From NCBI GenBank assembly GCA_025924715.1, contig JAICHV010000001.1, positions 1-64,000 of the forward strand: a stretch of 64,000 nt of DNA. The letters are read 5' to 3'. Shown piece after piece: positions 1 to 64,000 of this stretch. The stretch is from Alphaproteobacteria bacterium. Its GTDB lineage: Bacteria; Pseudomonadota; Alphaproteobacteria; Micropepsales; Micropepsaceae. Numbering within the stretch: position 1 is the first letter of the stretch; every line of letters starts with the position of its first letter. The notes under the pieces are model-generated. The model saw nothing but the letters and a program-made list of their open reading frames with translations, was not told the origin of the DNA and did not search any database. Both the position numbers and the translations under genes were made by a program.

Positions 1-87
1 GATTTGCCTTCGCTGCTAGCATGGCAATATGCGTTGCATATCGTTTTGTATACGGACCGGATGGCGCCCGCTCACGACCATCGCCGA

Positions 88-315
88 TCAGGCGCAAAAC
101 ATCATGATTTCGGCAAGCAGGGCGGCGGCGGCCAGCAAACAGATAGTGGCAAAGGCCAAGGTCTGGCCCACCGACCAGCGCGAGCCATCCGCGGGATGGC
201 GCGACCAGCTTGGCGATAAAGGCAAATTGGGGTCGAGAAGCCGCACAAAGGCGTGAAAATAATCGCCGAAAAACCGCGCGCCGGCCGGTTGTGTCGGTTG
301 GATCTCGCAGAGCAC
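88..315 (-). CDS. Small hypothetical single-span membrane protein
   Basis: This is a 75-residue reading frame with a GTG start preceded by a good GAGG ribosome-binding sequence at about 6 bases. The first 50 residues are polar with several Pro and Trp residues. Residues about 51-73 form one hydrophobic span (ending LLAEIMMFCA). It lies downstream of, and in the same direction as, the O-antigen ligase-like gene, so it could be the last gene of the export operon. I do not recognise a family. Support is the ribosome-binding site, the coherent membrane segment and the lack of a competing frame; it could still be chance. Confidence 0.4.
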   Translation of the reverse strand: MLCEIQPTQPAGARFFGDYFHAFVRLLDPNLPLSPSWSRHPADGSRWSVGQTLAFATICLLAAAALLAEIMMFCA

Positions 316-406
316 GCGTCACCTCGATTGCAGGTGTCAAGGCTCGCATGGGTGGGTTAAGCAACCGTAAAAACGCGCAATTACCGCGCACTTGTTCATC
401 GCCACT

Positions 407-1846
407 CTAATTGCGGGTCGACGAAGCCTGCGCCAATCCCAGACCCATGATGACGGAATAGGTTAACGCGACCGCCGGAATCTGGAGGGAAAAATCGAAC
501 ATCGAATGAACCGCGATCAGAACCGTGGCCCCTATCGCCACCATCGGATAAATGCGGTTGCGGCGACGAACAAAAACCCCACGCAAGCACAGGAATGCGC
601 ACCAGCCGATCGCTGTCCACCAGGCGATCGCGGCGGGCAGGCCGATCCCGGCCGCGAATTCCAGATAATCGTTATGCGCCTTGTCCATGACGAAAGGAAA
701 CATCCGGTCGGCATACATGGGATAAGCGCGCTCGAAAGTGCCAAGGCCCAGTCCGAGCCAGGGCGAATCCGAAATCATGCGGGTGGCGGCGTTCCACAAT
801 GCCATCCGCACTTCATCGACCCCGCCGGCTTCGACAAGATCAAAAAATCGGGACTCCAAAGTATCGCCGCCAAGCGAAAACAGCAGAACGGCAAGGGCAA
901 CCATGGAAGCCGCCCCGGCCATGGCCCAGATGCTGGTGTTGCGCCGCGTGGACAAGATCGCGGCGAGTACCAAAACGGTCATGAGACCGATCAGGGTGGC
1001 CAAACATCCGGCGCGCGAGGCCGTCGCCAGCAATACCGAGATCACGGCAATGAACGCCAACACACCCCAAACGCCCTGGCCAAACACGTAGAGCAAGGTC
1101 GACAGGATATGTTGCCTGGTGCCGCGGTTCGTTACGATCTTCTTGCTGGCGGCGGGATAGAAATGCACCGTTGCTAGAATGACGCCCATGCCCAGATAAG
1201 TCGCAAAACTGTTTCGTAGGACGAAAGGTCCATTCATGTTTCCGGGAATCGTCCAATTTTCATAGAACAGTTCGGTCTGGCTAAATCCGGTCAAGGCCAG
1301 GATCAGCCCATATCCCGCGTAGAGCGCGATGATGAACAGTATCGCGCTGAATAGAAGTTTGGCCTGGTCCGAACGCTGGCATAGAAAAAACGTAAGGCCC
1401 CCGGCCGCCAGATAGGTCAGCAGTTTCATCCATTCGGTGGCGGTGCGCCAGGGATCGATGGAAATGATCGGCTTGATTTTCACCTGCAAGGCATCGGACG
1501 CCACTTGCCAAATCGGATGCGGCCAGCTTGGCGGCACATAGGGGAAGAGCTGTATCGCACCCCATAGCAGCACACCCGCAAACAGCGTTGCGGGCACCAA
1601 GTAAGGCTTAAGCGAACTGCTGCTGCTTGATGGCGCGATGGCCTGGGAAAGGGCCCACAAGCCGCAGCACAGCGCGATTAGGATCGACAGCAGGCTCCAC
1701 GACCATGGACGGTTGCTGCCGAGCGGAAAAGGCGCCCAGGCCAAAACACCGATCAGGGATATAAGCGTGGCTCTCTCCAAGCGCGCGGGCCATTTGGCCC
1801 CGCCGTCCGATGGGGCGATCTCGCCATCGATTTCGGTGACGCTCAT
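407..1846 (-). CDS. O-antigen ligase/polymerase family membrane protein
   Basis: This 479-residue polytopic membrane protein resembles the Wzy_C/WaaL family, which polymerises or ligates undecaprenyl-linked glycans on the periplasmic face. About ten to twelve hydrophobic segments are visible. A large periplasmic loop in the second half is followed by the family signature AHNDYLEFAAGIGLPAA near residue 390. The ATG at 1846 overlaps the stop of the upstream TPR-like gene (ATGA), so I prefer it over a start further upstream at 1990. It is distal in the minus-strand operon that begins with the export and kinase genes, so its likely substrate is the polysaccharide made by this locus. Whether it is a polymerase or a ligase cannot be decided from sequence. 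Confidence 0.8.
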   Translation of the reverse strand: MSVTEIDGEIAPSDGGAKWPARLERATLISLIGVLAWAPFPLGSNRPWSWSLLSILIALCCGLWALSQAIAPSSSSSSLKPYLVPATLFAGVLLWGAIQLFPYVPPSWPHPIWQVASDALQVKIKPIISIDPWRTATEWMKLLTYLAAGGLTFFLCQRSDQAKLLFSAILFIIALYAGYGLILALTGFSQTELFYENWTIPGNMNGPFVLRNSFATYLGMGVILATVHFYPAASKKIVTNRGTRQHILSTLLYVFGQGVWGVLAFIAVISVLLATASRAGCLATLIGLMTVLVLAAILSTRRNTSIWAMAGAASMVALAVLLFSLGGDTLESRFFDLVEAGGVDEVRMALWNAATRMISDSPWLGLGLGTFERAYPMYADRMFPFVMDKAHNDYLEFAAGIGLPAAIAWWTAIGWCAFLCLRGVFVRRRNRIYPMVAIGATVLIAVHSMFDFSLQIPAVALTYSVIMGLGLAQASSTRN

Positions 1847-2517
1847 GGCACACCAAGACGCATGCGGACGACATAGCGGTTGAGGGTGCGGATGTCGTCG
1901 GGATCGGCAATCGCCTGTGTCATCAGCGATGCACCGCCTTGGATCTGCAACACGGGAAGGATTTGCGGCCGCATCTCTTCCTGGGTCCATAAAAGGCGAG
2001 CTTGGGTTATCACCTGCGTGCGGGCATCAGGCGTAAGGTCTTTCCACAGCGCCGCGCCGGCGCGCGTTTTCCGGCCCACCAGCCAGTAATCATGGGGCGA
2101 CAGATCCAGCGCGAGCGAAAGCGCTTTGGCCGCGCCGGCTGGGTCTTGTCCCTGGAGCATTTCCGCCAAGACGGTCCAGCCTTGTATCGAGGTTGGGCTG
2201 CGAGCCATGCCGCCTCGGACGATCGGCAAGACCGTTGCCGGATCGGCGCCCGATCGCCACAGCGCCTGCGCCCGGGCAATTTGGCTTTCGCCATCGCCAG
2301 CCGCCGCCAAGGACAACAGCGCGGCTGCTTTTTGATATTCTTGTTTGGAAAAAGTCCGGTTGGTGGCGATCCCTGCCGGCACCGGAAAGGTGCCATCGAC
2401 CGCCAAGCCCGCGACAAAGCGGGGAATGGCCAGCAAAAGCAGAAGGGCGGCCGGTAAGACCAGAAAAAGCGGGCGCAACAGTCCCCGCGATCCTCCCGAT
2501 GCGTTCACGCCGCCCAA
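1843..2517 (-). CDS. Membrane-anchored TPR-like protein of the polysaccharide operon
   Basis: The product is about 224 residues. A basic N-terminus is followed by a transmembrane anchor at about residues 15-37. The rest is helical and Ala-rich with TPR-like repeats (residues about 60-210, e.g. ALLSLAAAGDGESQIARAQA and AKALSLALDLSPHDYWL). No catalytic motif is visible. The first in-frame start is a TTG directly after the stop of the kinase gene; a GTG nine bases further in is equally possible. Its 3' end overlaps the O-antigen ligase-like start, so the two are translationally coupled. Such proteins in exopolysaccharide operons are usually assumed to scaffold the polymerase or co-polymerase; that role is inferred here. 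Confidence 0.6.
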   Translation of the reverse strand: MGGVNASGGSRGLLRPLFLVLPAALLLLLAIPRFVAGLAVDGTFPVPAGIATNRTFSKQEYQKAAALLSLAAAGDGESQIARAQALWRSGADPATVLPIVRGGMARSPTSIQGWTVLAEMLQGQDPAGAAKALSLALDLSPHDYWLVGRKTRAGAALWKDLTPDARTQVITQARLLWTQEEMRPQILPVLQIQGGASLMTQAIADPDDIRTLNRYVVRMRLGVP

Positions 2518-4746
2518 TCAGTCCGCATAATATTTGTTGTAACCATAGTAATCCTGATAGCCATAGCTGTAATAGTGGAACCGGTCGAAGTTTGCCCGCG
2601 CCAGGGCCACGCCGGCCACCGGCGCATTGATATCCGACAAGGCGCGCGCGGCATTGACGACCGCCTCGCGTGGGGTCTTCTCCCACCGCACGACGAAGAC
2701 AACCGCATCGGCCAGCCGGGCCAGAACTTTTGTGTCATTCACGGGCAACAGCGGCGCCGAATCGATGATCACCAGGTCATTATGGGACTTGAGGCCCGCG
2801 ATGAGGTTTTCCATCGCCACCGACCCCAGCAAATCGGGCGCACTGCTGGCAGACCTGTGTGTGGGGAGGACCAGCGCCGGTGTCCGGGGATCCTTAACCA
2901 AACATTGGTCCAAAGGGTTTTCGCCCGATAGGACTTCAACGACGCCAACTTTGGCATCGGTCAGTCCAATCGCATTCGCGACGCTGGGACGGCGCAAATC
3001 GCCATCCACGATTACCACTTTTTGCCCGCTGCGGGCGGCAAGGCGGCCCAGGCTGATCGAAACCGTGGTCTTGCCTTCGTCAGGCACCGACGATGTCACC
3101 AAAATGACCTTTGGCCGCTTGTCGACATTGGACCGGATAAGCCCCATTTGCAGCCCGCGCACGCTTTCGGCGAAAGACGACATCGGACTTTCGACCACCC
3201 GGTCGGCCGCCTCGCCCGTCTCTTTCAGGCCGGGGATTTCCGGCATCGTCGTCAGCACGGGAATGCCGAGCAGGCGTTCGATTTGCGAGACAGTGCGGAA
3301 GCCGGCGTCGAGACGTTCCGCCAGCATGGCAAACAGGAAGCCCAGAAGAAGCCCAGCCGGGATGGCGACACCGAATGTCAGCTTCTTGTCGGGAAAGCTG
3401 GGGGAGTTCGGCAATTCCGCGTGCGAAATGATGCGGGCATCGGGAGTCTGAATGCCTTCCTGGCCTTGCGATTCCTTGAAGCGCGCGACAAAGGCTTCGT
3501 AAAGCGAACGGCTCGATGTCGCGGTGGCCTCCAATTCCTTCAGGCGAATGCGCGCCTTGTTCTCGACATTGGATGTTCCGGTCAACTGATTGAGGCTGCC
3601 GGAGAGGGAATTCACCTGCGCCCGGGCGACCGCAACGTCATTGGCAACGGTTTCCACCACGCGCGCGACTTCTTCGTCGATTTTCGCGTCGAGATTTCGC
3701 TTTTGATTGGCAAGGTCCAACATTTTGGGATGCCGAGGACCATATTTGGAGGAGAACTCCGCCTGTTGCCGCAACAGGTCCGTTTCCTGCTCACGCAATT
3801 GCCCGATCAGCGGCGATACCACAACTTGGGATACATCATCGGCGTGTCCCGATTTCTGCAATTCCACCACACGTGCATATTTGGCCTCTTGTTCAGCCAA
3901 GGCCGCGCGGGCGTTTATCAATTGCCCGTTCAACTGGCCGAGCTGCTGGTCGACAAGAGACGAGCCATTTTGCGTTTCGGTCAGCCCGTTCTGCGCCTTG
4001 TATTCCTGTACCGCGGCCTCCGCGGCCTGAACCTGGCCTGATAGCTGCTGTATGCGATCCGCCAGCCAAACCGTGGCTTTCTGGGTCGCGTCGAATTTGG
4101 CGTTCAGCTGATCTTCGACATAAGCATCGGCAATCGTATTTGCGATGGTCTGCGCGTGTTCCGCGCTGGCCGATTCAAAGGTGATCATGATAGCTGACGA
4201 CCGCCCCTGGGCGGTGATCGTCAGATTATTGAGCAACCGATCAATAGTCTTGTTGCGTTTGGCCTGCTTGTCGGTCTTGCCGTCGCTGACCGGCGCCGCG
4301 CCACCAATCCAGTGCAGAGGATTGACGTAATAGGTCACCGCGCTGAGGAGGCTGGGGGACCCTCCCCCGAATTCCGGATCCTGGTCCAAATTCAGCTTGT
4401 CGATGACGCGGCCCAGCAGAGTACGTGACCGCAGGATCTGGATTTGGTTTTCAATGGAGGTGGGGTCGGTCGGCAGGCCTGACAGCACCGCGTCGACATC
4501 CACGATCTTATTTTGGCGCTGGTCGAGCAACACCAGCGCCTTGACCTGATACAAGGGCGTCAGATTGAAGAGCACGATGGCAGTCACGATGAGGACCGCC
4601 GCGGCGGTGCCCAAGATCAGGCGCTGCCGGACCCGAATAATGCGCAGCAAATCCGTCAGATCGAAGACGGTCTCGTTGTGCGGCTGGGTATCCGCCTCGC
4701 GTTCCGTGGCGGCAAACTCGGGCGGAATATTGCGTTGAATCGTCAT
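2518..4746 (-). CDS. Polysaccharide co-polymerase with BY-type tyrosine autokinase (GumC/Wzc-like)
   Basis: The product is about 742 residues. It has an N-terminal Wzz-type chain-length domain with a membrane span near residues 45-65, a long periplasmic coiled coil (about 180-430), a GNVR-like segment and a second span near 480. The cytoplasmic BY-kinase domain shows Walker A (SVPDEGKTTVS), Walker A' (VVIVDGDLRRP) and Walker B (LVIIDSAPLLPV). The C-terminus is a tyrosine cluster with nine Tyr in the last 19 residues, the expected autophosphorylation tail. Wzc proteins control polymer length and export through phosphorylation cycling. I chose the ATG at 4746 because AAAGAGC precedes it; an ATG at 4773 adds nine residues but has no ribosome-binding site. 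The partner export protein and a phosphatase are encoded upstream in the same operon. Confidence 0.92.
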   Translation of the reverse strand: MTIQRNIPPEFAATEREADTQPHNETVFDLTDLLRIIRVRQRLILGTAAAVLIVTAIVLFNLTPLYQVKALVLLDQRQNKIVDVDAVLSGLPTDPTSIENQIQILRSRTLLGRVIDKLNLDQDPEFGGGSPSLLSAVTYYVNPLHWIGGAAPVSDGKTDKQAKRNKTIDRLLNNLTITAQGRSSAIMITFESASAEHAQTIANTIADAYVEDQLNAKFDATQKATVWLADRIQQLSGQVQAAEAAVQEYKAQNGLTETQNGSSLVDQQLGQLNGQLINARAALAEQEAKYARVVELQKSGHADDVSQVVVSPLIGQLREQETDLLRQQAEFSSKYGPRHPKMLDLANQKRNLDAKIDEEVARVVETVANDVAVARAQVNSLSGSLNQLTGTSNVENKARIRLKELEATATSSRSLYEAFVARFKESQGQEGIQTPDARIISHAELPNSPSFPDKKLTFGVAIPAGLLLGFLFAMLAERLDAGFRTVSQIERLLGIPVLTTMPEIPGLKETGEAADRVVESPMSSFAESVRGLQMGLIRSNVDKRPKVILVTSSVPDEGKTTVSISLGRLAARSGQKVVIVDGDLRRPSVANAIGLTDAKVGVVEVLSGENPLDQCLVKDPRTPALVLPTHRSASSAPDLLGSVAMENLIAGLKSHNDLVIIDSAPLLPVNDTKVLARLADAVVFVVRWEKTPREAVVNAARALSDINAPVAGVALARANFDRFHYYSYGYQDYYGYNKYYAD

Positions 4747-4835
4747 GGCGCTCTTTGTGATTAATGAGAGCATATCTAGGCAAATATGGCGGCTTTCGCC
4801 GCTATAAATTGAAAACCCGGTTAACCGCGGCCGGA

Positions 4836-6098
4836 TTAAGGATGAAGCGTCAGGCCGCCCATAATGATGTTGTCGTCATAGGCGCCGCCCACGGCGTTCG
4901 AGGACCGCGTTTCATGGGTAAATGTGACATTGGCGCTGAGATATCTGTTCATCAGATAGGTCGCACCAATCCTCTCATTATCGATCTGATCGCGCCGGGT
5001 GACGCCTTGGAATACGCTGTCAGTATGGCTGAAGCCGCCCTGCAAGATGATGTTGGGCAGCACCTCGTAGTCGGCGCTGATGCCGAAAACCTGGTTGTCG
5101 TTGGTGGAGGCGCCGGCGATGGTCGTGGCGGCAAGCGTCCGCGACGCCTGAAGGTGAACGGTCAACACCTCGCTAGCGAACCAGTTGACGGCAGCGCCGA
5201 AATTGACGCCCGAGACATCCTTGAGCGTGCCTTTGTAGTTCTGGGTCAGGTAGCCGGCGAAGAGCTCGCCCTGCACCAGATGGCTGACCTGCATGGAAAG
5301 GCCAGCCTCGGCGCGGTAGCCGCTGTTGCTGCGATGGAATAGCGCGCGGTCCAGAGTCTGGTCGAAATCCTGGGCGATGTAGTCGGTCTGGGCAAAGATC
5401 GCGTAGCCCGGCGAAAATATATAGCTGGCGCGCGCGTAAAAATCATATTCGTCGCGGTTGCGGTCGGTATTGCTGATCGGCGCGCCGCCGCCCAACACGG
5501 GCGTGGCGGAGTAGCTGAAATGGTCGACGATCGCCCCCACCCGCAAGCCGAAATTATAGGGGCTATAGCTGAGCGCGCCCTGGGCATGCGACAGGGTGTA
5601 TTTTGTCGGTTCGGCGGCGAAGCTGGGCAGGTCCGGCGAATTGCGCGGTTCGTGCAGGCTGCCGTGCGAGACAGTGCCGCTGAAATCGGTGCCCCGCTCG
5701 ATGTCCAGGCGGCCGCTGCCGCCGATGGTCCAGTCGGTGGAATCTTCGCCGGACAAGTCGTTGTATTGCTGCGCGGCAAGATTGCCGAAGAGGTCAAGCT
5801 CGTGACGACCCCATTGGGAGCCCAGGAAAAAGGATGGCGCTTCGAGTGTGGTCAGGGACGATTTTGCGCCCGTCGCCTGGCGCAGCACATTGTCGTCATT
5901 GCCGACTTCGACATTCAGCTTGGGAAAGAGCCGAAACCCGCCCAGGGGAAGGCCCTTGGCGTCAAAATCCGGACGCGGACGATCCATCACCCCTTCGCTG
6001 GGTATCGCGGTCTGGGCGAATGCCGCCAACGAACCAAATCCCAAACCCAAGCCAAGTGTTGCGGCAGACAAAAAGCCGCTCTTAAGGTTAACCCGCAT
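4836..6098 (-). CDS. Outer-membrane beta-barrel protein of the exopolysaccharide operon
   Basis: The 420-residue product has a clear signal peptide (residues 1-29, ending AAFAQ). The mature part alternates polar and aromatic residues, typical of beta strands, and ends in HP after repeated amphipathic strands. It resembles the BBP2-type or EpsL/GumB-associated outer-membrane proteins found next to Wzc-like genes. AGGA sits six bases before the ATG. A role as secretion conduit or porin for the polymer is plausible because a Wza-type protein is encoded two genes upstream. No enzymatic motif is visible. Confidence 0.7.
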   Translation of the reverse strand: MRVNLKSGFLSAATLGLGLGFGSLAAFAQTAIPSEGVMDRPRPDFDAKGLPLGGFRLFPKLNVEVGNDDNVLRQATGAKSSLTTLEAPSFFLGSQWGRHELDLFGNLAAQQYNDLSGEDSTDWTIGGSGRLDIERGTDFSGTVSHGSLHEPRNSPDLPSFAAEPTKYTLSHAQGALSYSPYNFGLRVGAIVDHFSYSATPVLGGGAPISNTDRNRDEYDFYARASYIFSPGYAIFAQTDYIAQDFDQTLDRALFHRSNSGYRAEAGLSMQVSHLVQGELFAGYLTQNYKGTLKDVSGVNFGAAVNWFASEVLTVHLQASRTLAATTIAGASTNDNQVFGISADYEVLPNIILQGGFSHTDSVFQGVTRRDQIDNERIGATYLMNRYLSANVTFTHETRSSNAVGGAYDDNIIMGGLTLHP

Positions 6099-6149
6099 CG
6101 AAATCCTGCTCTATCTTGTTGGTATAAAAATTTGCATGCCCCCGACAGC

Positions 6150-6956
6150 TTAGCTGCAGGACGGATTGTTCGCCGGGCAGGTATTGTTGGTGTTGTTGTT
6201 ATTGTTGTTGTTCTGGCCTTGGCTATTATCGTTTTGACCTTGGCTGTTGCCGCCGGTAGACCCGGTCACCACCGGCGAGCCATTGGCCACGCTGGCGAGC
6301 TGGGTCGATCCGCCATTGGCGGTGACCGAAGAGGCAAACGAGGTCCCCGTACCCGCCGGCGCCTCATTGGAGACGGTGGCGGCAATCTGCGTGGCGGTGG
6401 TGTTGTTGTTGGAAGCGGCAATCGTGGCCGCCGCAGTGCCGAGACCACTGCCCAAGGTGGCCACGGTAATCACCGTGGGATTGGAAGCTTGGGCCGCGAT
6501 CGCGCCTGACGCGGCATCGGTGCCGGTCGCGCCGGCGCTCACCGCCGCGGTGACCACAGAGGCAATCACGGTGGAGGACACGACGCCGGTACTCACCGCC
6601 GCCGAAATAACGACAAAGGTCGCCGTCGCCGGGGGTACCCCGGCAACAATGGCGGCCGATACCGCCACGGTGACCGCGGCAGGGCCATAGGTGCTGATCG
6701 CCGTCGCCGTCGCAGCCGAAATGGCGGCGGCGACGGCGGCATCGTGACCGGGGCCCGCAGGCACCGCATTGATGGCGGCGGTGATGGCATCCTGAACCGC
6801 CGTGGTTTGGGCGGCGTCCAGAGCGGAGCCTTGCGCAAAAGCCGGCGTGGCCACCAATGCGATCAAACCGGCGGGCGCTGTCAGCGCCATCACGGCGGAT
6901 ATGGCGCAAGACATCAATCGGGTCCGCGCAGGGCCCTTGGAAATAGAATTTTGCAT
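6150..6956 (-). CDS. Secreted low-complexity Ala/Thr/Val-rich protein with Asn-rich tail
   Basis: The product is 268 residues. The start is the ATG at 6956, which has AAGGGG eight bases upstream; an upstream in-frame extension lacks support. Residues 1-42 form a signal peptide ending PAFAQ. The mature protein is a run of Ala/Val/Thr/Ile-rich segments with heptad-like spacing (for example AAVAAAISAATATAIS). The last 45 residues are Gly/Ser/Asn/Gln-rich with a QGQN repeat, a seven-Asn tract and two Cys in the last nine residues. I recognise no family. It sits inside the polysaccharide export operon between the Wza-like and beta-barrel genes, so a surface or matrix-associated role is possible. 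The 254 bases upstream may hold its own promoter. Confidence 0.65.
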   Translation of the reverse strand: MQNSISKGPARTRLMSCAISAVMALTAPAGLIALVATPAFAQGSALDAAQTTAVQDAITAAINAVPAGPGHDAAVAAAISAATATAISTYGPAAVTVAVSAAIVAGVPPATATFVVISAAVSTGVVSSTVIASVVTAAVSAGATGTDAASGAIAAQASNPTVITVATLGSGLGTAAATIAASNNNTTATQIAATVSNEAPAGTGTSFASSVTANGGSTQLASVANGSPVVTGSTGGNSQGQNDNSQGQNNNNNNNTNNTCPANNPSCS

Positions 6957-7210
6957 ATTATGACCCCTTAAATAACCCCATATCCGCTTAACGCGAACTC
7001 TTCGTGCGTTTCTTACCATTTCCCGTTGCAGACGGCAATTCGCGGAACCAAATGCAATGTTTTGCTTAATGCCTTCACAAAACTGCAAAAATCGACCTTT
7101 TTTAATGGTTAATTCGCGGCGACCCGCCGTCAAAGTGATGTAAAATTGTCGCGTGAGGCCCAAAGTTGGGCACCTGCCCGACCTCGTCCTCAGGCTCGCC
7201 GATGCGAGAC

Positions 7211-7828
7211 TTAGAAAAATCTCTCGGGAATGCGGATGACGTCGCCGGGATTGATTTTGGTGGTCTGATCCGCCGGCGCCGGGATTTCCTTGGTATCGCC
7301 ATTGCGGCGAATGAAGACGTTGCTTTCATTGGCCCGGTAGGTGAAGCCCCCCGCCTTGGCCACCGCATTCAGGATGGTCATGTCATTCGAATAGGGATAC
7401 TCGCCCGGCCGGTTCACTTCGCCGATGATGTAGAAGGGGCGGTAATTGATGACATCGACGCTGACACGGGCGTCCTTCAAATAGCCGTCTTCCAGGAGGG
7501 CTTTCACGCTGCGCTCGAATTCCCCAACGGTGAGCCCGGCGCCTTTGACCTGCCCGATCAGGTTCAGCCGCAAATATCCGCTGCCATCGACCTCAAATTC
7601 CCCGCTGAGTTCAGGCTCGCCGAACACCGTCAGGCGAATCTTGTCGCCAGTGCCGAGCCGATAACCCGGCACGGCGGTAGTGGCAGCGGACGCGGATGGG
7701 GCCGCCGACTGTGCAGCCGGGACCGCGGCGGTTACCTCTTGCGCGCGGGCCGGCAATGCCAGGCCAATCCATCCTGCCGCCAGCAGAACGGCAAAACACG
7801 CGGCGATTTTCATGGTCGACAGTTTCAT
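7211..7828 (-). CDS. Polysaccharide export protein (Wza/GumB family)
   Basis: The 205-residue product has a signal peptide (mature start near residue 30, after ALPARAQ). A Poly_export domain follows (YRLGTGDKIRLTVFGEPELSG, with the family's typical VDGSGYLRLNLIGQV), then one SLBB-type domain (GEVNRPGEYPYSNDMTILNAV). This is the periplasmic or outer-membrane channel component that works with the Wzc-like co-polymerase. There is no lipobox cysteine, unlike E. coli Wza, so it resembles short GumB-type proteins. The ATG at 7828 follows AAGGGC and is preferred to the ATG at 7849. It lies just downstream of the phosphatase gene. Confidence 0.88.
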   Translation of the reverse strand: MKLSTMKIAACFAVLLAAGWIGLALPARAQEVTAAVPAAQSAAPSASAATTAVPGYRLGTGDKIRLTVFGEPELSGEFEVDGSGYLRLNLIGQVKGAGLTVGEFERSVKALLEDGYLKDARVSVDVINYRPFYIIGEVNRPGEYPYSNDMTILNAVAKAGGFTYRANESNVFIRRNGDTKEIPAPADQTTKINPGDVIRIPERFF

Positions 7829-7852
7829 TTCGCCCTTCCTCGACGCCATTTT

Positions 7853-8659
7853 CTAAATATCCGACGTCACGATGAATTTACAGCGATCGCCCTCAAGCAC
7901 AACGGCCGCGAGTTTGCCGGTCGCATAAACGCCCGTGTCGAGTCCGATCCTGTTTGATCGGCGGACCGGCTTATCGCCAGGGCTGTGTCCGTGAACGACG
8001 ACCGAGCCGAAATCCATCTTGGACATCAAAAACTCGTCCCTGATCCAGAGCAAATCCTCGCGCTCCTGCTTGTCGAGGGCTGTGCCCGGTTTTACGCCGG
8101 CATGAACGAAGAAATAGTCTCCAACGGTGGCAGAATACTGGAGATTTCGCAGAAAGCTTAGATGGCTGGCCGGCACCTGGGCCGCAAACCGGTCCCGCGC
8201 GGCAATGTAGTCGGCGCCATCATCAAACCGGGGGGGCGCCACGCCATAGCTGATCAGGGTGGCAGCTGCGCCGAATTCGCGCCATCTGCGGTAAACCGTC
8301 GGATCTTCCAGGAAATCCAGGATGACCTGATCGTGATTGCCGCGCAGATGATAGCAGGTGAATCCATTTTCGATTCTCAGCAGCCGGTCGATAACAGCTT
8401 TGGAATCGGGCCCCCGATCGCAATAGTCGCCCAAGAAAATTAGATATTTGGCCCCGCACCAGGATTTCGCATCCGCCTCGATCGCGTCCAACAGCCGATC
8501 AAGCTGATCGCTGCAGCCATGGATGTCGCCCACCGCATAAACGCGAACGCCGTCAGGGACCCGCGGGGGCGCCTTGCGCGGCCGTTTACCGGTTAACCGC
8601 GCGAAAAACCCGCCTTTTTTGCGCGGATTGGAGGGCTCCAATGTCGATGGACTGTGCAT
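7853..8659 (-). CDS. PPP-family metallophosphoesterase (Ser/Thr phosphatase-like)
   Basis: The 268-residue cytoplasmic protein shows the three PPP-family metal-binding motifs in order: GDIHG (about residue 45), GDYCDRGPDS (about 80) and GNHD (about 115), with a later VVHGHSP. The family includes Ser/Thr protein phosphatases and diadenosine tetraphosphatases. The first 30 residues are basic and Pro-rich. It lies between the Wza-like gene and the dehydratase gene, in the place where a Wzb-type tyrosine phosphatase gene would be expected. Dephosphorylation of the BY-kinase or of a nucleotide are both possible; the substrate is unknown. Confidence 0.85.
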   Translation of the reverse strand: MHSPSTLEPSNPRKKGGFFARLTGKRPRKAPPRVPDGVRVYAVGDIHGCSDQLDRLLDAIEADAKSWCGAKYLIFLGDYCDRGPDSKAVIDRLLRIENGFTCYHLRGNHDQVILDFLEDPTVYRRWREFGAAATLISYGVAPPRFDDGADYIAARDRFAAQVPASHLSFLRNLQYSATVGDYFFVHAGVKPGTALDKQEREDLLWIRDEFLMSKMDFGSVVVHGHSPGDKPVRRSNRIGLDTGVYATGKLAAVVLEGDRCKFIVTSDI

Positions 8660-8794
8660 TGCGCCTCAATACCGCCGCCCCTCTACCGGACGCAACCAAT
8701 AGCGCGCGATAGAATTAAAATGCCGGCCTATATTAAAATTGGGACACTTCCTGTGTGGAGCGGGATGCGGGAGGGATAGCGCGAACAAATGGCG

Positions 8795-10750
8795 TTATTC
8801 ACCGGCCACGGGCGGCATCATTTCGGAATAGGGCATTTTGCCGGAGAATTCCGGCACCACCAATTTCAGCACCCGGAACAGCCGATCCTGGTCGAAATTC
8901 TCGGCGGCCTTGCTCATTTCGGCGACCTGGTTGCGCAAGATGGAAAGGGGCGCAGTGCGTGGGCTGACCACCATCACGCCATCTGTCTTGCCGGTCGCCA
9001 GCTGCTCCTGGTGGTGGATCAGTTCTTCGTGCAGTTTCTCGCCCGGCCTCAGTCCGATGAATTGGATCTTCACATCAACATCGGGGCGCTTGCCCGACAG
9101 ACGGATCATCTGCCGCGCCAGATCGGCGATCTTGATCGGCTTTCCCATGTCCAAGACATGCACCATGCCGCGGGCGTCGGACTTTTTTGCGCCCGCGACG
9201 GCCGCCTGCAGCACCAACGACACCGCTTCCGGAATGGTCATGAAATAGCGCGAGGTTTCCGCGTGGGTAACGGTGAGCGGTCCACCCGCGTCCAGCTGGC
9301 GCTGGAATAGCGGAATGACCGACCCGGCCGACCCCAGGACATTGCCAAAGCGCACGATCGTGAAGTGGGTCGGCCCACCCTGAGCGTCCATCGCCTGGCA
9401 ATAGGCCTCGGCACAGCGTTTGCTGGCGCCCATGACGTTGTGGGGATTGACCGCCTTGTCCGTGGAAATCAGGACCATGTTGCCGACGCCGTATTGGGCG
9501 CAGGCATCGGCGATATTCTGCGTGCCCAGAACATTCGTCCGAATGCCTTCGACCGGATGGGCTTCGACCAGCGGCACGTGTTTGAGCGCGGCGGCATGAA
9601 AGACGATGTCGGGACATTCCCGCACGAACCATTGATTGACGTTGGTGCGGTCGCGGACATCGCACAGCGCATCCTGGCGCTCCAGCGTGGGATGGCGCTC
9701 GCCAAGTTCCTTTTCGATCGAATAGAGATTGAATTCGGTATTATCGAGCAGGATGAGTTTTTTGGGGCCCAGATCGGCGATCTGGCGGACCAGTTCGGAT
9801 CCGATCGAGCCGCCCGCGCCGGTCACCAACACCCGGCGGTTCGAGATCATGGCGCGAATGGCCTCGCGGTCGAGAACCGCTTGCGGACGACCCAAAAGGT
9901 CGGCGATGGCAACCGCGCGGACCGTGACGTGATTGCTGTCGGCGCCCGACCCGATATTGGTCAGCCGCGGCAGTCGGCCCAAAGTGAGCCCATTGCGCGT
10001 GGCGTATTCCAAATAGGTCGAGACCAGATTTTCGTCGGCATTGTCATCCGCCAGCACCAGGCGTTGCGGACGGATGCCGCGTTGACGCAGATAGACCAGC
10101 GCGTCGGCGATGTTCTTGGTCGCACCCAATACCGGGATGCCGTGCACGACATGGGCATGTTGGGCGGTGTCGTCTGTCAAGATTCCCGAAACATAATAGG
10201 GAACCTCTCTGCCCCGGTTCAATTCCCGCACAAACGGTTCGATGCGGCGTATGTCGCCGGCGACCAGAATGGGAACGGTGTTCGGCTGGATTTTCCGCTT
10301 GCCGCCGGCGAGAAGCGGCGCCGGCGTGCGGCTGTCGGCCCAGGCACGGCACACCAGGCGCGGCGCGCCAATAAAAGCCACCATCAAGAACCAGGCAAAG
10401 ACCGGCGTGGAACGCGGCAAGAGATTGGCGCGCACGCTCAAGAACGCGATCGGTAAAAAGCACAAAACGGTGAGGGTAGTCACGCGCAGGATGGACATGA
10501 AATCCAGCAGCGAGGTGTAACGCCAGATGCTGCGATGCACGCCGTTGCGCAAGGTGAAGATCGCGGCGAGCAGCGTGAAGATCGTGAGGTACACAAATTC
10601 GACATGCTTGCCCGGCAACTGAACCAGAGCCAGCCCCGCGCCAAACGAAAAATTCAGCGCCAGGAAAAAGGCGGCGCCCGACGCGCAGATATCGTATAGA
10701 AAACTCGCCAGTTTCCGCCAAAAGGCGGATGTAGAAAGTGCTGGTCCCAT
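8795..10750 (-). CDS. pglF: UDP-HexNAc 4,6-dehydratase, membrane-bound (PglF/WbpM/CapD family)
   Basis: The 651-residue protein has four N-terminal transmembrane segments (residues 15-130), a CoA-binding-like Rossmann domain (about 150-270) and a C-terminal extended SDR domain. The SDR domain carries the NAD motif TGAGGSIGSELVRQI and the modified active site STDKAVNPHNVMGASKR, in which Met replaces the usual Tyr, as in WbpM/PglF/FlaA1. These enzymes make UDP-4-keto-6-deoxy-GlcNAc, the first step toward bacillosamine and related sugars. The upstream aminotransferase, with the PglC- and PglD-like genes near 24 kb, supports that pathway. The ATG at 10750 follows GGGGGC; a TTG three codons upstream is less likely. 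The symbol follows the Campylobacter analogue. Confidence 0.87.
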   Translation of the reverse strand: MGPALSTSAFWRKLASFLYDICASGAAFFLALNFSFGAGLALVQLPGKHVEFVYLTIFTLLAAIFTLRNGVHRSIWRYTSLLDFMSILRVTTLTVLCFLPIAFLSVRANLLPRSTPVFAWFLMVAFIGAPRLVCRAWADSRTPAPLLAGGKRKIQPNTVPILVAGDIRRIEPFVRELNRGREVPYYVSGILTDDTAQHAHVVHGIPVLGATKNIADALVYLRQRGIRPQRLVLADDNADENLVSTYLEYATRNGLTLGRLPRLTNIGSGADSNHVTVRAVAIADLLGRPQAVLDREAIRAMISNRRVLVTGAGGSIGSELVRQIADLGPKKLILLDNTEFNLYSIEKELGERHPTLERQDALCDVRDRTNVNQWFVRECPDIVFHAAALKHVPLVEAHPVEGIRTNVLGTQNIADACAQYGVGNMVLISTDKAVNPHNVMGASKRCAEAYCQAMDAQGGPTHFTIVRFGNVLGSAGSVIPLFQRQLDAGGPLTVTHAETSRYFMTIPEAVSLVLQAAVAGAKKSDARGMVHVLDMGKPIKIADLARQMIRLSGKRPDVDVKIQFIGLRPGEKLHEELIHHQEQLATGKTDGVMVVSPRTAPLSILRNQVAEMSKAAENFDQDRLFRVLKLVVPEFSGKMPYSEMMPPVAGE

Positions 10751-10893
10751 GGCCCCCAAGCCCCGGTGTCAGCAGCCCCATTCGACAGTACGGAGACCGC
10801 TGAGCCCAAATAGTGTAAACAACTTTAACAGAGGGCGGGGCATTGCCAAACAAGATTGCAATTCTTCGTTAATTTCTAACTCAATATATAGGG

Positions 10894-12039
10894 CTAACGT
10901 CTAGATGTTGCGGTCACATGTATTCCTGCGACTAGTTCTGCAACTCTCACAACATCGTCGTCGGACATCTGGGTGCCGGATGGCAGGCACAAGCCCTCCC
11001 GAAACAGCTGTTCGCAGACCTTGCCGCCCACATATCTGGCGTCGCGGAAAACCGGCTGCATATGCATCGGCTTCCACACCGGGCGCGATTCGATATTGGC
11101 GGCTTCCAATTCAAGACGAACGGTTTCGCGGTCCGCTCCGAACTGTTTCTCGTCAAGCAGAATCACGGTCAACCATCGCGTAGCGCGGCCATAGGGCGCT
11201 TCGGGCATGAACGAAAGGCCGGGCAGATGTTCGAGCCGATCCCGATAGATTTCAAAGACCCGCCGGCGGCGCGCCACGCGCTCATCGATCACTTCCAACT
11301 GTCCCCGCCCGATCGCCGCGGAAATATTGCTCATGCGGTAGTTAAAACCGATCTCGGTATGCTCGTAATGCACCACCGGCTCGCGGGCCTGTGTCGCCAA
11401 GTAACGCGCGCGTTCGATTATTTTGGCGTCGTGCGATGCCAGGATGCCGCCGCCCGAGGTCGTGATGATTTTGTTGCCGTTAAAGGAAAAGATGGCCGCG
11501 AAAGCGCCATTGCCGGCATGGCGGCCCTTGTAGGAGGCGCCAAGCGCCTCGGCAGAATCGCAGAGCACCGGCACGTCATATTCCCGGCAACTGGCGACGA
11601 TGGGATCGAGATCGCAGGATTGTCCGTAGAGGTCGGTCGGTATGACCAGCTTGGGCAACCGTCCCTGCCCGGCAGCAATCCGCAATTCCTGCGCAAGCAA
11701 ATCCGGGTCCAAAGTCCAGCTGCCGGGTGCAACGTCCAGAAAAACCGGCCGCAATCCATCATGGATGGTGGGCCCAATACTTCCCACAAAAGTGAGACTA
11801 GGCGCCCAAATTTCATCGCCACGATCGAGGTCGAGGGATTTGAGCGCCAGATGAGTCGCCGCCGTGCCCGACGAAACCGCCGCGACATGGGGAATGCCCG
11901 TGTACGCCGCGAATTCGCGTTCGAAAGCATCGAGCATGGGTCCGACCGGAGCGACGTAGTTGGAGTCGAATGCCTGCTCCACATAAACGCGTTCGCGTCC
12001 CGACATGTGCGGAGGAGAGAGAAACAAGCGGGGCGGCAT
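10894..12039 (-). CDS. DegT/DnrJ/EryC1 PLP-dependent sugar aminotransferase (PglE/EpsN-like)
   Basis: The 381-residue product is of full family length. It shows the cofactor-binding SSGTAATHLAL and the PLP-lysine region FNGNKIITTSGGG (Lys near residue 190). Such enzymes transfer an amino group from glutamate to the 4-keto group of UDP-4-keto-6-deoxy-GlcNAc, the product of the neighbouring dehydratase. It precedes the dehydratase on the same strand with a 143-base A+T-rich gap, so that gene may also have its own promoter. Assignment to the bacillosamine branch rather than another 4-amino sugar is inferred from context. Confidence 0.87.
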   Translation of the reverse strand: MPPRLFLSPPHMSGRERVYVEQAFDSNYVAPVGPMLDAFEREFAAYTGIPHVAAVSSGTAATHLALKSLDLDRGDEIWAPSLTFVGSIGPTIHDGLRPVFLDVAPGSWTLDPDLLAQELRIAAGQGRLPKLVIPTDLYGQSCDLDPIVASCREYDVPVLCDSAEALGASYKGRHAGNGAFAAIFSFNGNKIITTSGGGILASHDAKIIERARYLATQAREPVVHYEHTEIGFNYRMSNISAAIGRGQLEVIDERVARRRRVFEIYRDRLEHLPGLSFMPEAPYGRATRWLTVILLDEKQFGADRETVRLELEAANIESRPVWKPMHMQPVFRDARYVGGKVCEQLFREGLCLPSGTQMSDDDVVRVAELVAGIHVTATSRR

Positions 12040-12433
12040 GTGGCTTTACGCTCGCTTTCGCTGGTTCGAGATGGACATCAGTATCGTTCCACTGATTCCG
12101 ATTATCGCATTTTCTCCGATGGCTGGCGCGAAGTCGAAACTGGGAATCGCCACGGCCACGCCGCCACCTGTAACACGCTCGGTACCATCGCCAAATACCC
12201 GCCCAAGTCACTGCAACGTGTATTTTGTGAAAGAAGCTGATACAATAGGATTTTGAATGAACGGGTTAATTTTCGCATCAACTGGCCGCAATTCTAGGCC
12301 GAAACAACCAGATCATGAGGCCGCGTTCAGTGCGGGATGCACAGTGTGAGGCTCAAAATGTCGCGCAAAAATCTTATTGATTAGATGCACGACGCTCTGC
12401 TCGGTCGGCTTAAAAATACACAAAGCGCCGCCT
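12040..12433. other. Divergent intergenic region between aminotransferase and PglA-like gene
   Basis: This stretch separates the minus-strand aminotransferase from the plus-strand glycosyltransferase and should hold promoters for both. The reading frames crossing it are low-quality and I see no convincing gene. I could not find a clean -35/-10 pair on either strand. Its length depends on the glycosyltransferase start, which is uncertain by some 30 codons. Confidence 0.4.
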
Positions 12434-13651
12434 ATGCCTGCGCCTGAACATTGGGACGTTGAGAAGATGCATTCGCAGGCAGTCCACACAGAAGAGGAGA
12501 AACCTAGTGGCCCCTTGCGCACGTCCGGGCGTCACGTCCTGGTGCTCGGCGGCCTGTCGGTATCCCTGATCAATTTTCGCGGCTCTCTCATCAAGGCCCT
12601 GCTGGCAAAGGGCCATCGGGTGACGGCTGTCGCCGGAAATTACGACGCTGCGGTGGCCGAGACACTGTCCCACTGGGGGGGCAGTTATCAGGCGGTACGG
12701 CTTGCCCGCTCTGGGATGAATCCGCTGAGCGATTTGGCGTCTCTGTTTGCCCTGGTGTCGACGATATCCCGCATAAAGCCAGATATTTTCTTGGGCTACA
12801 CCGTGAAGGCCGTGAGCCTGGGGCTGATCTCCGCCCGTTTGGCAGGCGTACCGCGGCGTTACGCTCTGATCACCGGCCTGGGCTATGCCTTTATCGAGGG
12901 GCCAGAGCTCAAGCGGCGCCTAGCCAAGGTGATTGCGCGATTTCTTTACCGTATCGCCTTGAAATTCGCCCATGTGACCATTTTTCAGAATCCGGACGAC
13001 GAGCTCTATTTCAAGAACTCCATACTTGGAAGGAAGAGCGCAACTGCAGTCGTTGCCGGATCCGGCGTGGACCTGTCCTATTATGCGCCGGCCCCGCTTC
13101 CTTCTGGCTCGATGGTTTTTCTTATGGTGGCCCGGCTTTTGCGAGACAAGGGCGTCGCGGAATTCGTACAGGCTGCGCGAACGGTCAAAAAGGCAGATCC
13201 CAGAGCTCGCTTCGTGTTGGTGGGACCCTTGGACCCAAGCCCCGACGCCATCAAGCACGCGCAAGTGCAAGCCTGGGTGGACGAAGGCGCAATCGAGTAT
13301 AAGGGACCAGTCGGCGATATCCGGCCCGAAATCGCGGCATGCCATGTCTATGTGCTTCCTTCGTACCATGAGGGAACGCCCCGCACAGTCCTGGAGGCAT
13401 TGGCTATGGGTCGTCCGATCATTACGACCGACGCACCGGGGTGCCGCGAAACTGTAAACAAGGATTTCTCGAACGGAATTCTGATTCCCGTCCGCGATGG
13501 GCCGGCTTTGGCGGGCGCCGCCCAGGCCATGCTGAACGCGTCAATAGATGATCTCGAAAAAATGGGGAAAGCGAGCTTGCGGCTTGCTCAGGGCCGGTTC
13601 GATGTCCGGCTGGTCAATGCGGATGTTATGCGCATTATAGATGCAAGTTGA
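12434..13651 (+). CDS. GT4 glycosyltransferase, PglA-like
   Basis: The product is about 405 residues with a GT-B fold. The N-terminal domain has LSVSLINFRGSLIKALLAKG, then the YTVKAVSLG and ALITGLGYAF stretches typical of PglA and related transferases. These add the second sugar (HexNAc) to undecaprenyl-PP-bacillosamine. The C-terminal domain has the GT4 E-x7-E motif (HEGTPRTVLEALAMG). The start is uncertain: the ATGs at 12434 and 12467 are both possible and an upstream TTG at 12377 is unlikely. It is convergent with asnB. A 7-base inverted repeat (cgcctcg/cgaggcg) at 13654-13701 in the gap might help terminate transcription. Confidence 0.85.
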   Translation: MPAPEHWDVEKMHSQAVHTEEEKPSGPLRTSGRHVLVLGGLSVSLINFRGSLIKALLAKGHRVTAVAGNYDAAVAETLSHWGGSYQAVRLARSGMNPLSDLASLFALVSTISRIKPDIFLGYTVKAVSLGLISARLAGVPRRYALITGLGYAFIEGPELKRRLAKVIARFLYRIALKFAHVTIFQNPDDELYFKNSILGRKSATAVVAGSGVDLSYYAPAPLPSGSMVFLMVARLLRDKGVAEFVQAARTVKKADPRARFVLVGPLDPSPDAIKHAQVQAWVDEGAIEYKGPVGDIRPEIAACHVYVLPSYHEGTPRTVLEALAMGRPIITTDAPGCRETVNKDFSNGILIPVRDGPALAGAAQAMLNASIDDLEKMGKASLRLAQGRFDVRLVNADVMRIIDAS

Positions 13652-13753
13652 TGCGCCTCGTCGATCTCCGTTCAGAATTACGAGGGAGGAACTTCGAGGC
13701 GTGAGCCTGCACCGCTTTTAATGAATCCGCGCAGTTCATCGAGGCATTTCCAA

Positions 13754-15685
13754 TCATCTTGCCTGAAGCCAAGCTTCGAACATGAGTATCGGCCATAACC
13801 GGACGTGCCGGTTCATTTTGCCGGAAAGATGCTGGTTCCAAAGCTGACTAACGAGGTGCGGGTCGAAATAACCGCTAGCTTTGATATGATCTGGAGCCAG
13901 CAGCGCTTCTGCCCAGTCTCGCAACGGTCCGCGCAACCAGTCCTCGATCGGAATTCCAAAACCGGCCTTGGGCCGATCCATCAGTTGCTGAGGAACATGC
14001 CGATAGACCAATTTGCGTATCACTCTTTTGCCCAGCCCCTCCCCCACCTTCATTGACAAGGGCAATCGCCATGCAAATTCGGCGACTCGGGGATCGAGAA
14101 AGGGCACACGAGTCTCCAGGCTCACAGCCATGGAAGCGCGATCCACTTTAGTCAGGATATCGCCCGGCAGATACGTAATCGTATCCAAGTACATCATCTG
14201 TTCGATGAAGCCTATGCGCGATAAAACAGGGTCATTGAAAGGGAGGATGCTCTCCGTACTCCGTATCAGAACATCTCCAGGACTATCCCAGGCCGAAATC
14301 AGACTCCTGTATCCACCTATGAGCGTGGACGCCCGTATAAGATTCGCGAGTTTCAAAGCGCGATCGCCTACTAGGCCAGGCCGTCTCCCCAACGTAAGTA
14401 ATCTATAGAGCGCGTCCCATTTCTGAGCTCCCACTGACTGAATTGCGTTGGCACTCAACTTTCTTATTCCATGTGGCCATTTGGCGATTTTCGGAAGTAT
14501 TCGCTCAGAAATGAAGTAGCGCTGATATCCCCCGAACAACTCGTCGCCCCCGTCCCCCGAAAGAGCCACCGTCACGTGCTGCTTTGCCATTTGGGAAACA
14601 AGGAAGGTTGGTATTTGCGAACTGTCGGCAAATGGCTCGTCGTAAAGCGTCGGCAAGCGTGGAATTACATCCATCGCCTCTCGCGCGGTGACGTATAATT
14701 CTGTGTGATCGGTCCCAAGATGCCGCGCCACTTCCCTCGCAAAAGGCGCTTCATCATAACCATGGACCTGAAATCCAATGGTGAAGGTCCGCACTGGTCG
14801 CGCCGACTGCTTCTGCATCATCGCCACTATGGCAGTGGAATCAAATCCACCTGAGAGAAAGGCACCCAGCGGGACATCAGCCTCCATTCGTAGGCCCACA
14901 GAGTCGGACAACAGGGACTCGAAGGCATTTACCGCCTCATCTTCGCTAATATGGAGGGACGAAGCCAAGCCGCGAGACACCATGTCGGCAGATGACCAAT
15001 AATGGTCGTACTCGTAGTCCAGTTGCCCAGGTCGGAGTCGAACAATCTGGCCAGGCTCAAGCTTTTTGAAATCCTGGTAAATACAATAAGGGGCGGGAAT
15101 ATATACGTGTCGTAGGAGAAAATTTATGGCGTCTCTATCGATGGCGCCAGTCCAGGCGGGATGTACCCGCAGAGCCTTCAGCTCGGATCCAAACAGGAAG
15201 TGCTGTTTGGTTCTTCCGTAGTACAGAGGCTTCTCGCCGAAACGGTCGATGGCCAGTTCGAGCGTTCGCTCCTGCGCATCCCAAAGAGCAAGCGCGAACA
15301 TTCCGTTGGTTTGCTCAAGGGCCTTCTTGAGGCCAAAGGCCGCAATTGCAGCCAGCAGGACTTCAGTATCGGAATGGCCTCGCCAGACCGGTGCATCACC
15401 TTGGGCTTCAAGAATCGCCCGAATTGCTTTGTGATTATAGATTTCGCCGTTGAACACCAAGGTATAGCGACCACTTGCCGATACCATAGGCTGATGCCCC
15501 GCCGGAGAAAGGTCGACAATGGCGAGCCGGCGCATTCCAAGCCCGATACCGAGTTCGGCATCGCACCATTGGCCGTCATCGTCAGGCCCTCTGTGGACGA
15601 TCGCGTCCGTCATCGCGCGCAAATTGGCGAGCATCTGTTCGCGGTGCACGCCTGCTGGCGAAAATACGCCTACTATGCCGCACAT
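13754..15685 (-). CDS. asnB: Asparagine synthase (glutamine-hydrolysing)-type amidotransferase
   Basis: The 643-residue product has an N-terminal class II glutaminase domain beginning MCGIVGVF (catalytic Cys2) with RGPDDDG and NGEIYNH. The C-terminal synthetase domain has the PP-loop SGGFDSTA. In polysaccharide clusters such AsnB paralogues often amidate a hexuronic acid rather than aspartate, as proposed for WbpS of Pseudomonas O-antigen synthesis; the UDP-HexNAc dehydrogenase at 22.4 kb would supply the acid. The ATG at 15685 has a GGGGGG-type ribosome-binding site and overlaps the upstream glycosyltransferase stop by 13 bases. Plain asparagine synthesis remains possible. Confidence 0.9.
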   Translation of the reverse strand: MCGIVGVFSPAGVHREQMLANLRAMTDAIVHRGPDDDGQWCDAELGIGLGMRRLAIVDLSPAGHQPMVSASGRYTLVFNGEIYNHKAIRAILEAQGDAPVWRGHSDTEVLLAAIAAFGLKKALEQTNGMFALALWDAQERTLELAIDRFGEKPLYYGRTKQHFLFGSELKALRVHPAWTGAIDRDAINFLLRHVYIPAPYCIYQDFKKLEPGQIVRLRPGQLDYEYDHYWSSADMVSRGLASSLHISEDEAVNAFESLLSDSVGLRMEADVPLGAFLSGGFDSTAIVAMMQKQSARPVRTFTIGFQVHGYDEAPFAREVARHLGTDHTELYVTAREAMDVIPRLPTLYDEPFADSSQIPTFLVSQMAKQHVTVALSGDGGDELFGGYQRYFISERILPKIAKWPHGIRKLSANAIQSVGAQKWDALYRLLTLGRRPGLVGDRALKLANLIRASTLIGGYRSLISAWDSPGDVLIRSTESILPFNDPVLSRIGFIEQMMYLDTITYLPGDILTKVDRASMAVSLETRVPFLDPRVAEFAWRLPLSMKVGEGLGKRVIRKLVYRHVPQQLMDRPKAGFGIPIEDWLRGPLRDWAEALLAPDHIKASGYFDPHLVSQLWNQHLSGKMNRHVRLWPILMFEAWLQAR

Positions 15686-16875
15686 CGTGCCCCCCCCGGA
15701 CGCGTCGCGTCACTCCCCCGCAACCATTGATCACGGTACCGGTCGGCCACAGTGGCAAGGGAGAAGTTCTTTTTTGCTCGGTCTCTGGCCAGTTGCGGTC
15801 CAACTCGGCGCCCCAAATCCGCGTCGGCCAGAAATTCTAAAGTTGCTGCTGCCAGCATATCAGGGTTTCGAGGGGGAACAATCCTGCCCACATTCCCGAT
15901 GATAGCAGCGCAGTCCCCCACATCCGTCGCCAAGCAGGGGATGCCGCAGCAGAGCGCTTCTCCGAGAACGTTGGGAAAGCCTTCGCCGAACGCCGAGCTC
16001 AGGACAAATAGATCGAATGCCGGCATGAGTGCCGAAACATCGGTCTGCTCTGGCAAAAGAAGGATTTTCCCCTCCAAGGATTTAACGAGGCCCGCCGTCG
16101 GGGCCGAGGGATGCGCAAGCTCTGGAACTCCTCGACCCGCCAAAACGAAAACGCATTTAGTGCTTGCCTCCACCACTTTTTTTGCGGCTGCAAGCAGACA
16201 TTGTTGATCTTTCATTGGATCGACCCGCGCTACATGGCCGATGACAAAAGTATCATCTTCGATTCCGTGTAGACGCCGAAAAGCCGCGCGCGCGGGGGCA
16301 CTAGGGCGAAAGCGGTCTGTATCGAACCCGTTTGGAATTACCAAACTTCTGCTGCTGGGGTAGCCTATCGCTTCGTGTTGACGCCTCGCTCGATCGGAAT
16401 TGTATATGATGGAGGAAATCGGCCCGCTAAGAGATACACCAAGCCGGCGGACAAGGCGTGTCATCGGCTTTTCCGTGCCCGCCTCCCCGATCGAGCAGCG
16501 AATCGACCAATGTAAAGGCCAGCGCCCGCCCATAAGGGATCTAGCTACCCGCGACGCAAAATTTCCGTGATACATCCAGCCTTGCACCAGATCGGGTTTG
16601 GCTTCGCGTAGGGCAGTGACGAGGCGCCCCAACAACGCGGGGTTGGGCCTTCCAGACATATCGCCCAACGCCGAAACCGCAATACCTTGCGCGCGAAGAA
16701 GCTTCGCAACGGATCCTTCCGTGCGGAGCGATATGACTTGGTGATCAAATGAATCTCCTGTTCTGGAGATTACTTTCTGCAGCATCATTTCCGCGCCGCC
16801 GGTTTCCAATCCCGTAATCACGTGTATCAGCCGCACCGGATCAACCCTTTTCTCTGGAAGCGGCGGCGACGCCAT
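15673..16875 (-). CDS. GT4 glycosyltransferase
   Basis: The 400-residue GT-B enzyme has the N-terminal motif ITGLETGGAEMMLQK and the nucleotide-sugar part VIPNGFDTDRF. The C-terminal E-x7-E motif is EGFPNVLGEAL near residue 300, followed by ATDVGDCAAIIG. These are retaining transferases that use NDP-sugars to extend a lipid-linked oligosaccharide in the cytoplasm. Its start lies inside the end of the upstream glycosyltransferase gene (35-base overlap). The ATG at 16875 is preferred over the adjacent TTG. Donor and acceptor cannot be told. Confidence 0.87.
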   Translation of the reverse strand: MASPPLPEKRVDPVRLIHVITGLETGGAEMMLQKVISRTGDSFDHQVISLRTEGSVAKLLRAQGIAVSALGDMSGRPNPALLGRLVTALREAKPDLVQGWMYHGNFASRVARSLMGGRWPLHWSIRCSIGEAGTEKPMTRLVRRLGVSLSGPISSIIYNSDRARRQHEAIGYPSSRSLVIPNGFDTDRFRPSAPARAAFRRLHGIEDDTFVIGHVARVDPMKDQQCLLAAAKKVVEASTKCVFVLAGRGVPELAHPSAPTAGLVKSLEGKILLLPEQTDVSALMPAFDLFVLSSAFGEGFPNVLGEALCCGIPCLATDVGDCAAIIGNVGRIVPPRNPDMLAAATLEFLADADLGRRVGPQLARDRAKKNFSLATVADRYRDQWLRGSDATRPGGARCAA

Positions 16876-17989
16876 CAAAGTAATCCGTCGTGCGAGTCGT
16901 CATCTGCGCGACAGAATAGGTTGTCTGAATTCGATCCCGGGCACGGGCACCTAGCGAAACAAGATCTTGGCTTGCCAGGCGGTCAATCTCATCAGCAAGG
17001 GCATTGGGATTGCGAAAGGGAAGGATACGACCCAACTCACCAAGAATTTCACGGCAGTCTCCCACATCTGTGGCCGCGCAGGCGATCTGACACGCCATAG
17101 CCTCGCAGAGCGTATTAGGAAAGCCTTCAGTTCCCGAACACAGGACATTGATGTCCAGTGCGCTGTACACTGCGGCGACGTCCTGCTGATAGCCGCCCCA
17201 GATGACACGGTCTTTGATGCCAAGTTCGGCCGTCAGGGCGATCAGATTATCCGTATAAGCGTTGTTGGCTTCACCAACACACACGAATTTGAATTGCCGC
17301 CCGCGGCTGACCAAGATGGCGGCTGCGCGGAGGAACGTTTCGTGTTCCTTTCTGGGATCAGGGCGCGCCACCAGTCCTATGAGAATTTCGTCCGCGGAGA
17401 TCTTCCATCGCCCTCGCACTTTTTCGCGGCCGGCCTCGTCGCGATGAAAGCGCTCTACATCTATTCCATTGGGGATCACTGTCATGCGGGAAGACGGGTA
17501 ACCAGCCGCAATGAAGGTGTTTGCGCCCGCTTTGGAATTTGCGATGTGCCCGTCCGGCAATCCAGACACCCAAAGCGCTAACTTCGCCGTTAGAACTGCA
17601 AAATTGTCGCTGAAGGATGGAATAACCTCGGCGTTGCGGATACCCCAAATGACTTTCAAGCCCAGAATCTTCGCCACAAGCAATGCCGGGAGGCACGCGG
17701 TTCCGCCATAACCGTAGAGGATTTCGGGCTTAGTCTGCCGCACAACTTTGATCAGCTGCCACAGGAAGCCCAAAAAGTCGTAGCGGCCCTTTTTGCCTAA
17801 GGCCACAATCCTGGCCTTTGTGCCAGCGACTGCTTGGTCGTGCCATATTTCGCGATAGAAACAGGCCACCGTCACATCGATTTTTTCCGGGTCCAGCCCG
17901 CCCAGATAGGTTAGAAGCTGACGCTCCGCACCGCCGGCGCTAAAGCCCCGGACCAATATCAACAGCCGCACGGGACCGCCGTTAATCAT
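16841..17989 (-). CDS. GT4 glycosyltransferase
   Basis: The 382-residue GT-B enzyme begins LLILVRGFSAGGAERQLLTYL, a typical GT4 N-terminus. It also has VIPNGIDVERF, LVARPDPRKEHETFLRAA and the E-x7-E motif TEGFPNTLCEAM near residue 295. It is the first gene of the minus-strand trio GT4-GT4-asnB and is divergent from the flippase gene. The ATG at 17989 follows GGGG; a TTG 12 bases upstream is less likely. It presumably adds one residue of the repeat unit. Confidence 0.87.
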   Translation of the reverse strand: MINGGPVRLLILVRGFSAGGAERQLLTYLGGLDPEKIDVTVACFYREIWHDQAVAGTKARIVALGKKGRYDFLGFLWQLIKVVRQTKPEILYGYGGTACLPALLVAKILGLKVIWGIRNAEVIPSFSDNFAVLTAKLALWVSGLPDGHIANSKAGANTFIAAGYPSSRMTVIPNGIDVERFHRDEAGREKVRGRWKISADEILIGLVARPDPRKEHETFLRAAAILVSRGRQFKFVCVGEANNAYTDNLIALTAELGIKDRVIWGGYQQDVAAVYSALDINVLCSGTEGFPNTLCEAMACQIACAATDVGDCREILGELGRILPFRNPNALADEIDRLASQDLVSLGARARDRIQTTYSVAQMTTRTTDYFDGVAAASREKG

Positions 17990-18027
17990 TACCCCAACCA
18001 AAAGACATTAAATTCATCGCTTAATGC

Positions 18028-18033
18028 TATAAT
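18028..18033 (+). promoter_or_regulatory. Possible -10 element upstream of flippase gene
   Basis: A perfect TATAAT lies 60 bases before the flippase start in the A+T-rich divergent gap (17990-18092). No good -35 hexamer is found 16-18 bases upstream, so this is only a candidate. Confidence 0.2.
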
Positions 18034-18092
18034 TATAAAGGTTTGAAATTGTTGAAGATAACTAGAGAACGGCAACGGAATCTGGTGCGGCA

Positions 18093-19460
18093 TTGACACG
18101 GCAAGTCGACATAACGCTGGGCCACAGGCACGTAATCACAGGCCTCGCCTCGGTTTCAACCTTCATAATCGCCGCGAAAATCTGCGGCGCTCTCAAGGAA
18201 GTTGCCGTTGCGGCTCGTTATGGCACAAATCCCGCCGCCGACGCCTATGTCTACGTTTTTAGCCTCTTGTCCTCGCCACTGGCCATTTGGACGAGCGCCC
18301 TCTCCTTCACTCTCATTCCCCTTCTTGTCAAAGCAAGAAAAGAACAACCAGCCCAAATTGAAGCTTTTCAACGGGAATTCTTCACACTTTCATTGCTGGT
18401 GGGTAGCGCCCTCGGACTGTTTTGCGGAGCCGGTCTGGTGGCCGTGTTACTTGGATCAGCGTCGGGCTTGCCCGCAACTGCACTGCCCTACGCCATTTGG
18501 ATGGCGGCTCCGTTGGCCCTACTGTTGCCACTCGGCTTCGCCTCGACGTTGTTTGCCACGCAGTTGATGGTGAGCCGCCGTCACACAAACAGTCTGTTCG
18601 AAGGCATTCCGTCCCTCTGCCTGCTGATCGTTGTGGTTGTTTATCGCGACAATACCGGCAGATCGCTGGTCATTGGCACCTTAGCAGGTTTCGCCTGCCA
18701 ACTCGTCGCCCTAGTCCTCGCACAGCCAAACATAACCAAGGCCATTTCCTTCCTACCGCGTTTTTCTTCATCCCTGTGGAAGGAGGTCTGGCGCTATTCG
18801 CTCGTGGTCGTTTTAAGCATAGCAATATTAAACGTGACGGGCGTAATCGACCAAGTCATGGTTGCACATCTTGGGGCCAACGCCAACGCGACGTTAGGTT
18901 ACGCCACCAGGCTTCTGGCGCTCCTCACGGGCCTGGGCGCAACCGCGATTGGACGAGCTTTACTTCCAGTATTGAGCCACGTGCGTGCGTCACAGACCGG
19001 GCGCGAACACGATATCGCCAGGCGTTGGACGTGGATATTGTTTCTTGTCGGCACAGGAGCGGCTGGGTTGGGTTGGGCAATATCCGGTGTCGGAGTCCAC
19101 CTGGCGTTTGAACGAGGCGCTTTTTCGGCCCAAGATACCATGCGCGTCGCGGAAGCGTTGCGCTTTGGCTTTTTGCAATTGCCATTTTATTTTGCCGGCA
19201 TTGTAGTAGCGCAATTGGTGGCGAGCCATGCACGATACAAAATATTTCTGTATTCGAACTGCGTGGGATTAGCGGTGAAACTGGTGGGCAACCTGCTACT
19301 GATACCTGGGATGGGAATCAAGGGCGCCTTCCTGGCTACTGCAATCATGTATGCGGCAACCACCGGAGTGCTTGTGATTTTCACTAGGCGACGCGCCTTT
19401 GTTCGCTGGGTTGGAATAGCGCCGGAAAGATCGCGGGCCCAAGGAAGGCGTCCTGAGTGA
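18093..19460 (+). CDS. MurJ/MviN-like lipid-linked oligosaccharide flippase
   Basis: The 455-residue polytopic protein has about 12-14 transmembrane segments. Its opening AAKICGALKEVAVAARYG and DAYVYVFSL match the MviN/MurJ branch of the MOP exporter superfamily. In this cluster it probably plays the Wzx role, flipping the undecaprenyl-PP repeat unit. The only usable in-frame start near the 5' end is TTG at 18093, without a strong ribosome-binding site. The essential MurJ is expected elsewhere, since this copy sits among glycosyltransferases. Confidence 0.8.
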   Translation: MTRQVDITLGHRHVITGLASVSTFIIAAKICGALKEVAVAARYGTNPAADAYVYVFSLLSSPLAIWTSALSFTLIPLLVKARKEQPAQIEAFQREFFTLSLLVGSALGLFCGAGLVAVLLGSASGLPATALPYAIWMAAPLALLLPLGFASTLFATQLMVSRRHTNSLFEGIPSLCLLIVVVVYRDNTGRSLVIGTLAGFACQLVALVLAQPNITKAISFLPRFSSSLWKEVWRYSLVVVLSIAILNVTGVIDQVMVAHLGANANATLGYATRLLALLTGLGATAIGRALLPVLSHVRASQTGREHDIARRWTWILFLVGTGAAGLGWAISGVGVHLAFERGAFSAQDTMRVAEALRFGFLQLPFYFAGIVVAQLVASHARYKIFLYSNCVGLAVKLVGNLLLIPGMGIKGAFLATAIMYAATTGVLVIFTRRRAFVRWVGIAPERSRAQGRRPE

Positions 19461-19546
19461 TGTTTCTTAAAAAGAAATTACTTCGCCGCACCTATTCGAT
19501 GCGTCTCGACTTTCTCGCACATGTGGTCGGGGGGAGATTATAAAAA

Positions 19547-20740
19547 ATGAATTTTAGCTACTCGGAAGAAAAAATGCTGGACCGTTTCGGACTCGCGTTT
19601 TTCGCGGCGGCCATGATTGCAATTGCTCTTCTCGGAGTACTAAGGCCCATGTTCAACTGGGATATGATCCCATATGTCGCTCTTGCGGAAGAGCGGGCGG
19701 GGGCGAACGACACCCTCCGCCACGACCGCGCCTATCAGCTAGTGCGCGCCGCGGTTCCTGCCAAAGAGTGGGCGCAGCTGACTGAGTCTGACGGGTACAG
19801 AAGCGTCCAATATATGAACGCGCAAGCATTCGACACGCAGCTTGGAATGTACCGCATAAAAGTTGGATATATCGCTGCAGCCCGTGTGCTGTCCACCTTT
19901 TTCCCTACTGTCATGTCCTATCGCCTGATAAATGTCCTGGCGCTGATGATGCTGTTGGGGGCGGTGATGTGGTGGATGATCATCGGCCACTTTGGTCGCA
20001 CAGCCCTATTTCTTGTTCCTGTCCTGCTCATCGCTAGATTGCCTTTGGCGGCTAGGCTCATAACCCCCGACTTGCTTTGCACGGCCTTCGCGATAGCTGG
20101 CCTAGCCCTGCTCCGCCGGGGTCCTTGGCCGCTGGCCGCCATATGTTTTGCAGCTACCACGGTGATCCGGCCCGACTTCATACTCTTTCCTGGCTCCTTA
20201 TTCGCAGTTGCGTTGGTGAAGCGTTGCGGCAGGAAGGAGGCCGGCAGCTGCTTCGCAGCGGCCACGGCAGCATACGCCACCACAACGTTGATAGGCCATT
20301 ACCCCGGCTGGTGGCCCTACTTCAGTCAGACCCTTATAGAGTACAGAGCTGATATGCACTCCATCCCTCCTTTCTCTCTCGCGGCATATCTACATGCTCT
20401 TACGACAGCCATGGCAACCAATATCGCCGTTCTGACATGGCCAGCCTTAGTCATGCTCCTCGCCATCTGTTGGCTACAGTTGCAGAATCGTGACGGGTAT
20501 AGGCCGCCCCAGGGTCGTAGAATTTTCGTCGCCTTGATGTTATCGTTGGCCGGCCGATGCATCGTCTTTCCAATAACTGAAGATCGCCTCTACCTGCCAA
20601 CAGTGGTCATGCTGGCCCTGATGGTTGTAGAGCGCTGGGCAATGCCGTTTAGGGAGGCGCGAACAATTTCAAACCAAGCCCGGCCCCAAAGCAGCATCTC
20701 CCCGGCATACTCTATCACTACTGCAATACCAAAATTTTGA
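19547..20740 (+). CDS. Polytopic membrane protein, possibly GT-C-like
   Basis: The 397-residue protein has about nine hydrophobic segments. The first periplasmic loop carries an acidic-aromatic motif (FNWDMIPYVALAEE) of the kind in which GT-C glycosyltransferases place a catalytic Asp. The C-terminus is a short polar tail. GGGGGGAG precedes the ATG by about 10 bases. I do not recognise the family. Between the flippase and a second membrane protein it is most likely part of repeat-unit assembly, polymerisation or periplasmic side-group transfer. Confidence 0.6.
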   Translation: MNFSYSEEKMLDRFGLAFFAAAMIAIALLGVLRPMFNWDMIPYVALAEERAGANDTLRHDRAYQLVRAAVPAKEWAQLTESDGYRSVQYMNAQAFDTQLGMYRIKVGYIAAARVLSTFFPTVMSYRLINVLALMMLLGAVMWWMIIGHFGRTALFLVPVLLIARLPLAARLITPDLLCTAFAIAGLALLRRGPWPLAAICFAATTVIRPDFILFPGSLFAVALVKRCGRKEAGSCFAAATAAYATTTLIGHYPGWWPYFSQTLIEYRADMHSIPPFSLAAYLHALTTAMATNIAVLTWPALVMLLAICWLQLQNRDGYRPPQGRRIFVALMLSLAGRCIVFPITEDRLYLPTVVMLALMVVERWAMPFREARTISNQARPQSSISPAYSITTAIPKF

Positions 20741-20802
20741 AACGGCCGATGATCGAAATGGGGATGGATACGTTTTTCAAGCCGGCCCCTAATTGCCCGA
20801 GT

Positions 20803-20808
20803 TATAAT
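20803..20808 (+). promoter_or_regulatory. Possible -10 element upstream of the Wzy candidate
   Basis: The gap 20741-20926 is A+T-rich and contains a perfect TATAAT at this position, without a clear -35 at standard spacing. The downstream GTG start at 20927 has GAAGGGC eight bases before it. Confidence 0.2.
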
Positions 20809-20926
20809 TGAAGGATTACGAATCCACCTTCGTGCTGTAGGCGCCAAATGAAATACCGTTACAGCAAGTTTTTCGCTAATTTCTTGGCTTACCTATTTGG
20901 GAACTAACCTCTGAAGGGCTTTTTAA

Positions 20927-22225
20927 GTGAACGAGCTTAATGTCGCTTTAAGCTATGAGACTCTTTCGGGCCAGATTGTCGGTCTGCTGATAGGGATGTT
21001 TGTTGTCGGCTTGGCGCTGATCACGGCGCCACGCCTTTTCAGCAATGTCTTGTCTCGAAGAATTTTTTTCTTTTCCGTTGCGCTTCGCTTCACTCTCATT
21101 GTCTTGTCAGTAGAGGGCCTCCTTAATCCCCCCTCCTATGATTTCGTCGAGTTCGAAACCGCGGCAGCGCGCATCGCTCTTGGCATGCAGCCGCTTATTG
21201 TAAACATCGCTTCATCCGACAACTTTAATGCTTTCCATGCACTGTTTTTCTACCTGTTCGGCGCGTCATTCTTTCTGGTTGACGCCATAGGCTTGCTCGG
21301 ATTCGCTCTTTCGGTCGTTGCTTTAGCCCGATTGATCCGGTTGCTGAAACTGACGGCGTTCGAACCCTGGATATTGTTGCCCTTTTGTTTCTTGCCGGGC
21401 AGCCTCATTTACCTGAACTACAACACGCGTGAAGTTTTTCAGGTTCTTTTTTTGATCCTGGCGTTCCATGGCATCATCGATTATCGAATCGGCGGACGGA
21501 TTTTGTCGCTGGCTGGTGCGGTCCTATATGGATATCTATTCGCGATAACCCATAATCGCTATATTGTCGTCGTTCCGGCGCTTATCGCGATCGGCATCTT
21601 TCTGCCCAACTTTGGGCGGAAGGGAGGCGCCACCTGGCGCCGTATCATGGTGTTTCCAGTCGCGCTCGTGCTGCTTCTGCTCGCTAACGGCATCAGCAGT
21701 AGCCAAGGATTTCTCTCAACCGTTCAGGACACCGGACTGGTGAATTATGTTAGCGATGGCACCTATATCGGTGGCGCACTATTGGCGCGCACGCAATTTC
21801 CCTTTGTGCTGACCGCGACAGACCCCCTGTCTTTCCTTCTTTTACTTCCGGTCACGATGATTCAATTTATCTTTGCCCCGATCGTCCCTTTCATGATCAC
21901 CGCGCCCATGGATCTTATTCCCGCTTTCGATACGCTGATTCGAACTGTATTCCTCCTGGGTACACTACGTCTCATTCGCAATCCTGCCGCGCCGAACTAT
22001 CTACGCGATACCGCGCTGTTTTTGTTGGTCAGCTACCTGGTGTTTTGCGGGGTTTCGCTTCTGGGCACGCTCAATGTCGGCACGCAAGAACGTCATCAGA
22101 TGAAAATCGAATGGGTATTGATGCTGGTTGGTGCGCCGGCAGTCGCGTCCATCTTCAGCGCCAAGGGCCGCTTACGCTGGCGACTTCTCAGACCAAGACT
22201 TTCACGCATTCGCCGCGTGGCCTGA
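20927..22225 (+). CDS. Polytopic membrane protein, candidate repeat-unit polymerase (Wzy)
   Basis: The 432-residue protein has about ten transmembrane segments. A C-terminal loop reads LLGTLNVGTQERHQMKIEW, similar to the N-x-G-T-x-x-R-H-R region of some oligosaccharide polymerases. A central extracytoplasmic loop (residues about 245-290, GISSSQGFLSTVQDTGLVNY) matches the topology of Wzy-type proteins. The start is GTG with GAAGGGC upstream. It is one of two polymerase or ligase candidates here, the other being at 407-1846. Assignment is by topology and context only. Confidence 0.6.
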   Translation: MNELNVALSYETLSGQIVGLLIGMFVVGLALITAPRLFSNVLSRRIFFFSVALRFTLIVLSVEGLLNPPSYDFVEFETAAARIALGMQPLIVNIASSDNFNAFHALFFYLFGASFFLVDAIGLLGFALSVVALARLIRLLKLTAFEPWILLPFCFLPGSLIYLNYNTREVFQVLFLILAFHGIIDYRIGGRILSLAGAVLYGYLFAITHNRYIVVVPALIAIGIFLPNFGRKGGATWRRIMVFPVALVLLLLANGISSSQGFLSTVQDTGLVNYVSDGTYIGGALLARTQFPFVLTATDPLSFLLLLPVTMIQFIFAPIVPFMITAPMDLIPAFDTLIRTVFLLGTLRLIRNPAAPNYLRDTALFLLVSYLVFCGVSLLGTLNVGTQERHQMKIEWVLMLVGAPAVASIFSAKGRLRWRLLRPRLSRIRRVA

Positions 22226-22359
22226 ATATTGATATTGAAAAGCGTTAATTCATTTGTAGCGGCGATAAGTCTATGGCTGCCTCGTTGGGAACTTGCTGTC
22301 ATCAGATCGGGGAAATGTGAAGTGGCCTACTATTCAGACGTACTATCGCGGAGGATATT

Positions 22360-23630
<1,271 letters not shown>

Positions 23631-23646
<16 letters not shown>

Positions 23647-24329
23647 GGCACGTCCAATGCCGATTTAGCGCCGGGGATATGCGGAGCGACCCCGTCAGCG
23701 GCCTCATTTTTCAGAGCACCGAACGGCGGCATCGTCGCATGCCCGGGCGCGGAAATACCCTTGCGCGCAACCACACGGGCCAGCGTTAGAAATAGGATTT
23801 TCAGGTCCAGCCACAGAGTCCGGTGATCAACATACCACACGTCGAGCTTGAACTTTTCTTCCCAGCTAAGGGCGTTGCGGCCGTTGACCTGTGCCCATCC
23901 CGTTATGCCGGGCCGCACCTGATGTCGCCGCATCTGTTCGGGTGAATATCGGGGCAGATATTCCATCAGCAGCGGACGAGGCCCGACCAAGCTCATCTCG
24001 CCCCTTACCACATTCCATAATTCCGGGAGTTCATCGAGACTGTAAGAACGCAGGAAACGCCCAAAAGACGTCAAGCGTTGATCGTCTGGCAACACTTTAC
24101 CACGCTTGTCCCGGCCGTCGCGCATAGTGCGAAATTTCAATATCGCGAATGGCACAGCCCTCAAGCCGGGCCTTTGCTGACGAAAAAAGATTGGCGATCC
24201 CAGCAGTACTCTGACCAAAACTGCGGTTGTAATAATGATAGGCGACGCCACGGCCAGCGCCATCAGGGCCATTACAATATCTAATACCCTTTTCATCGAA
24301 GCGTCGGCCCTGAAAAAGTCCCCATTCAA
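23631..24329 (-). CDS. pglC: Initiating phosphoglycosyltransferase, PglC-like
   Basis: The 232-residue monotopic transferase has one re-entrant membrane helix (about residues 16-38). The catalytic core carries FAILKFRTM, SLDELPELWNVVRGEMSLVG, GPRPLL and RPGITGWAQVNGRN. Unlike WbaP-type enzymes it has no extra membrane domain, and its C-terminal segment RKGISAPGHATM mirrors PglC. It transfers a sugar phosphate, likely diacetylbacillosamine-1-P, to undecaprenyl phosphate. A TTG at 24329 overlaps the stop of the acyltransferase gene (TTGA); an ATG at 24296 would start directly at MKRVLDIV and is a real alternative. Confidence 0.88.
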
Positions 24330-24937
24330 AGCTTCGGGAGCAGGGTCTGGTGATCCTTAACGATGCGCAGCACGGTACAGCCCATACCCACCAATGCATC
24401 TGTACCAATCTTCGCGCCTTGAAGGACGCGCGCGCCCGCTCCAATCAAACTGTCATCGCCAATCGTGGCGCCACCGCCAATAAATGCGAGAGGGGACAAT
24501 GTCACGTTGTCACCCACGATCGTATCATGTCCCACCATCGCATTCGTGTTGAGCAACGCAAATCGACCAATTCGCGCGTCCTCTGCAATTATCGCGGCGT
24601 GGGCGACATAGCTCCCCGGCCCGATAACAACACTTTTGTGAACGATCGCATGGGTCGAAATTAGCGTGGGTGAAAGAAAACCGTTTTCGTCCAACCACCG
24701 GATAATTTCCTTCCGGGCAGCGATGTTACGGCGATTCACGCCCCCGATCGCCAAAGCGACGCCGTCATATTTGCCCTTATTGACTAACAATTCCGGCAAG
24801 TAACCAAGATAGTTAAAACGTGTGTTGCCCTTGGTATCGGCGTAGTAGTCTGCGACTTGGTAACCATTCGCCTCCGCCACCTCGGCGACCTCCTTGGCGA
24901 ACCCGCCTCCCCCAATTAGCGCCAGCGATCGCATCAT
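24326..24937 (-). CDS. pglD: NeuD/PglD-family sugar O/N-acyltransferase
   Basis: The 203-residue protein has an N-terminal Rossmann-like PglD domain (LALIGGGGFAKEVAEVAEANG). A left-handed beta-helix follows (residues about 95-195) with hexapeptide repeats and the conserved active-site His in NAMVGHDTIVGD. PglD acetylates UDP-4-amino sugars with acetyl-CoA to give UDP-diacetylbacillosamine; NeuD homologues use sialic-acid-type substrates. GGGAGA precedes the ATG by four bases. It is coupled to the PglC-like gene and divergent from the ACP cassette. Whether it accepts the ACP-bound acyl groups made next door is an open question. Confidence 0.85.
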   Translation of the reverse strand: MMRSLALIGGGGFAKEVAEVAEANGYQVADYYADTKGNTRFNYLGYLPELLVNKGKYDGVALAIGGVNRRNIAARKEIIRWLDENGFLSPTLISTHAIVHKSVVIGPGSYVAHAAIIAEDARIGRFALLNTNAMVGHDTIVGDNVTLSPLAFIGGGATIGDDSLIGAGARVLQGAKIGTDALVGMGCTVLRIVKDHQTLLPKL

Positions 24938-25036
24938 TTATCTCCCTAGTATCGGCGCAAATCGCTGCGAAATGGATTCGGATTATGCCCGCTGAGGCGC
25001 CAGTAACCGTCAATTTCAAACACCTTTCGCTATGCA

Positions 25037-25065
25037 ATAGGGTAATGATCCGATAAGATTGTCAA
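25037..25065 (-). promoter_or_regulatory. Candidate promoter for the pglD-pglC pair
   Basis: On the minus strand a perfect TTGACA (25060-25065) lies about 125 bases before the acyltransferase start, with a weak -10 (CCTATT) at 17-base spacing. The divergent gap 24938-25175 must also hold the promoter for the ACP gene, which I could not identify. Confidence 0.25.
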
Positions 25066-25175
25066 CAGGCGGCGTATCGATGTCAGGGCACAGAACGACA
25101 CGTTGAGGTCGGACATAGCTCATTGTTCTGAGCAGGCTTTTGACCTTTCCCGCCATTTGACGAAGGAATTGATTG

Positions 25176-25406
25176 ATGCACCGTAGCGAATTTTTGCCAT
25201 TGCTTGATGAATTGTTTGAGCTCGATTCCGGAACGTTGAAGGGCAGCGAGGATCTTGATGCAATCTGCTGGGATTCCGTGCGCGCGATCGAGTTCATTGT
25301 GTTGGTGAATGAAAAGTTTGGGCTTGAGGTCGTGCCGAATTCGTTAATGAAAGCCAAAACAGTTGACGATCTTATCGCCCTAGCAGGCGATAAGATTGAT
25401 TTGTGA
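25176..25406 (+). CDS. Acyl carrier protein
   Basis: The product is a 76-residue acidic protein with the length and helix pattern of a discrete ACP. The 4'-phosphopantetheine attachment site is the Ser in ICWDSVRAIEF (Ser34), a WDS variant of the usual DSL. AAGGA precedes the ATG by about eight bases. Being the first gene of a cassette with two ketosynthases and a reductase, it is a pathway-dedicated carrier rather than the fatty-acid AcpP, which normally has DSLD and lies beside fabF. Confidence 0.87.
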   Translation: MHRSEFLPLLDELFELDSGTLKGSEDLDAICWDSVRAIEFIVLVNEKFGLEVVPNSLMKAKTVDDLIALAGDKIDL

Positions 25407-25415
25407 GTTGATCCT

Positions 25416-26516
25416 ATGGCGCAAACTGAGATTTCCAATTTGCGCATCGCCGGTATCGCTAGTGCCGTGCCATCGTCTACCCGAGATATTTCCGAGATTA
25501 TCGCGGCCTTTGGCGAGGAGGCAGCAAAGAAGATCGCCGACATGAGCGGCGTTAGGGTGCGCCATACAGTTCCCGACGACGGCTCACTATGTACGTCTGA
25601 CCTGTGCGCCGCTGCAGCTGGCAAGCTGCTTCAAGAACTTGGTTGGAACCCGGAGAGCATTGACGGTCTGATATTTGTATCCCAAACACCAGATTATATT
25701 TTACCGGCGACCTCTTGTGTCCTTCAGGCACGACTGGGTCTATCTAAAGGCTGTGCCGCGTTTGACGTGAATTTGGGTTGCTCGGGATATGTCTACGGAT
25801 TGTGGCTAGCGGCACAAATGCTCGCGGCGGGCGGATGTAAGCGGATATTGTTGCTGGCAGGCGACACGGTAAGCCGAATTGCAGGTACGGAGGACCGGGC
25901 AGTAGCCCCCCTGTTCGGCGACGCCGGTACTGCAACCGCGCTTGAACGCGCGCCCAACACGCCGCCCATGTGGTTTGACCTGGGAACCGACGGTAGGGGC
26001 TGGGATAAGTTGATTGTACCCGCGGGCGGGTTTCGCAATCCGCGCACCGCCAAAACTGCCAGAAGAAGGGTACGCGACGACGGCAATACGCGCTCTGACG
26101 AAGAGCTGTTCATGAGCGGCGCGGATATTTTCACGTTTACTTTGCGCGAAGTACCTGCGCTGATCCAAAACGCCCTGAAGGAGAGCGGTTGGGACGCCTC
26201 TGAGGTTAGCGCCTATGTAATGCATCAGGCCAATCGCTTTATGTTGCAGCAGATCAGCAAAAAGGCGAAATTGGCGCCTGAACGGGTCGTGGTCGCACTG
26301 GAAGAGTTCGGTAACACCAGTTCGGCGTCTATTCCGCTTGCGATTACTTCACGATTGGCGCCGTCCTTGCGCGAAAACACGCTGAAGGTCGTGATTGCAG
26401 GCTTCGGGGTTGGTTATTCTTGGGGTTCTGCCTGTCTGACCTTGGGGCCCATTGTTGTACCCGATTTGCTCATTGTCGAACCGCGGGAACGGGTGAATGA
26501 TCTGCAACCCGCTTGA
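25416..26516 (+). CDS. Ketoacyl-ACP synthase III (FabH-like), first copy
   Basis: The 366-residue thiolase-fold enzyme has an intact Cys-His-Asn triad: Cys122 in DVNLGCSGYVYG, His in YVMHQANRF and Asn in EEFGNTSSASIPLA. KASIII enzymes condense an acyl-CoA starter with malonyl-ACP and release CO2. The C-terminus carries about 30 residues beyond the usual end, overlapping the next gene by 20 bases. The spacing of nine bases from the ACP gene implies one transcript. It is probably not the housekeeping FabH, since a second copy lies two genes on. Confidence 0.9.
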   Translation: MAQTEISNLRIAGIASAVPSSTRDISEIIAAFGEEAAKKIADMSGVRVRHTVPDDGSLCTSDLCAAAAGKLLQELGWNPESIDGLIFVSQTPDYILPATSCVLQARLGLSKGCAAFDVNLGCSGYVYGLWLAAQMLAAGGCKRILLLAGDTVSRIAGTEDRAVAPLFGDAGTATALERAPNTPPMWFDLGTDGRGWDKLIVPAGGFRNPRTAKTARRRVRDDGNTRSDEELFMSGADIFTFTLREVPALIQNALKESGWDASEVSAYVMHQANRFMLQQISKKAKLAPERVVVALEEFGNTSSASIPLAITSRLAPSLRENTLKVVIAGFGVGYSWGSACLTLGPIVVPDLLIVEPRERVNDLQPA

Positions 26517-27255
26517 CCTCACCGGCAAAGCAATCTTGGTGACAGGTGCGTCGTCCGGCATCGGGCGCGAGACGGCGATCTATTTGGCGGGCCTAGGAGC
26601 GCGCATTGTGCTGACAGGCCGCGACCTCACGCGACTTGAAGCTGTCCACGCCAAACTGGCCGGCCAGCACTTAATGGAAGCCTTCGAACTGTCATCCAGC
26701 GATGAAATTGCCCCCTGGATGAAGTCTATCGCCGGGCGTACAGGTCCTCTACACGGCGTAGTTCACAGCGCGGGTGTCAGCGCCACGCGGCCGCTCCGGA
26801 CCATTTCCCAAAAGGAAATCAATTCGCTGATGGCGATCAACGTCAATGCCGCCTTTGGCTTGGCAAAGGGGTTTCGGCAAAAAGGCGTGTTCGCTCCCGG
26901 AGGCGGGATCGTCTTGCTGTCCTCGGTGATGGGCTTGGTGGGGCAACCTGGAAATTCGCTTTATTCTGCCAGCAAAGGCGCGCTTGTTTCCCTGACGAAA
27001 AGTTTGGCGCTGGAGTTGGCACGAGAGGATATTCGTGTGAATTGTATCGCTCCTGCCATGGTAATGACGGAGATGGGTGAACATCTGAAAGCAACACTTC
27101 CTCCCGAAAACTGGAACGCTGTGGAAGCCATGCATCCGCTGGGTGTCGGTCGCCCTGAGGACGTCGCAGCTGCGGTTGCTTTTCTGCTCGCGCCGACGGG
27201 CCGGTGGATTACCGGTACTACACTGGTGGTCGACGGCGGCTATACGGCAGCCTAA
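26497..27255 (+). CDS. SDR-family oxidoreductase, FabG-like
   Basis: The 252-residue classical SDR has the NAD(P)-binding motif TGASSGIG (residues 16-23), the N-A-G equivalent HSAGV and the catalytic Ser142/143, Tyr156 and Lys160 (YSASK). FabG-type members reduce 3-ketoacyl-ACP to 3-hydroxyacyl-ACP, which fits its place between two ketosynthase genes. It overlaps the first ketosynthase by 20 bases, and the next start follows its stop codon with no gap. Confidence 0.88.
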   Translation: MICNPLDLTGKAILVTGASSGIGRETAIYLAGLGARIVLTGRDLTRLEAVHAKLAGQHLMEAFELSSSDEIAPWMKSIAGRTGPLHGVVHSAGVSATRPLRTISQKEINSLMAINVNAAFGLAKGFRQKGVFAPGGGIVLLSSVMGLVGQPGNSLYSASKGALVSLTKSLALELAREDIRVNCIAPAMVMTEMGEHLKATLPPENWNAVEAMHPLGVGRPEDVAAAVAFLLAPTGRWITGTTLVVDGGYTAA

Positions 27256-28290
27256 ATGATGAGGGCGGCGATCACGGCCATCGAATTCCACCTTCCTGAC
27301 CAAGTGCTGACCAATGACGATTTGGCCGCAGAATTCCCCGAATGGCCGATTGGCAAGATTTTCGACAAGACGGGAATTGAAGCACGGCACATCGCCGCGC
27401 CGGGCGAAACAGCATCGGATCTTGCGCGGCAAGCTGCCTTGAAATTATTTGCCAGTGGGGCGGCCAAGGCGGACGAGATTGACTTCCTTATTCTCTGCAC
27501 GCAGGCGCCGGACTATTTTCTTCCCACGACAGCCTGCATTCTCCAGGACGCGTTGGGAATCCCCACCACGACCGGCGCCTTGGACATCAACTTGGGTTGC
27601 TCCGGGTTTGTCTACGGCCTTGGCCTAGCCAAGGCCCTCGTGGAAACCGGGCAAGCCCGAGCTGTCTTGTTGTTGACCGCGGATACCTATAGTCGATTCA
27701 TTCACCCAGGCGATAAGTCGGTTCGCTCTCTGTTTGGGGATGGCGCAGCCGCGACGCTGATCCGCGCAGTGCCGCGCAGTCTTCAGCCAATAGATGCGTT
27801 GATCTACGGCACTGATGGCAAAGGCGCAAAAAATTTGATCGTCACGACCGGCGGGGCGCGTCAGGCAAGAACGCCCGAAACCGCTTCAGTGTCCCAGGAT
27901 TCGAATGGCAATCTAAGGGCACCTGACAACCTCTATATGAATGGGCAGGAAATTTTCACTTTTACTCTGCGGGCTGTTCCGAAGCTGGTGAGAGACGTCC
28001 TGGCAAAAGCAGACGTTAGACTGGATTCGGTCTCTCATTTCGTTATGCATCAAGCCAACGCCTATATGCTGGAAGCAATCCGCAAAAAACTCGAAATTCC
28101 GACAGAGCGCTTCTGCGTCATGGTCCGCCATTGCGGCAACACAGTCTCCTCCACCATTCCCATAGCGCTAAAAACACTTGTGCAGAGCGGAAAGCTCAAG
28201 GCTGGCGAAACTGTCCTGATAGCCGGCTTCGGCGTGGGATACTCGTGGGCCGGCGCGATGTTGATTTGGGACGAGGATTTTCATGGTTGA
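27256..28290 (+). CDS. Ketoacyl-ACP synthase III (FabH-like), second copy
   Basis: The 344-residue enzyme has Cys115 (DINLGCSGFVYGLG), His (FVMHQANAYM) and Asn (RHCGNTVSSTIPIA), so the triad is intact. It is clearly homologous to the first copy but quite diverged, suggesting a different starter, acceptor or acyl-transfer role. The ATG follows the reductase stop directly, and its end overlaps the Rieske gene by eight bases. Some KASIII homologues act as acyltransferases or esterases rather than condensing enzymes. Confidence 0.9.
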   Translation: MMRAAITAIEFHLPDQVLTNDDLAAEFPEWPIGKIFDKTGIEARHIAAPGETASDLARQAALKLFASGAAKADEIDFLILCTQAPDYFLPTTACILQDALGIPTTTGALDINLGCSGFVYGLGLAKALVETGQARAVLLLTADTYSRFIHPGDKSVRSLFGDGAAATLIRAVPRSLQPIDALIYGTDGKGAKNLIVTTGGARQARTPETASVSQDSNGNLRAPDNLYMNGQEIFTFTLRAVPKLVRDVLAKADVRLDSVSHFVMHQANAYMLEAIRKKLEIPTERFCVMVRHCGNTVSSTIPIALKTLVQSGKLKAGETVLIAGFGVGYSWAGAMLIWDEDFHG

Positions 28291-29404
28291 ATCTAGGCCT
28301 CTCGGAATCAAGCCCGAGCAATATTTCTCAGAAAGCTGGTTCTCCGCAGAGCAATCCCTGTTGGAGAATACCCTTTGGAACTTCGCCGGACTGGTGCGCG
28401 ATGTGGCAGGGGACAATGATTTCCTAACAGTCCCAATTGGAAGCAAGTCTGTCATCCTCCAGAATTTCAAAGGGGAAATACGGGCGTTCGACAATGTTTG
28501 CGCCCATCGCTTCTCGCGCATTCGCGCCTGCGAGAGGGGGAATGGCTTGCTGCGCTGTCCCTATCATTCCTGGGTCTACAATTCCGAAGGCGTCCCGGTC
28601 AGCATTCCGTCCAATGAGAATGCTTTTGGTTTCGATGCGGTGGCCCGGGCTCAACACTCTCTAAAACGCTGGCGTGTTGAACAGTGCGGCGAGTTGCTCT
28701 TTGTCTGCGCCGACCACGCCGCGCGTAACCTGCGTAGCTTTCTCGGGGACATGTTCGAAGAGTTGGAGGCGCTTTCCAATTGCCTTGGAAACGAAATGGA
28801 CGTTTTCAGTTTTGAATACGAAGCAAACTGGAAAATCTGCGTCGAAAACACGCTTGACGAATACCACGCCACCTTCGTACATCCAACCACTTTCCGCCCG
28901 ATGCTGTCTGGTGGGTTCACGTACGGTTATGATCGCCTTCTTTCTAAAGTCGAAGCGAGCGTTACCGACGAGACTCAAAAAAGCTGGGGTCGATTAGAGA
29001 AGTTTTTCGCCGCTCGGCCTCTAAAAACTGATACGTATTTTCACTATGCCGTATTTCCCCTCACCACCTTGGCATCGACGTTTGGCGTAAATTTTTCTCT
29101 GCAGACTTTTGTGCCCCAATCCCCTCGCCGGACCCTATTCAAAACACGCCTATTTCTTAGTAAATTCGAAGACGGCCGCCTGCCTCCCGCGGGGGTTGTA
29201 AAAGCGTTGGGTCAATCGGCGGCAGAGTTCAATCGTACGGTGTTTTTGGAAGACAAATTCATCTGCGAGCAGGTCCAGCTAGGCCTGCAGCAGAATTCGG
29301 GGCTCACAGGCGCATTGGGCCATTATGAGCAACGTATAAGTCACTTCCATCAGGCTCTGGATAGAATCCATGCTGGCGCTTGGGGCGCGAGAACTAGCGG
29401 ATAA
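28283..29404 (+). CDS. Rieske non-heme iron oxygenase, alpha-subunit type
   Basis: The 373-residue protein has an N-terminal Rieske [2Fe-2S] domain with Cys73-x-His75 and Cys92-x2-His95 (CPYHSW). The C-terminal mononuclear-iron domain has Asn189, Glu193, His195 and His200 in ENTLDEYHATFVH, and a late Asp in FLEDKF. Such enzymes hydroxylate or desaturate substrates using electrons from a reductase. No reductase or ferredoxin gene is nearby, so electrons must come from elsewhere. It is the last gene of the ACP cassette, which suggests an acyl or sugar substrate; this is inference. Confidence 0.88.
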   Translation: MVESRPLGIKPEQYFSESWFSAEQSLLENTLWNFAGLVRDVAGDNDFLTVPIGSKSVILQNFKGEIRAFDNVCAHRFSRIRACERGNGLLRCPYHSWVYNSEGVPVSIPSNENAFGFDAVARAQHSLKRWRVEQCGELLFVCADHAARNLRSFLGDMFEELEALSNCLGNEMDVFSFEYEANWKICVENTLDEYHATFVHPTTFRPMLSGGFTYGYDRLLSKVEASVTDETQKSWGRLEKFFAARPLKTDTYFHYAVFPLTTLASTFGVNFSLQTFVPQSPRRTLFKTRLFLSKFEDGRLPPAGVVKALGQSAAEFNRTVFLEDKFICEQVQLGLQQNSGLTGALGHYEQRISHFHQALDRIHAGAWGARTSG

Positions 29405-29503
29405 TTTTGGAAGAGCCGCGGCATGCTTCAGAGCGAAGGAATTTCAGACCATTGGACGCCGACAGCGCCAACAGCTCCGTCGCCTATGCGGTGTCCACTA
29501 GCC

Positions 29504-30205
29504 TCAGCGCGCCGCGCCTAAGGGCCGGGCAGCCGCAGTGGCCAAATAGGTCGGATCGCGCGCGGGGCCCAGCGCTACCCAATTGCGGGCATGGGCCGCG
29601 TCCTGGCGTTCGACCCATTGATAGTCGGTCCGGTCGGGACTGACGATGTCCTGGCGCAGATTGTCGAGCACATAGTCGCCCTGGTTGGTGGTTACGGTCA
29701 GAACCGCATGCCGCTCGCCCCGCCAGGTATTGACCACGGCGACGCGCAGGGCCGCCATGGGAAATCCTTGCGCCGCCAAGTCACGGCGCTTGGTCAAGGC
29801 ATAGTCTTCGCAGTCGCCATAGCCGTCGGTGGGGATGGTCCAATATTCCGCCCGGCCATAATGCTTCTGGTCATCCAGGGGGCTGATTTCGCCGTTGACC
29901 TTGTCATTGACCGCTTCCATGGCCAGCCAGTTGGCAGCCGTAAGCTCGACCTTGCCGGCCCCGCCGACCGTTTCGCACTGATCGGGGAAGCGCAGGCAGA
30001 AGCTGGCGAAGCCGGCTGGTAAAGCGGCAGGGGCGGTCCCATCGGTCAACGCGCTGGCCGGCACCGGAATCGCGGAGCTGCGCACCGGGCTGGTCGCAGC
30101 CGGATAGGCGGAGGAGGTTATCGCGCCCACCGTGCCTGGCGCGGTGGCGCAGCCGCCGGCCAAAAGGCACCCCAAAATCGCGATGGCTCGTAGGCCGATC
30201 TGCAT
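29504..30205 (-). CDS. Periplasmic transglutaminase-like cysteine protease (BTLCP, LapG family)
   Basis: The 233-residue product has a lipoprotein-type signal (LLAGGC, Cys19) and a catalytic triad Cys132 (GDCEDYALTKR), His166 (ERHAVLTV) and Asp181 (VLDNL). LapG-type proteases cut large surface adhesins and are held by the c-di-GMP receptor LapD. Neither an adhesin nor LapD is in this window. It is convergent with the Rieske gene, and I see no strong terminator in the 99-base gap between them. Confidence 0.87.
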   Translation of the reverse strand: MQIGLRAIAILGCLLAGGCATAPGTVGAITSSAYPAATSPVRSSAIPVPASALTDGTAPAALPAGFASFCLRFPDQCETVGGAGKVELTAANWLAMEAVNDKVNGEISPLDDQKHYGRAEYWTIPTDGYGDCEDYALTKRRDLAAQGFPMAALRVAVVNTWRGERHAVLTVTTNQGDYVLDNLRQDIVSPDRTDYQWVERQDAAHARNWVALGPARDPTYLATAAARPLGAAR

Positions 30206-30614
30206 GTCTCAAACCCCTGTTTCGGGGCGAGACTAGGCAGGCAGCATTTTCGGTCGGCTTAGACAAAATCAGGGCCTTTTCAGCTACTTTCTGCTTTATT
30301 TTCAGACGGTTGATAAGGCGCTGGTAACCATGGTTTGAACGTCAAAATCGAGGCTCCGCCAAGCCTTTCAAGGTGAAGCTGCGCCGACCAAACTCCATAA
30401 AAAGCGCCGTAAAATCGCTTAAACTTGGAGCGATATCGTGGCCTCGCTCCATCGTCTATCGCGAGGCGACATCCGCGACCCATTTCGCGGCATTTCGTCT
30501 TCGGGACGAGGTCCGGGTTTGCAGCAGCACGTTCGGCCCCGCCGGCAGATGATACGACCACTTACCCCATGATCCAGGCGCGGGCGCGTAGCCATCAAGC
30601 AACGGAGGGAAAAA
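30206..30614. other. Intergenic region between the oxidase operon and the LapG-like gene
   Basis: This 409-base stretch lies upstream of the LapG-like gene and downstream of the oxidase operon, so it should contain that operon's terminator and the protease promoter. A 93-codon frame on the minus strand (30280-30561) lacks a recognisable domain or ribosome-binding site and I do not call it. No clear hairpin plus T-run was found. Confidence 0.35.
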
Positions 30615-30899
30615 CTACCGGGTAAAGTAATCGGCTCCCATCAAGACAAACATGATGAAGATCCACGCTGGTCCGGCCAGCGCCGCCATCCGGTTCAAAG
30701 GCTGATTTTCGGAAAGGCGCATGAATACCCCGACCACGAGCAGAGCCTTGAAGGCTGCGATCGCCAAGGCGATCGGCAGATTCGCCGCACCCAAAGGCAA
30801 ATAGGAGATCGCACAAGTTGCCGCCAAGGCCACGCAAAGGGCTGCCCAGGTTAGAATCGGCCGCCACAGGAGCGACCTGAGCTTTCTATTGTCAGCCAT
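30615..30899 (-). CDS. Cytochrome c oxidase subunit IV (prokaryotic type)
   Basis: This 94-residue protein with three transmembrane segments matches the COX4_pro family (AAFKALLVVGVFMRL is typical). It is the last gene of the oxidase operon and overlaps subunit III by eight bases. It stabilises the heme-copper oxidase in the inner membrane. Confidence 0.83.
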   Translation of the reverse strand: MADNRKLRSLLWRPILTWAALCVALAATCAISYLPLGAANLPIALAIAAFKALLVVGVFMRLSENQPLNRMAALAGPAWIFIMFVLMGADYFTR

Positions 30900-31530
30900 G
30901 AGATCGCCCCGCCAGATAAAGTAGCGGATAGAGAATGATCCAGATCACGTCGACCAGATGCCAATAGAGCGCCGTGGCGTCTTCTGAACCGCCTCCTGCC
31001 AACCATGCCAGGTCCTTGCGGCTGGTGATTAGCAATCTGCCGATCGCCGCCAGCCCGCCGCTGACATGGAGGGAATGGATGCCGGTCATGATCCAATAGA
31101 AGGAGAAGAAAATCTGGGCGCCCCGTGCGGCGACGCCAAAGCTTCCGCCCGGCACGAGATGATTTTGGATGTCCTCGCGGTATTCTAGACCTTTCAGGAT
31201 CAGGAAGAGGAAGCCCAAGGCAAAAGTCACCGCGAGCAAGTGCCAAGCCAGGCGATGAAAGCCTGCGCGGGCAACACGACCGGCGCTCGCCAAAGTCGCA
31301 CTGCTCGTCATCAGGATGGCGGTATTGACGGTACCATAGACGATGTCGGTATGGCGTCCTGCGATCAGAAAGCCCTCCCCATAAAGACCGCGATAGACAC
31401 TGTAGCCAGCGAACAGGCCTGCAAAGAGCAGCATCTCGCTGCCCAGGAATATCCACGTTCCGAGTGTTACGGCTTGGCGCTGACGTTCCAGATCGGTCCA
31501 TGGCGGCCGCAAATATTTGTTATCAGTCAT
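30892..31530 (-). CDS. ctaE: Cytochrome c oxidase subunit III
   Basis: The 212-residue protein has five or six membrane spans. It carries [18 protein letters not shown] near the N-terminus and the C-terminal [18 protein letters not shown] that marks subunit III. The ATG overlaps the subunit I stop (ATGA), so they are translationally coupled. It belongs to an aa3/caa3-type terminal oxidase. Confidence 0.92.
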
Positions 31531-33158
31531 GCGGGACGCCCCGTCACCGTAATTTCAGCCGGCCCCTCCTTGGGGTGATAATCATAGGGTTCATCGGGCA
31601 CGACCGGCGGGTAAAGGAAATTTTCGCGCGGAGGCGGGGATGGTGCCTGCCATTCCAGGCCCTTGGCGCCCCAGGGATTGAGTGGCGCGTGAACCCCGGA
31701 ACGCCGCAGCGAAAGAAGAAGGTAGCTCAACGGCAGCAGATAAGCGACGCCCAAGACGACGGCTCCCGCGCTAGAGAGCACATGATAAACTTGATATTCG
31801 GGTGGATAGACGTGATAGCGCCGGGGCATCCCCAGATAACCCATCACGAATTGCGGAAAGAATGTCAGATTAAAGCCGAAGAACATTAGGATGGCGGCGA
31901 ATTGGGACCAGCTGCGCGAATAAAGCCGGCCGGTGATCTTGGGCCACCAAAAGTGCAGGCCGCCGATATAGGCCGACACTGTGCCCCCGACCATGATGTA
32001 GTGAAAATGGGCTAGGACGAAATACGTGTCGGTGACATGCACGTCGATGGGCACGGTGGCCAGGAATAGCCCGGTCAAGCCGCCGATGGTGAAAAGTCCG
32101 AGAAAGCCCAACGCGTAGAGCATAGGTGCTTCAAAGCTGATGCTGCCGCGATAGAGGGTGGCCGTCCAGTTGAACACTTTGATGGCCGATGGCACGGCGA
32201 CCATGAAAGAGAGAAAAGAAAAAACCATATTGGCATAGACCGATTGTCCCGAGACGAACATGTGGTGTCCCCAGACGAAGAAGCCGATGACCGCAATGGC
32301 CACTAAGGCGTAGACCATAAAGGAATAGCCGAAGAGACGGCGACGCGCGAAACAGGGTATCACCTCGGATACCAGACCCATGGCCGGAAGGATCATGATA
32401 TAAACGGCCGGGTGGCTATAGAACCAAAACAGATGCTGAAACAGAAGCGGATCGCCGCCGCGGGACGGATCGAAAATGGCAAGTCCCAGCCAGCGTTCTG
32501 CCATCACCAGCACCAAGGTCATCGCCAGCACGGGAGTGGCCAACACCATCACCAGGCTGGTGGCGTACATCGACCAGACGAAAAGGGGCAGCCGGAACCA
32601 GCGCATTCCCGCCGTCCGCAACGTGTGGGTGGAGACGATGAAATTAACGCCTGTGAGAACGGAAGAGAATCCCGATACGAACACCCCCGCCGCCGCGGTA
32701 AGAACGGCGCCATTGGCAAACATGGTCGAATAAGGCGTGTAGAAGGTCCAGCCGGTATCGACACCGCCCAGCACCAGGGTCGTTAAGGTCAACAATCCGC
32801 CCGCCATGTAGAGATACCAGGACAGGAGATTGAGGCGCGGGAACGCGAGATCCTTCGCACCAATCATCAAAGGCAATAAAAAATTGCCAAGCGTCGCCGG
32901 GATGGAGGGGATGAGGAAGAACCAGACCATGATAATGCCATGGATGGTGAAGAGCCGGTTGTACGTATCATCACTCACCAAGTCTCCAGCGGGTGTCACC
33001 AGGTCAAGGCGCACGATGCTGATGGCCGCACCGCCGATGAAAAAGAATACCGTGATAGCCACGGCGAATAGGATGCCGATACGTTTGTGATCGGTGGTGA
33101 AGAACCAGGAGGACCAGCTGGTCCCGTCATGGAGGTAGTCGGGCTTAGCTTGGGTCAT
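31527..33158 (-). CDS. ctaD: Cytochrome c oxidase subunit I
   Basis: The 543-residue protein has 12 membrane spans. It shows the heme a ligand region [12 protein letters not shown], the CuB/Tyr-His motif [29 protein letters not shown] and the heme-ligand pair [11 protein letters not shown]. It reduces O2 to water and pumps protons. GGAGGAG lies upstream of the ATG, five bases after subunit II ends. Confidence 0.96.
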
Positions 33159-33163
33159 GTGCC

Positions 33164-34099
33164 TTACTCCTCCTTCGGGAGTGACTTGACATAGGCAACC
33201 AGCGCTTCGACTTCCGGCGCGGTGGCGACGGTGGCGTAACTGGGCATGATCGGGTCATAACCGGCGGCGATGTCGTCGCGGGGCGATTGAATGGCACGGC
33301 GTAAATAAGCATCGTCCGCCACAACCTGGCCGCCGCCGCTGAGCATCACTCTTTGACCCGCAAGGCCGCCCAGCTTTGGCGCCTTCACCTGGGAACCGGG
33401 GGCATGGCAAGCGCCGCAGCCGAATTTGGCATATAGCGCCTCGCCGTCACGCACCAGCGAATCCCCATGCGGCTGTTGGTGCAGCCAAGCCGCATAGGCG
33501 GGCGCGGTCATCACCACGACCTGCCCTGTCATGCGCGAATGCTGGGCGCCGCAGTATTCGGCGCAGAAAAGATCAAAGGTGCCCGGGGTTGTGGCGGTGA
33601 ATTCCAGTTCTGTCGTGATCGTGGGCAGCACATCTTGCTTCAGGCGGAAAGCGGGAACAAAAAAGCTGTGAATTACGTCTTCGGAAGTCATCACCAACCG
33701 GATAGGCACATCGACGGGAATGTGTAAGGAATCGATCTCCCGGGCGCCGTCGGGATGCTGAACCTTCCACATCCACTGCCTCGCCTCCACGTGGATTTCC
33801 AACTGGCCAGGGAAAGCCCGCGGCAGAATTTGCGAGCCCCCAACGAACCACCAGAAGATAAAAATGGCGACGAAGACGGTGCCGCTCGTCCAGCCGATTT
33901 CGATCTCGCGCGTCAGCCAACGGGGCAGTGGCCCTCGCCTGGCCAGCGAACCTTTACGGTAGCGGACAGTAAAAACGACCAGCAGGATGAACAGGGTGAG
34001 GAAAATTACCGCCGATATGCCCAAGACCGAAAAGAACGCGATGTCGACGTCGCGGGCATTTCGGGACGCTTCCGCCAAGGTGAGGCGCATCGCGTTCAT
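33164..34099 (-). CDS. ctaC: Cytochrome c oxidase subunit II with fused cytochrome c domain
   Basis: The 311-residue product has two N-terminal transmembrane helices (about 15-40 and 65-90) and a periplasmic CuA domain with the binding motif [14 protein letters not shown]-terminal cytochrome c domain follows (CGACH, distal Met in MPSYATV). The fused heme c makes this a caa3-type oxidase able to take electrons directly from the upstream alternative complex III. The ATG at 34099 overlaps the SCO stop (ATGA); a TTG 33 bases upstream is rejected. Confidence 0.94.
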
Positions 34100-34857
34100 T
34101 CTGCGGCCCTCCGGCGATACGCCAGGCCGCAAATGGCGAGGGCCAGAAGAATTACCGTCAGCGTTCCACCAAGCTGAAGAAGACGTGTCACCTTCAGATC
34201 ATATTGGCCGGTCAGCGGATCATAGCCGTAACAAAGTGCAGCCACGCGCTGGATAAGGCCGGGATGGTCGGGCAACAGGGCCTGGCGCAAATCCCCGGCC
34301 GTGAGCGCCAAGGGTGTCAGGGTAGCACGCAGTTCGCCTTGCGGCCCAATCGCATAGATCATGGCTGGATGGGCAAATTGATCGGTGGTCGCGTCATAGA
34401 CATAAGAATAGCCGAGCGCGCGGGTGGCCCGTGTCACAACGTCCTGGCTGGGCAAAAGGAAGACGGAGTTCTTTTGCAAGTCCGGCGAAAGTTCGGCCTG
34501 CTCCATCGCCAAGGCGTCCTTCGCGCTGTCCTTGGGGTCGATGCCGATCACCAGGATGAGATAATCCTTTGCCGCCAGCCGGGCGCGGGTAACGCCATCC
34601 GCCAGCAGCATCAGATCGGTGCCGCAAAGTGTGTTACACGTGTAATCGACAAAATTGACAAAGGCCGGCCGTCCATGAAGCAGGTCCGAAAGCCGGCGCC
34701 GCACGCCGCTGGTATCGACAGCCTCCAAATCCAGCGGAAGACGCGCCCCGGGCGGCGGCTTGGCCGCTACAGATGCCAGCACGCTGCGTGGCAGCCCCGC
34801 GGCAGCGGGGCCAATGCCAAGAAGTAGAATCAAGCAAGCGAGCCCGAAGCGCATCAT
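34096..34857 (-). CDS. SCO1/SenC-family copper chaperone
   Basis: The 253-residue product has a signal peptide (residues 1-20), a thioredoxin-like SCO domain with the copper ligands CNTLC near residue 75 and a distal His in DQFAHPAMIY, and an unusual C-terminal transmembrane helix (about 225-247). SCO proteins deliver copper to the CuA site of subunit II, whose gene follows at once. The start overlaps the preceding small gene. Confidence 0.88.
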   Translation of the reverse strand: MMRFGLACLILLLGIGPAAAGLPRSVLASVAAKPPPGARLPLDLEAVDTSGVRRRLSDLLHGRPAFVNFVDYTCNTLCGTDLMLLADGVTRARLAAKDYLILVIGIDPKDSAKDALAMEQAELSPDLQKNSVFLLPSQDVVTRATRALGYSYVYDATTDQFAHPAMIYAIGPQGELRATLTPLALTAGDLRQALLPDHPGLIQRVAALCYGYDPLTGQYDLKVTRLLQLGGTLTVILLALAICGLAYRRRAAE

Positions 34858-35165
34858 GGCACCGGGTCGAAAGCGGCAGACCCTCTGGCCGCGATCGCCT
34901 GCATGGCTTCGCCGATCGGCATGTGCCCGTTCCCACCGGCAAGAATTTTGCGTTGGCGCGCTTCGTCAGCGAAGCGCACTTCCCGCTCATCGGCTATCAC
35001 GCTTGGCGCGGGAAAAGCATGCTGCGGCACAAAGCGCATTCCGATACGGTTTTGGAAAATCAGCGTGAAGCCGAACGCGACGGCGGCCATCAGAACGAGA
35101 AAACCGACCATCACCATCAGCACCTTGCGAGTTTGAACATCGGGGCGTTCCGGCTTGCTGCTCAT
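34854..35165 (-). CDS. Small single-span membrane protein of the ACIII/caa3 operon
   Basis: The 103-residue protein has one N-terminal transmembrane helix (about 14-37). The periplasmic tail contains FPAPSVIADE and MPIGEAMQAIA, similar to conserved small proteins encoded between alternative complex III and SCO genes in other bacteria. It overlaps both neighbours by four bases. Its function is unknown, perhaps assembly. Confidence 0.7.
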   Translation of the reverse strand: MSSKPERPDVQTRKVLMVMVGFLVLMAAVAFGFTLIFQNRIGMRFVPQHAFPAPSVIADEREVRFADEARQRKILAGGNGHMPIGEAMQAIAARGSAAFDPVP

Positions 35166-36163
35166 CGTTCTCGTCGCCTTAACAGGATCAAGCGGCTCAG
35201 AGGCGCAAACAGAAAAGCGGCCATCGCCAGCACCAGCGCAAGGGCTGGCAACAATATCGGCGCCCCGCTGGAAGGCGCCGTGAGCCAGCCGATATGCAGC
35301 GCAATGCCGCTCAAGGCCAAAATCCCCACGATCCGCATCAAGAAGGGCTCACGACGCACCGCGGGGTGAAGAATGGCGAGGAAGGGCAATGCCGCGGCGA
35401 AAACAAAAGCGGCGAAGGCCATGACCTGCCAGATGGGGGCTAGTCGGGCGGCATACCATGCAACTTTCTCAGGTATATTTCCGTACCAGCTGATCAAAAA
35501 CTGCACATATATGAAGTAGACCGCTCCCAAAAGGGTCGTAACCATCAGCCCCGCAAGGTCGCGATTAGCGCGGCCACGCGCTTGCGGCGCGAGGATCGCA
35601 GCAAAAGCAAGCGCCGCGAACATTTGCTCTATGCCGAAACCCAAACCAAAGCCCGTTGAGGTCGAGCCCGGTGCCAAGGTCAAGACCCAGTCCGGCGGAA
35701 TGAGACTGGATAGAACGAGCTGGGCTACCAGACCGAGACCAGCGCCCAAGGCGCTACGCCAAGTCTGTGACCAGGCGAGATAGCTCCAAATTGCGATCGC
35801 CGCGACGCTTCGCAGATCGAAGACCAATGGATCGAGATAGATTTTCGCCACATCCGGCGCGGCGCCCATCAAGCCCCAACCCGAAAGCCGGCCGCGGAAT
35901 ACCAGGACCGGCAAGATCGCCAGAAACAATAGCGGCGCCGCGCGCGCCGCAGGTTCCAGCACAGGGCCCAGATCGGAAGCCCACCGACCGCCGGTGATGC
36001 CACCGACGATCAATAGCGTCAGACTGCCGATGGGAATCATGGATACCAGCACAAAGGCCGACAACCAGGCTGGCGCCATGAGGTGCGGTGCCAAGATCAG
36101 CCCAATAAGGCCTACGATCAAAAGGCCGGCGCCAGCCCAGGCAATGGCCCGTTGCCCCGTCAT
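35162..36163 (-). CDS. actF: Alternative complex III subunit F (membrane subunit)
   Basis: The 333-residue protein has nine or ten membrane spans without cofactor motifs. Its place after the ActE cytochrome and before the oxidase genes, and its size, match ActF. The start and stop overlap both neighbours (ATGA). ActF is distantly related to ActC and contributes to the membrane part of the quinol:cytochrome c reductase. Confidence 0.8.
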   Translation of the reverse strand: MTGQRAIAWAGAGLLIVGLIGLILAPHLMAPAWLSAFVLVSMIPIGSLTLLIVGGITGGRWASDLGPVLEPAARAAPLLFLAILPVLVFRGRLSGWGLMGAAPDVAKIYLDPLVFDLRSVAAIAIWSYLAWSQTWRSALGAGLGLVAQLVLSSLIPPDWVLTLAPGSTSTGFGLGFGIEQMFAALAFAAILAPQARGRANRDLAGLMVTTLLGAVYFIYVQFLISWYGNIPEKVAWYAARLAPIWQVMAFAAFVFAAALPFLAILHPAVRREPFLMRIVGILALSGIALHIGWLTAPSSGAPILLPALALVLAMAAFLFAPLSRLILLRRRER

Positions 36164-36663
36164 GGCGTTGCCTTTCCTTTGCCGGCCAGCTGCAAGGCGC
36201 GGATATAGGCGACGATTGCCCAGCGATCCGCCGGCTCGACGCGGTCGGAGAAGGAGTACATGCGGCCGAAACCGTTGCCGATAGCGCTCAGCAGGCGATC
36301 GGCGGGGGCCTGCCGCTGATCTGGATCATCGAAACTCTTGGGCCGGGGAAAGCCGCGTCGGACAATGACGCCATCGCCCGCGCCCGTTAGCCCATGACAA
36401 GGGGCGCAATAGATCTCATAGCGTTCGCGGCCACGAAAAAGCAGCGCCGGGTTAACCGGCGGAGGCGTTGCCAATGCTTTGTCGCGCGCTGCCGCGTTTT
36501 GCGAGACCGTGCCAGCGGGCGGCACCAGGGCCTCGCCCTGCCCCGGCCAACCGGGCGCCAGACCATGCGCCTCTCCATAGGTCTTGAGCCGGTTTTGCCG
36601 GTCCATGCTTTCCCCGCAGCCGGCCAGCGCCACCACCAGAATAAGGGCGCAAACTTTCCTCAT
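36160..36663 (-). CDS. actE: Alternative complex III subunit E (monoheme cytochrome c)
   Basis: The 167-residue lipoprotein has a signal with lipobox LAGC at residue 16 and one heme c motif, CAPCH (about residue 85), with a Met ligand region GRMYSF. ActE passes electrons from the complex to the oxidase. The ATG at 36663 overlaps the ActD stop (ATGA), so I reject an earlier in-frame start. Confidence 0.87.
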   Translation of the reverse strand: MRKVCALILVVALAGCGESMDRQNRLKTYGEAHGLAPGWPGQGEALVPPAGTVSQNAAARDKALATPPPVNPALLFRGRERYEIYCAPCHGLTGAGDGVIVRRGFPRPKSFDDPDQRQAPADRLLSAIGNGFGRMYSFSDRVEPADRWAIVAYIRALQLAGKGKATP

Positions 36664-37172
36664 ATCGAGTGCTCGATTCCGAGGGGATGGAGATTTCGCT
36701 TGAGCCAATCATCAAGGTTTTTAGAGGCGGGAAAGATCAGGACATAACGGTCCTGACAGGCGCGCAACGTCGCGGGTGCTTCGAACAGAGGATGGTAGAG
36801 CTTGGGCAAGCCGCAAAACCACAACCATCCCAGCATCCCCACAACGCCCGCCCCCAGGATTGTCGTCTCATACGGGACCAGGAGAAAGGCGGGCCAGGAA
36901 TCCAGCGGCCTGTTGCCGGATATGATGGGATAGTCGATGACCGCGCTGTACCACTGGATGAAATAGCCGGCACAGGCGCCCAGAGCGCCAGCGATAACCA
37001 TTACCCATCCGATCAGAGAGACGGAGTTTACGGGTGTCAAAAGCTCCGGCAAATCCGCCATGGCGAAGGGGGTCAAGGCATCCAATGGCGGGCGTCCGAG
37101 ATCCCTCGCCTTGGCGGCCGCCTGCATCAGGTCGTCGGCATTTTGAAACTCCGCCAGAACAAAGCCGGTCAT
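36660..37172 (-). CDS. actD: Alternative complex III subunit D (DUF3341)
   Basis: The 170-residue protein has two transmembrane helices (about 48-70 and 90-115) and a cytoplasmic N-terminal domain, as in DUF3341 ActD proteins. The signature PLDALTPFAMADLPELL is present. The ATG at 37172 overlaps the ActC stop. It helps anchor the complex and holds no cofactor. Confidence 0.85.
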   Translation of the reverse strand: MTGFVLAEFQNADDLMQAAAKARDLGRPPLDALTPFAMADLPELLTPVNSVSLIGWVMVIAGALGACAGYFIQWYSAVIDYPIISGNRPLDSWPAFLLVPYETTILGAGVVGMLGWLWFCGLPKLYHPLFEAPATLRACQDRYVLIFPASKNLDDWLKRNLHPLGIEHSI

Positions 37173-38512
37173 TGCTGCTCCTCCACCCATAATTTGCGCA
37201 GTTCATGGGCGGGGAGTGCCGGCAGTACCCGCACGAAAAGCATGAAGAGGAACATGAACGCTCCCAGGGAGCCAAACAGCAGCGCCCAATCCCAGAAAGT
37301 CGGAAGAAAAATCCGCCATGCGCTGGGCAGATAGTCGTGCGACAGCGTGCCCCAAACGATAAGGATTCGTTCCAGCCACATCCCGATATTGATGACGATG
37401 GCGATGAGCGTGACCGATAGAATGCTGCGGCGGAAGCGACCCAGCCAGAGCAACTGCGGCACCACGACATTAAAAAAGAGCTGACAATAATAGAGTGGCG
37501 CATAAGGTCCCATGAACAGGAAGGCCACCAATTGCCGTTCCGAGCGCCCGCCGCCGTACCAGGCCCAGAACCATTCGCTGGCATAGGAAACCCCCATTAT
37601 CACCGAAGCTGTAAGCAACACTTTGCCAATCGCGTCGAAATGGCGAACCGTGATGAAAGCTTGAAAGTCGCAGGCCCAACGCATCACTGCGGCGAGCACC
37701 ACCACCATGGCGAAGCCCGAATAAAGCGCGCCTACCACGAAATAAGGGGGATAGATCGTGTCCGACCAACCCGGCTCCAGGCTCGCCGCAAAATCCAGGC
37801 TGACCACGCTGTGCACCGACACCACCAGCGGAACCGCGAGGGCCGCCATGAAGCGATAAAAGCGCTCGAAAACCTCCCAATGGCGTGCCGAGCCCCGCCA
37901 TCCCAAGGCAAAACTGCCATAGACCAGCCGCGCAAAACGGCTCTTGGCACAATCGCGCATCATGGCAAGATCTGGAACCAGACCGACATACCAGAAAAGA
38001 ATGGAGAAGGTGAGATAAGTCCCGACCGCCCACAAATCCCATACCAGCGCGCTGCGCCATTGCGGCCATAGGCCTTGGACATTCGGGTAAGGAAATATCC
38101 AATACAGATAGTAAGGCCGCCCCAAATGGAAAATGGGAAACAGGCCCGCCAGCGAGACGGCAAATAGCGTCATGCTTTCGGCAAAGCGATTAAGGGCGTT
38201 CCGCCATTTCTGGCGGGTCAGCAACAGCAGCGCGGAAATCAGTGTCCCGGCGTGCCCGATGCCCAGCCACCAGACATAATTGGCTATGGGGAAGCCCCAC
38301 ACCACCGTGGTGTTGTTGCCGAAAATGCCGATGCCGTGCGAGAAAAGCCAGGTGACCGTGACAATCATCAGGAGCGTCAAGGCGGCAGAGATCAGGAAAG
38401 CGGTCCACCAGCGCCAGCTGAGCCGCGGCGCGAAAACAGGCGCGGTGATGATCCGGTTGATGTCATCGAGATCCGCAATGCCGGGGCCGATCCAGGACGC
38501 TTTGCCGGTCAT
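37169..38512 (-). CDS. actC: Alternative complex III subunit C (NrfD/PsrC-like quinol-binding subunit)
   Basis: The 447-residue protein has ten membrane spans of the NrfD/polysulphide-reductase family. It contains the conserved WLGIGHAGTLISALLLLTRQ and FHLGRPYYLYWIFPYPN, implicated in quinol binding and the proton path. It overlaps ActB and ActD by four bases each. Confidence 0.92.
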   Translation of the reverse strand: MTGKASWIGPGIADLDDINRIITAPVFAPRLSWRWWTAFLISAALTLLMIVTVTWLFSHGIGIFGNNTTVVWGFPIANYVWWLGIGHAGTLISALLLLTRQKWRNALNRFAESMTLFAVSLAGLFPIFHLGRPYYLYWIFPYPNVQGLWPQWRSALVWDLWAVGTYLTFSILFWYVGLVPDLAMMRDCAKSRFARLVYGSFALGWRGSARHWEVFERFYRFMAALAVPLVVSVHSVVSLDFAASLEPGWSDTIYPPYFVVGALYSGFAMVVVLAAVMRWACDFQAFITVRHFDAIGKVLLTASVIMGVSYASEWFWAWYGGGRSERQLVAFLFMGPYAPLYYCQLFFNVVVPQLLWLGRFRRSILSVTLIAIVINIGMWLERILIVWGTLSHDYLPSAWRIFLPTFWDWALLFGSLGAFMFLFMLFVRVLPALPAHELRKLWVEEQQ

Positions 38513-41265
38513 CCCTCCTCCTCCTCGGCATAAAGGCGCTTCAGATAGGTGGTTCGAGGGCGCGTGTTCAGTTCGGCCAAAAGGTCGTAACGGCGCGGAT
38601 CCTGACGGAGCTGGGCGACATCCGACCGGGGTTGGTTCTTGTCACCGAAATGGATGGCCCTGGTAGGACAGGCGGCCTGGCAGGCCGTCACCATCTCCCC
38701 CTCGCCGACGGTGCGGCCCTCTTTCTCCGCGGTTCGCCGCGCCCGTACGATGCGCTGCAGGCAGTAATTGCATTTCTCCATCACGCCGCGGCCACGCGAT
38801 GAGACATCGGGATTGTGCTGCGCCTTGAACGCTGATTTCAGGTCGCCATAGGCTTGTTCCCCCGCATAAGCGAACCAGTTGAAGCGCCGGACCTTGTAGG
38901 GGCAATTTGCTTCGCAAAAACGCGTGCCGATGCAGCGGTTATAGACCTGCACGTTCAGGCCTTGGTGGTCGTGCACCGAAGCTTCAACAGGGCAGACGGG
39001 TTCGCAGGGCGCCAGCTCGCAATGCATGCAAGGCACGGGCTGAAAGCCACGGCGCTGGCGCCCGGCATCCTCACGCGCATAGGCATCCACCCTGAGCCAA
39101 TGCATGTCGCGGCCTTGGGCGATTTCTTCCGGCCCAATGATCGGCACATTGTTCTCTGCCTGACAGGCAACGACACAAGCGTTGCAGCCAATACAGGCAT
39201 CCGTATCGACCACCATGGCCCAGGCATAATCGCCGGTGCCGGGTACTGGCAAAAGGCTCGGGGGCGTCTGTTCTTTCGGTGGCACAACGGCGCCCGCGGT
39301 AGCGATGGGAAAGAGTTCTTCCGTGCGCCCGCTCAGTCGCGTGTTATTTTGGGTGGAATGGAACGGCAAAACCATTTCCGCCGGCCGCAACTGCGCACCG
39401 GAAATCTGCCGCACCAAGGCTTGGGCTCCCAAACCAGCAAAACGAATACCGACATCCTTGCCGATACCCCCGCCGTCGAGCCGCCCCATTCCCAGATGCA
39501 GAGCGACGACGCCTGCGGCCTGCCCTGCCATGACGACGGCTGGGGTGGGGATCACTTTGCCGGCCACCTCCAGCGCGATCGTGTCGCCATCTTTGATGCC
39601 AAGGGGCCCCGCATCTTCCGGCGCAAGCTGCGCGGCATTGCCCCACACTTGCTTGGTGAAGGGCTGCGGACATTCTTGCAGCCAGGCATTGTTGGCAAAA
39701 CGCCCATCCCAAAGCGTGGCATGGGGCGAAAGCACCAGAGTCAAACCGCCGGGCTTTTCCGGGGGCGGCAGGGTAGGAAGCTTGGGGTTCGGCAATATGA
39801 TGGTTGAAGCGGCGCTGCCGCGGATCACGCCTTCACCCAAGACGTCGCGCCACCAGTGTTCGAAATCGGCAGACACGCTTTGCTGCCATTGGGCCCGGGT
39901 CAGATCATAAGCCTTGCGAAACTTTTCGCCCGCCAGCGTGGCAAGGAATTCGTCCGCCGTGCGGCTGTCGAACAACGGGCGGATCAAGGGCTGGATAAGC
40001 GAGGCCGTGCCGTCCGGCGCGCGGGCGTCACCCCAGCTTTCCAAGACATGGCTTTGTGGCAGATGCCATCCTGTGGCGGCGGCGGTCTCGCTTCTATAAA
40101 GGCCTAGATGCGCGCTGAACGGGACATGGGAGATTGCCTGCGCCATGCCAAAGCTGTCCGGGGCGTCATAGACGGGATTGGCATCGAGGATTAGCAATGC
40201 ATCCAGCTTGTGGCTGTGGAGATCGTTTGCCAGCGCCGTCAAGGCGGCGCCATGATCCTGCTCCACGGTATCAACGTCGCTTATGAAGCTTACCGGCGCC
40301 GCCAAGGCATGGTTCATCCAATGACAAAGGCCATGGAGTTCGGCCGGCGCTTGATCGCCGGCCAGGATGATGGCGCGAGATTTGGCAGCCCTCAGAGCGC
40401 GGCCGGCACGGGCGGCAAAATCCCCTGCCGGATTGGGCAAATGGGGTTCGCCCAACTGGGCCCCCAGTTGGTTTGCGATGGCGCGCCCAATTTCCGTCAG
40501 TTCCTCCGGTCTCGCCGCCAGACGGAAGTCCGCACAGGCGCCAGACAAACTCCAGGCGCTTTCCGCCACATAAAGTTGTTGGCGCGCCTGCCCGTGGCGG
40601 CGTATGGAAAAAGCGCGGGCATTGGCCAAGAGGCGGGGGCCCATGCCCAAAGGGTCGGCACCCAGACAAACGATGCGGTCGGCTTCCGCCAATCGCGGCA
40701 AGGCGCTGACCGTTCGGCCAAATGCCAGCCTTGCGCCGGCGCGGGCAGCATCGTCTTGCACCGGCTCATAGCGATACCAAGAGAGATTGGGATATCGCGC
40801 TTTCAAGGCGGTGATGCGGGCCAACGTCGTGGGCGACAGGATGCGCCCCGTCACCAGGCCAAGCCTGGCTGTTGGCGGAATGCGCGACCAGGCCTGCGCA
40901 AAATCGTCCCAAGTGGAAATTTGATCCCGACGAAACACCGTCTGGCTCCTATCGGGATCGTAAAGAGAAAGAACTTCGCTTTCGGCAAAGACATCGGTCG
41001 CGCCGAGGCTGAAGGGATGGCGGACATTGCCTTCGATCTTGATGGGCCGTCCATCGACCGCGATAGCTTGAAAGCCGCGCCCGTAACCTGCGAGGGGAAG
41101 CGTGGTGGCAAAGCGCTCCGGCTCGCCCGCCACCATGCCCTCCGGCATGTTCACATAAGGGATGATCTCCTCTTGCGGCTTGCCGCACCGGGCCACAAGG
41201 CCGGCCATGGCCGCCGCCAAAAGTTTTAAGGAGTCGCGCCGGTCGATATCCCTCAGCGATGACAT
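38509..41265 (-). CDS. actB: Alternative complex III subunit B (molybdopterin-oxidoreductase-like plus Fe-S domain)
   Basis: The 918-residue product has an N-terminal twin-Arg-like segment (RRDSLKLLAAAMAGL) and a molybdopterin-oxidoreductase-like domain (about 40-640) that in ActB lacks the cofactor. A ferredoxin-type domain follows with CIGCNACVVAC, CMHCELAPCEPVCP, CIGTRFCEANCPYKVRRF and a final CNYC...CQAACP. The Thr in the third motif is the known family feature giving one [3Fe-4S] beside three [4Fe-4S] clusters. Electrons flow from quinol through these clusters to the ActA hemes. The start overlaps the ActA end by 13 bases. Confidence 0.93.
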   Translation of the reverse strand: MSSLRDIDRRDSLKLLAAAMAGLVARCGKPQEEIIPYVNMPEGMVAGEPERFATTLPLAGYGRGFQAIAVDGRPIKIEGNVRHPFSLGATDVFAESEVLSLYDPDRSQTVFRRDQISTWDDFAQAWSRIPPTARLGLVTGRILSPTTLARITALKARYPNLSWYRYEPVQDDAARAGARLAFGRTVSALPRLAEADRIVCLGADPLGMGPRLLANARAFSIRRHGQARQQLYVAESAWSLSGACADFRLAARPEELTEIGRAIANQLGAQLGEPHLPNPAGDFAARAGRALRAAKSRAIILAGDQAPAELHGLCHWMNHALAAPVSFISDVDTVEQDHGAALTALANDLHSHKLDALLILDANPVYDAPDSFGMAQAISHVPFSAHLGLYRSETAAATGWHLPQSHVLESWGDARAPDGTASLIQPLIRPLFDSRTADEFLATLAGEKFRKAYDLTRAQWQQSVSADFEHWWRDVLGEGVIRGSAASTIILPNPKLPTLPPPEKPGGLTLVLSPHATLWDGRFANNAWLQECPQPFTKQVWGNAAQLAPEDAGPLGIKDGDTIALEVAGKVIPTPAVVMAGQAAGVVALHLGMGRLDGGGIGKDVGIRFAGLGAQALVRQISGAQLRPAEMVLPFHSTQNNTRLSGRTEELFPIATAGAVVPPKEQTPPSLLPVPGTGDYAWAMVVDTDACIGCNACVVACQAENNVPIIGPEEIAQGRDMHWLRVDAYAREDAGRQRRGFQPVPCMHCELAPCEPVCPVEASVHDHQGLNVQVYNRCIGTRFCEANCPYKVRRFNWFAYAGEQAYGDLKSAFKAQHNPDVSSRGRGVMEKCNYCLQRIVRARRTAEKEGRTVGEGEMVTACQAACPTRAIHFGDKNQPRSDVAQLRQDPRRYDLLAELNTRPRTTYLKRLYAEEEEG

Positions 41266-41906
41266 GTCGAGCAGTCCAGAAGATGTTGGGTATGGATGTG
41301 ATAGTCTCGAATTAACCTCGCGCCTTGCATCTGCTGATCAGCGGGCGGCGTCCAGCGCATGTTGAACACGTCTGCGCGGGGCCGGACGAATTGCTCGGGA
41401 TGACGATGGCAAGATAGGCACCAGCCCATGGTCAAAGGCTGCGCCTGCTGCGTCAGCGGCATTTGATCCACGGCACCATGGCAGGAGGAACAGCCCACGC
41501 CCTTGGCGATGTGAATGCTATGGTCGAAGAAGACGTAATCCGGCAGCCTGTTTACCCGGTTCCAATGGAGCGGCTGGCCTGAGGCGAGGCTATTGCGGAC
41601 CGGCTCCAGCATCTGTGCGTTGGTCCAGATCTGCGAATGACAGGTCATGCAGATATGGGTAGCCGGCAGGCCAGCGAACTGCCCCTTCTCGACATCGGTA
41701 TGGCACATGCGGCAATCCAGACCGAGATCGCCGGCATGATGCTTATGGCTGAAGGGAACCGGCTGACTGACAACCAGGTTCTGGCCGGTGGCGTAAGGAG
41801 AAGCCCATAAGGCATAGGTCAGCCCGAGCGCCGCGCCAGGCAAGACAAGCAGCGCCACAATGACGGCAACAGCAACGCTGTTCGCACCAGGGCGAAAAAG
41901 CTGCAT
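41253..41906 (-). CDS. actA: Alternative complex III subunit A (pentaheme cytochrome c)
   Basis: The 217-residue protein has an N-terminal membrane anchor (about 10-33) and five CxxCH heme motifs at residues 65, 86, 139, 163 and 212. This is the first gene of the act-cta operon. The 97 bases before it, shared with the end of the ASRT gene, must contain its promoter; I see no clear consensus. ActA carries electrons from the Fe-S subunit toward ActE. Confidence 0.92.
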   Translation of the reverse strand: MQLFRPGANSVAVAVIVALLVLPGAALGLTYALWASPYATGQNLVVSQPVPFSHKHHAGDLGLDCRMCHTDVEKGQFAGLPATHICMTCHSQIWTNAQMLEPVRNSLASGQPLHWNRVNRLPDYVFFDHSIHIAKGVGCSSCHGAVDQMPLTQQAQPLTMGWCLSCHRHPEQFVRPRADVFNMRWTPPADQQMQGARLIRDYHIHTQHLLDCSTCHR

Positions 41907-42003
41907 GTGCCGGACCCCGAGTCTTGGTGGTTAGCCAATGCCCTCGAACGGCCAAAGTTCCATGCAAATGCCGCATGTTGGCTGCCAAGAGAGGGTCAGG
42001 CGT

Positions 42004-42396
42004 TTATTGCTTGTCTCCCGCGATTGCGAAGGCGATGGTGCTGAGTAGCGCGATATTGGGATTGCGGGAATCGAGCCGCGTATGCTGGACCACGATGGGG
42101 ACAGTGGATTCGATCATCGACGCGTAAGAGGTATCGCGCGGGATACGTTCGGGATCGCACAGATCATTGAACCGCAAATGGAAGGTCCTGCGAGCACCCA
42201 ACACCACATGATATGGGCCGGCCGGTTCCCGATCTTCGAAATAGATCGTGATCGCGATCTTGGCGTCTTGATCGCTGGTGTTGAGGAGGCAGGCCGCCTC
42301 GTGACTGATCAATGCGCGATCGGCCGGATCGACGCTGCCGCTGGGAATATAGCCTTCGGGAATTGCCCAGCGCCTGCTGCCGCAGCTTGTTGCCAT
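42004..42396 (-). CDS. ASRT-family protein (sensory rhodopsin transducer-like)
   Basis: The 130-residue soluble protein matches the Anabaena sensory rhodopsin transducer family along its length: RRWAIPEGYIPSG, SHEAACLLNT, ITIYFEDREPAGPY, IPRDTSYASMIES and VPIVVQHTRLDSR. The ATG at 42396 has GAGG upstream; a longer frame to 42489 adds non-conserved residues. The family forms beta-sandwich tetramers and was proposed to bind small molecules such as sugars. No rhodopsin gene is in the window. It is divergent from a carbohydrate-type operon, so a ligand-sensing or carbohydrate-related role is more likely than light signalling. Confidence 0.85.
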   Translation of the reverse strand: MATSCGSRRWAIPEGYIPSGSVDPADRALISHEAACLLNTSDQDAKIAITIYFEDREPAGPYHVVLGARRTFHLRFNDLCDPERIPRDTSYASMIESTVPIVVQHTRLDSRNPNIALLSTIAFAIAGDKQ

Positions 42397-42504
42397 GGGC
42401 CTCAAAACGCCCGGCTTCGCGTTTGCGATCCATCCGGGGCAGGAACGCCAGGAGGCATTGTTGGTTAGCTGAACGCGGCAGCGTTCCAATCCCAGGAGAT
42501 CCTG

Positions 42505-44262
42505 ATGGCGTCAATGACTGCGGGTGACGTTCTGGTCGATACGCTGATCCAATGGGGCTGCGATACCGTATTCGGCCTGCCGGGCGACGGCATAAACGGG
42601 CTCATCGAATCTCTGCGCCGCCGCAAAGATGAAATTCGTTTCATCCAGGTACGCCACGAAGAGGCGGCGGCCTTTGCCGCCTGCGCCCATGCCAAATGGA
42701 CCGGAAAGCTCGGCGTCTGCATCGCAACCTCCGGCCCGGGCGGCATCCATCTGTTGAACGGGCTTTACGACGCCAAGCTTGATCAGATGCCCGTGCTTGC
42801 CATTACGGGGCTTCAGTTCCACGACCTGCTCCACACCTACACCCAGCAGGATGTGGAACTCGACAAGCTTTATATGGATGTCGCAGTCTATAATAGCCGG
42901 ATCATGGGCGCGGTCCATACCGAGAATGTCGTCTCCTTGGCCTGCCGCACCGCCCTCGCCTATCGTGGCGTCGCGCATGTCACGATGCCCGTCGACATAC
43001 AGGACGAAGTCGTGTCCAAAGATATGCGCAGCAAGCGCAATCTCGTCCATCATGTTTCCGATGTTATGGGACGCCAGCATTCTTTGCCGTCGTCGGAGCG
43101 GCTGGCACTCGCCGCGGAGATCCTCAACGGGGCAAAAAAGCCTGCCATCCTTTGCGGCCAGGGCGCGCTGAACGCAGGCCCTCAGCTGGCGGCCGTGGCG
43201 GAGCGATTGGGCGCCCCAGTGATCAAGGCGCTGCTCGGCAAGGGCGCCCTGCCGGACGACCATCCCCATGTTACCGGCGGCATCGGTCTTTTGGGAACAC
43301 GTCCTTCACAGGAAGCGCTGGAAGAATGCGACGCGCTTCTCATCGTGGGGAGTTCCTTCCCCTATATCGAATTCTATCCGAAGCCTGGCCAGGCCCGTGT
43401 GGTGCAAATCGACCATGACCCCAAGCGTATCGGCCTGCGCGCGCCCGTGGAATGTCCGTTGATCGGGGACGCAGCTGCCGTGCTGGATGCTTTGCAGCCA
43501 CAGCTGACCATGCGTGAAGACCAAGCATTCCTTCAAAAGGCTCAAAAAGGCGTCAAAGCCTGGAACGCGCTGCTGGAGGAGCGAGGCTCGAGCCAAGCAA
43601 TGCCGATGAAACCCCAGGTCGTGGCGCACGAGCTCAACAAGCTGCTTGATGACGACGCCATCATCTCAACGGATTCCGGCACCATCACCACCTGGGCGGC
43701 GCGCTATCTGAAGATCCGGGGCAGAATGAAGTTCTCCTGTTCCGGCAACCTCGCCACCATGGCCTGCAGCCTCCCCTATGCCATGGCGGCCGCCCTCGCA
43801 TATCCGGATCGTCAGGTGATCTGTTTCGTTGGCGACGGCGGCTTCACGATGCTTATGGGAGAGATGGCGACACTGATCAAATATGGTCTCAACGTGAAGA
43901 TCGTCGTCATTAAAAACAACGTGCTGGGGCAGATCAAATGGGAGCAGATGGTCTTTCTCGGTCATCCCGAATATGCCTGCGAATTGCAGCCCATCGATTT
44001 CGCCGCGGTGGCCCAAGGCTTCGGCCTCGCCGCATTCCGCATCGGCGACCCCAAAGAGTGTGCCGCCGCTCTAGCGGCGGCCCTCCAAACCAAAGGCCCG
44101 GTGCTCATTGAGGCGACTGTCGACCCCAACGAGCCGCCTTTGCCGCCTAAGGTCGAAGCCGAGCAGGCGCTCCATCTGGCGGAAGCCCTGGCGAAAGGGA
44201 CACCGCATGCGGGCGGGATTCTAAAAACCGTCTTGGGTGACAAAGTGCGCGAATTGATTTGA
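42505..44262 (+). CDS. Thiamine pyrophosphate-dependent enzyme (pyruvate oxidase/acetolactate synthase-like)
   Basis: The 585-residue protein has three domains. The N-terminal Pyr domain carries the catalytic Glu in VRHEEAAAFA (about 51), a central domain follows, and the C-terminal PP domain has the GDGGFTMLMGEMATL...VIKNN cofactor motif. FGLPGDGINGL and SGPGGIHLLNGLYDA are typical of PoxB-like enzymes that act on 2-keto acids. The ATG has AGGAGA upstream. It begins a four-gene operon with overlapping starts and stops. The true substrate is unknown. Confidence 0.87.
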   Translation: MASMTAGDVLVDTLIQWGCDTVFGLPGDGINGLIESLRRRKDEIRFIQVRHEEAAAFAACAHAKWTGKLGVCIATSGPGGIHLLNGLYDAKLDQMPVLAITGLQFHDLLHTYTQQDVELDKLYMDVAVYNSRIMGAVHTENVVSLACRTALAYRGVAHVTMPVDIQDEVVSKDMRSKRNLVHHVSDVMGRQHSLPSSERLALAAEILNGAKKPAILCGQGALNAGPQLAAVAERLGAPVIKALLGKGALPDDHPHVTGGIGLLGTRPSQEALEECDALLIVGSSFPYIEFYPKPGQARVVQIDHDPKRIGLRAPVECPLIGDAAAVLDALQPQLTMREDQAFLQKAQKGVKAWNALLEERGSSQAMPMKPQVVAHELNKLLDDDAIISTDSGTITTWAARYLKIRGRMKFSCSGNLATMACSLPYAMAAALAYPDRQVICFVGDGGFTMLMGEMATLIKYGLNVKIVVIKNNVLGQIKWEQMVFLGHPEYACELQPIDFAAVAQGFGLAAFRIGDPKECAAALAAALQTKGPVLIEATVDPNEPPLPPKVEAEQALHLAEALAKGTPHAGGILKTVLGDKVRELI

Positions 44263-45362
44263 CCGTGGCGCGGCCCGTGGACATCCCCATCACGGACGTC
44301 TCGGCTGAGAGCTTCGTGATCCCCACCGATGCGCCGGAGTCTGACGGTACGATTGCCTGGAGCAGTACCACCATGGTCGCCGTCACGGTCGCGGCCGGTG
44401 GCACCAGCGGTTTCGGGTATAGCTACTGTGACGCCTCGGCGGCCGCCCTTTGCCGGGAGGTTCTGGCAAAGGTCTTGTGTGGGCAAGACTGCCTGGCCAT
44501 TGAAGCGGCCTGGGACCGGATGAACCGCGCCGTCCGCAATATCGGCAGGCCGGGGATCGCCGCTTGCGCAATCTCTGCCGTCGACATCGCCTTGTGGGAC
44601 TTAAAGGCCAAACTCTTGGACTTGCCGCTGGCGGCGCTTCTCGGCCCGGCGCGCAAGGAGGTGGCGGTTTACGGCAGCGGTGGCTTCACGTCCTATGACG
44701 ACAGCCGCCTTGCCGAGCAGTTAGGCGGGTGGGCAGCTCAAGGCTGTCGTTGGGTCAAAATGAAAGTAGGCCGGGACCCCGACAGTGACTTGGCGCGTGC
44801 GGAAACCGCCGCCGCCGCCATCGGGGACACGCAGCTAATGGTCGACGCCAACGGCGCATATGCGCGCAAGCAATCGCTGGAATTCGCCGAAGTCTATAGT
44901 CAGCTGGGCGTCTGTTGGTTCGAAGAACCGGTATCGAGCGATGATCTTGCAGGCCTTCGATTGCTGCGCGATCGCGGGCCCGCCGGCATGGTCATCGCTG
45001 CCGGCGAATATGGCTATACCCCTTATTACTTTCGCACCATGCTTGAGGCGGGCGCCGTCGATGTCCTGCAAGCCGATGCCACCCGCTGCGGCGGCGTTAC
45101 GGGTTTTTTGCGGGCCGCCGCCATCGCGGACGCGTTTCAAATTCCTCTTTCCAGCCATTGCGCACCCGCTATCCATTTGGCGCCCGCCCTTGCTGCGCCG
45201 CGCCTGCTCCATATGGAGTGGTTTCACGACCATGTGCGGATCGAGCACATGCTGCTGGAGGGCGCGCCCAGCTTGAGCCACGGCCTTATTGCGCCGGATC
45301 TGTCCGTGACCGGCCACGGTCTTTCCTTGCGCGCCGCGGACGCCGAAAGATTTGCCGCATGA
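44259..45362 (+). CDS. Enolase-superfamily enzyme (mandelate racemase/muconate lactonising type)
   Basis: The 367-residue protein has the N-terminal capping domain and a TIM-barrel with all catalytic residues: Lys167-x-Lys169 (KMKVG), Asp196 (VDANGAY), Glu222 (FEEP), Glu250 (AAGE), Asp273 and His300 (SSHCAP). This is the mandelate-racemase pattern, seen in many sugar-acid dehydratases. The TTG start overlaps the previous stop (TTGA); a GTG two codons later is possible. Context suggests it dehydrates or epimerises a sugar acid. Confidence 0.88.
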   Translation: MTVARPVDIPITDVSAESFVIPTDAPESDGTIAWSSTTMVAVTVAAGGTSGFGYSYCDASAAALCREVLAKVLCGQDCLAIEAAWDRMNRAVRNIGRPGIAACAISAVDIALWDLKAKLLDLPLAALLGPARKEVAVYGSGGFTSYDDSRLAEQLGGWAAQGCRWVKMKVGRDPDSDLARAETAAAAIGDTQLMVDANGAYARKQSLEFAEVYSQLGVCWFEEPVSSDDLAGLRLLRDRGPAGMVIAAGEYGYTPYYFRTMLEAGAVDVLQADATRCGGVTGFLRAAAIADAFQIPLSSHCAPAIHLAPALAAPRLLHMEWFHDHVRIEHMLLEGAPSLSHGLIAPDLSVTGHGLSLRAADAERFAA

Positions 45363-48301
45363 CGCAGACCGAGACGTCCCGCCGCGTCCAAGGCGCCCGC
45401 TCTGTGGGCGGCCGGCTACGCAAGGAAGGTATCGCGGTCCCCCCGGAGCAAATAGAAAAATTGCGATGTGCCTTGGAAGCGCAGATCAAGGGTGAGGTGC
45501 GGTTCTCGATCGGGGACCGCGTGCTTTACGCGACCGACGCTTCCAACTACCGGCAAATTCCTTATGGCGTCGTCCTGCCGAAATCCGCCGAAGACGTCGC
45601 CACCACGGTGAGGCTGTGCAATGAGCATGACGTGCCGGTCACTCCCCGTGGTGGAGGAACAAGCCTCGCAGGGCAAACCTGCAACACCGCGGTCATCATC
45701 GATTTTTCCAAATATATGCACAGGGTCATTTCCATTGATCCGCAAAAGCGTCTCGCCGTGGTTGAGCCCGGTTGCATCCTGGACGAGCTGCGCGACCAGG
45801 CCAATCGCCATGGCCTCACTTTCGGTCCCGACCCTTCCACGCATGACCACAACACGCTGGGCGGAATGATCGGCAACGATTCCTGCGGCGTGCATTCCAT
45901 CATGGCCGGGCGTACCGCCGACAATGTGCATAGTCTCGACATCCTGACATATGACGGTTTGCGCATGACCATCGGTCCCACGAGCCCGGCGGAATTGAGG
46001 GCCATTCTGGCGGCGGGCGGGCGACGGGCTGAAATCTACCGCGCAATCCGAGATTTCTGGACGGAACACGGCCACCATTTTGAGAAGGTTTATCCACAAA
46101 TCCCCCGCCGCGTGTCTGGCTATGAGAATCTGGACCAGCTGTCCGCGGAAAAGGGGATGAATGTGGGGCGCGCCATGGTCGGCACCGAAGCGACCTGCCT
46201 GATTGTTCTGGGCGCTACCCTCAACCTCATCCCCAATCCGCCGTCACGCGTGCTGGCGATCATCGGCTTTGCGGATATCTATGCGGCCGCCGATGCGGTA
46301 TGCGAGGTGCTGAAAACGGGTCCCATCGGGCTGGAGGCGATAGACCACCTTCTGACCGAATATATGCGGATCAAGAAGTTCAAGATTAGCGATTTGGAGG
46401 TTTTGCCGGAGGGCCGTGCCTGGCTGATCGCGGAATTCGGTGGCGAGACCGCCGAGGATGCCGCCAAACAAGCCCGAACACTCATCGCTCGCATGACCGC
46501 GCTTGGTCATCATAGCAATCTGGTGGACAGCCACGCAAAGCAACACGAAGTCTGGGAAGTTCGAGAGGCCTCCCTTGCCGTCACTGCCCATGTGCCGGGC
46601 GAAGGTTCGAGCTGGCCGGGGTGGGAAGATAGCGCCGTCAGGCGCGAGGACTTGGGCGATTACTTGCGTGATCTGGTCACGCTGTTTCATCTCCATGGCT
46701 ATAATGCCTCGGTCTACGGCCATTTCGGCGACGGCTTGGTCCATTGCCGGGTAAATTTCGACCTTTCCAGCGAAACTGGCTTGAAGAATTGGCAATGCTT
46801 TCTGGAAGAGGCGGCCGATTTGGTCGTCAAATATGGCGGGTCGCTGTCCGGCGAACATGGCGACGGCGAGGCACGTGCCGCGCTTCTGGAACGAATGTAT
46901 GGGCCGGAGCTGATGGCCGCCCAGCGCGCCTTCCGCGCCATTTGGGATCCCCGGCAGCGGATGAATCCCGGGAAGGTCATGGACCCCTATCCTATCACCG
47001 CCAATCTGCGCGTTGGGCCGTCCTATAAACCAGCCGAAGTCGCTGGCCTCTTCGCTTACCCGCAAGACGGCGGCAGTTTCACCAAAGCCACCTTACGGTG
47101 TGTGGGCGTGGGTCAATGTCGGCGCCGCAACCCCAAAGGCGGGGTGATGTGCCCAAGTTATTTGGGTACCAACGAAGAGAAACATTCGACCCGGGGCCGC
47201 GCCCGCCTCCTATTCGAAATGATGCGAGGAGATGCCCTCACCGACGGCTTTGCGGACAAGACGGTGGAGGAGGCGCTGGATCTCTGTCTTGGCTGCAAAG
47301 GGTGCAAGCATGACTGCCCCGTGGAAGTGGACATGGCCAGTTACAAGGCCGATTTCCGCGCCCGGCATTATGCCGGGCGTTGGCGCCCTCGCGCGGCATA
47401 CACTATGGGCCAGATTGCCCGTTGGGCGCGGCTTGCGACGCTTGCGCCTTGGGCCGCCAATCTGATCACCCACGCTCCGGGCCTTTCCGCTTTCGCCAAA
47501 TGGGCCGCGGGCATCGCCCCCGAACGCATAATGCCTGCTTTCGCGAACCAGACCTACCGCGCCTGGCACAAAGCCCATGCCAAAAAGACCGGTGGCGAAA
47601 GGGTGCTGCTGTGGCCCGACACCTTCACCAATCACTTCCGCCCGGCCACCGCCATCGCCGCGACCAAGGTGCTCGAGCGTTTTGGCTTCGCCGTTGACAT
47701 CCCTCCCCAGCCGCTGTGCTGTGGCAGGCCGCTTTACGATTGGGGCTGGGTCGATCAGGCCAAGGCGCTTTGGCGTCGCAACCTGAATGTCCTCTCGCGC
47801 GACATCGCGGCCGGCATTCCGCTGATTGGGCTGGAGCCGGCCTGTATCTCCGCCTTTCGCGATGAACTGCCAGCCCTGTTTCCCGGCGACGAACAGGCCG
47901 AAGCATTATCGCGCCAGACTCGGCTTTTCAGCGAGTTCTTGCGCGACCGAGGGTTAAAGCTACGCATTCGTGACGCGGGGCCGCCGCTTCTCGTACAATA
48001 TCATTGCCATCATCATGCGGTGCTGGACAAACAGGCCGAGACCGATGTTCTGGCTACGCTGCCGATCAAATTCGATCTCCTCACCCAAGGTTGCTGCGGG
48101 ATGGCCGGCTCCTTTGGCTTCGAAGCCGCGAAATACGAAGTCTCCCGTACCATCGCTGAGCGGGGAATCCTGCCCGAGATCCGCGCCTGCCGGCCGGACA
48201 CGTTGATCCTGGCCAACGGCTTCAGTTGCCGTGAACAGATTGAACAATTGACGGGTCGCAAAACACTGCATCTTGCGGAATACCTGCAGGAGATGATGTG
48301 A
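45359..48301 (+). CDS. FAD and Fe-S 2-hydroxyacid dehydrogenase (YdiJ/GlcD-GlpC fusion type)
   Basis: The 980-residue protein has an N-terminal FAD-binding type 4 domain (about 60-260; TPRGGGTSLAGQ), an FAD-oxidase C domain (to about 560; GEHGDGEARAALLERMYG) and a ferredoxin-like pair (CVGVGQCRR and CLGCKGCKHDCP). Two CCG cysteine domains follow (CCGRPLYDWG, CCGMAGSFG). YdiJ homologues oxidise D-2-hydroxy acids such as D-2-hydroxyglutarate at the membrane. The ATG overlaps the previous stop (ATGA). The preceding gene suggests it could act on a sugar-acid derivative. Confidence 0.88.
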   Translation: MTQTETSRRVQGARSVGGRLRKEGIAVPPEQIEKLRCALEAQIKGEVRFSIGDRVLYATDASNYRQIPYGVVLPKSAEDVATTVRLCNEHDVPVTPRGGGTSLAGQTCNTAVIIDFSKYMHRVISIDPQKRLAVVEPGCILDELRDQANRHGLTFGPDPSTHDHNTLGGMIGNDSCGVHSIMAGRTADNVHSLDILTYDGLRMTIGPTSPAELRAILAAGGRRAEIYRAIRDFWTEHGHHFEKVYPQIPRRVSGYENLDQLSAEKGMNVGRAMVGTEATCLIVLGATLNLIPNPPSRVLAIIGFADIYAAADAVCEVLKTGPIGLEAIDHLLTEYMRIKKFKISDLEVLPEGRAWLIAEFGGETAEDAAKQARTLIARMTALGHHSNLVDSHAKQHEVWEVREASLAVTAHVPGEGSSWPGWEDSAVRREDLGDYLRDLVTLFHLHGYNASVYGHFGDGLVHCRVNFDLSSETGLKNWQCFLEEAADLVVKYGGSLSGEHGDGEARAALLERMYGPELMAAQRAFRAIWDPRQRMNPGKVMDPYPITANLRVGPSYKPAEVAGLFAYPQDGGSFTKATLRCVGVGQCRRRNPKGGVMCPSYLGTNEEKHSTRGRARLLFEMMRGDALTDGFADKTVEEALDLCLGCKGCKHDCPVEVDMASYKADFRARHYAGRWRPRAAYTMGQIARWARLATLAPWAANLITHAPGLSAFAKWAAGIAPERIMPAFANQTYRAWHKAHAKKTGGERVLLWPDTFTNHFRPATAIAATKVLERFGFAVDIPPQPLCCGRPLYDWGWVDQAKALWRRNLNVLSRDIAAGIPLIGLEPACISAFRDELPALFPGDEQAEALSRQTRLFSEFLRDRGLKLRIRDAGPPLLVQYHCHHHAVLDKQAETDVLATLPIKFDLLTQGCCGMAGSFGFEAAKYEVSRTIAERGILPEIRACRPDTLILANGFSCREQIEQLTGRKTLHLAEYLQEMM

Positions 48302-50466
48302 AGCCCGAAGTCAAGGTCGGCAAGCCGCATTTGACCCTGCATCAGGGCCATACGGTCTTGGTCACCAAACTGGACGGTGGGGTGACAGGACCCCATGACG
48401 GTCTTTATTTCTTGGATACGCGATTGATTTCCGAATGGAGGGTCATGATCGACGGTAAAGACTGGGTTCTTCTGAACAGCGGCGTTCTTTCGCCCTCGGC
48501 ATCGCGCATCTATCTGGTCAATCCGCAATTCGGCACGCCGTCCGGCACTGTCATGGACAAGAGTCTTGGCCTGTCATTGAACCGACACCTGGACGGGGGG
48601 ATGCATGACGACATCGAGATCATCAATCACGGCCCCGACAGTTGCAGCTTCCTTCTGGAAATCGCATTGGCGGGCGATTTCGCGGATATTTTTGACGTCA
48701 AGAGTGGCCGGATCCTGCAGCGAGGGATGATCGAAACGCAGTGGAATGCGGATGGTCAATGCCTGATGACGCGTTATCGCAATGGCGATTTCATCCGCGC
48801 TTTCCGTGTCAAGGCGGCCTGCGCGCCCCCCATGGGATTGGCCAATGGCAGGCTCGCTTTCACAATCGTCTTGCCTCCGGCGGGGCAATGGCATTGTTGT
48901 TTGCTTTACGATTTCGCCGATGGATCGGACTGGACGCCCGCTCCCAGAGCCTGCGCGATGCAATATGAAGAAAGCGGCGCCTCCCGGGCCCTTCAGGCCT
49001 GGCGCGACGAGGCGGTAAAGCTGGAATGCAGTGACGGCGCATTCTGCGCATGGTTCAACCGTGCGCTGGAGGATATGGCGGCGTTGCGGTTGCCGATCCA
49101 GGGGAGCCATCGTGGGGAATTCGTTCCGGCCGCAGGCCTACCTTGGTTCGCCACCCTGTTCGGTCGGGACAGCCTGATTATCTCGCTGCAAAGTACAATC
49201 GTGCATCCCGAATTCGCGCAGGCAGCGCTCCAAGTGTTGGGCCACTGGCAGGCCCAGGAAAGGGACGATTATCGCGACGCCGAACCTGGCAAAATCATGC
49301 ATGAATTGCGAAGGGGGGAGCTCGCCTATTTCCGGCTCATCCCGCACACACCCTATTACGGCACCGCGGATGCCACGCCGTTATATCTGACCACTCTTCA
49401 CGCAGCATTCATGGTCAGCGGGGATCGCGATATGCTTGCCGATCACCTTGCAGTTGCCGAAGGCTGCTTGGACTGGATAGACCGTTATGGCGACCGCGAC
49501 GGCGACGGCTTCCAGGAATATCAGACACGTTCGCCCGATGGATATGAAAATCAGAGCTGGAAAGACAGCGGCCAGGCCATCGTCTATCCCGACGGCAGTC
49601 TCGTCAAAGGTCCCAAGGCGACCTGTGAAATGCAGGCCTATGTTTATGACGCTTGGCTGCGCATGGGGCAGCTGTACGACTATCTCGGGCGGCATCGATC
49701 GGCGGACCGGCTTCGGGACAAGGCGGCCGATCTGTTTGAGCGCTTCAACCAAGCCTATTGGGACGAAACAGAAGGGACTTATGTTTTGGCGCTGGACGGA
49801 GACAAGCACCAAGTTCGCTCCGTCGCGTCGAATCCTGGCCATTGCCTCTGGGCTGGGATTGTGCCCGCGGATCGTGCCCAGCGTGTGGCCGCCAGATTGA
49901 TGGAGCCCGACATGTGGTCCGGCTGGGGTATCCGCACACTCTCCAGCCGACATCGCAGCTTCAATCCCTATCATTATCAGGTCGGAGCCGTATGGCCGCA
50001 CGACAATGGCCTGATCGCTCAAGGCATGGCTCGCTATGGCTTTCGCGCCCATGCGGGCCACATCGCCCGCGCCATAACCGATGCCGCTAGTTTTTTCGAT
50101 CGCCACGAGATGCCGGAACTCTATGCCGGTATCGAGCGCAATGATGGTTCCTTTCCGGCGCAATATTTGGGCGCCAATGTTCCCCAAGGTTGGGCCGCTG
50201 GCGCGGTATTCTCCCTGTTGCAGGCCTTGGCGGGCTTTCAACCTGATGCACCGGGACGGCGGCTTTATCTGGATCCCGCATTGCCCGATTGGATGCCAAG
50301 CCTTACCATTCGCGAGCTGAAGGTCGGCGGCGACAGTTTCGACATCCGTTTTGAGCGCGACCATTCCGGCAAGACCGATTTTAAGGTGTTGCGCGGCCCG
50401 TCATCCCAGGTCTCGTTTCGGCCAATGGCCGAGTGGTCGGATCAGTTGCGCCGACGGATGGGATGA
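48298..50466 (+). CDS. Amylo-alpha-1,6-glucosidase/glycogen debranching-like enzyme
   Basis: The 722-residue protein has an N-terminal GDE_N_bis beta domain (about 10-220; GLYFLDTRLISEWRV) and a C-terminal (alpha/alpha)6 barrel (about 260-700), with LPWFATLFGRDSLIISLQ, GYENQSWKDSGQAIVYPDG and YHYQVGAVWPHDNGLIAQG. The family includes debranching enzymes and glucosidases of uncertain substrate. The start is GTG, overlapping the previous stop (GTGA). Its last 25 bases overlap the convergent SDR gene. Its link to the three oxidative enzymes upstream is unusual. Confidence 0.86.
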   Translation: MKPEVKVGKPHLTLHQGHTVLVTKLDGGVTGPHDGLYFLDTRLISEWRVMIDGKDWVLLNSGVLSPSASRIYLVNPQFGTPSGTVMDKSLGLSLNRHLDGGMHDDIEIINHGPDSCSFLLEIALAGDFADIFDVKSGRILQRGMIETQWNADGQCLMTRYRNGDFIRAFRVKAACAPPMGLANGRLAFTIVLPPAGQWHCCLLYDFADGSDWTPAPRACAMQYEESGASRALQAWRDEAVKLECSDGAFCAWFNRALEDMAALRLPIQGSHRGEFVPAAGLPWFATLFGRDSLIISLQSTIVHPEFAQAALQVLGHWQAQERDDYRDAEPGKIMHELRRGELAYFRLIPHTPYYGTADATPLYLTTLHAAFMVSGDRDMLADHLAVAEGCLDWIDRYGDRDGDGFQEYQTRSPDGYENQSWKDSGQAIVYPDGSLVKGPKATCEMQAYVYDAWLRMGQLYDYLGRHRSADRLRDKAADLFERFNQAYWDETEGTYVLALDGDKHQVRSVASNPGHCLWAGIVPADRAQRVAARLMEPDMWSGWGIRTLSSRHRSFNPYHYQVGAVWPHDNGLIAQGMARYGFRAHAGHIARAITDAASFFDRHEMPELYAGIERNDGSFPAQYLGANVPQGWAAGAVFSLLQALAGFQPDAPGRRLYLDPALPDWMPSLTIRELKVGGDSFDIRFERDHSGKTDFKVLRGPSSQVSFRPMAEWSDQLRRRMG

Positions 50467-51464
50467 CAAGCGGCTTTGGCCGCAATGCCGAGCAGGAAGA
50501 AGGCCAGGGCACCCCCGGCGACCACGGCCACGCGAGTGCCGTCCCCGGGCAGGATCAATGCTTTGTCTTTTGCCTCCTGCCCGAATGCGCCATGCAGCGC
50601 GTGCAGATCCGTGACGGGGCTAAAAAGATTGTCTCGTCGATGGGCGCCGACAGGCTGGTCGGTTTGCTGGCCATTTACCGCAGTGCGTGCCAAGAAGCGG
50701 TCTAGATACCAGGGCGCGATCATATTGCCGACGATGGTCCAGAAGGTCGAGTCTCCAACCCAATATTCGCGCGCCCGGCATCGGGCCGCCTTCAGCACCG
50801 CCCGCGCCGCCGCTTCCGGCTGATAGATTGTCCCCATCGGTTTGGGCTGCCGGTCCATATGCGTGCGGCCCCAGTCGAATTGCGGCGTGTTCATCGCCGG
50901 CATTTCTACGATTGAGATCGAGATGCCACTCTTGTCATGCTCCAATTCGGTGCGCAGGCTTGCGGTGAAGCCGCGAATGGCATGTTTGGCACCGCAATAG
51001 GCCGATTGCAGCGGAATGCCGCGATAGGCCAGAGCCGAACCAATATTGATAATCTGACCATTGGGCTTGAGTTTCTTCAAAGCGGCCATGCAGCCATGGA
51101 CCATACCAAGATAGGTTACTTCCGTGACCCGGCGGAATTCCGCTGGGCTCAGAGATGCCGCCGGCGAGAAGACGGTCACCATGGCGTCATTGACCCAAAT
51201 ATCCAGGAGGCCGAACCGTTTCGCAAACGCGTCGGCGGCCGCGGAGACAGCATCGGCATCGCTGACGTCAATGGCCTGGGTTTGGACCTCGGTGCCAAGG
51301 CTCTCGAGTTCCGCTGCCATATCCGCAAGCGCGGCCCCGTCTCGGCCGATCAAGCCAAGCCGCGCCCCCGCTTGCGCGAAACCGAGAGCGATGGCCCGTC
51401 CCAGACCGGCCGTTGCGCCGGTAATCACGACGACTTTGTTCTGAAATGGGTACTTTCGGGTCAT
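50442..51464 (-). CDS. SDR-family oxidoreductase with C-terminal membrane helix
   Basis: The 340-residue protein has the classical SDR motifs TGATAGLG (about 15-22) and the Ser/Tyr/Lys site GSALAYRGIPLQSAYCGAKH (Tyr near 156). A C-terminal extension ends in a hydrophobic segment (VAVVAGGALAFFLLGIAA, about 312-329). The substrate is unknown. It overlaps the glucosidase-like gene tail to tail. Confidence 0.83.
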   Translation of the reverse strand: MTRKYPFQNKVVVITGATAGLGRAIALGFAQAGARLGLIGRDGAALADMAAELESLGTEVQTQAIDVSDADAVSAAADAFAKRFGLLDIWVNDAMVTVFSPAASLSPAEFRRVTEVTYLGMVHGCMAALKKLKPNGQIINIGSALAYRGIPLQSAYCGAKHAIRGFTASLRTELEHDKSGISISIVEMPAMNTPQFDWGRTHMDRQPKPMGTIYQPEAAARAVLKAARCRAREYWVGDSTFWTIVGNMIAPWYLDRFLARTAVNGQQTDQPVGAHRRDNLFSPVTDLHALHGAFGQEAKDKALILPGDGTRVAVVAGGALAFFLLGIAAKAACHPIRRRN

Positions 51465-51675
51465 GAGCTCGGCCTTTCGCTGCCAGCATTAGCTGAGCGT
51501 CACAAACGCATACGGGTTGCGACCTGAAGCAAATAAAATTCCCCCCCTCCTGCCGTGTCATGCACCGGAAGCTGTCGGGCGCGACCGCCGAACCGCGGAC
51601 CAGGCGCTGAAAGCTCGTTATCGAACGTGCCACGCCGATCATGATGCCTTCGGGGACTGTATCGACCTTTCGGGG

Positions 51676-54600
51676 TCACTCCGCCGGCGCGGGGCGCCCG
51701 CCGGTGTGGGGCGGCCGGCGCTTTGGCAGGGCGCCCCGATTGATAAATTTCCACCGCGCCATCCGCTCTCCCAGCGCATCAAGCCGAACATAGATCACGG
51801 GGGTGATGAACAATGTCAGCGCCTGACTGACCAAGAGCCCACCCACAACCGCCAGGCCCAAGGGCCTGCGCGCTTCCGACCCCGCACCCATTCCGATCGC
51901 GATCGGAAGCGTGCCCATGAGGGCCGCCATGGTGGTCATCATGATCGGACGGAAACGCACCAGGGCCGCCTCGAAAATCGCGTCCTTAGGCTTTGCTCTT
52001 TCGGCCCCTCGCTGCCGCGCCAAAGCGAAGTCGATCATCATAATCGCATTCTTCTTTACGATGCCGACCAACATGATGATGCCGACAAAGGCATAAAGGC
52101 TCAGCGGCACGCCGAAGATGAAAAGTGTCAGCAGCGCGCCAACGGCGGCCGACGGCAGTCCCGACAGAATGGTCAGGGGATGGATGAAGCTCTCATACAA
52201 AATTCCCAGAATGATATAGACGGTGATGATGGCGATGCTCAGCAACAGCCCCATATTGCCCAAGGCGCTCTGGAATGCTTCGGCCTGGCCCTCAAACTGG
52301 CCTAGCACGTTGGCGGGAATGCCGGCCTGGTCGCGCGCCTTGGCGACAGCGGTGACCGCGTCACTTAAGGAATAGCCATTGGTAAGATTAAAGGAGACTG
52401 TCACCGCGGGCAATTGGCCAAGGTGATTGACGCTGAGCGGCATGGTGCCCGGCGTCATGGTCGTCACCGCTTCGAGCGGCACCACGGTGGGCGTCGCCGC
52501 CGCGCCGGGACCGACGTTGCCGGTAGCCGCGGCCGCGGCATTGCCGCCCGAAGCCGCCGCGTTGGCTGAGACATAGAGCAACTTGATATTGTTTATGTCA
52601 TTTTGATATTGCGGCAACAATTCCAGCATCACCCAATATTCCGCGTCGCTCCCATAGATGGTTGAGATTTGCTGCCCCCCAAAGGATGCTCCCAAGGCGG
52701 TTTCGATAGCCGAAACAGAGACCCCTTGGGCCGCGGCACGGTCCCGGTCGATGGTGACATTGATCGACGGGCTTTGCAGATCCAGATCGTTGGTGACGTC
52801 CGCAAAACCGGGGGCCCGGGCCAGCGCGGCGGTCAGCTTGACCGCACTCGATTGGAGCTCGTCCTCATTGGTCGCTTGCAGCGTGTACTGATACGTCGAT
52901 TTGGACTGCCGCCCACCGATCCGGATTGCCGGAGGATTCTGCATATACGCGTTGACGCCTGTCACTTGTTGTAATTTCGGGCGCAGTTCTTGAATGATCT
53001 GATCGGCCGACAGCTGGCGCTGGGAAGGGTCTTTAAGCTTGAGAAGCAACGAACCGGTGTTGCTGCCGGTACGAGGCCCGCCGGCACCCACCCCGGCCTG
53101 TACCGACTCTATATTGGGATCGGCTTGGGCGATTGCCGACAAACGCAGCTGATACTTCTCCATCTGCTCAAATGACACGCGGTCGGCAGCCTCCGTGTTC
53201 ACGAAGATGATGCCGGTATCCTCCGATGGAATGAAATCCTCCTGGCTAATCAAAAACATACCGACAGTGGCTACGAGGCTCAGGACGAAGACGCCGATGA
53301 TGATCGGCTCATGGGTGAGGCTCCATTTCAATCCGCGCTCATAGCCGGTCTGCAGACGCGAAAAGGCCCTCTCAAGAGCGCGTGACAGTCGCCCTTCCGA
53401 ATGTGACGAATCGCTGCGAATGAAGCGGCTGCATAGCATGGGGGTAAGCGTCACGGAGATCAGACCCGATACCAGAATGGCAACGACAATCGTGACCGCA
53501 AACTCGTGCAGCAGACGGCCGACAACGCCGCCCATGAACACCACCGGGATGAACACGGCCGCCAGTGAAACGGTCATCGACAGGATCGTGAATCCGATTT
53601 CGGCAGAACCGGCAAAGGCTGCTTCGCGCGGCGCTTGCCCCTCCTCGACATGCCTCATGATATTTTCCAGCATCACGATCGCATCGTCGACGATGAAGCC
53701 AACCGACAAGGTCAAGGCCATCAGCGAGAGATTGTCCAGGCTGTATCCCAGCAGCGACATCATTGCGAAGGTCCCGATCACCGCGATGGGAAGTGCCAAT
53801 GAAGGGATGATGGTGGCCGAGATCCGCCGCAAGAAAAGGAAGATGACCGCGACCACCAGCACTGCTGCAATCAGAAGGGTGATCTGGACGTCATGGACCG
53901 AGGCGCGGATGCTCTGGCTGCGGTCATAGATGACGTTGAGGTTCACCGAACTGGGCAAGGCCTGCTTGAAACGCGGGATGACCCGGTAAATGGAATCAAC
54001 GATATCAATGGTGTTGGAACCGGGCTGGCGCTGGATCGACAGCACGATTGCGCGCTTGCCGTTGTACCAGCCGCCGGTCAACGTGTTTTGCACGCTGTCG
54101 ATCGCGCGGCCAATGTCGCTGACGCGGACAGGTGCGCCGCCGCGCCAGGCAATGATCTGATGCGACCACTGCGCCGCATTGGTGAGCTGGCCATTGACAT
54201 GGATCAAGGTCGACTGCGTGGGACCATTCAACTGGCCGGTGGAAAGATTAACATTGGCCAGCCGTACCGCGTTCGCCACCTCATCGATGCCGATATTGCG
54301 GGCGGCCAACTGTGTGGGATCGACCTGCAGCCGCACCGCATAAATTTGCGAACCTTGGACGTTCACCTGGGCGACACCGGCCAAAGTGGACAATTGCCGC
54401 GCCAGCAAATTCTCCGCAAATTTGTCCAGGTCGTAGAGAGGCATGCTGGAGGATTGCAGGGAAATATAGAGGATTGGCGAATCCGCCGGATTGACCTTCC
54501 GCAGGGTCGGCGGGCTCGGCATATTCACGGGAAGCTGGCGCGAGGCCGCCTGAATGGCGGCCTGCACATCTTCCGCGGCACCGTCGATATCGCGGTCCAG

Positions 54601-54888
54601 ATTGAACTGGAGCGTGATCGCAGTCCGCCCTGCGGAACTTTGCGACGTCATCGAGCTTACGCCCGCTATGGACGTAAACTGGCTTTCCAGTGGCGTGGCC
54701 ACGGCGCTCGCCATGGTCTGCGGATCGGCGCCGGGAAGCGAGGCTTGGACTTGGATGGTGGGGAAATCAACGGCGGGCAATTCGCTGACGGGCAGTGCGG
54801 AATAGCCAAAAAGGCCAAATATCAGCAGGGCCGCCATCAAAAGAGTTGTCAGCACCGGCCGTTCGATAAAGACACTGGAAATGTTCAC
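51676..54888 (-). CDS. RND efflux transporter permease (AcrB/MdtBC-like)
   Basis: The 1070-residue inner-membrane pump begins MNISSVFIERPVLTTLL. It has the expected 12 membrane spans, two large periplasmic loops and the proton-relay region LSVGFIVDDAIVMLENI in TM4. It exports drugs or other small molecules using the proton gradient. The GTG start overlaps the adaptor stop (GTGA). No outer-membrane factor gene follows, so a TolC-type protein from elsewhere is needed. Confidence 0.94.
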   Translation of the reverse strand: MNISSVFIERPVLTTLLMAALLIFGLFGYSALPVSELPAVDFPTIQVQASLPGADPQTMASAVATPLESQFTSIAGVSSMTSQSSAGRTAITLQFNLDRDIDGAAEDVQAAIQAASRQLPVNMPSPPTLRKVNPADSPILYISLQSSSMPLYDLDKFAENLLARQLSTLAGVAQVNVQGSQIYAVRLQVDPTQLAARNIGIDEVANAVRLANVNLSTGQLNGPTQSTLIHVNGQLTNAAQWSHQIIAWRGGAPVRVSDIGRAIDSVQNTLTGGWYNGKRAIVLSIQRQPGSNTIDIVDSIYRVIPRFKQALPSSVNLNVIYDRSQSIRASVHDVQITLLIAAVLVVAVIFLFLRRISATIIPSLALPIAVIGTFAMMSLLGYSLDNLSLMALTLSVGFIVDDAIVMLENIMRHVEEGQAPREAAFAGSAEIGFTILSMTVSLAAVFIPVVFMGGVVGRLLHEFAVTIVVAILVSGLISVTLTPMLCSRFIRSDSSHSEGRLSRALERAFSRLQTGYERGLKWSLTHEPIIIGVFVLSLVATVGMFLISQEDFIPSEDTGIIFVNTEAADRVSFEQMEKYQLRLSAIAQADPNIESVQAGVGAGGPRTGSNTGSLLLKLKDPSQRQLSADQIIQELRPKLQQVTGVNAYMQNPPAIRIGGRQSKSTYQYTLQATNEDELQSSAVKLTAALARAPGFADVTNDLDLQSPSINVTIDRDRAAAQGVSVSAIETALGASFGGQQISTIYGSDAEYWVMLELLPQYQNDINNIKLLYVSANAAASGGNAAAAATGNVGPGAAATPTVVPLEAVTTMTPGTMPLSVNHLGQLPAVTVSFNLTNGYSLSDAVTAVAKARDQAGIPANVLGQFEGQAEAFQSALGNMGLLLSIAIITVYIILGILYESFIHPLTILSGLPSAAVGALLTLFIFGVPLSLYAFVGIIMLVGIVKKNAIMMIDFALARQRGAERAKPKDAIFEAALVRFRPIMMTTMAALMGTLPIAIGMGAGSEARRPLGLAVVGGLLVSQALTLFITPVIYVRLDALGERMARWKFINRGALPKRRPPHTGGRPAPAE

Positions 54889-56066
54889 CCGCTGCGCCCC
54901 CCTCGCCGCCCTCCGCCGATAGCGACCTTGGAGCCGGACACCACCCGCAACTGCCCATCGGTGACAACCCGGTCTCCCGGCTTCACATCTCCCTGAATGG
55001 CGTCCTGGACCCCGTCGTCATTCAGAACGGTTACCGGCTTGGCGACGGCAACAGAATCCGCTCCCACGATGTAGACATAGGGGCCATTGGGCCCCGCATT
55101 GACCGCATCGCGCGGAACAACCACAGCATTGGGAAGATCGCGCATGGCGACGCTGACATTGAGAGTCTGGCCAGGCACCAGGCGCATATCCCGATTGGGA
55201 AGGGTGGCGCGCAACTCGATTGTCCCGCTCGCGGCATTGACGACATTGCTGATGAAGTCGACCTTTGCCTGCACGGCTGAAGAACCTGGTATCGACAACG
55301 ACGCGATCAGCCGGCCTTTGGCCATCTGATCCTGGATCTGCGGCAGCTTGTTTTGTGCAATGAAAAATGAAATTTTTATCGGCTGTATCTGGGCCACGGT
55401 CACCAGGCTGGTGCCCGCCACCGTTACCAGATTGCCTGGCTGAATCTGGATGGGGCCGGTCTTTCCTTCGATCGGTGAGACGATCCTGGTGTAACCGAGA
55501 TTTTCCTGTGCCGTCGCGACTGCCGCGAGGTCCGACTGAACCGTCGCCCTGGCACCCGCCGCGGCGGCAACGGCTTGGTCGCGGCTCTGCGCCGAGGTGG
55601 CGCCTGCCGCAAAAAGAGCGACGTAGCGCTGCTCGTCCCTGGAAAGGCTCTCGGCCTGGGCCTGGTCCTTTGCCAGGGTCGCCCGCGCCTGGGCAAGGCT
55701 GTTGCGAAAGGGCGCGGGATCGATCTGGAACAAGGGCTCGCCCTTATGGACAATCTGTCCCTCCTTGAAAAACGCCTGAAGCAGTTTGCCGGCAACCTGG
55801 GCATTCACCTGCACCGTCGCCGGCGAGACCACGGTTGCGATGGTGTGTTCGTTGACGGTGACCGCTTGGCTTTTGGCGCGAGCCACGGAAACGGGCGGCG
55901 GCGGCGGGCTGCGCTGCGTGCGGTGCAGCCATCCCGGTAGGAACTGCCAAGCCAAGAGCGCAACAACTATCGCGCCCGCGGCAGCAATGATCCATTTTCC
56001 GCGCCGGGAAAGGCGGCCGGACCTGGTGTCCTTTCGCCCAGACGGGACATATGTACTGACCGCCAT
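54885..56066 (-). CDS. RND periplasmic adaptor (membrane fusion protein, MdtA-like)
   Basis: The 393-residue protein has a basic N-terminal tail, a membrane anchor (about 24-44), a lipoyl/hairpin domain (about 70-190) and a beta-barrel and membrane-proximal domain. FQIDPAPFRNSLAQARATL and VPRDAVNAGPNGPYVYIV are typical. The ATG at 56066 is chosen; an upstream in-frame start at 56150 adds a non-family tail. It pairs with the RND permease. Confidence 0.92.
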   Translation of the reverse strand: MAVSTYVPSGRKDTRSGRLSRRGKWIIAAAGAIVVALLAWQFLPGWLHRTQRSPPPPPVSVARAKSQAVTVNEHTIATVVSPATVQVNAQVAGKLLQAFFKEGQIVHKGEPLFQIDPAPFRNSLAQARATLAKDQAQAESLSRDEQRYVALFAAGATSAQSRDQAVAAAAGARATVQSDLAAVATAQENLGYTRIVSPIEGKTGPIQIQPGNLVTVAGTSLVTVAQIQPIKISFFIAQNKLPQIQDQMAKGRLIASLSIPGSSAVQAKVDFISNVVNAASGTIELRATLPNRDMRLVPGQTLNVSVAMRDLPNAVVVPRDAVNAGPNGPYVYIVGADSVAVAKPVTVLNDDGVQDAIQGDVKPGDRVVTDGQLRVVSGSKVAIGGGRRGGRSG

Positions 56067-56299
56067 ACCCACAGTTCCCGAAAGACACGCCCCCGCCCAA
56101 GGAAAGGGTTGGACGTTGCGGCCGTTCCCTAGCGCGACGTTTTCTCGCAAATATCGAGCAGGTATCTTGTGTTGTCGCCAATTGGGCGGACGAGAAATCC
56201 ACCGACATCATTGCCCGATGTTCACCCCGCTGACTGCAAGGCGTCATGTGGCCGGTGCCCATACCGCGATGGGGGGAGCTTTGCGCGAGGTGGGTTTGG

Positions 56300-56376
<77 letters not shown>

Positions 56377-56601
56377 CACGCGGGAGGGGCTTCTTAGAGG
56401 ACGGCCCCACCCCTGTCCAGCGGTGCCGGCAAGGCCAGGGGACGGCCTTAAGCGATCCTGCCGGCCGCGGCGCACGATCGGGCTTACCTCCTCCATCCCC
56501 TTGAAATCCAATTCAGTTCCTACAGCACAATATTATTGTGCATTGCAGCATAGGCGCCCGCTGCCTCCGCCCGACCGCCCGCGGGGACCGTTATGGGCGG
56601 A

Positions 56602-56781
56602 CTAATCCTCTTGCGGCTCGCTTGCGGGTTTTTCGGCGTCTTGCGCCGGTGCCCCGGGAATGGCGTAGCCGCCCTTCAACCAGCGGCCGAGGTCGATATC
56701 GGCGCAACGCTTGGAGCAGAACGGAGCGAAGCGCGGCTCCGGCACCTTGCCGCAAACGGCGCATTTGGGTTCAGACGGCAT
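56602..56781 (-). CDS. yacG: DNA gyrase inhibitor/zinc protein YacG
   Basis: The 59-residue protein has two CxxC-type zinc-binding pairs (CAVCGK and FCSKRCADIDLGRW), the YacG signature. It inhibits gyrase in E. coli. The ATG at 56781 overlaps the end of the RNase G gene by 11 bases; a longer frame is not supported. Confidence 0.92.
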   Translation of the reverse strand: MPSEPKCAVCGKVPEPRFAPFCSKRCADIDLGRWLKGGYAIPGAPAQDAEKPASEPQED

Positions 56782-58192
56782 CGATGGACTCCTTTCCTTC
56801 TTCAAAGCTAACCCGCGCCACGCCGCGGCGCTGCAGGCCGGCACGCACGTCTTCGTCATGCGCGCGCAGCCATTCCAGAACGCGCGCCGGGGCACGAAGC
56901 CGCAAGCTGCGTGCCGGATTGGCGCGCGCCTCGCGCTCCAGCCGGCGCAGCAAATCCAAAGCCCGTGTTTGCGCCGAAGGCCGGCGGCCCCCCTCGCAAT
57001 CGGGGCAAGGTTCGGTGGTGAGGGACCTTAAGGATTCGCGCTGCCGCTTGCGGGCGATGGCGACGATGCCGAACTCCGCCATGGGCGAAATCCGCGCCGC
57101 AACACCGCTCGCGTTCAGGCTTTGCGTCAGAGCCGCCAGCACGGCGCGGTGATCGTCCGGCTGCCGCAGCTGAATGAAATCCACCACGACCAAGCCGCCG
57201 ATGCCGCGCAGATGAAGCTGGCGGCCGATCTCGCGTGCCGCCTCCAGATTGGTGGTGCGGGCGGTATCGGCAAGGCCTGTTGATTGGGTGAAGGCGCCGG
57301 AATTGACGTCGATGGCGGTGAGCGCCTCGGTGGTCTCGATCGTAAACCAGCCGCCCGAGGACAGCGCTACGCGCGGCTGGGACAGGGCGGCGATCTCTTC
57401 CTCCAGCGCCTCATCGAACAGGGGCGGCGACGCGAAACTCAGCTTGGTTTGCGTCTCGGGGAGCGCATGCCGGCAAAAGCCGCGCGCCGCCTCCAGCGCG
57501 GCGGCGTCATCGATGCGGATTTGCGATACCTGGCCCGCCAGATCGCGCAGGCTGCGCTCCACCGCGCCCAGTTCGCGGTGCAGGATTTGGGGCGGACGCG
57601 CGCGCTGGTGGCTGGCTTCGATCTGGTCCCAGATGCCGCGCAAAGCCTGCGCTTCGGCCCGCAAATCTTCCTCGCTCGCTTCGGCCGCCTGAGTGCGAAA
57701 AATGAAGCCGGCATCCGGCGCGGCCACCCGCAGCCCTTCGCCCAGGGCCCGCAATCTTTTGCGCATCGCTTCATTCTCGATATGGCGGGACAGGGAAATG
57801 TCCGGCCGGCGCGGCGTCATCACCAGCAACCGTCCGGGCAGGCTGATATCGGCGGACAGCCGCGCACCCTTTTCCCCAACCGGATCCTTGATCACCTGTA
57901 CCAGCATGGCTTCGCCTTCGCGCAAGCAGGCGGAAATATCTTGCCGCCCATCGCGCGACAGCACCATGGCTTCCGCTAGAGCCAGAAAGCCGGGCCGGGA
58001 CTGCCCGATATCGACAAAGGCGGCCTGCATCGCGGCCACGACCTTCTGGACCCGGCCACAGATGATGTCTCCGACTCGGCCTATAGGGCGGTCGAACCCG
58101 CGTTCCAGGATCAAATCCGCAAGCCGGCCATTGCGTCTTACGGCAATTCGCGTTTCGCCGATTCCGGCCTGGATCAACAGTTCAGCCGTCAT
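56771..58192 (-). CDS. rng: Ribonuclease E/G family protein
   Basis: The 473-residue protein has an S1 domain (about 37-115) and the catalytic DNase I-like domain with Asp295 (AIDVNSG) and Asp338 (VVDFIQL). The Zn-link is CPDC (396-399). Its length and the lack of a long C-terminal scaffold make it RNase G-like. It is followed by yacG and preceded by maf, the usual alphaproteobacterial order. Confidence 0.92.
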   Translation of the reverse strand: MTAELLIQAGIGETRIAVRRNGRLADLILERGFDRPIGRVGDIICGRVQKVVAAMQAAFVDIGQSRPGFLALAEAMVLSRDGRQDISACLREGEAMLVQVIKDPVGEKGARLSADISLPGRLLVMTPRRPDISLSRHIENEAMRKRLRALGEGLRVAAPDAGFIFRTQAAEASEEDLRAEAQALRGIWDQIEASHQRARPPQILHRELGAVERSLRDLAGQVSQIRIDDAAALEAARGFCRHALPETQTKLSFASPPLFDEALEEEIAALSQPRVALSSGGWFTIETTEALTAIDVNSGAFTQSTGLADTARTTNLEAAREIGRQLHLRGIGGLVVVDFIQLRQPDDHRAVLAALTQSLNASGVAARISPMAEFGIVAIARKRQRESLRSLTTEPCPDCEGGRRPSAQTRALDLLRRLEREARANPARSLRLRAPARVLEWLRAHDEDVRAGLQRRGVARVSFEEGKESIDAV

Positions 58193-58207
58193 GCCGCGCC
58201 CCCGCGC

Positions 58208-58816
58208 CTAAGGCGCAAAGCCGTTGCCGGCCAGAAGGCGCACGGTCTGCGCCAATGGCAGGCCGACGACATTGGAATAGGGCCCCGAAATCGCCTTCAC
58301 GAAAATCTCGGCCCGGCCCTGGATCGCGTAGCCGCCCGCCTTGCCGATGCCTTCGCGGCCTTCGACATAGGCGTCCACTTCAAGGCGAGAAAGGCGCAGG
58401 AAGGAGACCCGCGTCACCGCCACACGGCTGCGCAGCACCCCTCGCGGCGTCACCAGCGCCACCGCGGTGATGACCTGATGGCGGCGGCCGGAAAGCAGGG
58501 CCAGGCAGCGGCGCACCTCGTCATCATCGCCGGCTTTTGGAAGAATGCGCCGGCCCAGCGCCACCACCGTGTCAGCAGCCAGGACAAAGCCGTCATGATT
58601 ATCCGCCACCGCACGCGCCTTTTCACAGGCCAGGCGCAGGGCATGGATACGCGGCAATTCGCCTTTGATGACGCTTTCGTCGATGGCGGCGGGAATGATC
58701 GCACCCGGAATGATTCCGGCCTGGGCCAGCAGCGCTTTGCGCCGCGGCGACTCGCTGGCCAGAACCAGGACCGGCTTACCGGAAGCGATAGTTGATGCGC
58801 CCCTTGGTGAGATCAT
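58208..58816 (-). CDS. maf: Maf nucleoside triphosphate pyrophosphatase
   Basis: The 202-residue protein has the N-terminal [11 protein letters not shown] motif, [13 protein letters not shown] and a C-terminal [16 protein letters not shown], as in Maf/YhdE. It hydrolyses non-canonical or dTTP/UTP-type nucleotides. The ATG at 58816 overlaps infA by 41 bases; no closer alternative start exists. Confidence 0.92.
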
Positions 58817-58997
58817 AAGGCGACATCTCCACCATAACCTTGTCCCCGGTCAGCACCCGGATGCGGTTCTTGCGCATTTTGCCGGCGGTATGGGCGATGA
58901 TGACATGGTCATTGGCGACCAGCTTCACGCGGAAGGTCGCGTTGGGCAGCAACTCCTCAACAATACCTTCGAATTCGAGCTGTTCTTCCTTCGCCAT
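58776..58997 (-). CDS. infA: Translation initiation factor IF-1
   Basis: The 73-residue S1-like protein ([13 protein letters not shown] ... RITYRF-type end, here RINYRFR) is IF-1 along its full length. AGAGGA lies five bases before the ATG. It overlaps the downstream maf gene. Confidence 0.97.
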
Positions 58998-59064
58998 CAG
59001 TCCTCTGATTTTTGCCGCACAACCGGCGGCAGATTGCAGACAAACCGGCCAAAATCAAGGGCTT

Positions 59065-59511
59065 TCAGGTGTCCGAGGCCCGCTGACCGACAAATCGGGC
59101 ACGGATTCGGGCCATCAGCCCATCGCGCACCTGGCGATAGGCGGCAAGGCGCTGTTCGCGCGAGCCTTCCACCGAGGTGGGGTCCAGGGTCGGCCAATAT
59201 TCGACGACGGTGGCCGCGGTGCGGGTGAGTTCCACCGCCTTGTGCTGCGCTTCCGGGGACAGCGTGACCACCAGGTCGAAAGAGCCGTCTTCCAGATCCT
59301 CGAATCGGCGGGGCTTGTGGGCGCCGATTTCGATGCCGATCTCGTCCATCACTTCCACGGCCAGGGGATCGAGCGCCCCCGCCTTCACCCCCGCCGATTC
59401 GACATAGAGCATGCGTCCCAGAAGATGGCGCAGCATCGCCGCCGCCATGGGTGAACGAACCGCATTCATGGTGCAGGCAAACAGGACTGCATGGGGCCGC
59501 TCCTCGCCCAT
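59065..59511 (-). CDS. Low-molecular-weight phosphatase-family protein
   Basis: The 148-residue protein has the CX5R phosphate loop Cys13-TMNAV-Arg19 and a catalytic Asp in EYWPTLDPT. It is the LMW phosphatase/arsenate reductase-like protein conserved between infA and the UPF0262 gene. Being far from the polysaccharide genes, it need not act on the BY-kinase. Confidence 0.88.
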   Translation of the reverse strand: MGEERPHAVLFACTMNAVRSPMAAAMLRHLLGRMLYVESAGVKAGALDPLAVEVMDEIGIEIGAHKPRRFEDLEDGSFDLVVTLSPEAQHKAVELTRTAATVVEYWPTLDPTSVEGSREQRLAAYRQVRDGLMARIRARFVGQRASDT

Positions 59512-59982
59512 TCAGACCTTCAGATGCAGGACGCAGATCAGGGTGAACAGCCGGCGGGCGGTGTCGAAATCGGTCTCGATCTTGCCCTCCAGCCGCGCGC
59601 GCAGCAATTGCGCGCCCTCGTCATGCAGGGCACGGCGGCCCATATCCAGGGATTCGATCTGCGAAGGCGGCGCGGTGCGGATCGCCTTGTAATAGGAATC
59701 GCAGACCAGGAAATAATCGCGAATCAGGCCCCGGAATGGGGCCAGCGACAGCATCACCCTTCCATGCGGCGTGCCGTCTTCCAGGGCGACGTCAAAGACC
59801 AGCCGGCTTTCTTCCGCCCCCAGGGTCAGCCGATAGGGGCCACCGTCCGATCCGCTGACACGGAAGCTGTTGGCTTCGAGAAGGTCGTAGATCGCGACTT
59901 CGCGTTCCTGTTCGATGGCGCGCGTGCGGCGGGCGACGCTTTCATTGTCCAGCGAGATCGCGCTGATGCGAAAATCACTCAT
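59512..59982 (-). CDS. UPF0262 family protein
   Basis: The 156-residue cytoplasmic protein matches UPF0262 (PFRGLIRDYFLVCDSYYKAIR is typical). Function unknown. Its start overlaps the hisD stop by one base and its stop abuts the phosphatase gene, which indicates co-transcription. Confidence 0.9.
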   Translation of the reverse strand: MSDFRISAISLDNESVARRTRAIEQEREVAIYDLLEANSFRVSGSDGGPYRLTLGAEESRLVFDVALEDGTPHGRVMLSLAPFRGLIRDYFLVCDSYYKAIRTAPPSQIESLDMGRRALHDEGAQLLRARLEGKIETDFDTARRLFTLICVLHLKV

Positions 59983-61280
59983 CAGACTTTGCGGTTCAGG
60001 CGGGACGCGATGGAACGCGCATGCGCCTCAAGCCCTTCGGCCTCGGCGAGCACGATGGCGTCCGGGCCCAGCGCCGCCATGGCGGCTTCGCTTAGCGACA
60101 GGATGGTGGTGCGTTTGAGGAAATCCAGCACCGAGAGCCCTGAGGAAAAGCGCGCCGCCCGCGAGGTCGGCAGCACATGGTTCGGGCCGGCGATGTAATC
60201 GCCCATCGCTTCGGGGGTGTGGCGGCCCAGAAAGATCGCCCCGGCATGGCGCACATTTTCCAGCAGCGCTTCGGGCGCGGCGGTGGCGATTTCCAGATGC
60301 TCGGGGGCGAAACGGTCGGACAGCGCCGGCGCATCGGAAAGATTGTCCACCACCAGAATGGCGCCGTAATCGTTCCAGCTTTTGGACGCGATTTCGCGGC
60401 GCGGCAGCAGCGCCAGAATGCGCTCCGCGGATTCCGCCACTTTATCGGCGAACGCTTCGTTGTCGGTGATCAGGATGCTTTGGGAGGATGTGTCATGCTC
60501 GGCCTGGCTGAGCAGGTCGGCGGCGATCCAATCGGGATTATTGGCGCTATCGGCGATCACCAGGATCTCGGATGGCCCGGCGATGGAGTCGATGCCCACC
60601 TGGCCGAACACTTCGCGCTTGGCGGCGGCGACATAGGCATTGCCGGGGCCCATGATCTTGTCCACCGGCGCGATCGTGGCGGTACCATAGGCGAGCGCCG
60701 CGACCGCCTGTGCCCCGCCGATGCGATAGATTTCCGTCACCCCGGCGCGGCGGGCCGCGGCCAACACCAAGGGATTGATGGCGCCGCCGCTGGCCGGTGT
60801 CACCATCACCAACCGCTTGACGCCGGCCACCTTGGCCGGAATCGCGTTCATCAGCACCGAAGAGGGATAAGCGGCGGTGCCGCCCGGGACATACAATCCG
60901 GCCGCGTCAATGGGCGTCCAGCGCCAGCCCAGCTCCGCCCCCACGCTATCGCGGAAGCGCTCGTCGGCGGGCAATTGGCGTAGGTGATAGGCCTCAATCC
61001 GCGCGGCGGCGGTCTCGATCGCGCCGGCTTGCTCCGGCGTGATGGCCTGGACCGCGGCATCGATCTCCTCGGCCGAGACTTTCAGCGTTTGCGCGGTCAG
61101 TTGGGCGCGGTCGAATTTGCGCGAATAGGCGATCAGCGCCGCATCGCCGGATTTGCGCACCTCCTGGATGATGGCGCGGGCCTGCACCGCGACGTCTTCC
61201 TCGATCTCGCGCTTGGCGCCAAGCAGCGCCTCGAAATCCGCGGCGAAACTTGCATCGCGCATATGGAGCCGGCGGACCAT
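59982..61280 (-). CDS. hisD: Histidinol dehydrogenase
   Basis: The 432-residue enzyme carries out the last two NAD-linked steps of histidine synthesis. Visible signatures are YVPGGTAAYPSSVLMNAIPA, GGAQAVAALAYGT, KIMGPGNAYVAAAKREVFG, IDSIAGPSEILV and EHLEIA. The ATG at 61280 overlaps the DUF2948 stop (ATGA), so a longer upstream frame is rejected. Confidence 0.95.
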   Translation of the reverse strand: MVRRLHMRDASFAADFEALLGAKREIEEDVAVQARAIIQEVRKSGDAALIAYSRKFDRAQLTAQTLKVSAEEIDAAVQAITPEQAGAIETAAARIEAYHLRQLPADERFRDSVGAELGWRWTPIDAAGLYVPGGTAAYPSSVLMNAIPAKVAGVKRLVMVTPASGGAINPLVLAAARRAGVTEIYRIGGAQAVAALAYGTATIAPVDKIMGPGNAYVAAAKREVFGQVGIDSIAGPSEILVIADSANNPDWIAADLLSQAEHDTSSQSILITDNEAFADKVAESAERILALLPRREIASKSWNDYGAILVVDNLSDAPALSDRFAPEHLEIATAAPEALLENVRHAGAIFLGRHTPEAMGDYIAGPNHVLPTSRAARFSSGLSVLDFLKRTTILSLSEAAMAALGPDAIVLAEAEGLEAHARSIASRLNRKV

Positions 61281-61714
61281 CAGGGCGCCTCGTGACGGGG
61301 ACGCGCCAGCGCGGTCCAGGGGCCGGTGAGATCGCGCAGCTGCGCATCGATGCACTCGACCTCCAGCCGCAGCGCACCGCCACCCGCAAAGACCAGCTCG
61401 ACCATACCGCCCGGATCGTCAGCAGTTTTGGGAGTGAATTGAACGGCCAGCAGCGACACCACGGCCTCGGGGGCGCCGCGCTTCATGTTGTGAGATTTTA
61501 CCGACAGCACGCCATCGAAATGCAGGCCGGCACGCACCCGGGTGCCCGGGCCCCGCGCATCTTCCCAGCGATAGCGGTTGAACAAAGCCGCAAAGCGCCG
61601 CTGCCGGGGCAGCCAGACCAGATCCTTAAGCTTGGCGGTGGCGTCCTGCAGCCGAGCCGAGATCACTTCCAGGTCCTCGGCATCGGCGGCCGCCAATTTC
61701 AGGGTGCCGGTCAT
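61280..61714 (-). CDS. DUF2948 family protein
   Basis: The 144-residue protein ([19 protein letters not shown] ...) matches DUF2948, which sits between murA and hisD in many alphaproteobacteria. Function unknown. Both ends overlap neighbours by a few bases. Confidence 0.87.
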
Positions 61715-62991
61715 TCGCCGATCCGCGCGATATCGGCGCCGACGCCGGACAATTTCTGCTCCAAGCGGTCGAACCCACGATCCAGGTGATAGACGCGGTT
61801 GACCAAGGTCTCGCCTTCCGCCGCCAGACCCGCCAGCACCAGGCTGACCGAGGCACGCAGGTCGGTCGCCATCACCGGGGCGCCCTGCAACTTTTCCACG
61901 CCCCGCACCACGGCGACGTCGCCGGTGACCTTGATGTCCGCGCCCAGGCGAGCGAGCTCGGGCACATGCATGAAGCGGTTTTCGAAAATGGTTTCCTTGA
62001 TCACCGAAGTGCCCTCGGCGACGCACATCAGCGCCATCAACTGGGCTTGCAGATCGGTGGGAAAGCCGGGGAATGGCGCCGTGGTGACGATGACCGCGCT
62101 GGGGAGTTTCTCGCGCATGCGCACGACCAAGCCGCGCTCGCTGTCCACCACCGAAGCGCCGGCGGTTTCCAGCACAGAAATCAAGGCGGCGATGCTATCG
62201 CGGCGCGCGCCCACCAACTCAACCTCGCCGCCGGCGATCGCCGCGGCGATGGCATAGGTGCCGGCTTCGATGCGGTCGCTCATCACCGCGTAATCGGCGC
62301 CGTGCAACGTGTCGACGCCCTGCACCACCAGTTGCGGCGTGCCCAATCCGGAAATCTTCGCCCCCATGGCGATCAGGCAATGGGCTAGATCGGCGATCTC
62401 GGGCTCGCGCGCGGCATTGCCGATCACGGTTTCCCCATCCGCCAGGGTGGCGGCCATCAGCGCTGTTTCGGTGGCGCCGACCGAGACAAAAGGAAATTCA
62501 ATCCGCGCGCCTTTAAGGCGACCGGAAGTGGAGGCCAGGACATAGCCGTCGGCCAGATCGACCTTGGCGCCCATCGCCTCCAGCGCCTTCAGATGCAGAT
62601 CGACCGGCCGGGCGCCGATGGCGCAGCCGCCGGGAAGCGATACCTTGGCCTCGCCATGGCGCGCCAGCAGCGGCGCCAGAACCTGGAAACTGGCGCGCAT
62701 CTTGCGAACCATGTCGTAAGAGGCATAGGCGGAAGTGATGGTGCCGGCCTGAAGCCGCATCACATCGCCCTCCCCCAGCCCGGCGCCCAGCATCACCGTC
62801 ACCGCCACACCGAAGGTGCGCAGCAACTCCCCCATCGCCCGCACATCGGCCAGCCGCGGCATGTTGGCCAGGGTGAGCGGCTCAGCGGTTAGCAGCGAGG
62901 CCGCCATCAGCTTGAGGGCGGCGTTCTTGGCCCCGCTGAGCGGGATTTCCCCCGAAAGGCGACGCCCGCCACGAATACGAATACGGTCCAT
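61711..62991 (-). CDS. murA: UDP-N-acetylglucosamine 1-carboxyvinyltransferase
   Basis: The 426-residue enzyme catalyses the first committed step of peptidoglycan synthesis. It has the substrate Lys22 ([12 protein letters not shown]), the catalytic Cys123 ([15 protein letters not shown]; the fosfomycin target) and the late Asp region. A GAGGGA ribosome-binding site precedes the ATG. A hairpin with a T-run lies just upstream. Confidence 0.96.
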
Positions 62992-63000
62992 GATCCCTCG

Positions 63001-63023
63001 AAAAACGCCCCCATATGGGGGCC
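63001..63023 (-). terminator. Intrinsic terminator-like hairpin upstream of murA
   Basis: On the minus strand the perfect 16-base inverted repeat GCCCCCATATGGGGGC is followed by GTTTTT. It sits between the small gene at 63059-63208 and murA, 10 bases before the murA start. It could end transcription of the small gene or act as an attenuator of murA. Confidence 0.6.
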
Positions 63024-63058
63024 CTGCTTGTAGCCTGCCGCTATGGAACAGGAAACGC

Positions 63059-63208
63059 CTAGCTTTTGCGGGGTGGGGGCGGCGAAATTGGCGGGTTTTC
63101 CCCAGCCTTTGGGGCGGGCTTGAGCTTTTGCGGGGGTGGGGCGGCTTTGCGGCGCTGAAGATTGGCCCTGAGGGCCGCGGCCAGCCTTTCGGGGGGTAAT
63201 TTTGCCAT
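63059..63208 (-). CDS. Small conserved-type hypothetical protein upstream of murA
   Basis: The 49-residue basic protein starts [21 protein letters not shown] and has a Pro-rich tail. The N-terminus resembles short alphaproteobacterial proteins found next to murA. Ribosome-binding sequence is weak. Probably real but of unknown function. Confidence 0.5.
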
Positions 63209-63302
63209 GCGATTGCCCCGTCGGAGCGCTTTCCTTGGGCGAATCCTTAAGTTATAGCAGCGCACCCTTCGGGGTGGGGGCCTCGCCCCGAATACCACGG
63301 TT

Positions 63303-63377
63303 GCCGCAGTAGCGTAGTGGTAGCGCAATCCCTTGGTAAGGGATAGGTCGTGAGTTCGATTCTCACCTGCGGCACCA
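63303..63377 (+). tRNA. tRNA-Thr (GGT)
   Basis: The acceptor stem GCCGCAG/CTGCGGC, anticodon loop TTGGTAA (anticodon GGT) within ATCCC/GGGAT, T-loop GTTCGATTC and encoded CCA are all present. An integrase gene begins 170 bases downstream, so the 3' end is the likely attachment site of an integrated element. Confidence 0.96.
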
Positions 63378-63491
63378 CCTTCGTTCCTCTCTGTGTCTCA
63401 GGCATTCGCAAAGGTCCCAATAAGGGGCTGATGTGAACGTTATTTTTGTCTCCACGCGTCTCATGAAATCTCCCTGCGCCTCCTCCAATTG

Positions 63492-63531
63492 TTGGTACTT
63501 GCGTTGGTATAGTCTCCTACCAATGTTGGTA
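63492..63531 (+). repeat. TTGGTA repeats between tRNA-Thr and integrase gene
   Basis: TTGGTA occurs directly at 63492, 63504 and 63526 and in inverted form (TACCAA) at 63518. Short spaced repeats before an integrase gene are the usual layout of arm-type binding sites; the assignment is inferred. Confidence 0.5.
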
Positions 63532-63547
63532 TCCAGGGAGCCCGCTG

Positions 63548-64000
63548 ATGCCTTTGTCCGACACAACTTGCCGCGCAGCAAAGCCGGCCGCTAAGCTGAA
63601 AAAGCTGTCGGATTCCGGTGGGCTCCAGTTGTGGGTTTTTCCGAACGGGTCCCGGCTCTGGCGGCTGGCATATAGATTCGGCCGCAAACAGAAACTGTTG
63701 AGCCTGGGACGCTACCCCGAGGTGGGCTTAGGCGAAGCCAGGGATGCCCGCGACGCTGCACGCAAACAACTTCGCGGCAACATTGACCCCTCCCAAGCAA
63801 AACAGGCTGCCCGTCAGAACCAGGGTATGGGGACAACTTTTCAACATGTTGTGAAAGAATATCTCGCAAAGTTGGAGCGTGAGCAGCGCGCTGACGCGAC
63901 CAAGAAAAAAGCGGAATGGGTCCTAAGCTTGGTCGAGGCTCGTCTCGCTGGCCGGATCCTGCATGACATTACCTCCGCAGATGTGCTGGACGCCCTTCGC
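63548..64000 (+). CDS. Tyrosine-family site-specific integrase, 5' part (runs off the window)
   Basis: The open frame runs 151 codons from ATG (AGGGAG eight bases upstream) to the window end without a stop. The N-terminal part is the DUF4102 arm-DNA-binding domain (LSDSGGLQLWVFPNGSRLWR, LGRYPEVGLGEARDARDAAR). The core-binding SAM-like domain begins near residue 100 (TFQHVVKEYLAKLE). The catalytic domain lies outside. The location beside tRNA-Thr matches P4-type integrases of genomic islands. Confidence 0.93.
   Translation, partial: MPLSDTTCRAAKPAAKLKKLSDSGGLQLWVFPNGSRLWRLAYRFGRKQKLLSLGRYPEVGLGEARDARDAARKQLRGNIDPSQAKQAARQNQGMGTTFQHVVKEYLAKLEREQRADATKKKAEWVLSLVEARLAGRILHDITSADVLDALR

Follow-up and report, generated by a model that had tools for sequence, protein, structure and literature searches.

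Genetic Organization of the Cassette and Its Locus

The polysaccharide locus described here harbors a gene for a Rieske non-heme iron oxygenase at the end of a cassette of acyl-chain genes. The window, i.e., the whole stretch of DNA analyzed, comprises 64,000 nucleotides (positions 1 to 64,000, forward strand) of contig JAICHV010000001.1 from assembly GCA_025924715.1, a MAG (92.9% complete) of an Alphaproteobacteria bacterium (Micropepsales; Micropepsaceae). The ORF list placed five genes head to tail on the plus strand between 25176 and 29404:

25176..25406, plus strand: dedicated acyl carrier protein (ACP), 76 aa; Pfam PP-binding 27.3 bits, cut-off 20.8
25416..26516, plus strand: ketoacyl-ACP synthase III (KASIII-1); ACP_syn_III and ACP_syn_III_C, the latter 85.5 bits
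26497..27255, plus strand: FabG-like short-chain reductase (SDR), 252 aa; adh_short_C2 181 bits
27256..28290, plus strand: KASIII-2; ACP_syn_III and ACP_syn_III_C, the latter 106 bits; NF006829 282 bits, cut-off 249
28283..29404, plus strand: Rieske non-heme iron oxygenase alpha subunit, 373 aa; Rieske 47.5 bits, Ring_hydroxyl_A 76.2 bits

The plus-strand ACP-KASIII-SDR-KASIII-Rieske set named in an earlier note on this DNA was borne out, as the ORFs are present and their Pfam families match, all five proteins scoring above the curated Pfam cut-off of the named family. A Pfam search of the five genes found no malonyl transferase, KASII, or acyltransferase, in agreement with that note. The junctions measured +9, −20, 0, and −8 bases; the claim of gaps or overlaps of nine bases or fewer fails at the KASIII-1/SDR overlap of 20 bases.

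The ACP starts with ATG at 25176 and contains Ser34 in the motif WDSV, presumably the phosphopantetheine serine, with W32, D33, and S34 invariant among seven aligned ACPs. Both KASIII enzymes had been credited with intact triads, and these were found as Cys122/His270/Asn300 in KASIII-1 and Cys115/His265/Asn295 in KASIII-2, while Ser143/Tyr156/Lys160 are in place in the SDR. The roles of these residues, and of those in the Rieske enzyme, are our assumption from general family knowledge. The best PDB matches were 4efi_A for KASIII-1 (E 1.6e-91) and 3gwa_A for KASIII-2 (E 5.4e-127).

Amino-sugar genes occur in the same locus, where L006 denotes the Flavobacterium sp. CF136 locus discussed below:

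8795..10759, minus strand: PglF-type nucleotide-sugar 4,6-dehydratase; Polysacc_synt_2 371 bits; 37% identity to the L006 homologue
10894..12039, minus strand: PglE-type DegT/DnrJ aminotransferase; PF01041 298.8 bits; 44% identity to the L006 aminotransferase
22360..23646, plus strand: nucleotide-sugar 6-dehydrogenase of the same polysaccharide locus; TIGR03026 380 bits, cut-off 189.8
23631..24329, minus strand: PglC-type phosphoglycosyl transferase; Bac_transf 221.7 bits; 51% identity to the L006 homologue
24326..24937, minus strand: PglD-type hexapeptide N-acyltransferase; Hexapep 72.5 bits, PglD_N 34.2 bits; TIGR03570 165.9, cut-off 160.8

The pglD gene is divergent from the cassette and separated from it by 238 bp, as had been described. 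The pglE and pglF homologues were missed in the earlier note, and they sharpen its idea. Homologues of pglF, pglE, pglD, and pglC equip the locus for making a UDP-4-amino sugar, for N-acylation, and for phosphoglycosyl transfer. Three genetic features of hydroxyacyl cassettes of the vio/wfp type were found, namely, the ACP serine, KASIII triads together with a ketoacyl reductase, and an N-acyltransferase with a 4-amino-sugar pathway in the locus. The TviB model NF011729 scored 435.5 on the 6-dehydrogenase, under its cut-off of 592.

Comparison With Known Acyl Cassettes

Similar sets elsewhere had been said to be linked to short hydroxyacyl groups on amino sugars, and two precedents in the portions of the reports available agree with this (PMC6519341; PMC3927599). 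Among the O-polysaccharide genes of Flavobacterium psychrophilum, the R1-group genes wfpC-wfpG go with a 3,5-dihydroxyhexanoyl group on N4 of Qui2NAc4N, the gene assignment being the prediction of its authors (PMC6519341). Compared by gene content only, that set resembles the window in having two KAS, an O-polysaccharide-specific ACP, a ketoacyl reductase, homologues of PglD and PglC, pglE, and pglF; unlike it, the window adds a Rieske gene, no oxygenase or hydroxylase being mentioned in the main text of PMC6519341. The viosamine island of Pseudomonas syringae (vioA/vioB/vioS/vioR/acp) likewise combines ACP, KASIII, reductase, and N-acyltransferase for a 4-amino-4,6-dideoxy sugar; acp/vioS/vioR/vioB go with a 3-hydroxybutanoyl group, and a vioR mutant is without the modified sugar (PMC3927599). 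It differs in having one KASIII and dTDP-viosamine instead of UDP-bacillosamine, and the available part of that report makes no mention of a Rieske gene (PMC3927599). Hence, four of the five genes constitute a known kind of set, and the Rieske enzyme is the new part.

Characteristics of the Rieske Oxygenase

The Rieske enzyme shows the family features of an alpha subunit in its cluster and iron ligands and in its fold. C73/H75/C92/H95 and D192/H195/H200/D324 are present; from CntA and NDO, we take the first four (CxH...CxxH) to be cluster ligands, H195/H200/D324 to be the 2-His-1-carboxylate iron site, and D192 to be the bridging acid. Seven of these residues (C73, H75, C92, H95, H195, H200, and D324) were invariant in a 31-row alignment. 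Apart from the Rieske and Ring_hydroxyl_A domains, Pfam gave an overlapping VanA_C match. The AlphaFold2 model (pLDDT 93.2) had the carnitine monooxygenase CntA as its nearest solved fold (TMq 0.77; Foldseek E 2.2e-23), yet the two share only about 20% identity. Glycine betaine monooxygenase GbcA was the best NCBIfam model (NF058607), but identity with that type was rejected at 86.3 bits against a cut-off of 670. Some sources name such Rieske proteins aromatic ring-hydroxylating dioxygenase or choline monooxygenase. The cassette lacks a gene for a cognate reductase; the 92.9% complete MAG gave no PF00970 reductase, though it contains eight Fer2-type matches.

Rieske-domain enzymes that act on the acyl group of an amino sugar are exemplified by CMAH and NamH, which convert N-acetyl to N-glycolyl (PMC8227644; PMC10050696, as far as available). 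These consist of UlaG/beta-lactamase-like and Rieske domains, whereas the window enzyme consists of Rieske and Ring_hydroxyl_A; with no UlaG/beta-lactamase-like domain detected in it by Pfam, membership of the CMAH/NamH family was rejected on domain make-up.

Association of the Rieske Gene With KASIII and SDR Genes

To follow the Rieske gene across genomes, 112 loci were compiled (the best 80 of one list and 32 taken from among the top hits of two others). One of these (L031), whose Rieske gene is broken into two ORFs, each shorter than 300 aa, was left out, and 16 of the remaining 111 were excluded for want of an 8 kb flank. Some genomes contribute two loci (e.g., G371, G739, G809, and G635). 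The scoring set (A1) was picked by sequence only and includes some of these Rieske proteins, or proteins closely related to them, so that they score higher; genes were labelled by blastp against the window genes with cut-offs set by us. Among loci with at least 8 kb of flank, a KASIII gene lay within 8 kb of the Rieske gene in 10/12 close relatives, 4/12 intermediate ones, and 1/71 distant ones (L048), and an SDR gene was likewise near in 10 of the 12 close loci. On the Rieske tree (94 rows, 35 unlabelled; the 19 KAS-labelled rows include the window itself), the KASIII label changed 4 times against 16.3 in shuffles, and none of 500 shuffles was as low. This kind of Rieske gene is thus associated with KASIII and SDR beyond chance. 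Exceptions occur: of 13 close loci, L148 and L149 have no KASIII within 8 kb (in the former, one lies at 8.0 kb), and L147 has none on a contig of only 3.4 kb; 8 of the 12 intermediate loci have none within 8 kb; and L150, which has KASIII, clusters with five rows that do not.

The earlier note had suggested searching for the five-gene order in other genomes; the gene set is conserved and the exact order is not. In Flavobacterium sp. CF136 (L006), the order is pglC-kas-acp-kas-Rieske-sdr-pglD-pglE, plus pglF, and this locus looks like the F. psychrophilum set with a Rieske gene; its Rieske protein shares 37% identity with that of the window, and the distances are large. A genome of the same phylum as the window (L164) shows kas-acp-kas-Rieske-sdr-pglD, and pBGF3 of B. 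glumae carries flagellin, vioA, kas, acp, a split kas, sdr, acetyltransferase, and Rieske genes. The note had also called a Rieske gene in such a set non-standard. No description was found in the open-access literature searched, judged from listings, which agrees with this; the arrangement nevertheless recurs in at least two phyla. We know of no product for any Rieske-bearing cassette.

A location mainly outside glycan loci had been named as evidence against a role in glycan decoration, and the loci compared do not show it. Of the 19 loci with both a Rieske relative and a KASIII in a set of 23 chosen by eye, 18 show a pgl, vio, pse/neu, nucleotide-sugar dehydratase, flagellin, or glycosyltransferase match, L146 by a weak dehydratase match only and L155 by none. 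In the full set of 23, for which counts are descriptive only because it was chosen after the context had been seen and some of the reference proteins were taken from these loci, 21 have a match to a GNAT or hexapeptide acyltransferase, and 21 have a nucleotide-sugar, glycosyltransferase, or flagellin match (all except L155 and the 3.4 kb contig L147). DegT aminotransferase was present in 12/23 and PseG/PseI/NeuB in 10/23, no single sugar pathway being constant. The acyl partner genes are retained whether the pathway leads to bacillosamine, viosamine, or nonulosonate. This constancy of the acyl genes while the sugar pathway varies favors the acyl chain over any single sugar ring as the Rieske substrate.

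Proposed Function of the Cassette

The cassette probably assembles, on its own ACP, a short hydroxylated acyl chain that is destined to be joined as an amide to the 4-amino group of UDP-QuiNAc4N (bacillosamine type), with the Rieske enzyme oxidizing the chain and PglD placing it. From the observed genes, intact residues, linkage, and recurrence, we infer every chemical step, the chain length (C4–C6), and the carbon oxidized. One KASIII would use malonyl-ACP to extend an acetyl starter, the SDR would reduce the ketone, and the second KASIII would lengthen the chain by two carbons before reduction is repeated, giving, by analogy with F. psychrophilum, a putative 3,5-dihydroxyhexanoyl-ACP. A C6 chain need not be general, since a single KASIII was seen in the part read of L008, L009, and L011. 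Weighing against this reading as a whole are the missing reductase gene, the close and intermediate Rieske loci with no KASIII nearby, the tree position of L150, the distant locus L048 with its KASIII, and the large sequence distances. The Rieske enzyme may then put one oxygen into the chain, either on the ACP or after transfer. PglD would transfer the chain from the ACP onto the UDP-amino sugar that PglF and PglE supply, and PglC would start the repeat unit on undecaprenyl phosphate. That a short acyl chain is built, hydroxylated, and put on the amino sugar had been the hypothesis of the earlier note; the glycan-locus context, pglE and pglF, and the F. psychrophilum precedent, as far as that report was available, support it (PMC6519341), while the oxidation of the chain by the Rieske enzyme is what we infer.

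Alternatively, the KASIII, ACP, and SDR proteins could make the acyl group while the Rieske enzyme oxidizes either the ring of that sugar or a different sugar within the repeat unit, the two being linked only through shared glycan loci. Rieske enzymes oxidize many substrates, and the close locus L149, read over 20 kb with about 10 kb on each side, matched neither KASIII nor SDR but did match PseI/NeuB-type, glycosyltransferase, and ACP genes. The proximity of KASIII and of SDR in most close loci, with no constant sugar pathway among the 23 loci chosen by eye, and the Rieske gene abutting or overlapping acyl genes in both L006 and the window, make this unlikely. Rieske oxygenases can also desaturate, form ketones, and close rings, and the sequence does not tell the reaction; an action on the acyl chain other than hydroxylation has nothing specific against it, and with CMAH and NamH as Rieske-domain precedents for N-acyl hydroxylation (PMC8227644; PMC10050696, in the parts available), it is regarded as rather improbable. 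As a third possibility, the product could be a free lipid or small metabolite whose genes merely happen to lie inside the locus. This is very improbable, as acyltransferase and glycan-related matches were each found in 21 of the 23 loci chosen by eye, even though relatives of KASIII are also seen away from glycan loci, such as on a plasmid of Deinococcus sp. KNUC1210.

Beyond the chain-oxidizing role preferred for the window, a wider proposal appears to us evenly poised: a diverse Rieske group may be specialized in oxidizing short ACP- or sugar-bound hydroxyacyl chains of surface glycans, as an add-on to the vio/wfp cassette that appears to have moved across phyla and from one sugar pathway to another (bacillosamine, viosamine, and nonulosonate). 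The glycans would gain an extra oxygen (e.g., trihydroxyhexanoyl amides), and the group would be a functional, not ancestral, counterpart of CMAH/NamH. Recurrence of the Rieske gene with acyl cassettes in several bacterial groups suggests a way of varying surface sugars that is undescribed in the open-access literature searched. According to the parts of the reports available, the N-acyl group genes contribute, beside wzy, to the antigenicity of F. psychrophilum LPS (PMC6519341), and in the plant pathogen P. syringae the flagellin glycan carries such an acyl group (PMC3927599). If the proposal is true, an oxygen-adding gene would offer a compact means of varying surface antigens that is readable from genomes. 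It would give glycan chemists a +16 mass shift as a target, the predicted residue masses being 316.163 for QuiNAc4N with dihydroxyhexanoyl and 332.158 after gain of one oxygen, and 272.137 and 288.132, respectively, with hydroxybutanoyl. It also proposes a definite, testable function for Rieske proteins that some sources now name after aromatic rings or choline.

Distribution of KASIII Relatives

Among 398 genomes of the same phylum, KASIII-2-type matches at E 1e-80 came from three, one of them the window's own genome. Of the other two, L164 has the Rieske gene and L179 shows none over the 15 kb examined, on a contig that starts 232 bp ahead of kas2. KASIII-2 alone was dropped as a marker of glycan loci, as the family is very large (8000 candidates scored) and is also found elsewhere. 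The KASIII relative on the Deinococcus plasmid lies beside radical SAM and thioester reductase genes, and a search of phages with KASIII-1 returned eight records with 27–31% identity.

Organization of the Cassette and Its Locus

The cassette and one further gene of the polysaccharide locus are placed as follows.

25176–29404, plus strand: genes for ACP, KASIII-1, SDR, KASIII-2 and Rieske oxygenase, identified from ORFs and family matches
13754–15685, minus strand: asparagine-synthase-like amidotransferase gene, 643 aa

Successive cassette genes are joined at +9, −20, 0 and −8 bases, and hence the five look like one operon. The gaps or overlaps of nine bases or fewer described in the earlier note hold for three junctions, the remaining one being a 20-base overlap. 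A sequence check found the family-expected catalytic residues in all cassette proteins; their roles are presumed to be those in FabH, FabG and Rieske enzymes generally. A divergent pglD–pglC pair lies 238 bp from the cassette, and genes for a PglE-type aminotransferase and a PglF-type 4,6-dehydratase lie 13–16 kb upstream. The surrounding locus carries Wzc/Wza-type, Wzx-type (MurJ family), glycosyltransferase, asparagine-synthase-like and nucleotide-sugar dehydrogenase genes. GC content of the cassette genes is 0.468–0.585, as against 0.603 for the window outside 18–30 kb.

The source is a draft genome (3.7 Mb, 153 contigs, 92.9% complete, 5.8% contaminated). Of 96 genomes in the family (an order-level search yielded the same 96), only the source genome carried the Rieske gene at the cut-offs used, and the same held for KASIII-2 and for PglD; therefore the locus was probably acquired.

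Precedents and the Proposed Acyl Product

The KASIII/ACP/SDR/PglD part is a known type of gene set. For Flavobacterium psychrophilum, wfpC and wfpE (KAS), wfpD (ACP), wfpF (reductase) and wfpG (PglD homologue) are described, and the authors assign wfpC–wfpG to the 3,5-dihydroxyhexanoyl amide of Qui2NAc4N (PMC6519341); the (3S,5S) structure of this group also appears in PMC3210612. In Pseudomonas syringae, a single KASIII (vioS), together with vioR, acp and vioB, is associated with 3-hydroxybutanoyl, and the modified sugar was lost in a vioR mutant (PMC3927599). The F. psychrophilum set is a strong precedent for the proposal of the earlier note that the cassette builds and hydroxylates a short acyl chain for the amino sugar of a glycan. 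What is new is the recurring Rieske addition to such sets, of which no description was found in the open-access literature searched.

One condensation per KASIII would give a C6 dihydroxy acid in the window before oxidation, a chain length guessed from a rule that extends two cases. The Rieske enzyme would then put oxygen into the chain, at a carbon that can only be guessed. The Rieske-domain enzymes CMAH and NamH hydroxylate the N-acetyl group of an amino sugar (PMC8227644, PMC10050696). Their domain make-up differs from that of the window Rieske protein, and the likeness is functional only. The substrates of CMAH and NamH are CMP- and UDP-linked sugars. To our knowledge, no product is known for any Rieske-bearing member of such cassettes. 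The Burkholderia pseudomallei flagellin glycan reported at 291.1 Da (PMC3958885, section 4.5) matches in mass the value calculated here for a residue of Qui4N plus dihydroxyhexanoyl plus O, 291.132.

Association of Rieske Relatives With KASIII

Rieske relatives were gathered by sequence alone, from alignment A1, a genome scan (best 80 loci) and searches that covered 398 genomes of the same phylum and 385 of the same class; their neighbors were inspected afterward. Loci were binned by score to A1 as close (≥300 bits), intermediate (200–300 bits) or distant (<200 bits), and were counted where flanks summed to at least 8 kb (12, 12 and 71 loci). KASIII lay within 8 kb of the Rieske gene in 10/12, 4/12 and 1/71 loci, respectively (10/13, 4/14 and 1/84 for all loci whatever the flank), SDR was nearby in 10/12, 4/12 and 2/71, and ACP in 7/12, 2/12 and 0/71. 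For KASIII, the top and bottom bins differed with a Fisher p of 2.9e-10, the loci being partly interdependent. On the Rieske tree (94 rows, 59 with KASIII label status), the label changed 4 times against a shuffled mean of 16.3, and none of 500 shuffles was as low.

KASIII was absent within 8 kb from the close loci L148 and L149 and from 8 of the 12 intermediate loci; L150, which has KASIII, clusters with five rows that lack it, and the distant locus L048 has one. Among the protein matches, Rieske P0004 (53%), KASIII-2 P0123 (65%) and KASIII-1 P0242 (61%) are each listed with a contig of 172,192 bases, P0003 (56%) and P0122 (73%) both with one of 22,997 bases, and P0029 and P0257 both with one of 16,281 bases. 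This circumstantial linkage of close Rieske relatives with KASIII, from matching contig sizes and sources among the best 120 matches per search, fits the cassette pattern. The closest relative, P0002 (60%), had no contig match to KASIII among the best 120 matches per search.

Substrate and Variation Among Related Loci

Gene content of loci around Rieske relatives

L006, Flavobacterium sp. CF136: pglC, KAS, ACP, KAS, Rieske, SDR, pglD, pglE; pglF farther along; adjoins glycosyltransferases and a Wzy_C-family gene
L164, same-phylum genome: KAS, ACP, KAS, Rieske, SDR, PglD-like; aminotransferase and flagellin-like matches
L188, Burkholderia glumae pBGF3: flagellin, fliD, vioA, KASIII, ACP, split KASIII, SDR, acetyltransferase, Rieske
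L189, Azospirillum brasilense Sp7 p3: pseG, SDR, KASIII, Rieske, SDR, GNAT, glycosyltransferases, pseI
L190, A. lipoferum 4B: Rieske, GNAT, SDR, KASIII, neuB, formyltransferase in ~10 kb
L008, Acetobacter lambici, and L011, Paraburkholderia monticola: similar in kind

The sugar pathway varies among loci (bacillosamine, viosamine or nonulosonate type), and KASIII, SDR and acyltransferase are mostly retained; it is mainly for this reason that the Rieske step is assigned to the acyl group. The cassette is likely to make a short hydroxylated acyl chain for an amino sugar, with Rieske oxidation. In a set of loci picked by eye, those with both a Rieske relative and KASIII did not lie mainly outside glycan loci; a location mainly outside them would have told against the earlier proposal. 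That the five genes yield a free lipid or metabolite and merely lie in a glycan locus is quite improbable, even though 2 of 23 loci, in a set picked by eye, had no sugar-pathway, glycosyltransferase or flagellin match, which raises this alternative slightly and lowers the acyl-decoration reading slightly.

The Rieske structure was predicted confidently (pLDDT 93.2), and its nearest fold is that of the monooxygenase CntA, whose crystals contained carnitine and gamma-butyrobetaine. Such a fold would suit a small aliphatic substrate but is no proof of one, as enzymes for terephthalate and other aromatic rings rank close behind. As to a possible electron donor for the Rieske enzyme, no PF00970 reductase was found in the genome (92.9% complete), which has 8 Fer2-domain matches.

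Some loci have one KASIII and some two Rieske genes, and therefore products must differ between loci. Two Azospirillum loci are less compact: the nearest KASIII is ~7 kb off in L193, and none occurs in the 25 kb read of L192, with KASIII H28 of the same record just outside. The second KASIII of B. glumae pBGF3 lies in two frames (L188:17417–18518, NZ_DQ996271.1), reflecting decay or sequencing error. Two Rieske oxygenase genes each were seen in L145:8889–11086, L155:1007–3899 and L011:6881–12547; such pairs would allow two oxidations of a single chain. At L193:15633–17248, a second Rieske homologue is split into two adjacent/overlapping ORFs (Rieske-cluster and catalytic-domain). Split forms were seen beside SDR and GNAT genes in five loci (L193, L007, L146, L148 and L031), and the ORF pair is, judging from sequence, a natural division of the oxygenase alpha subunit. 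A weak PhyH-like gene (2-oxoglutarate oxygenase family; score 23.5 bits, cut-off 22) occurs at L150:11646–12581, with similar matches near L010, L146, L190, L192 and L193, and perhaps provides an additional oxidation of chain or sugar.
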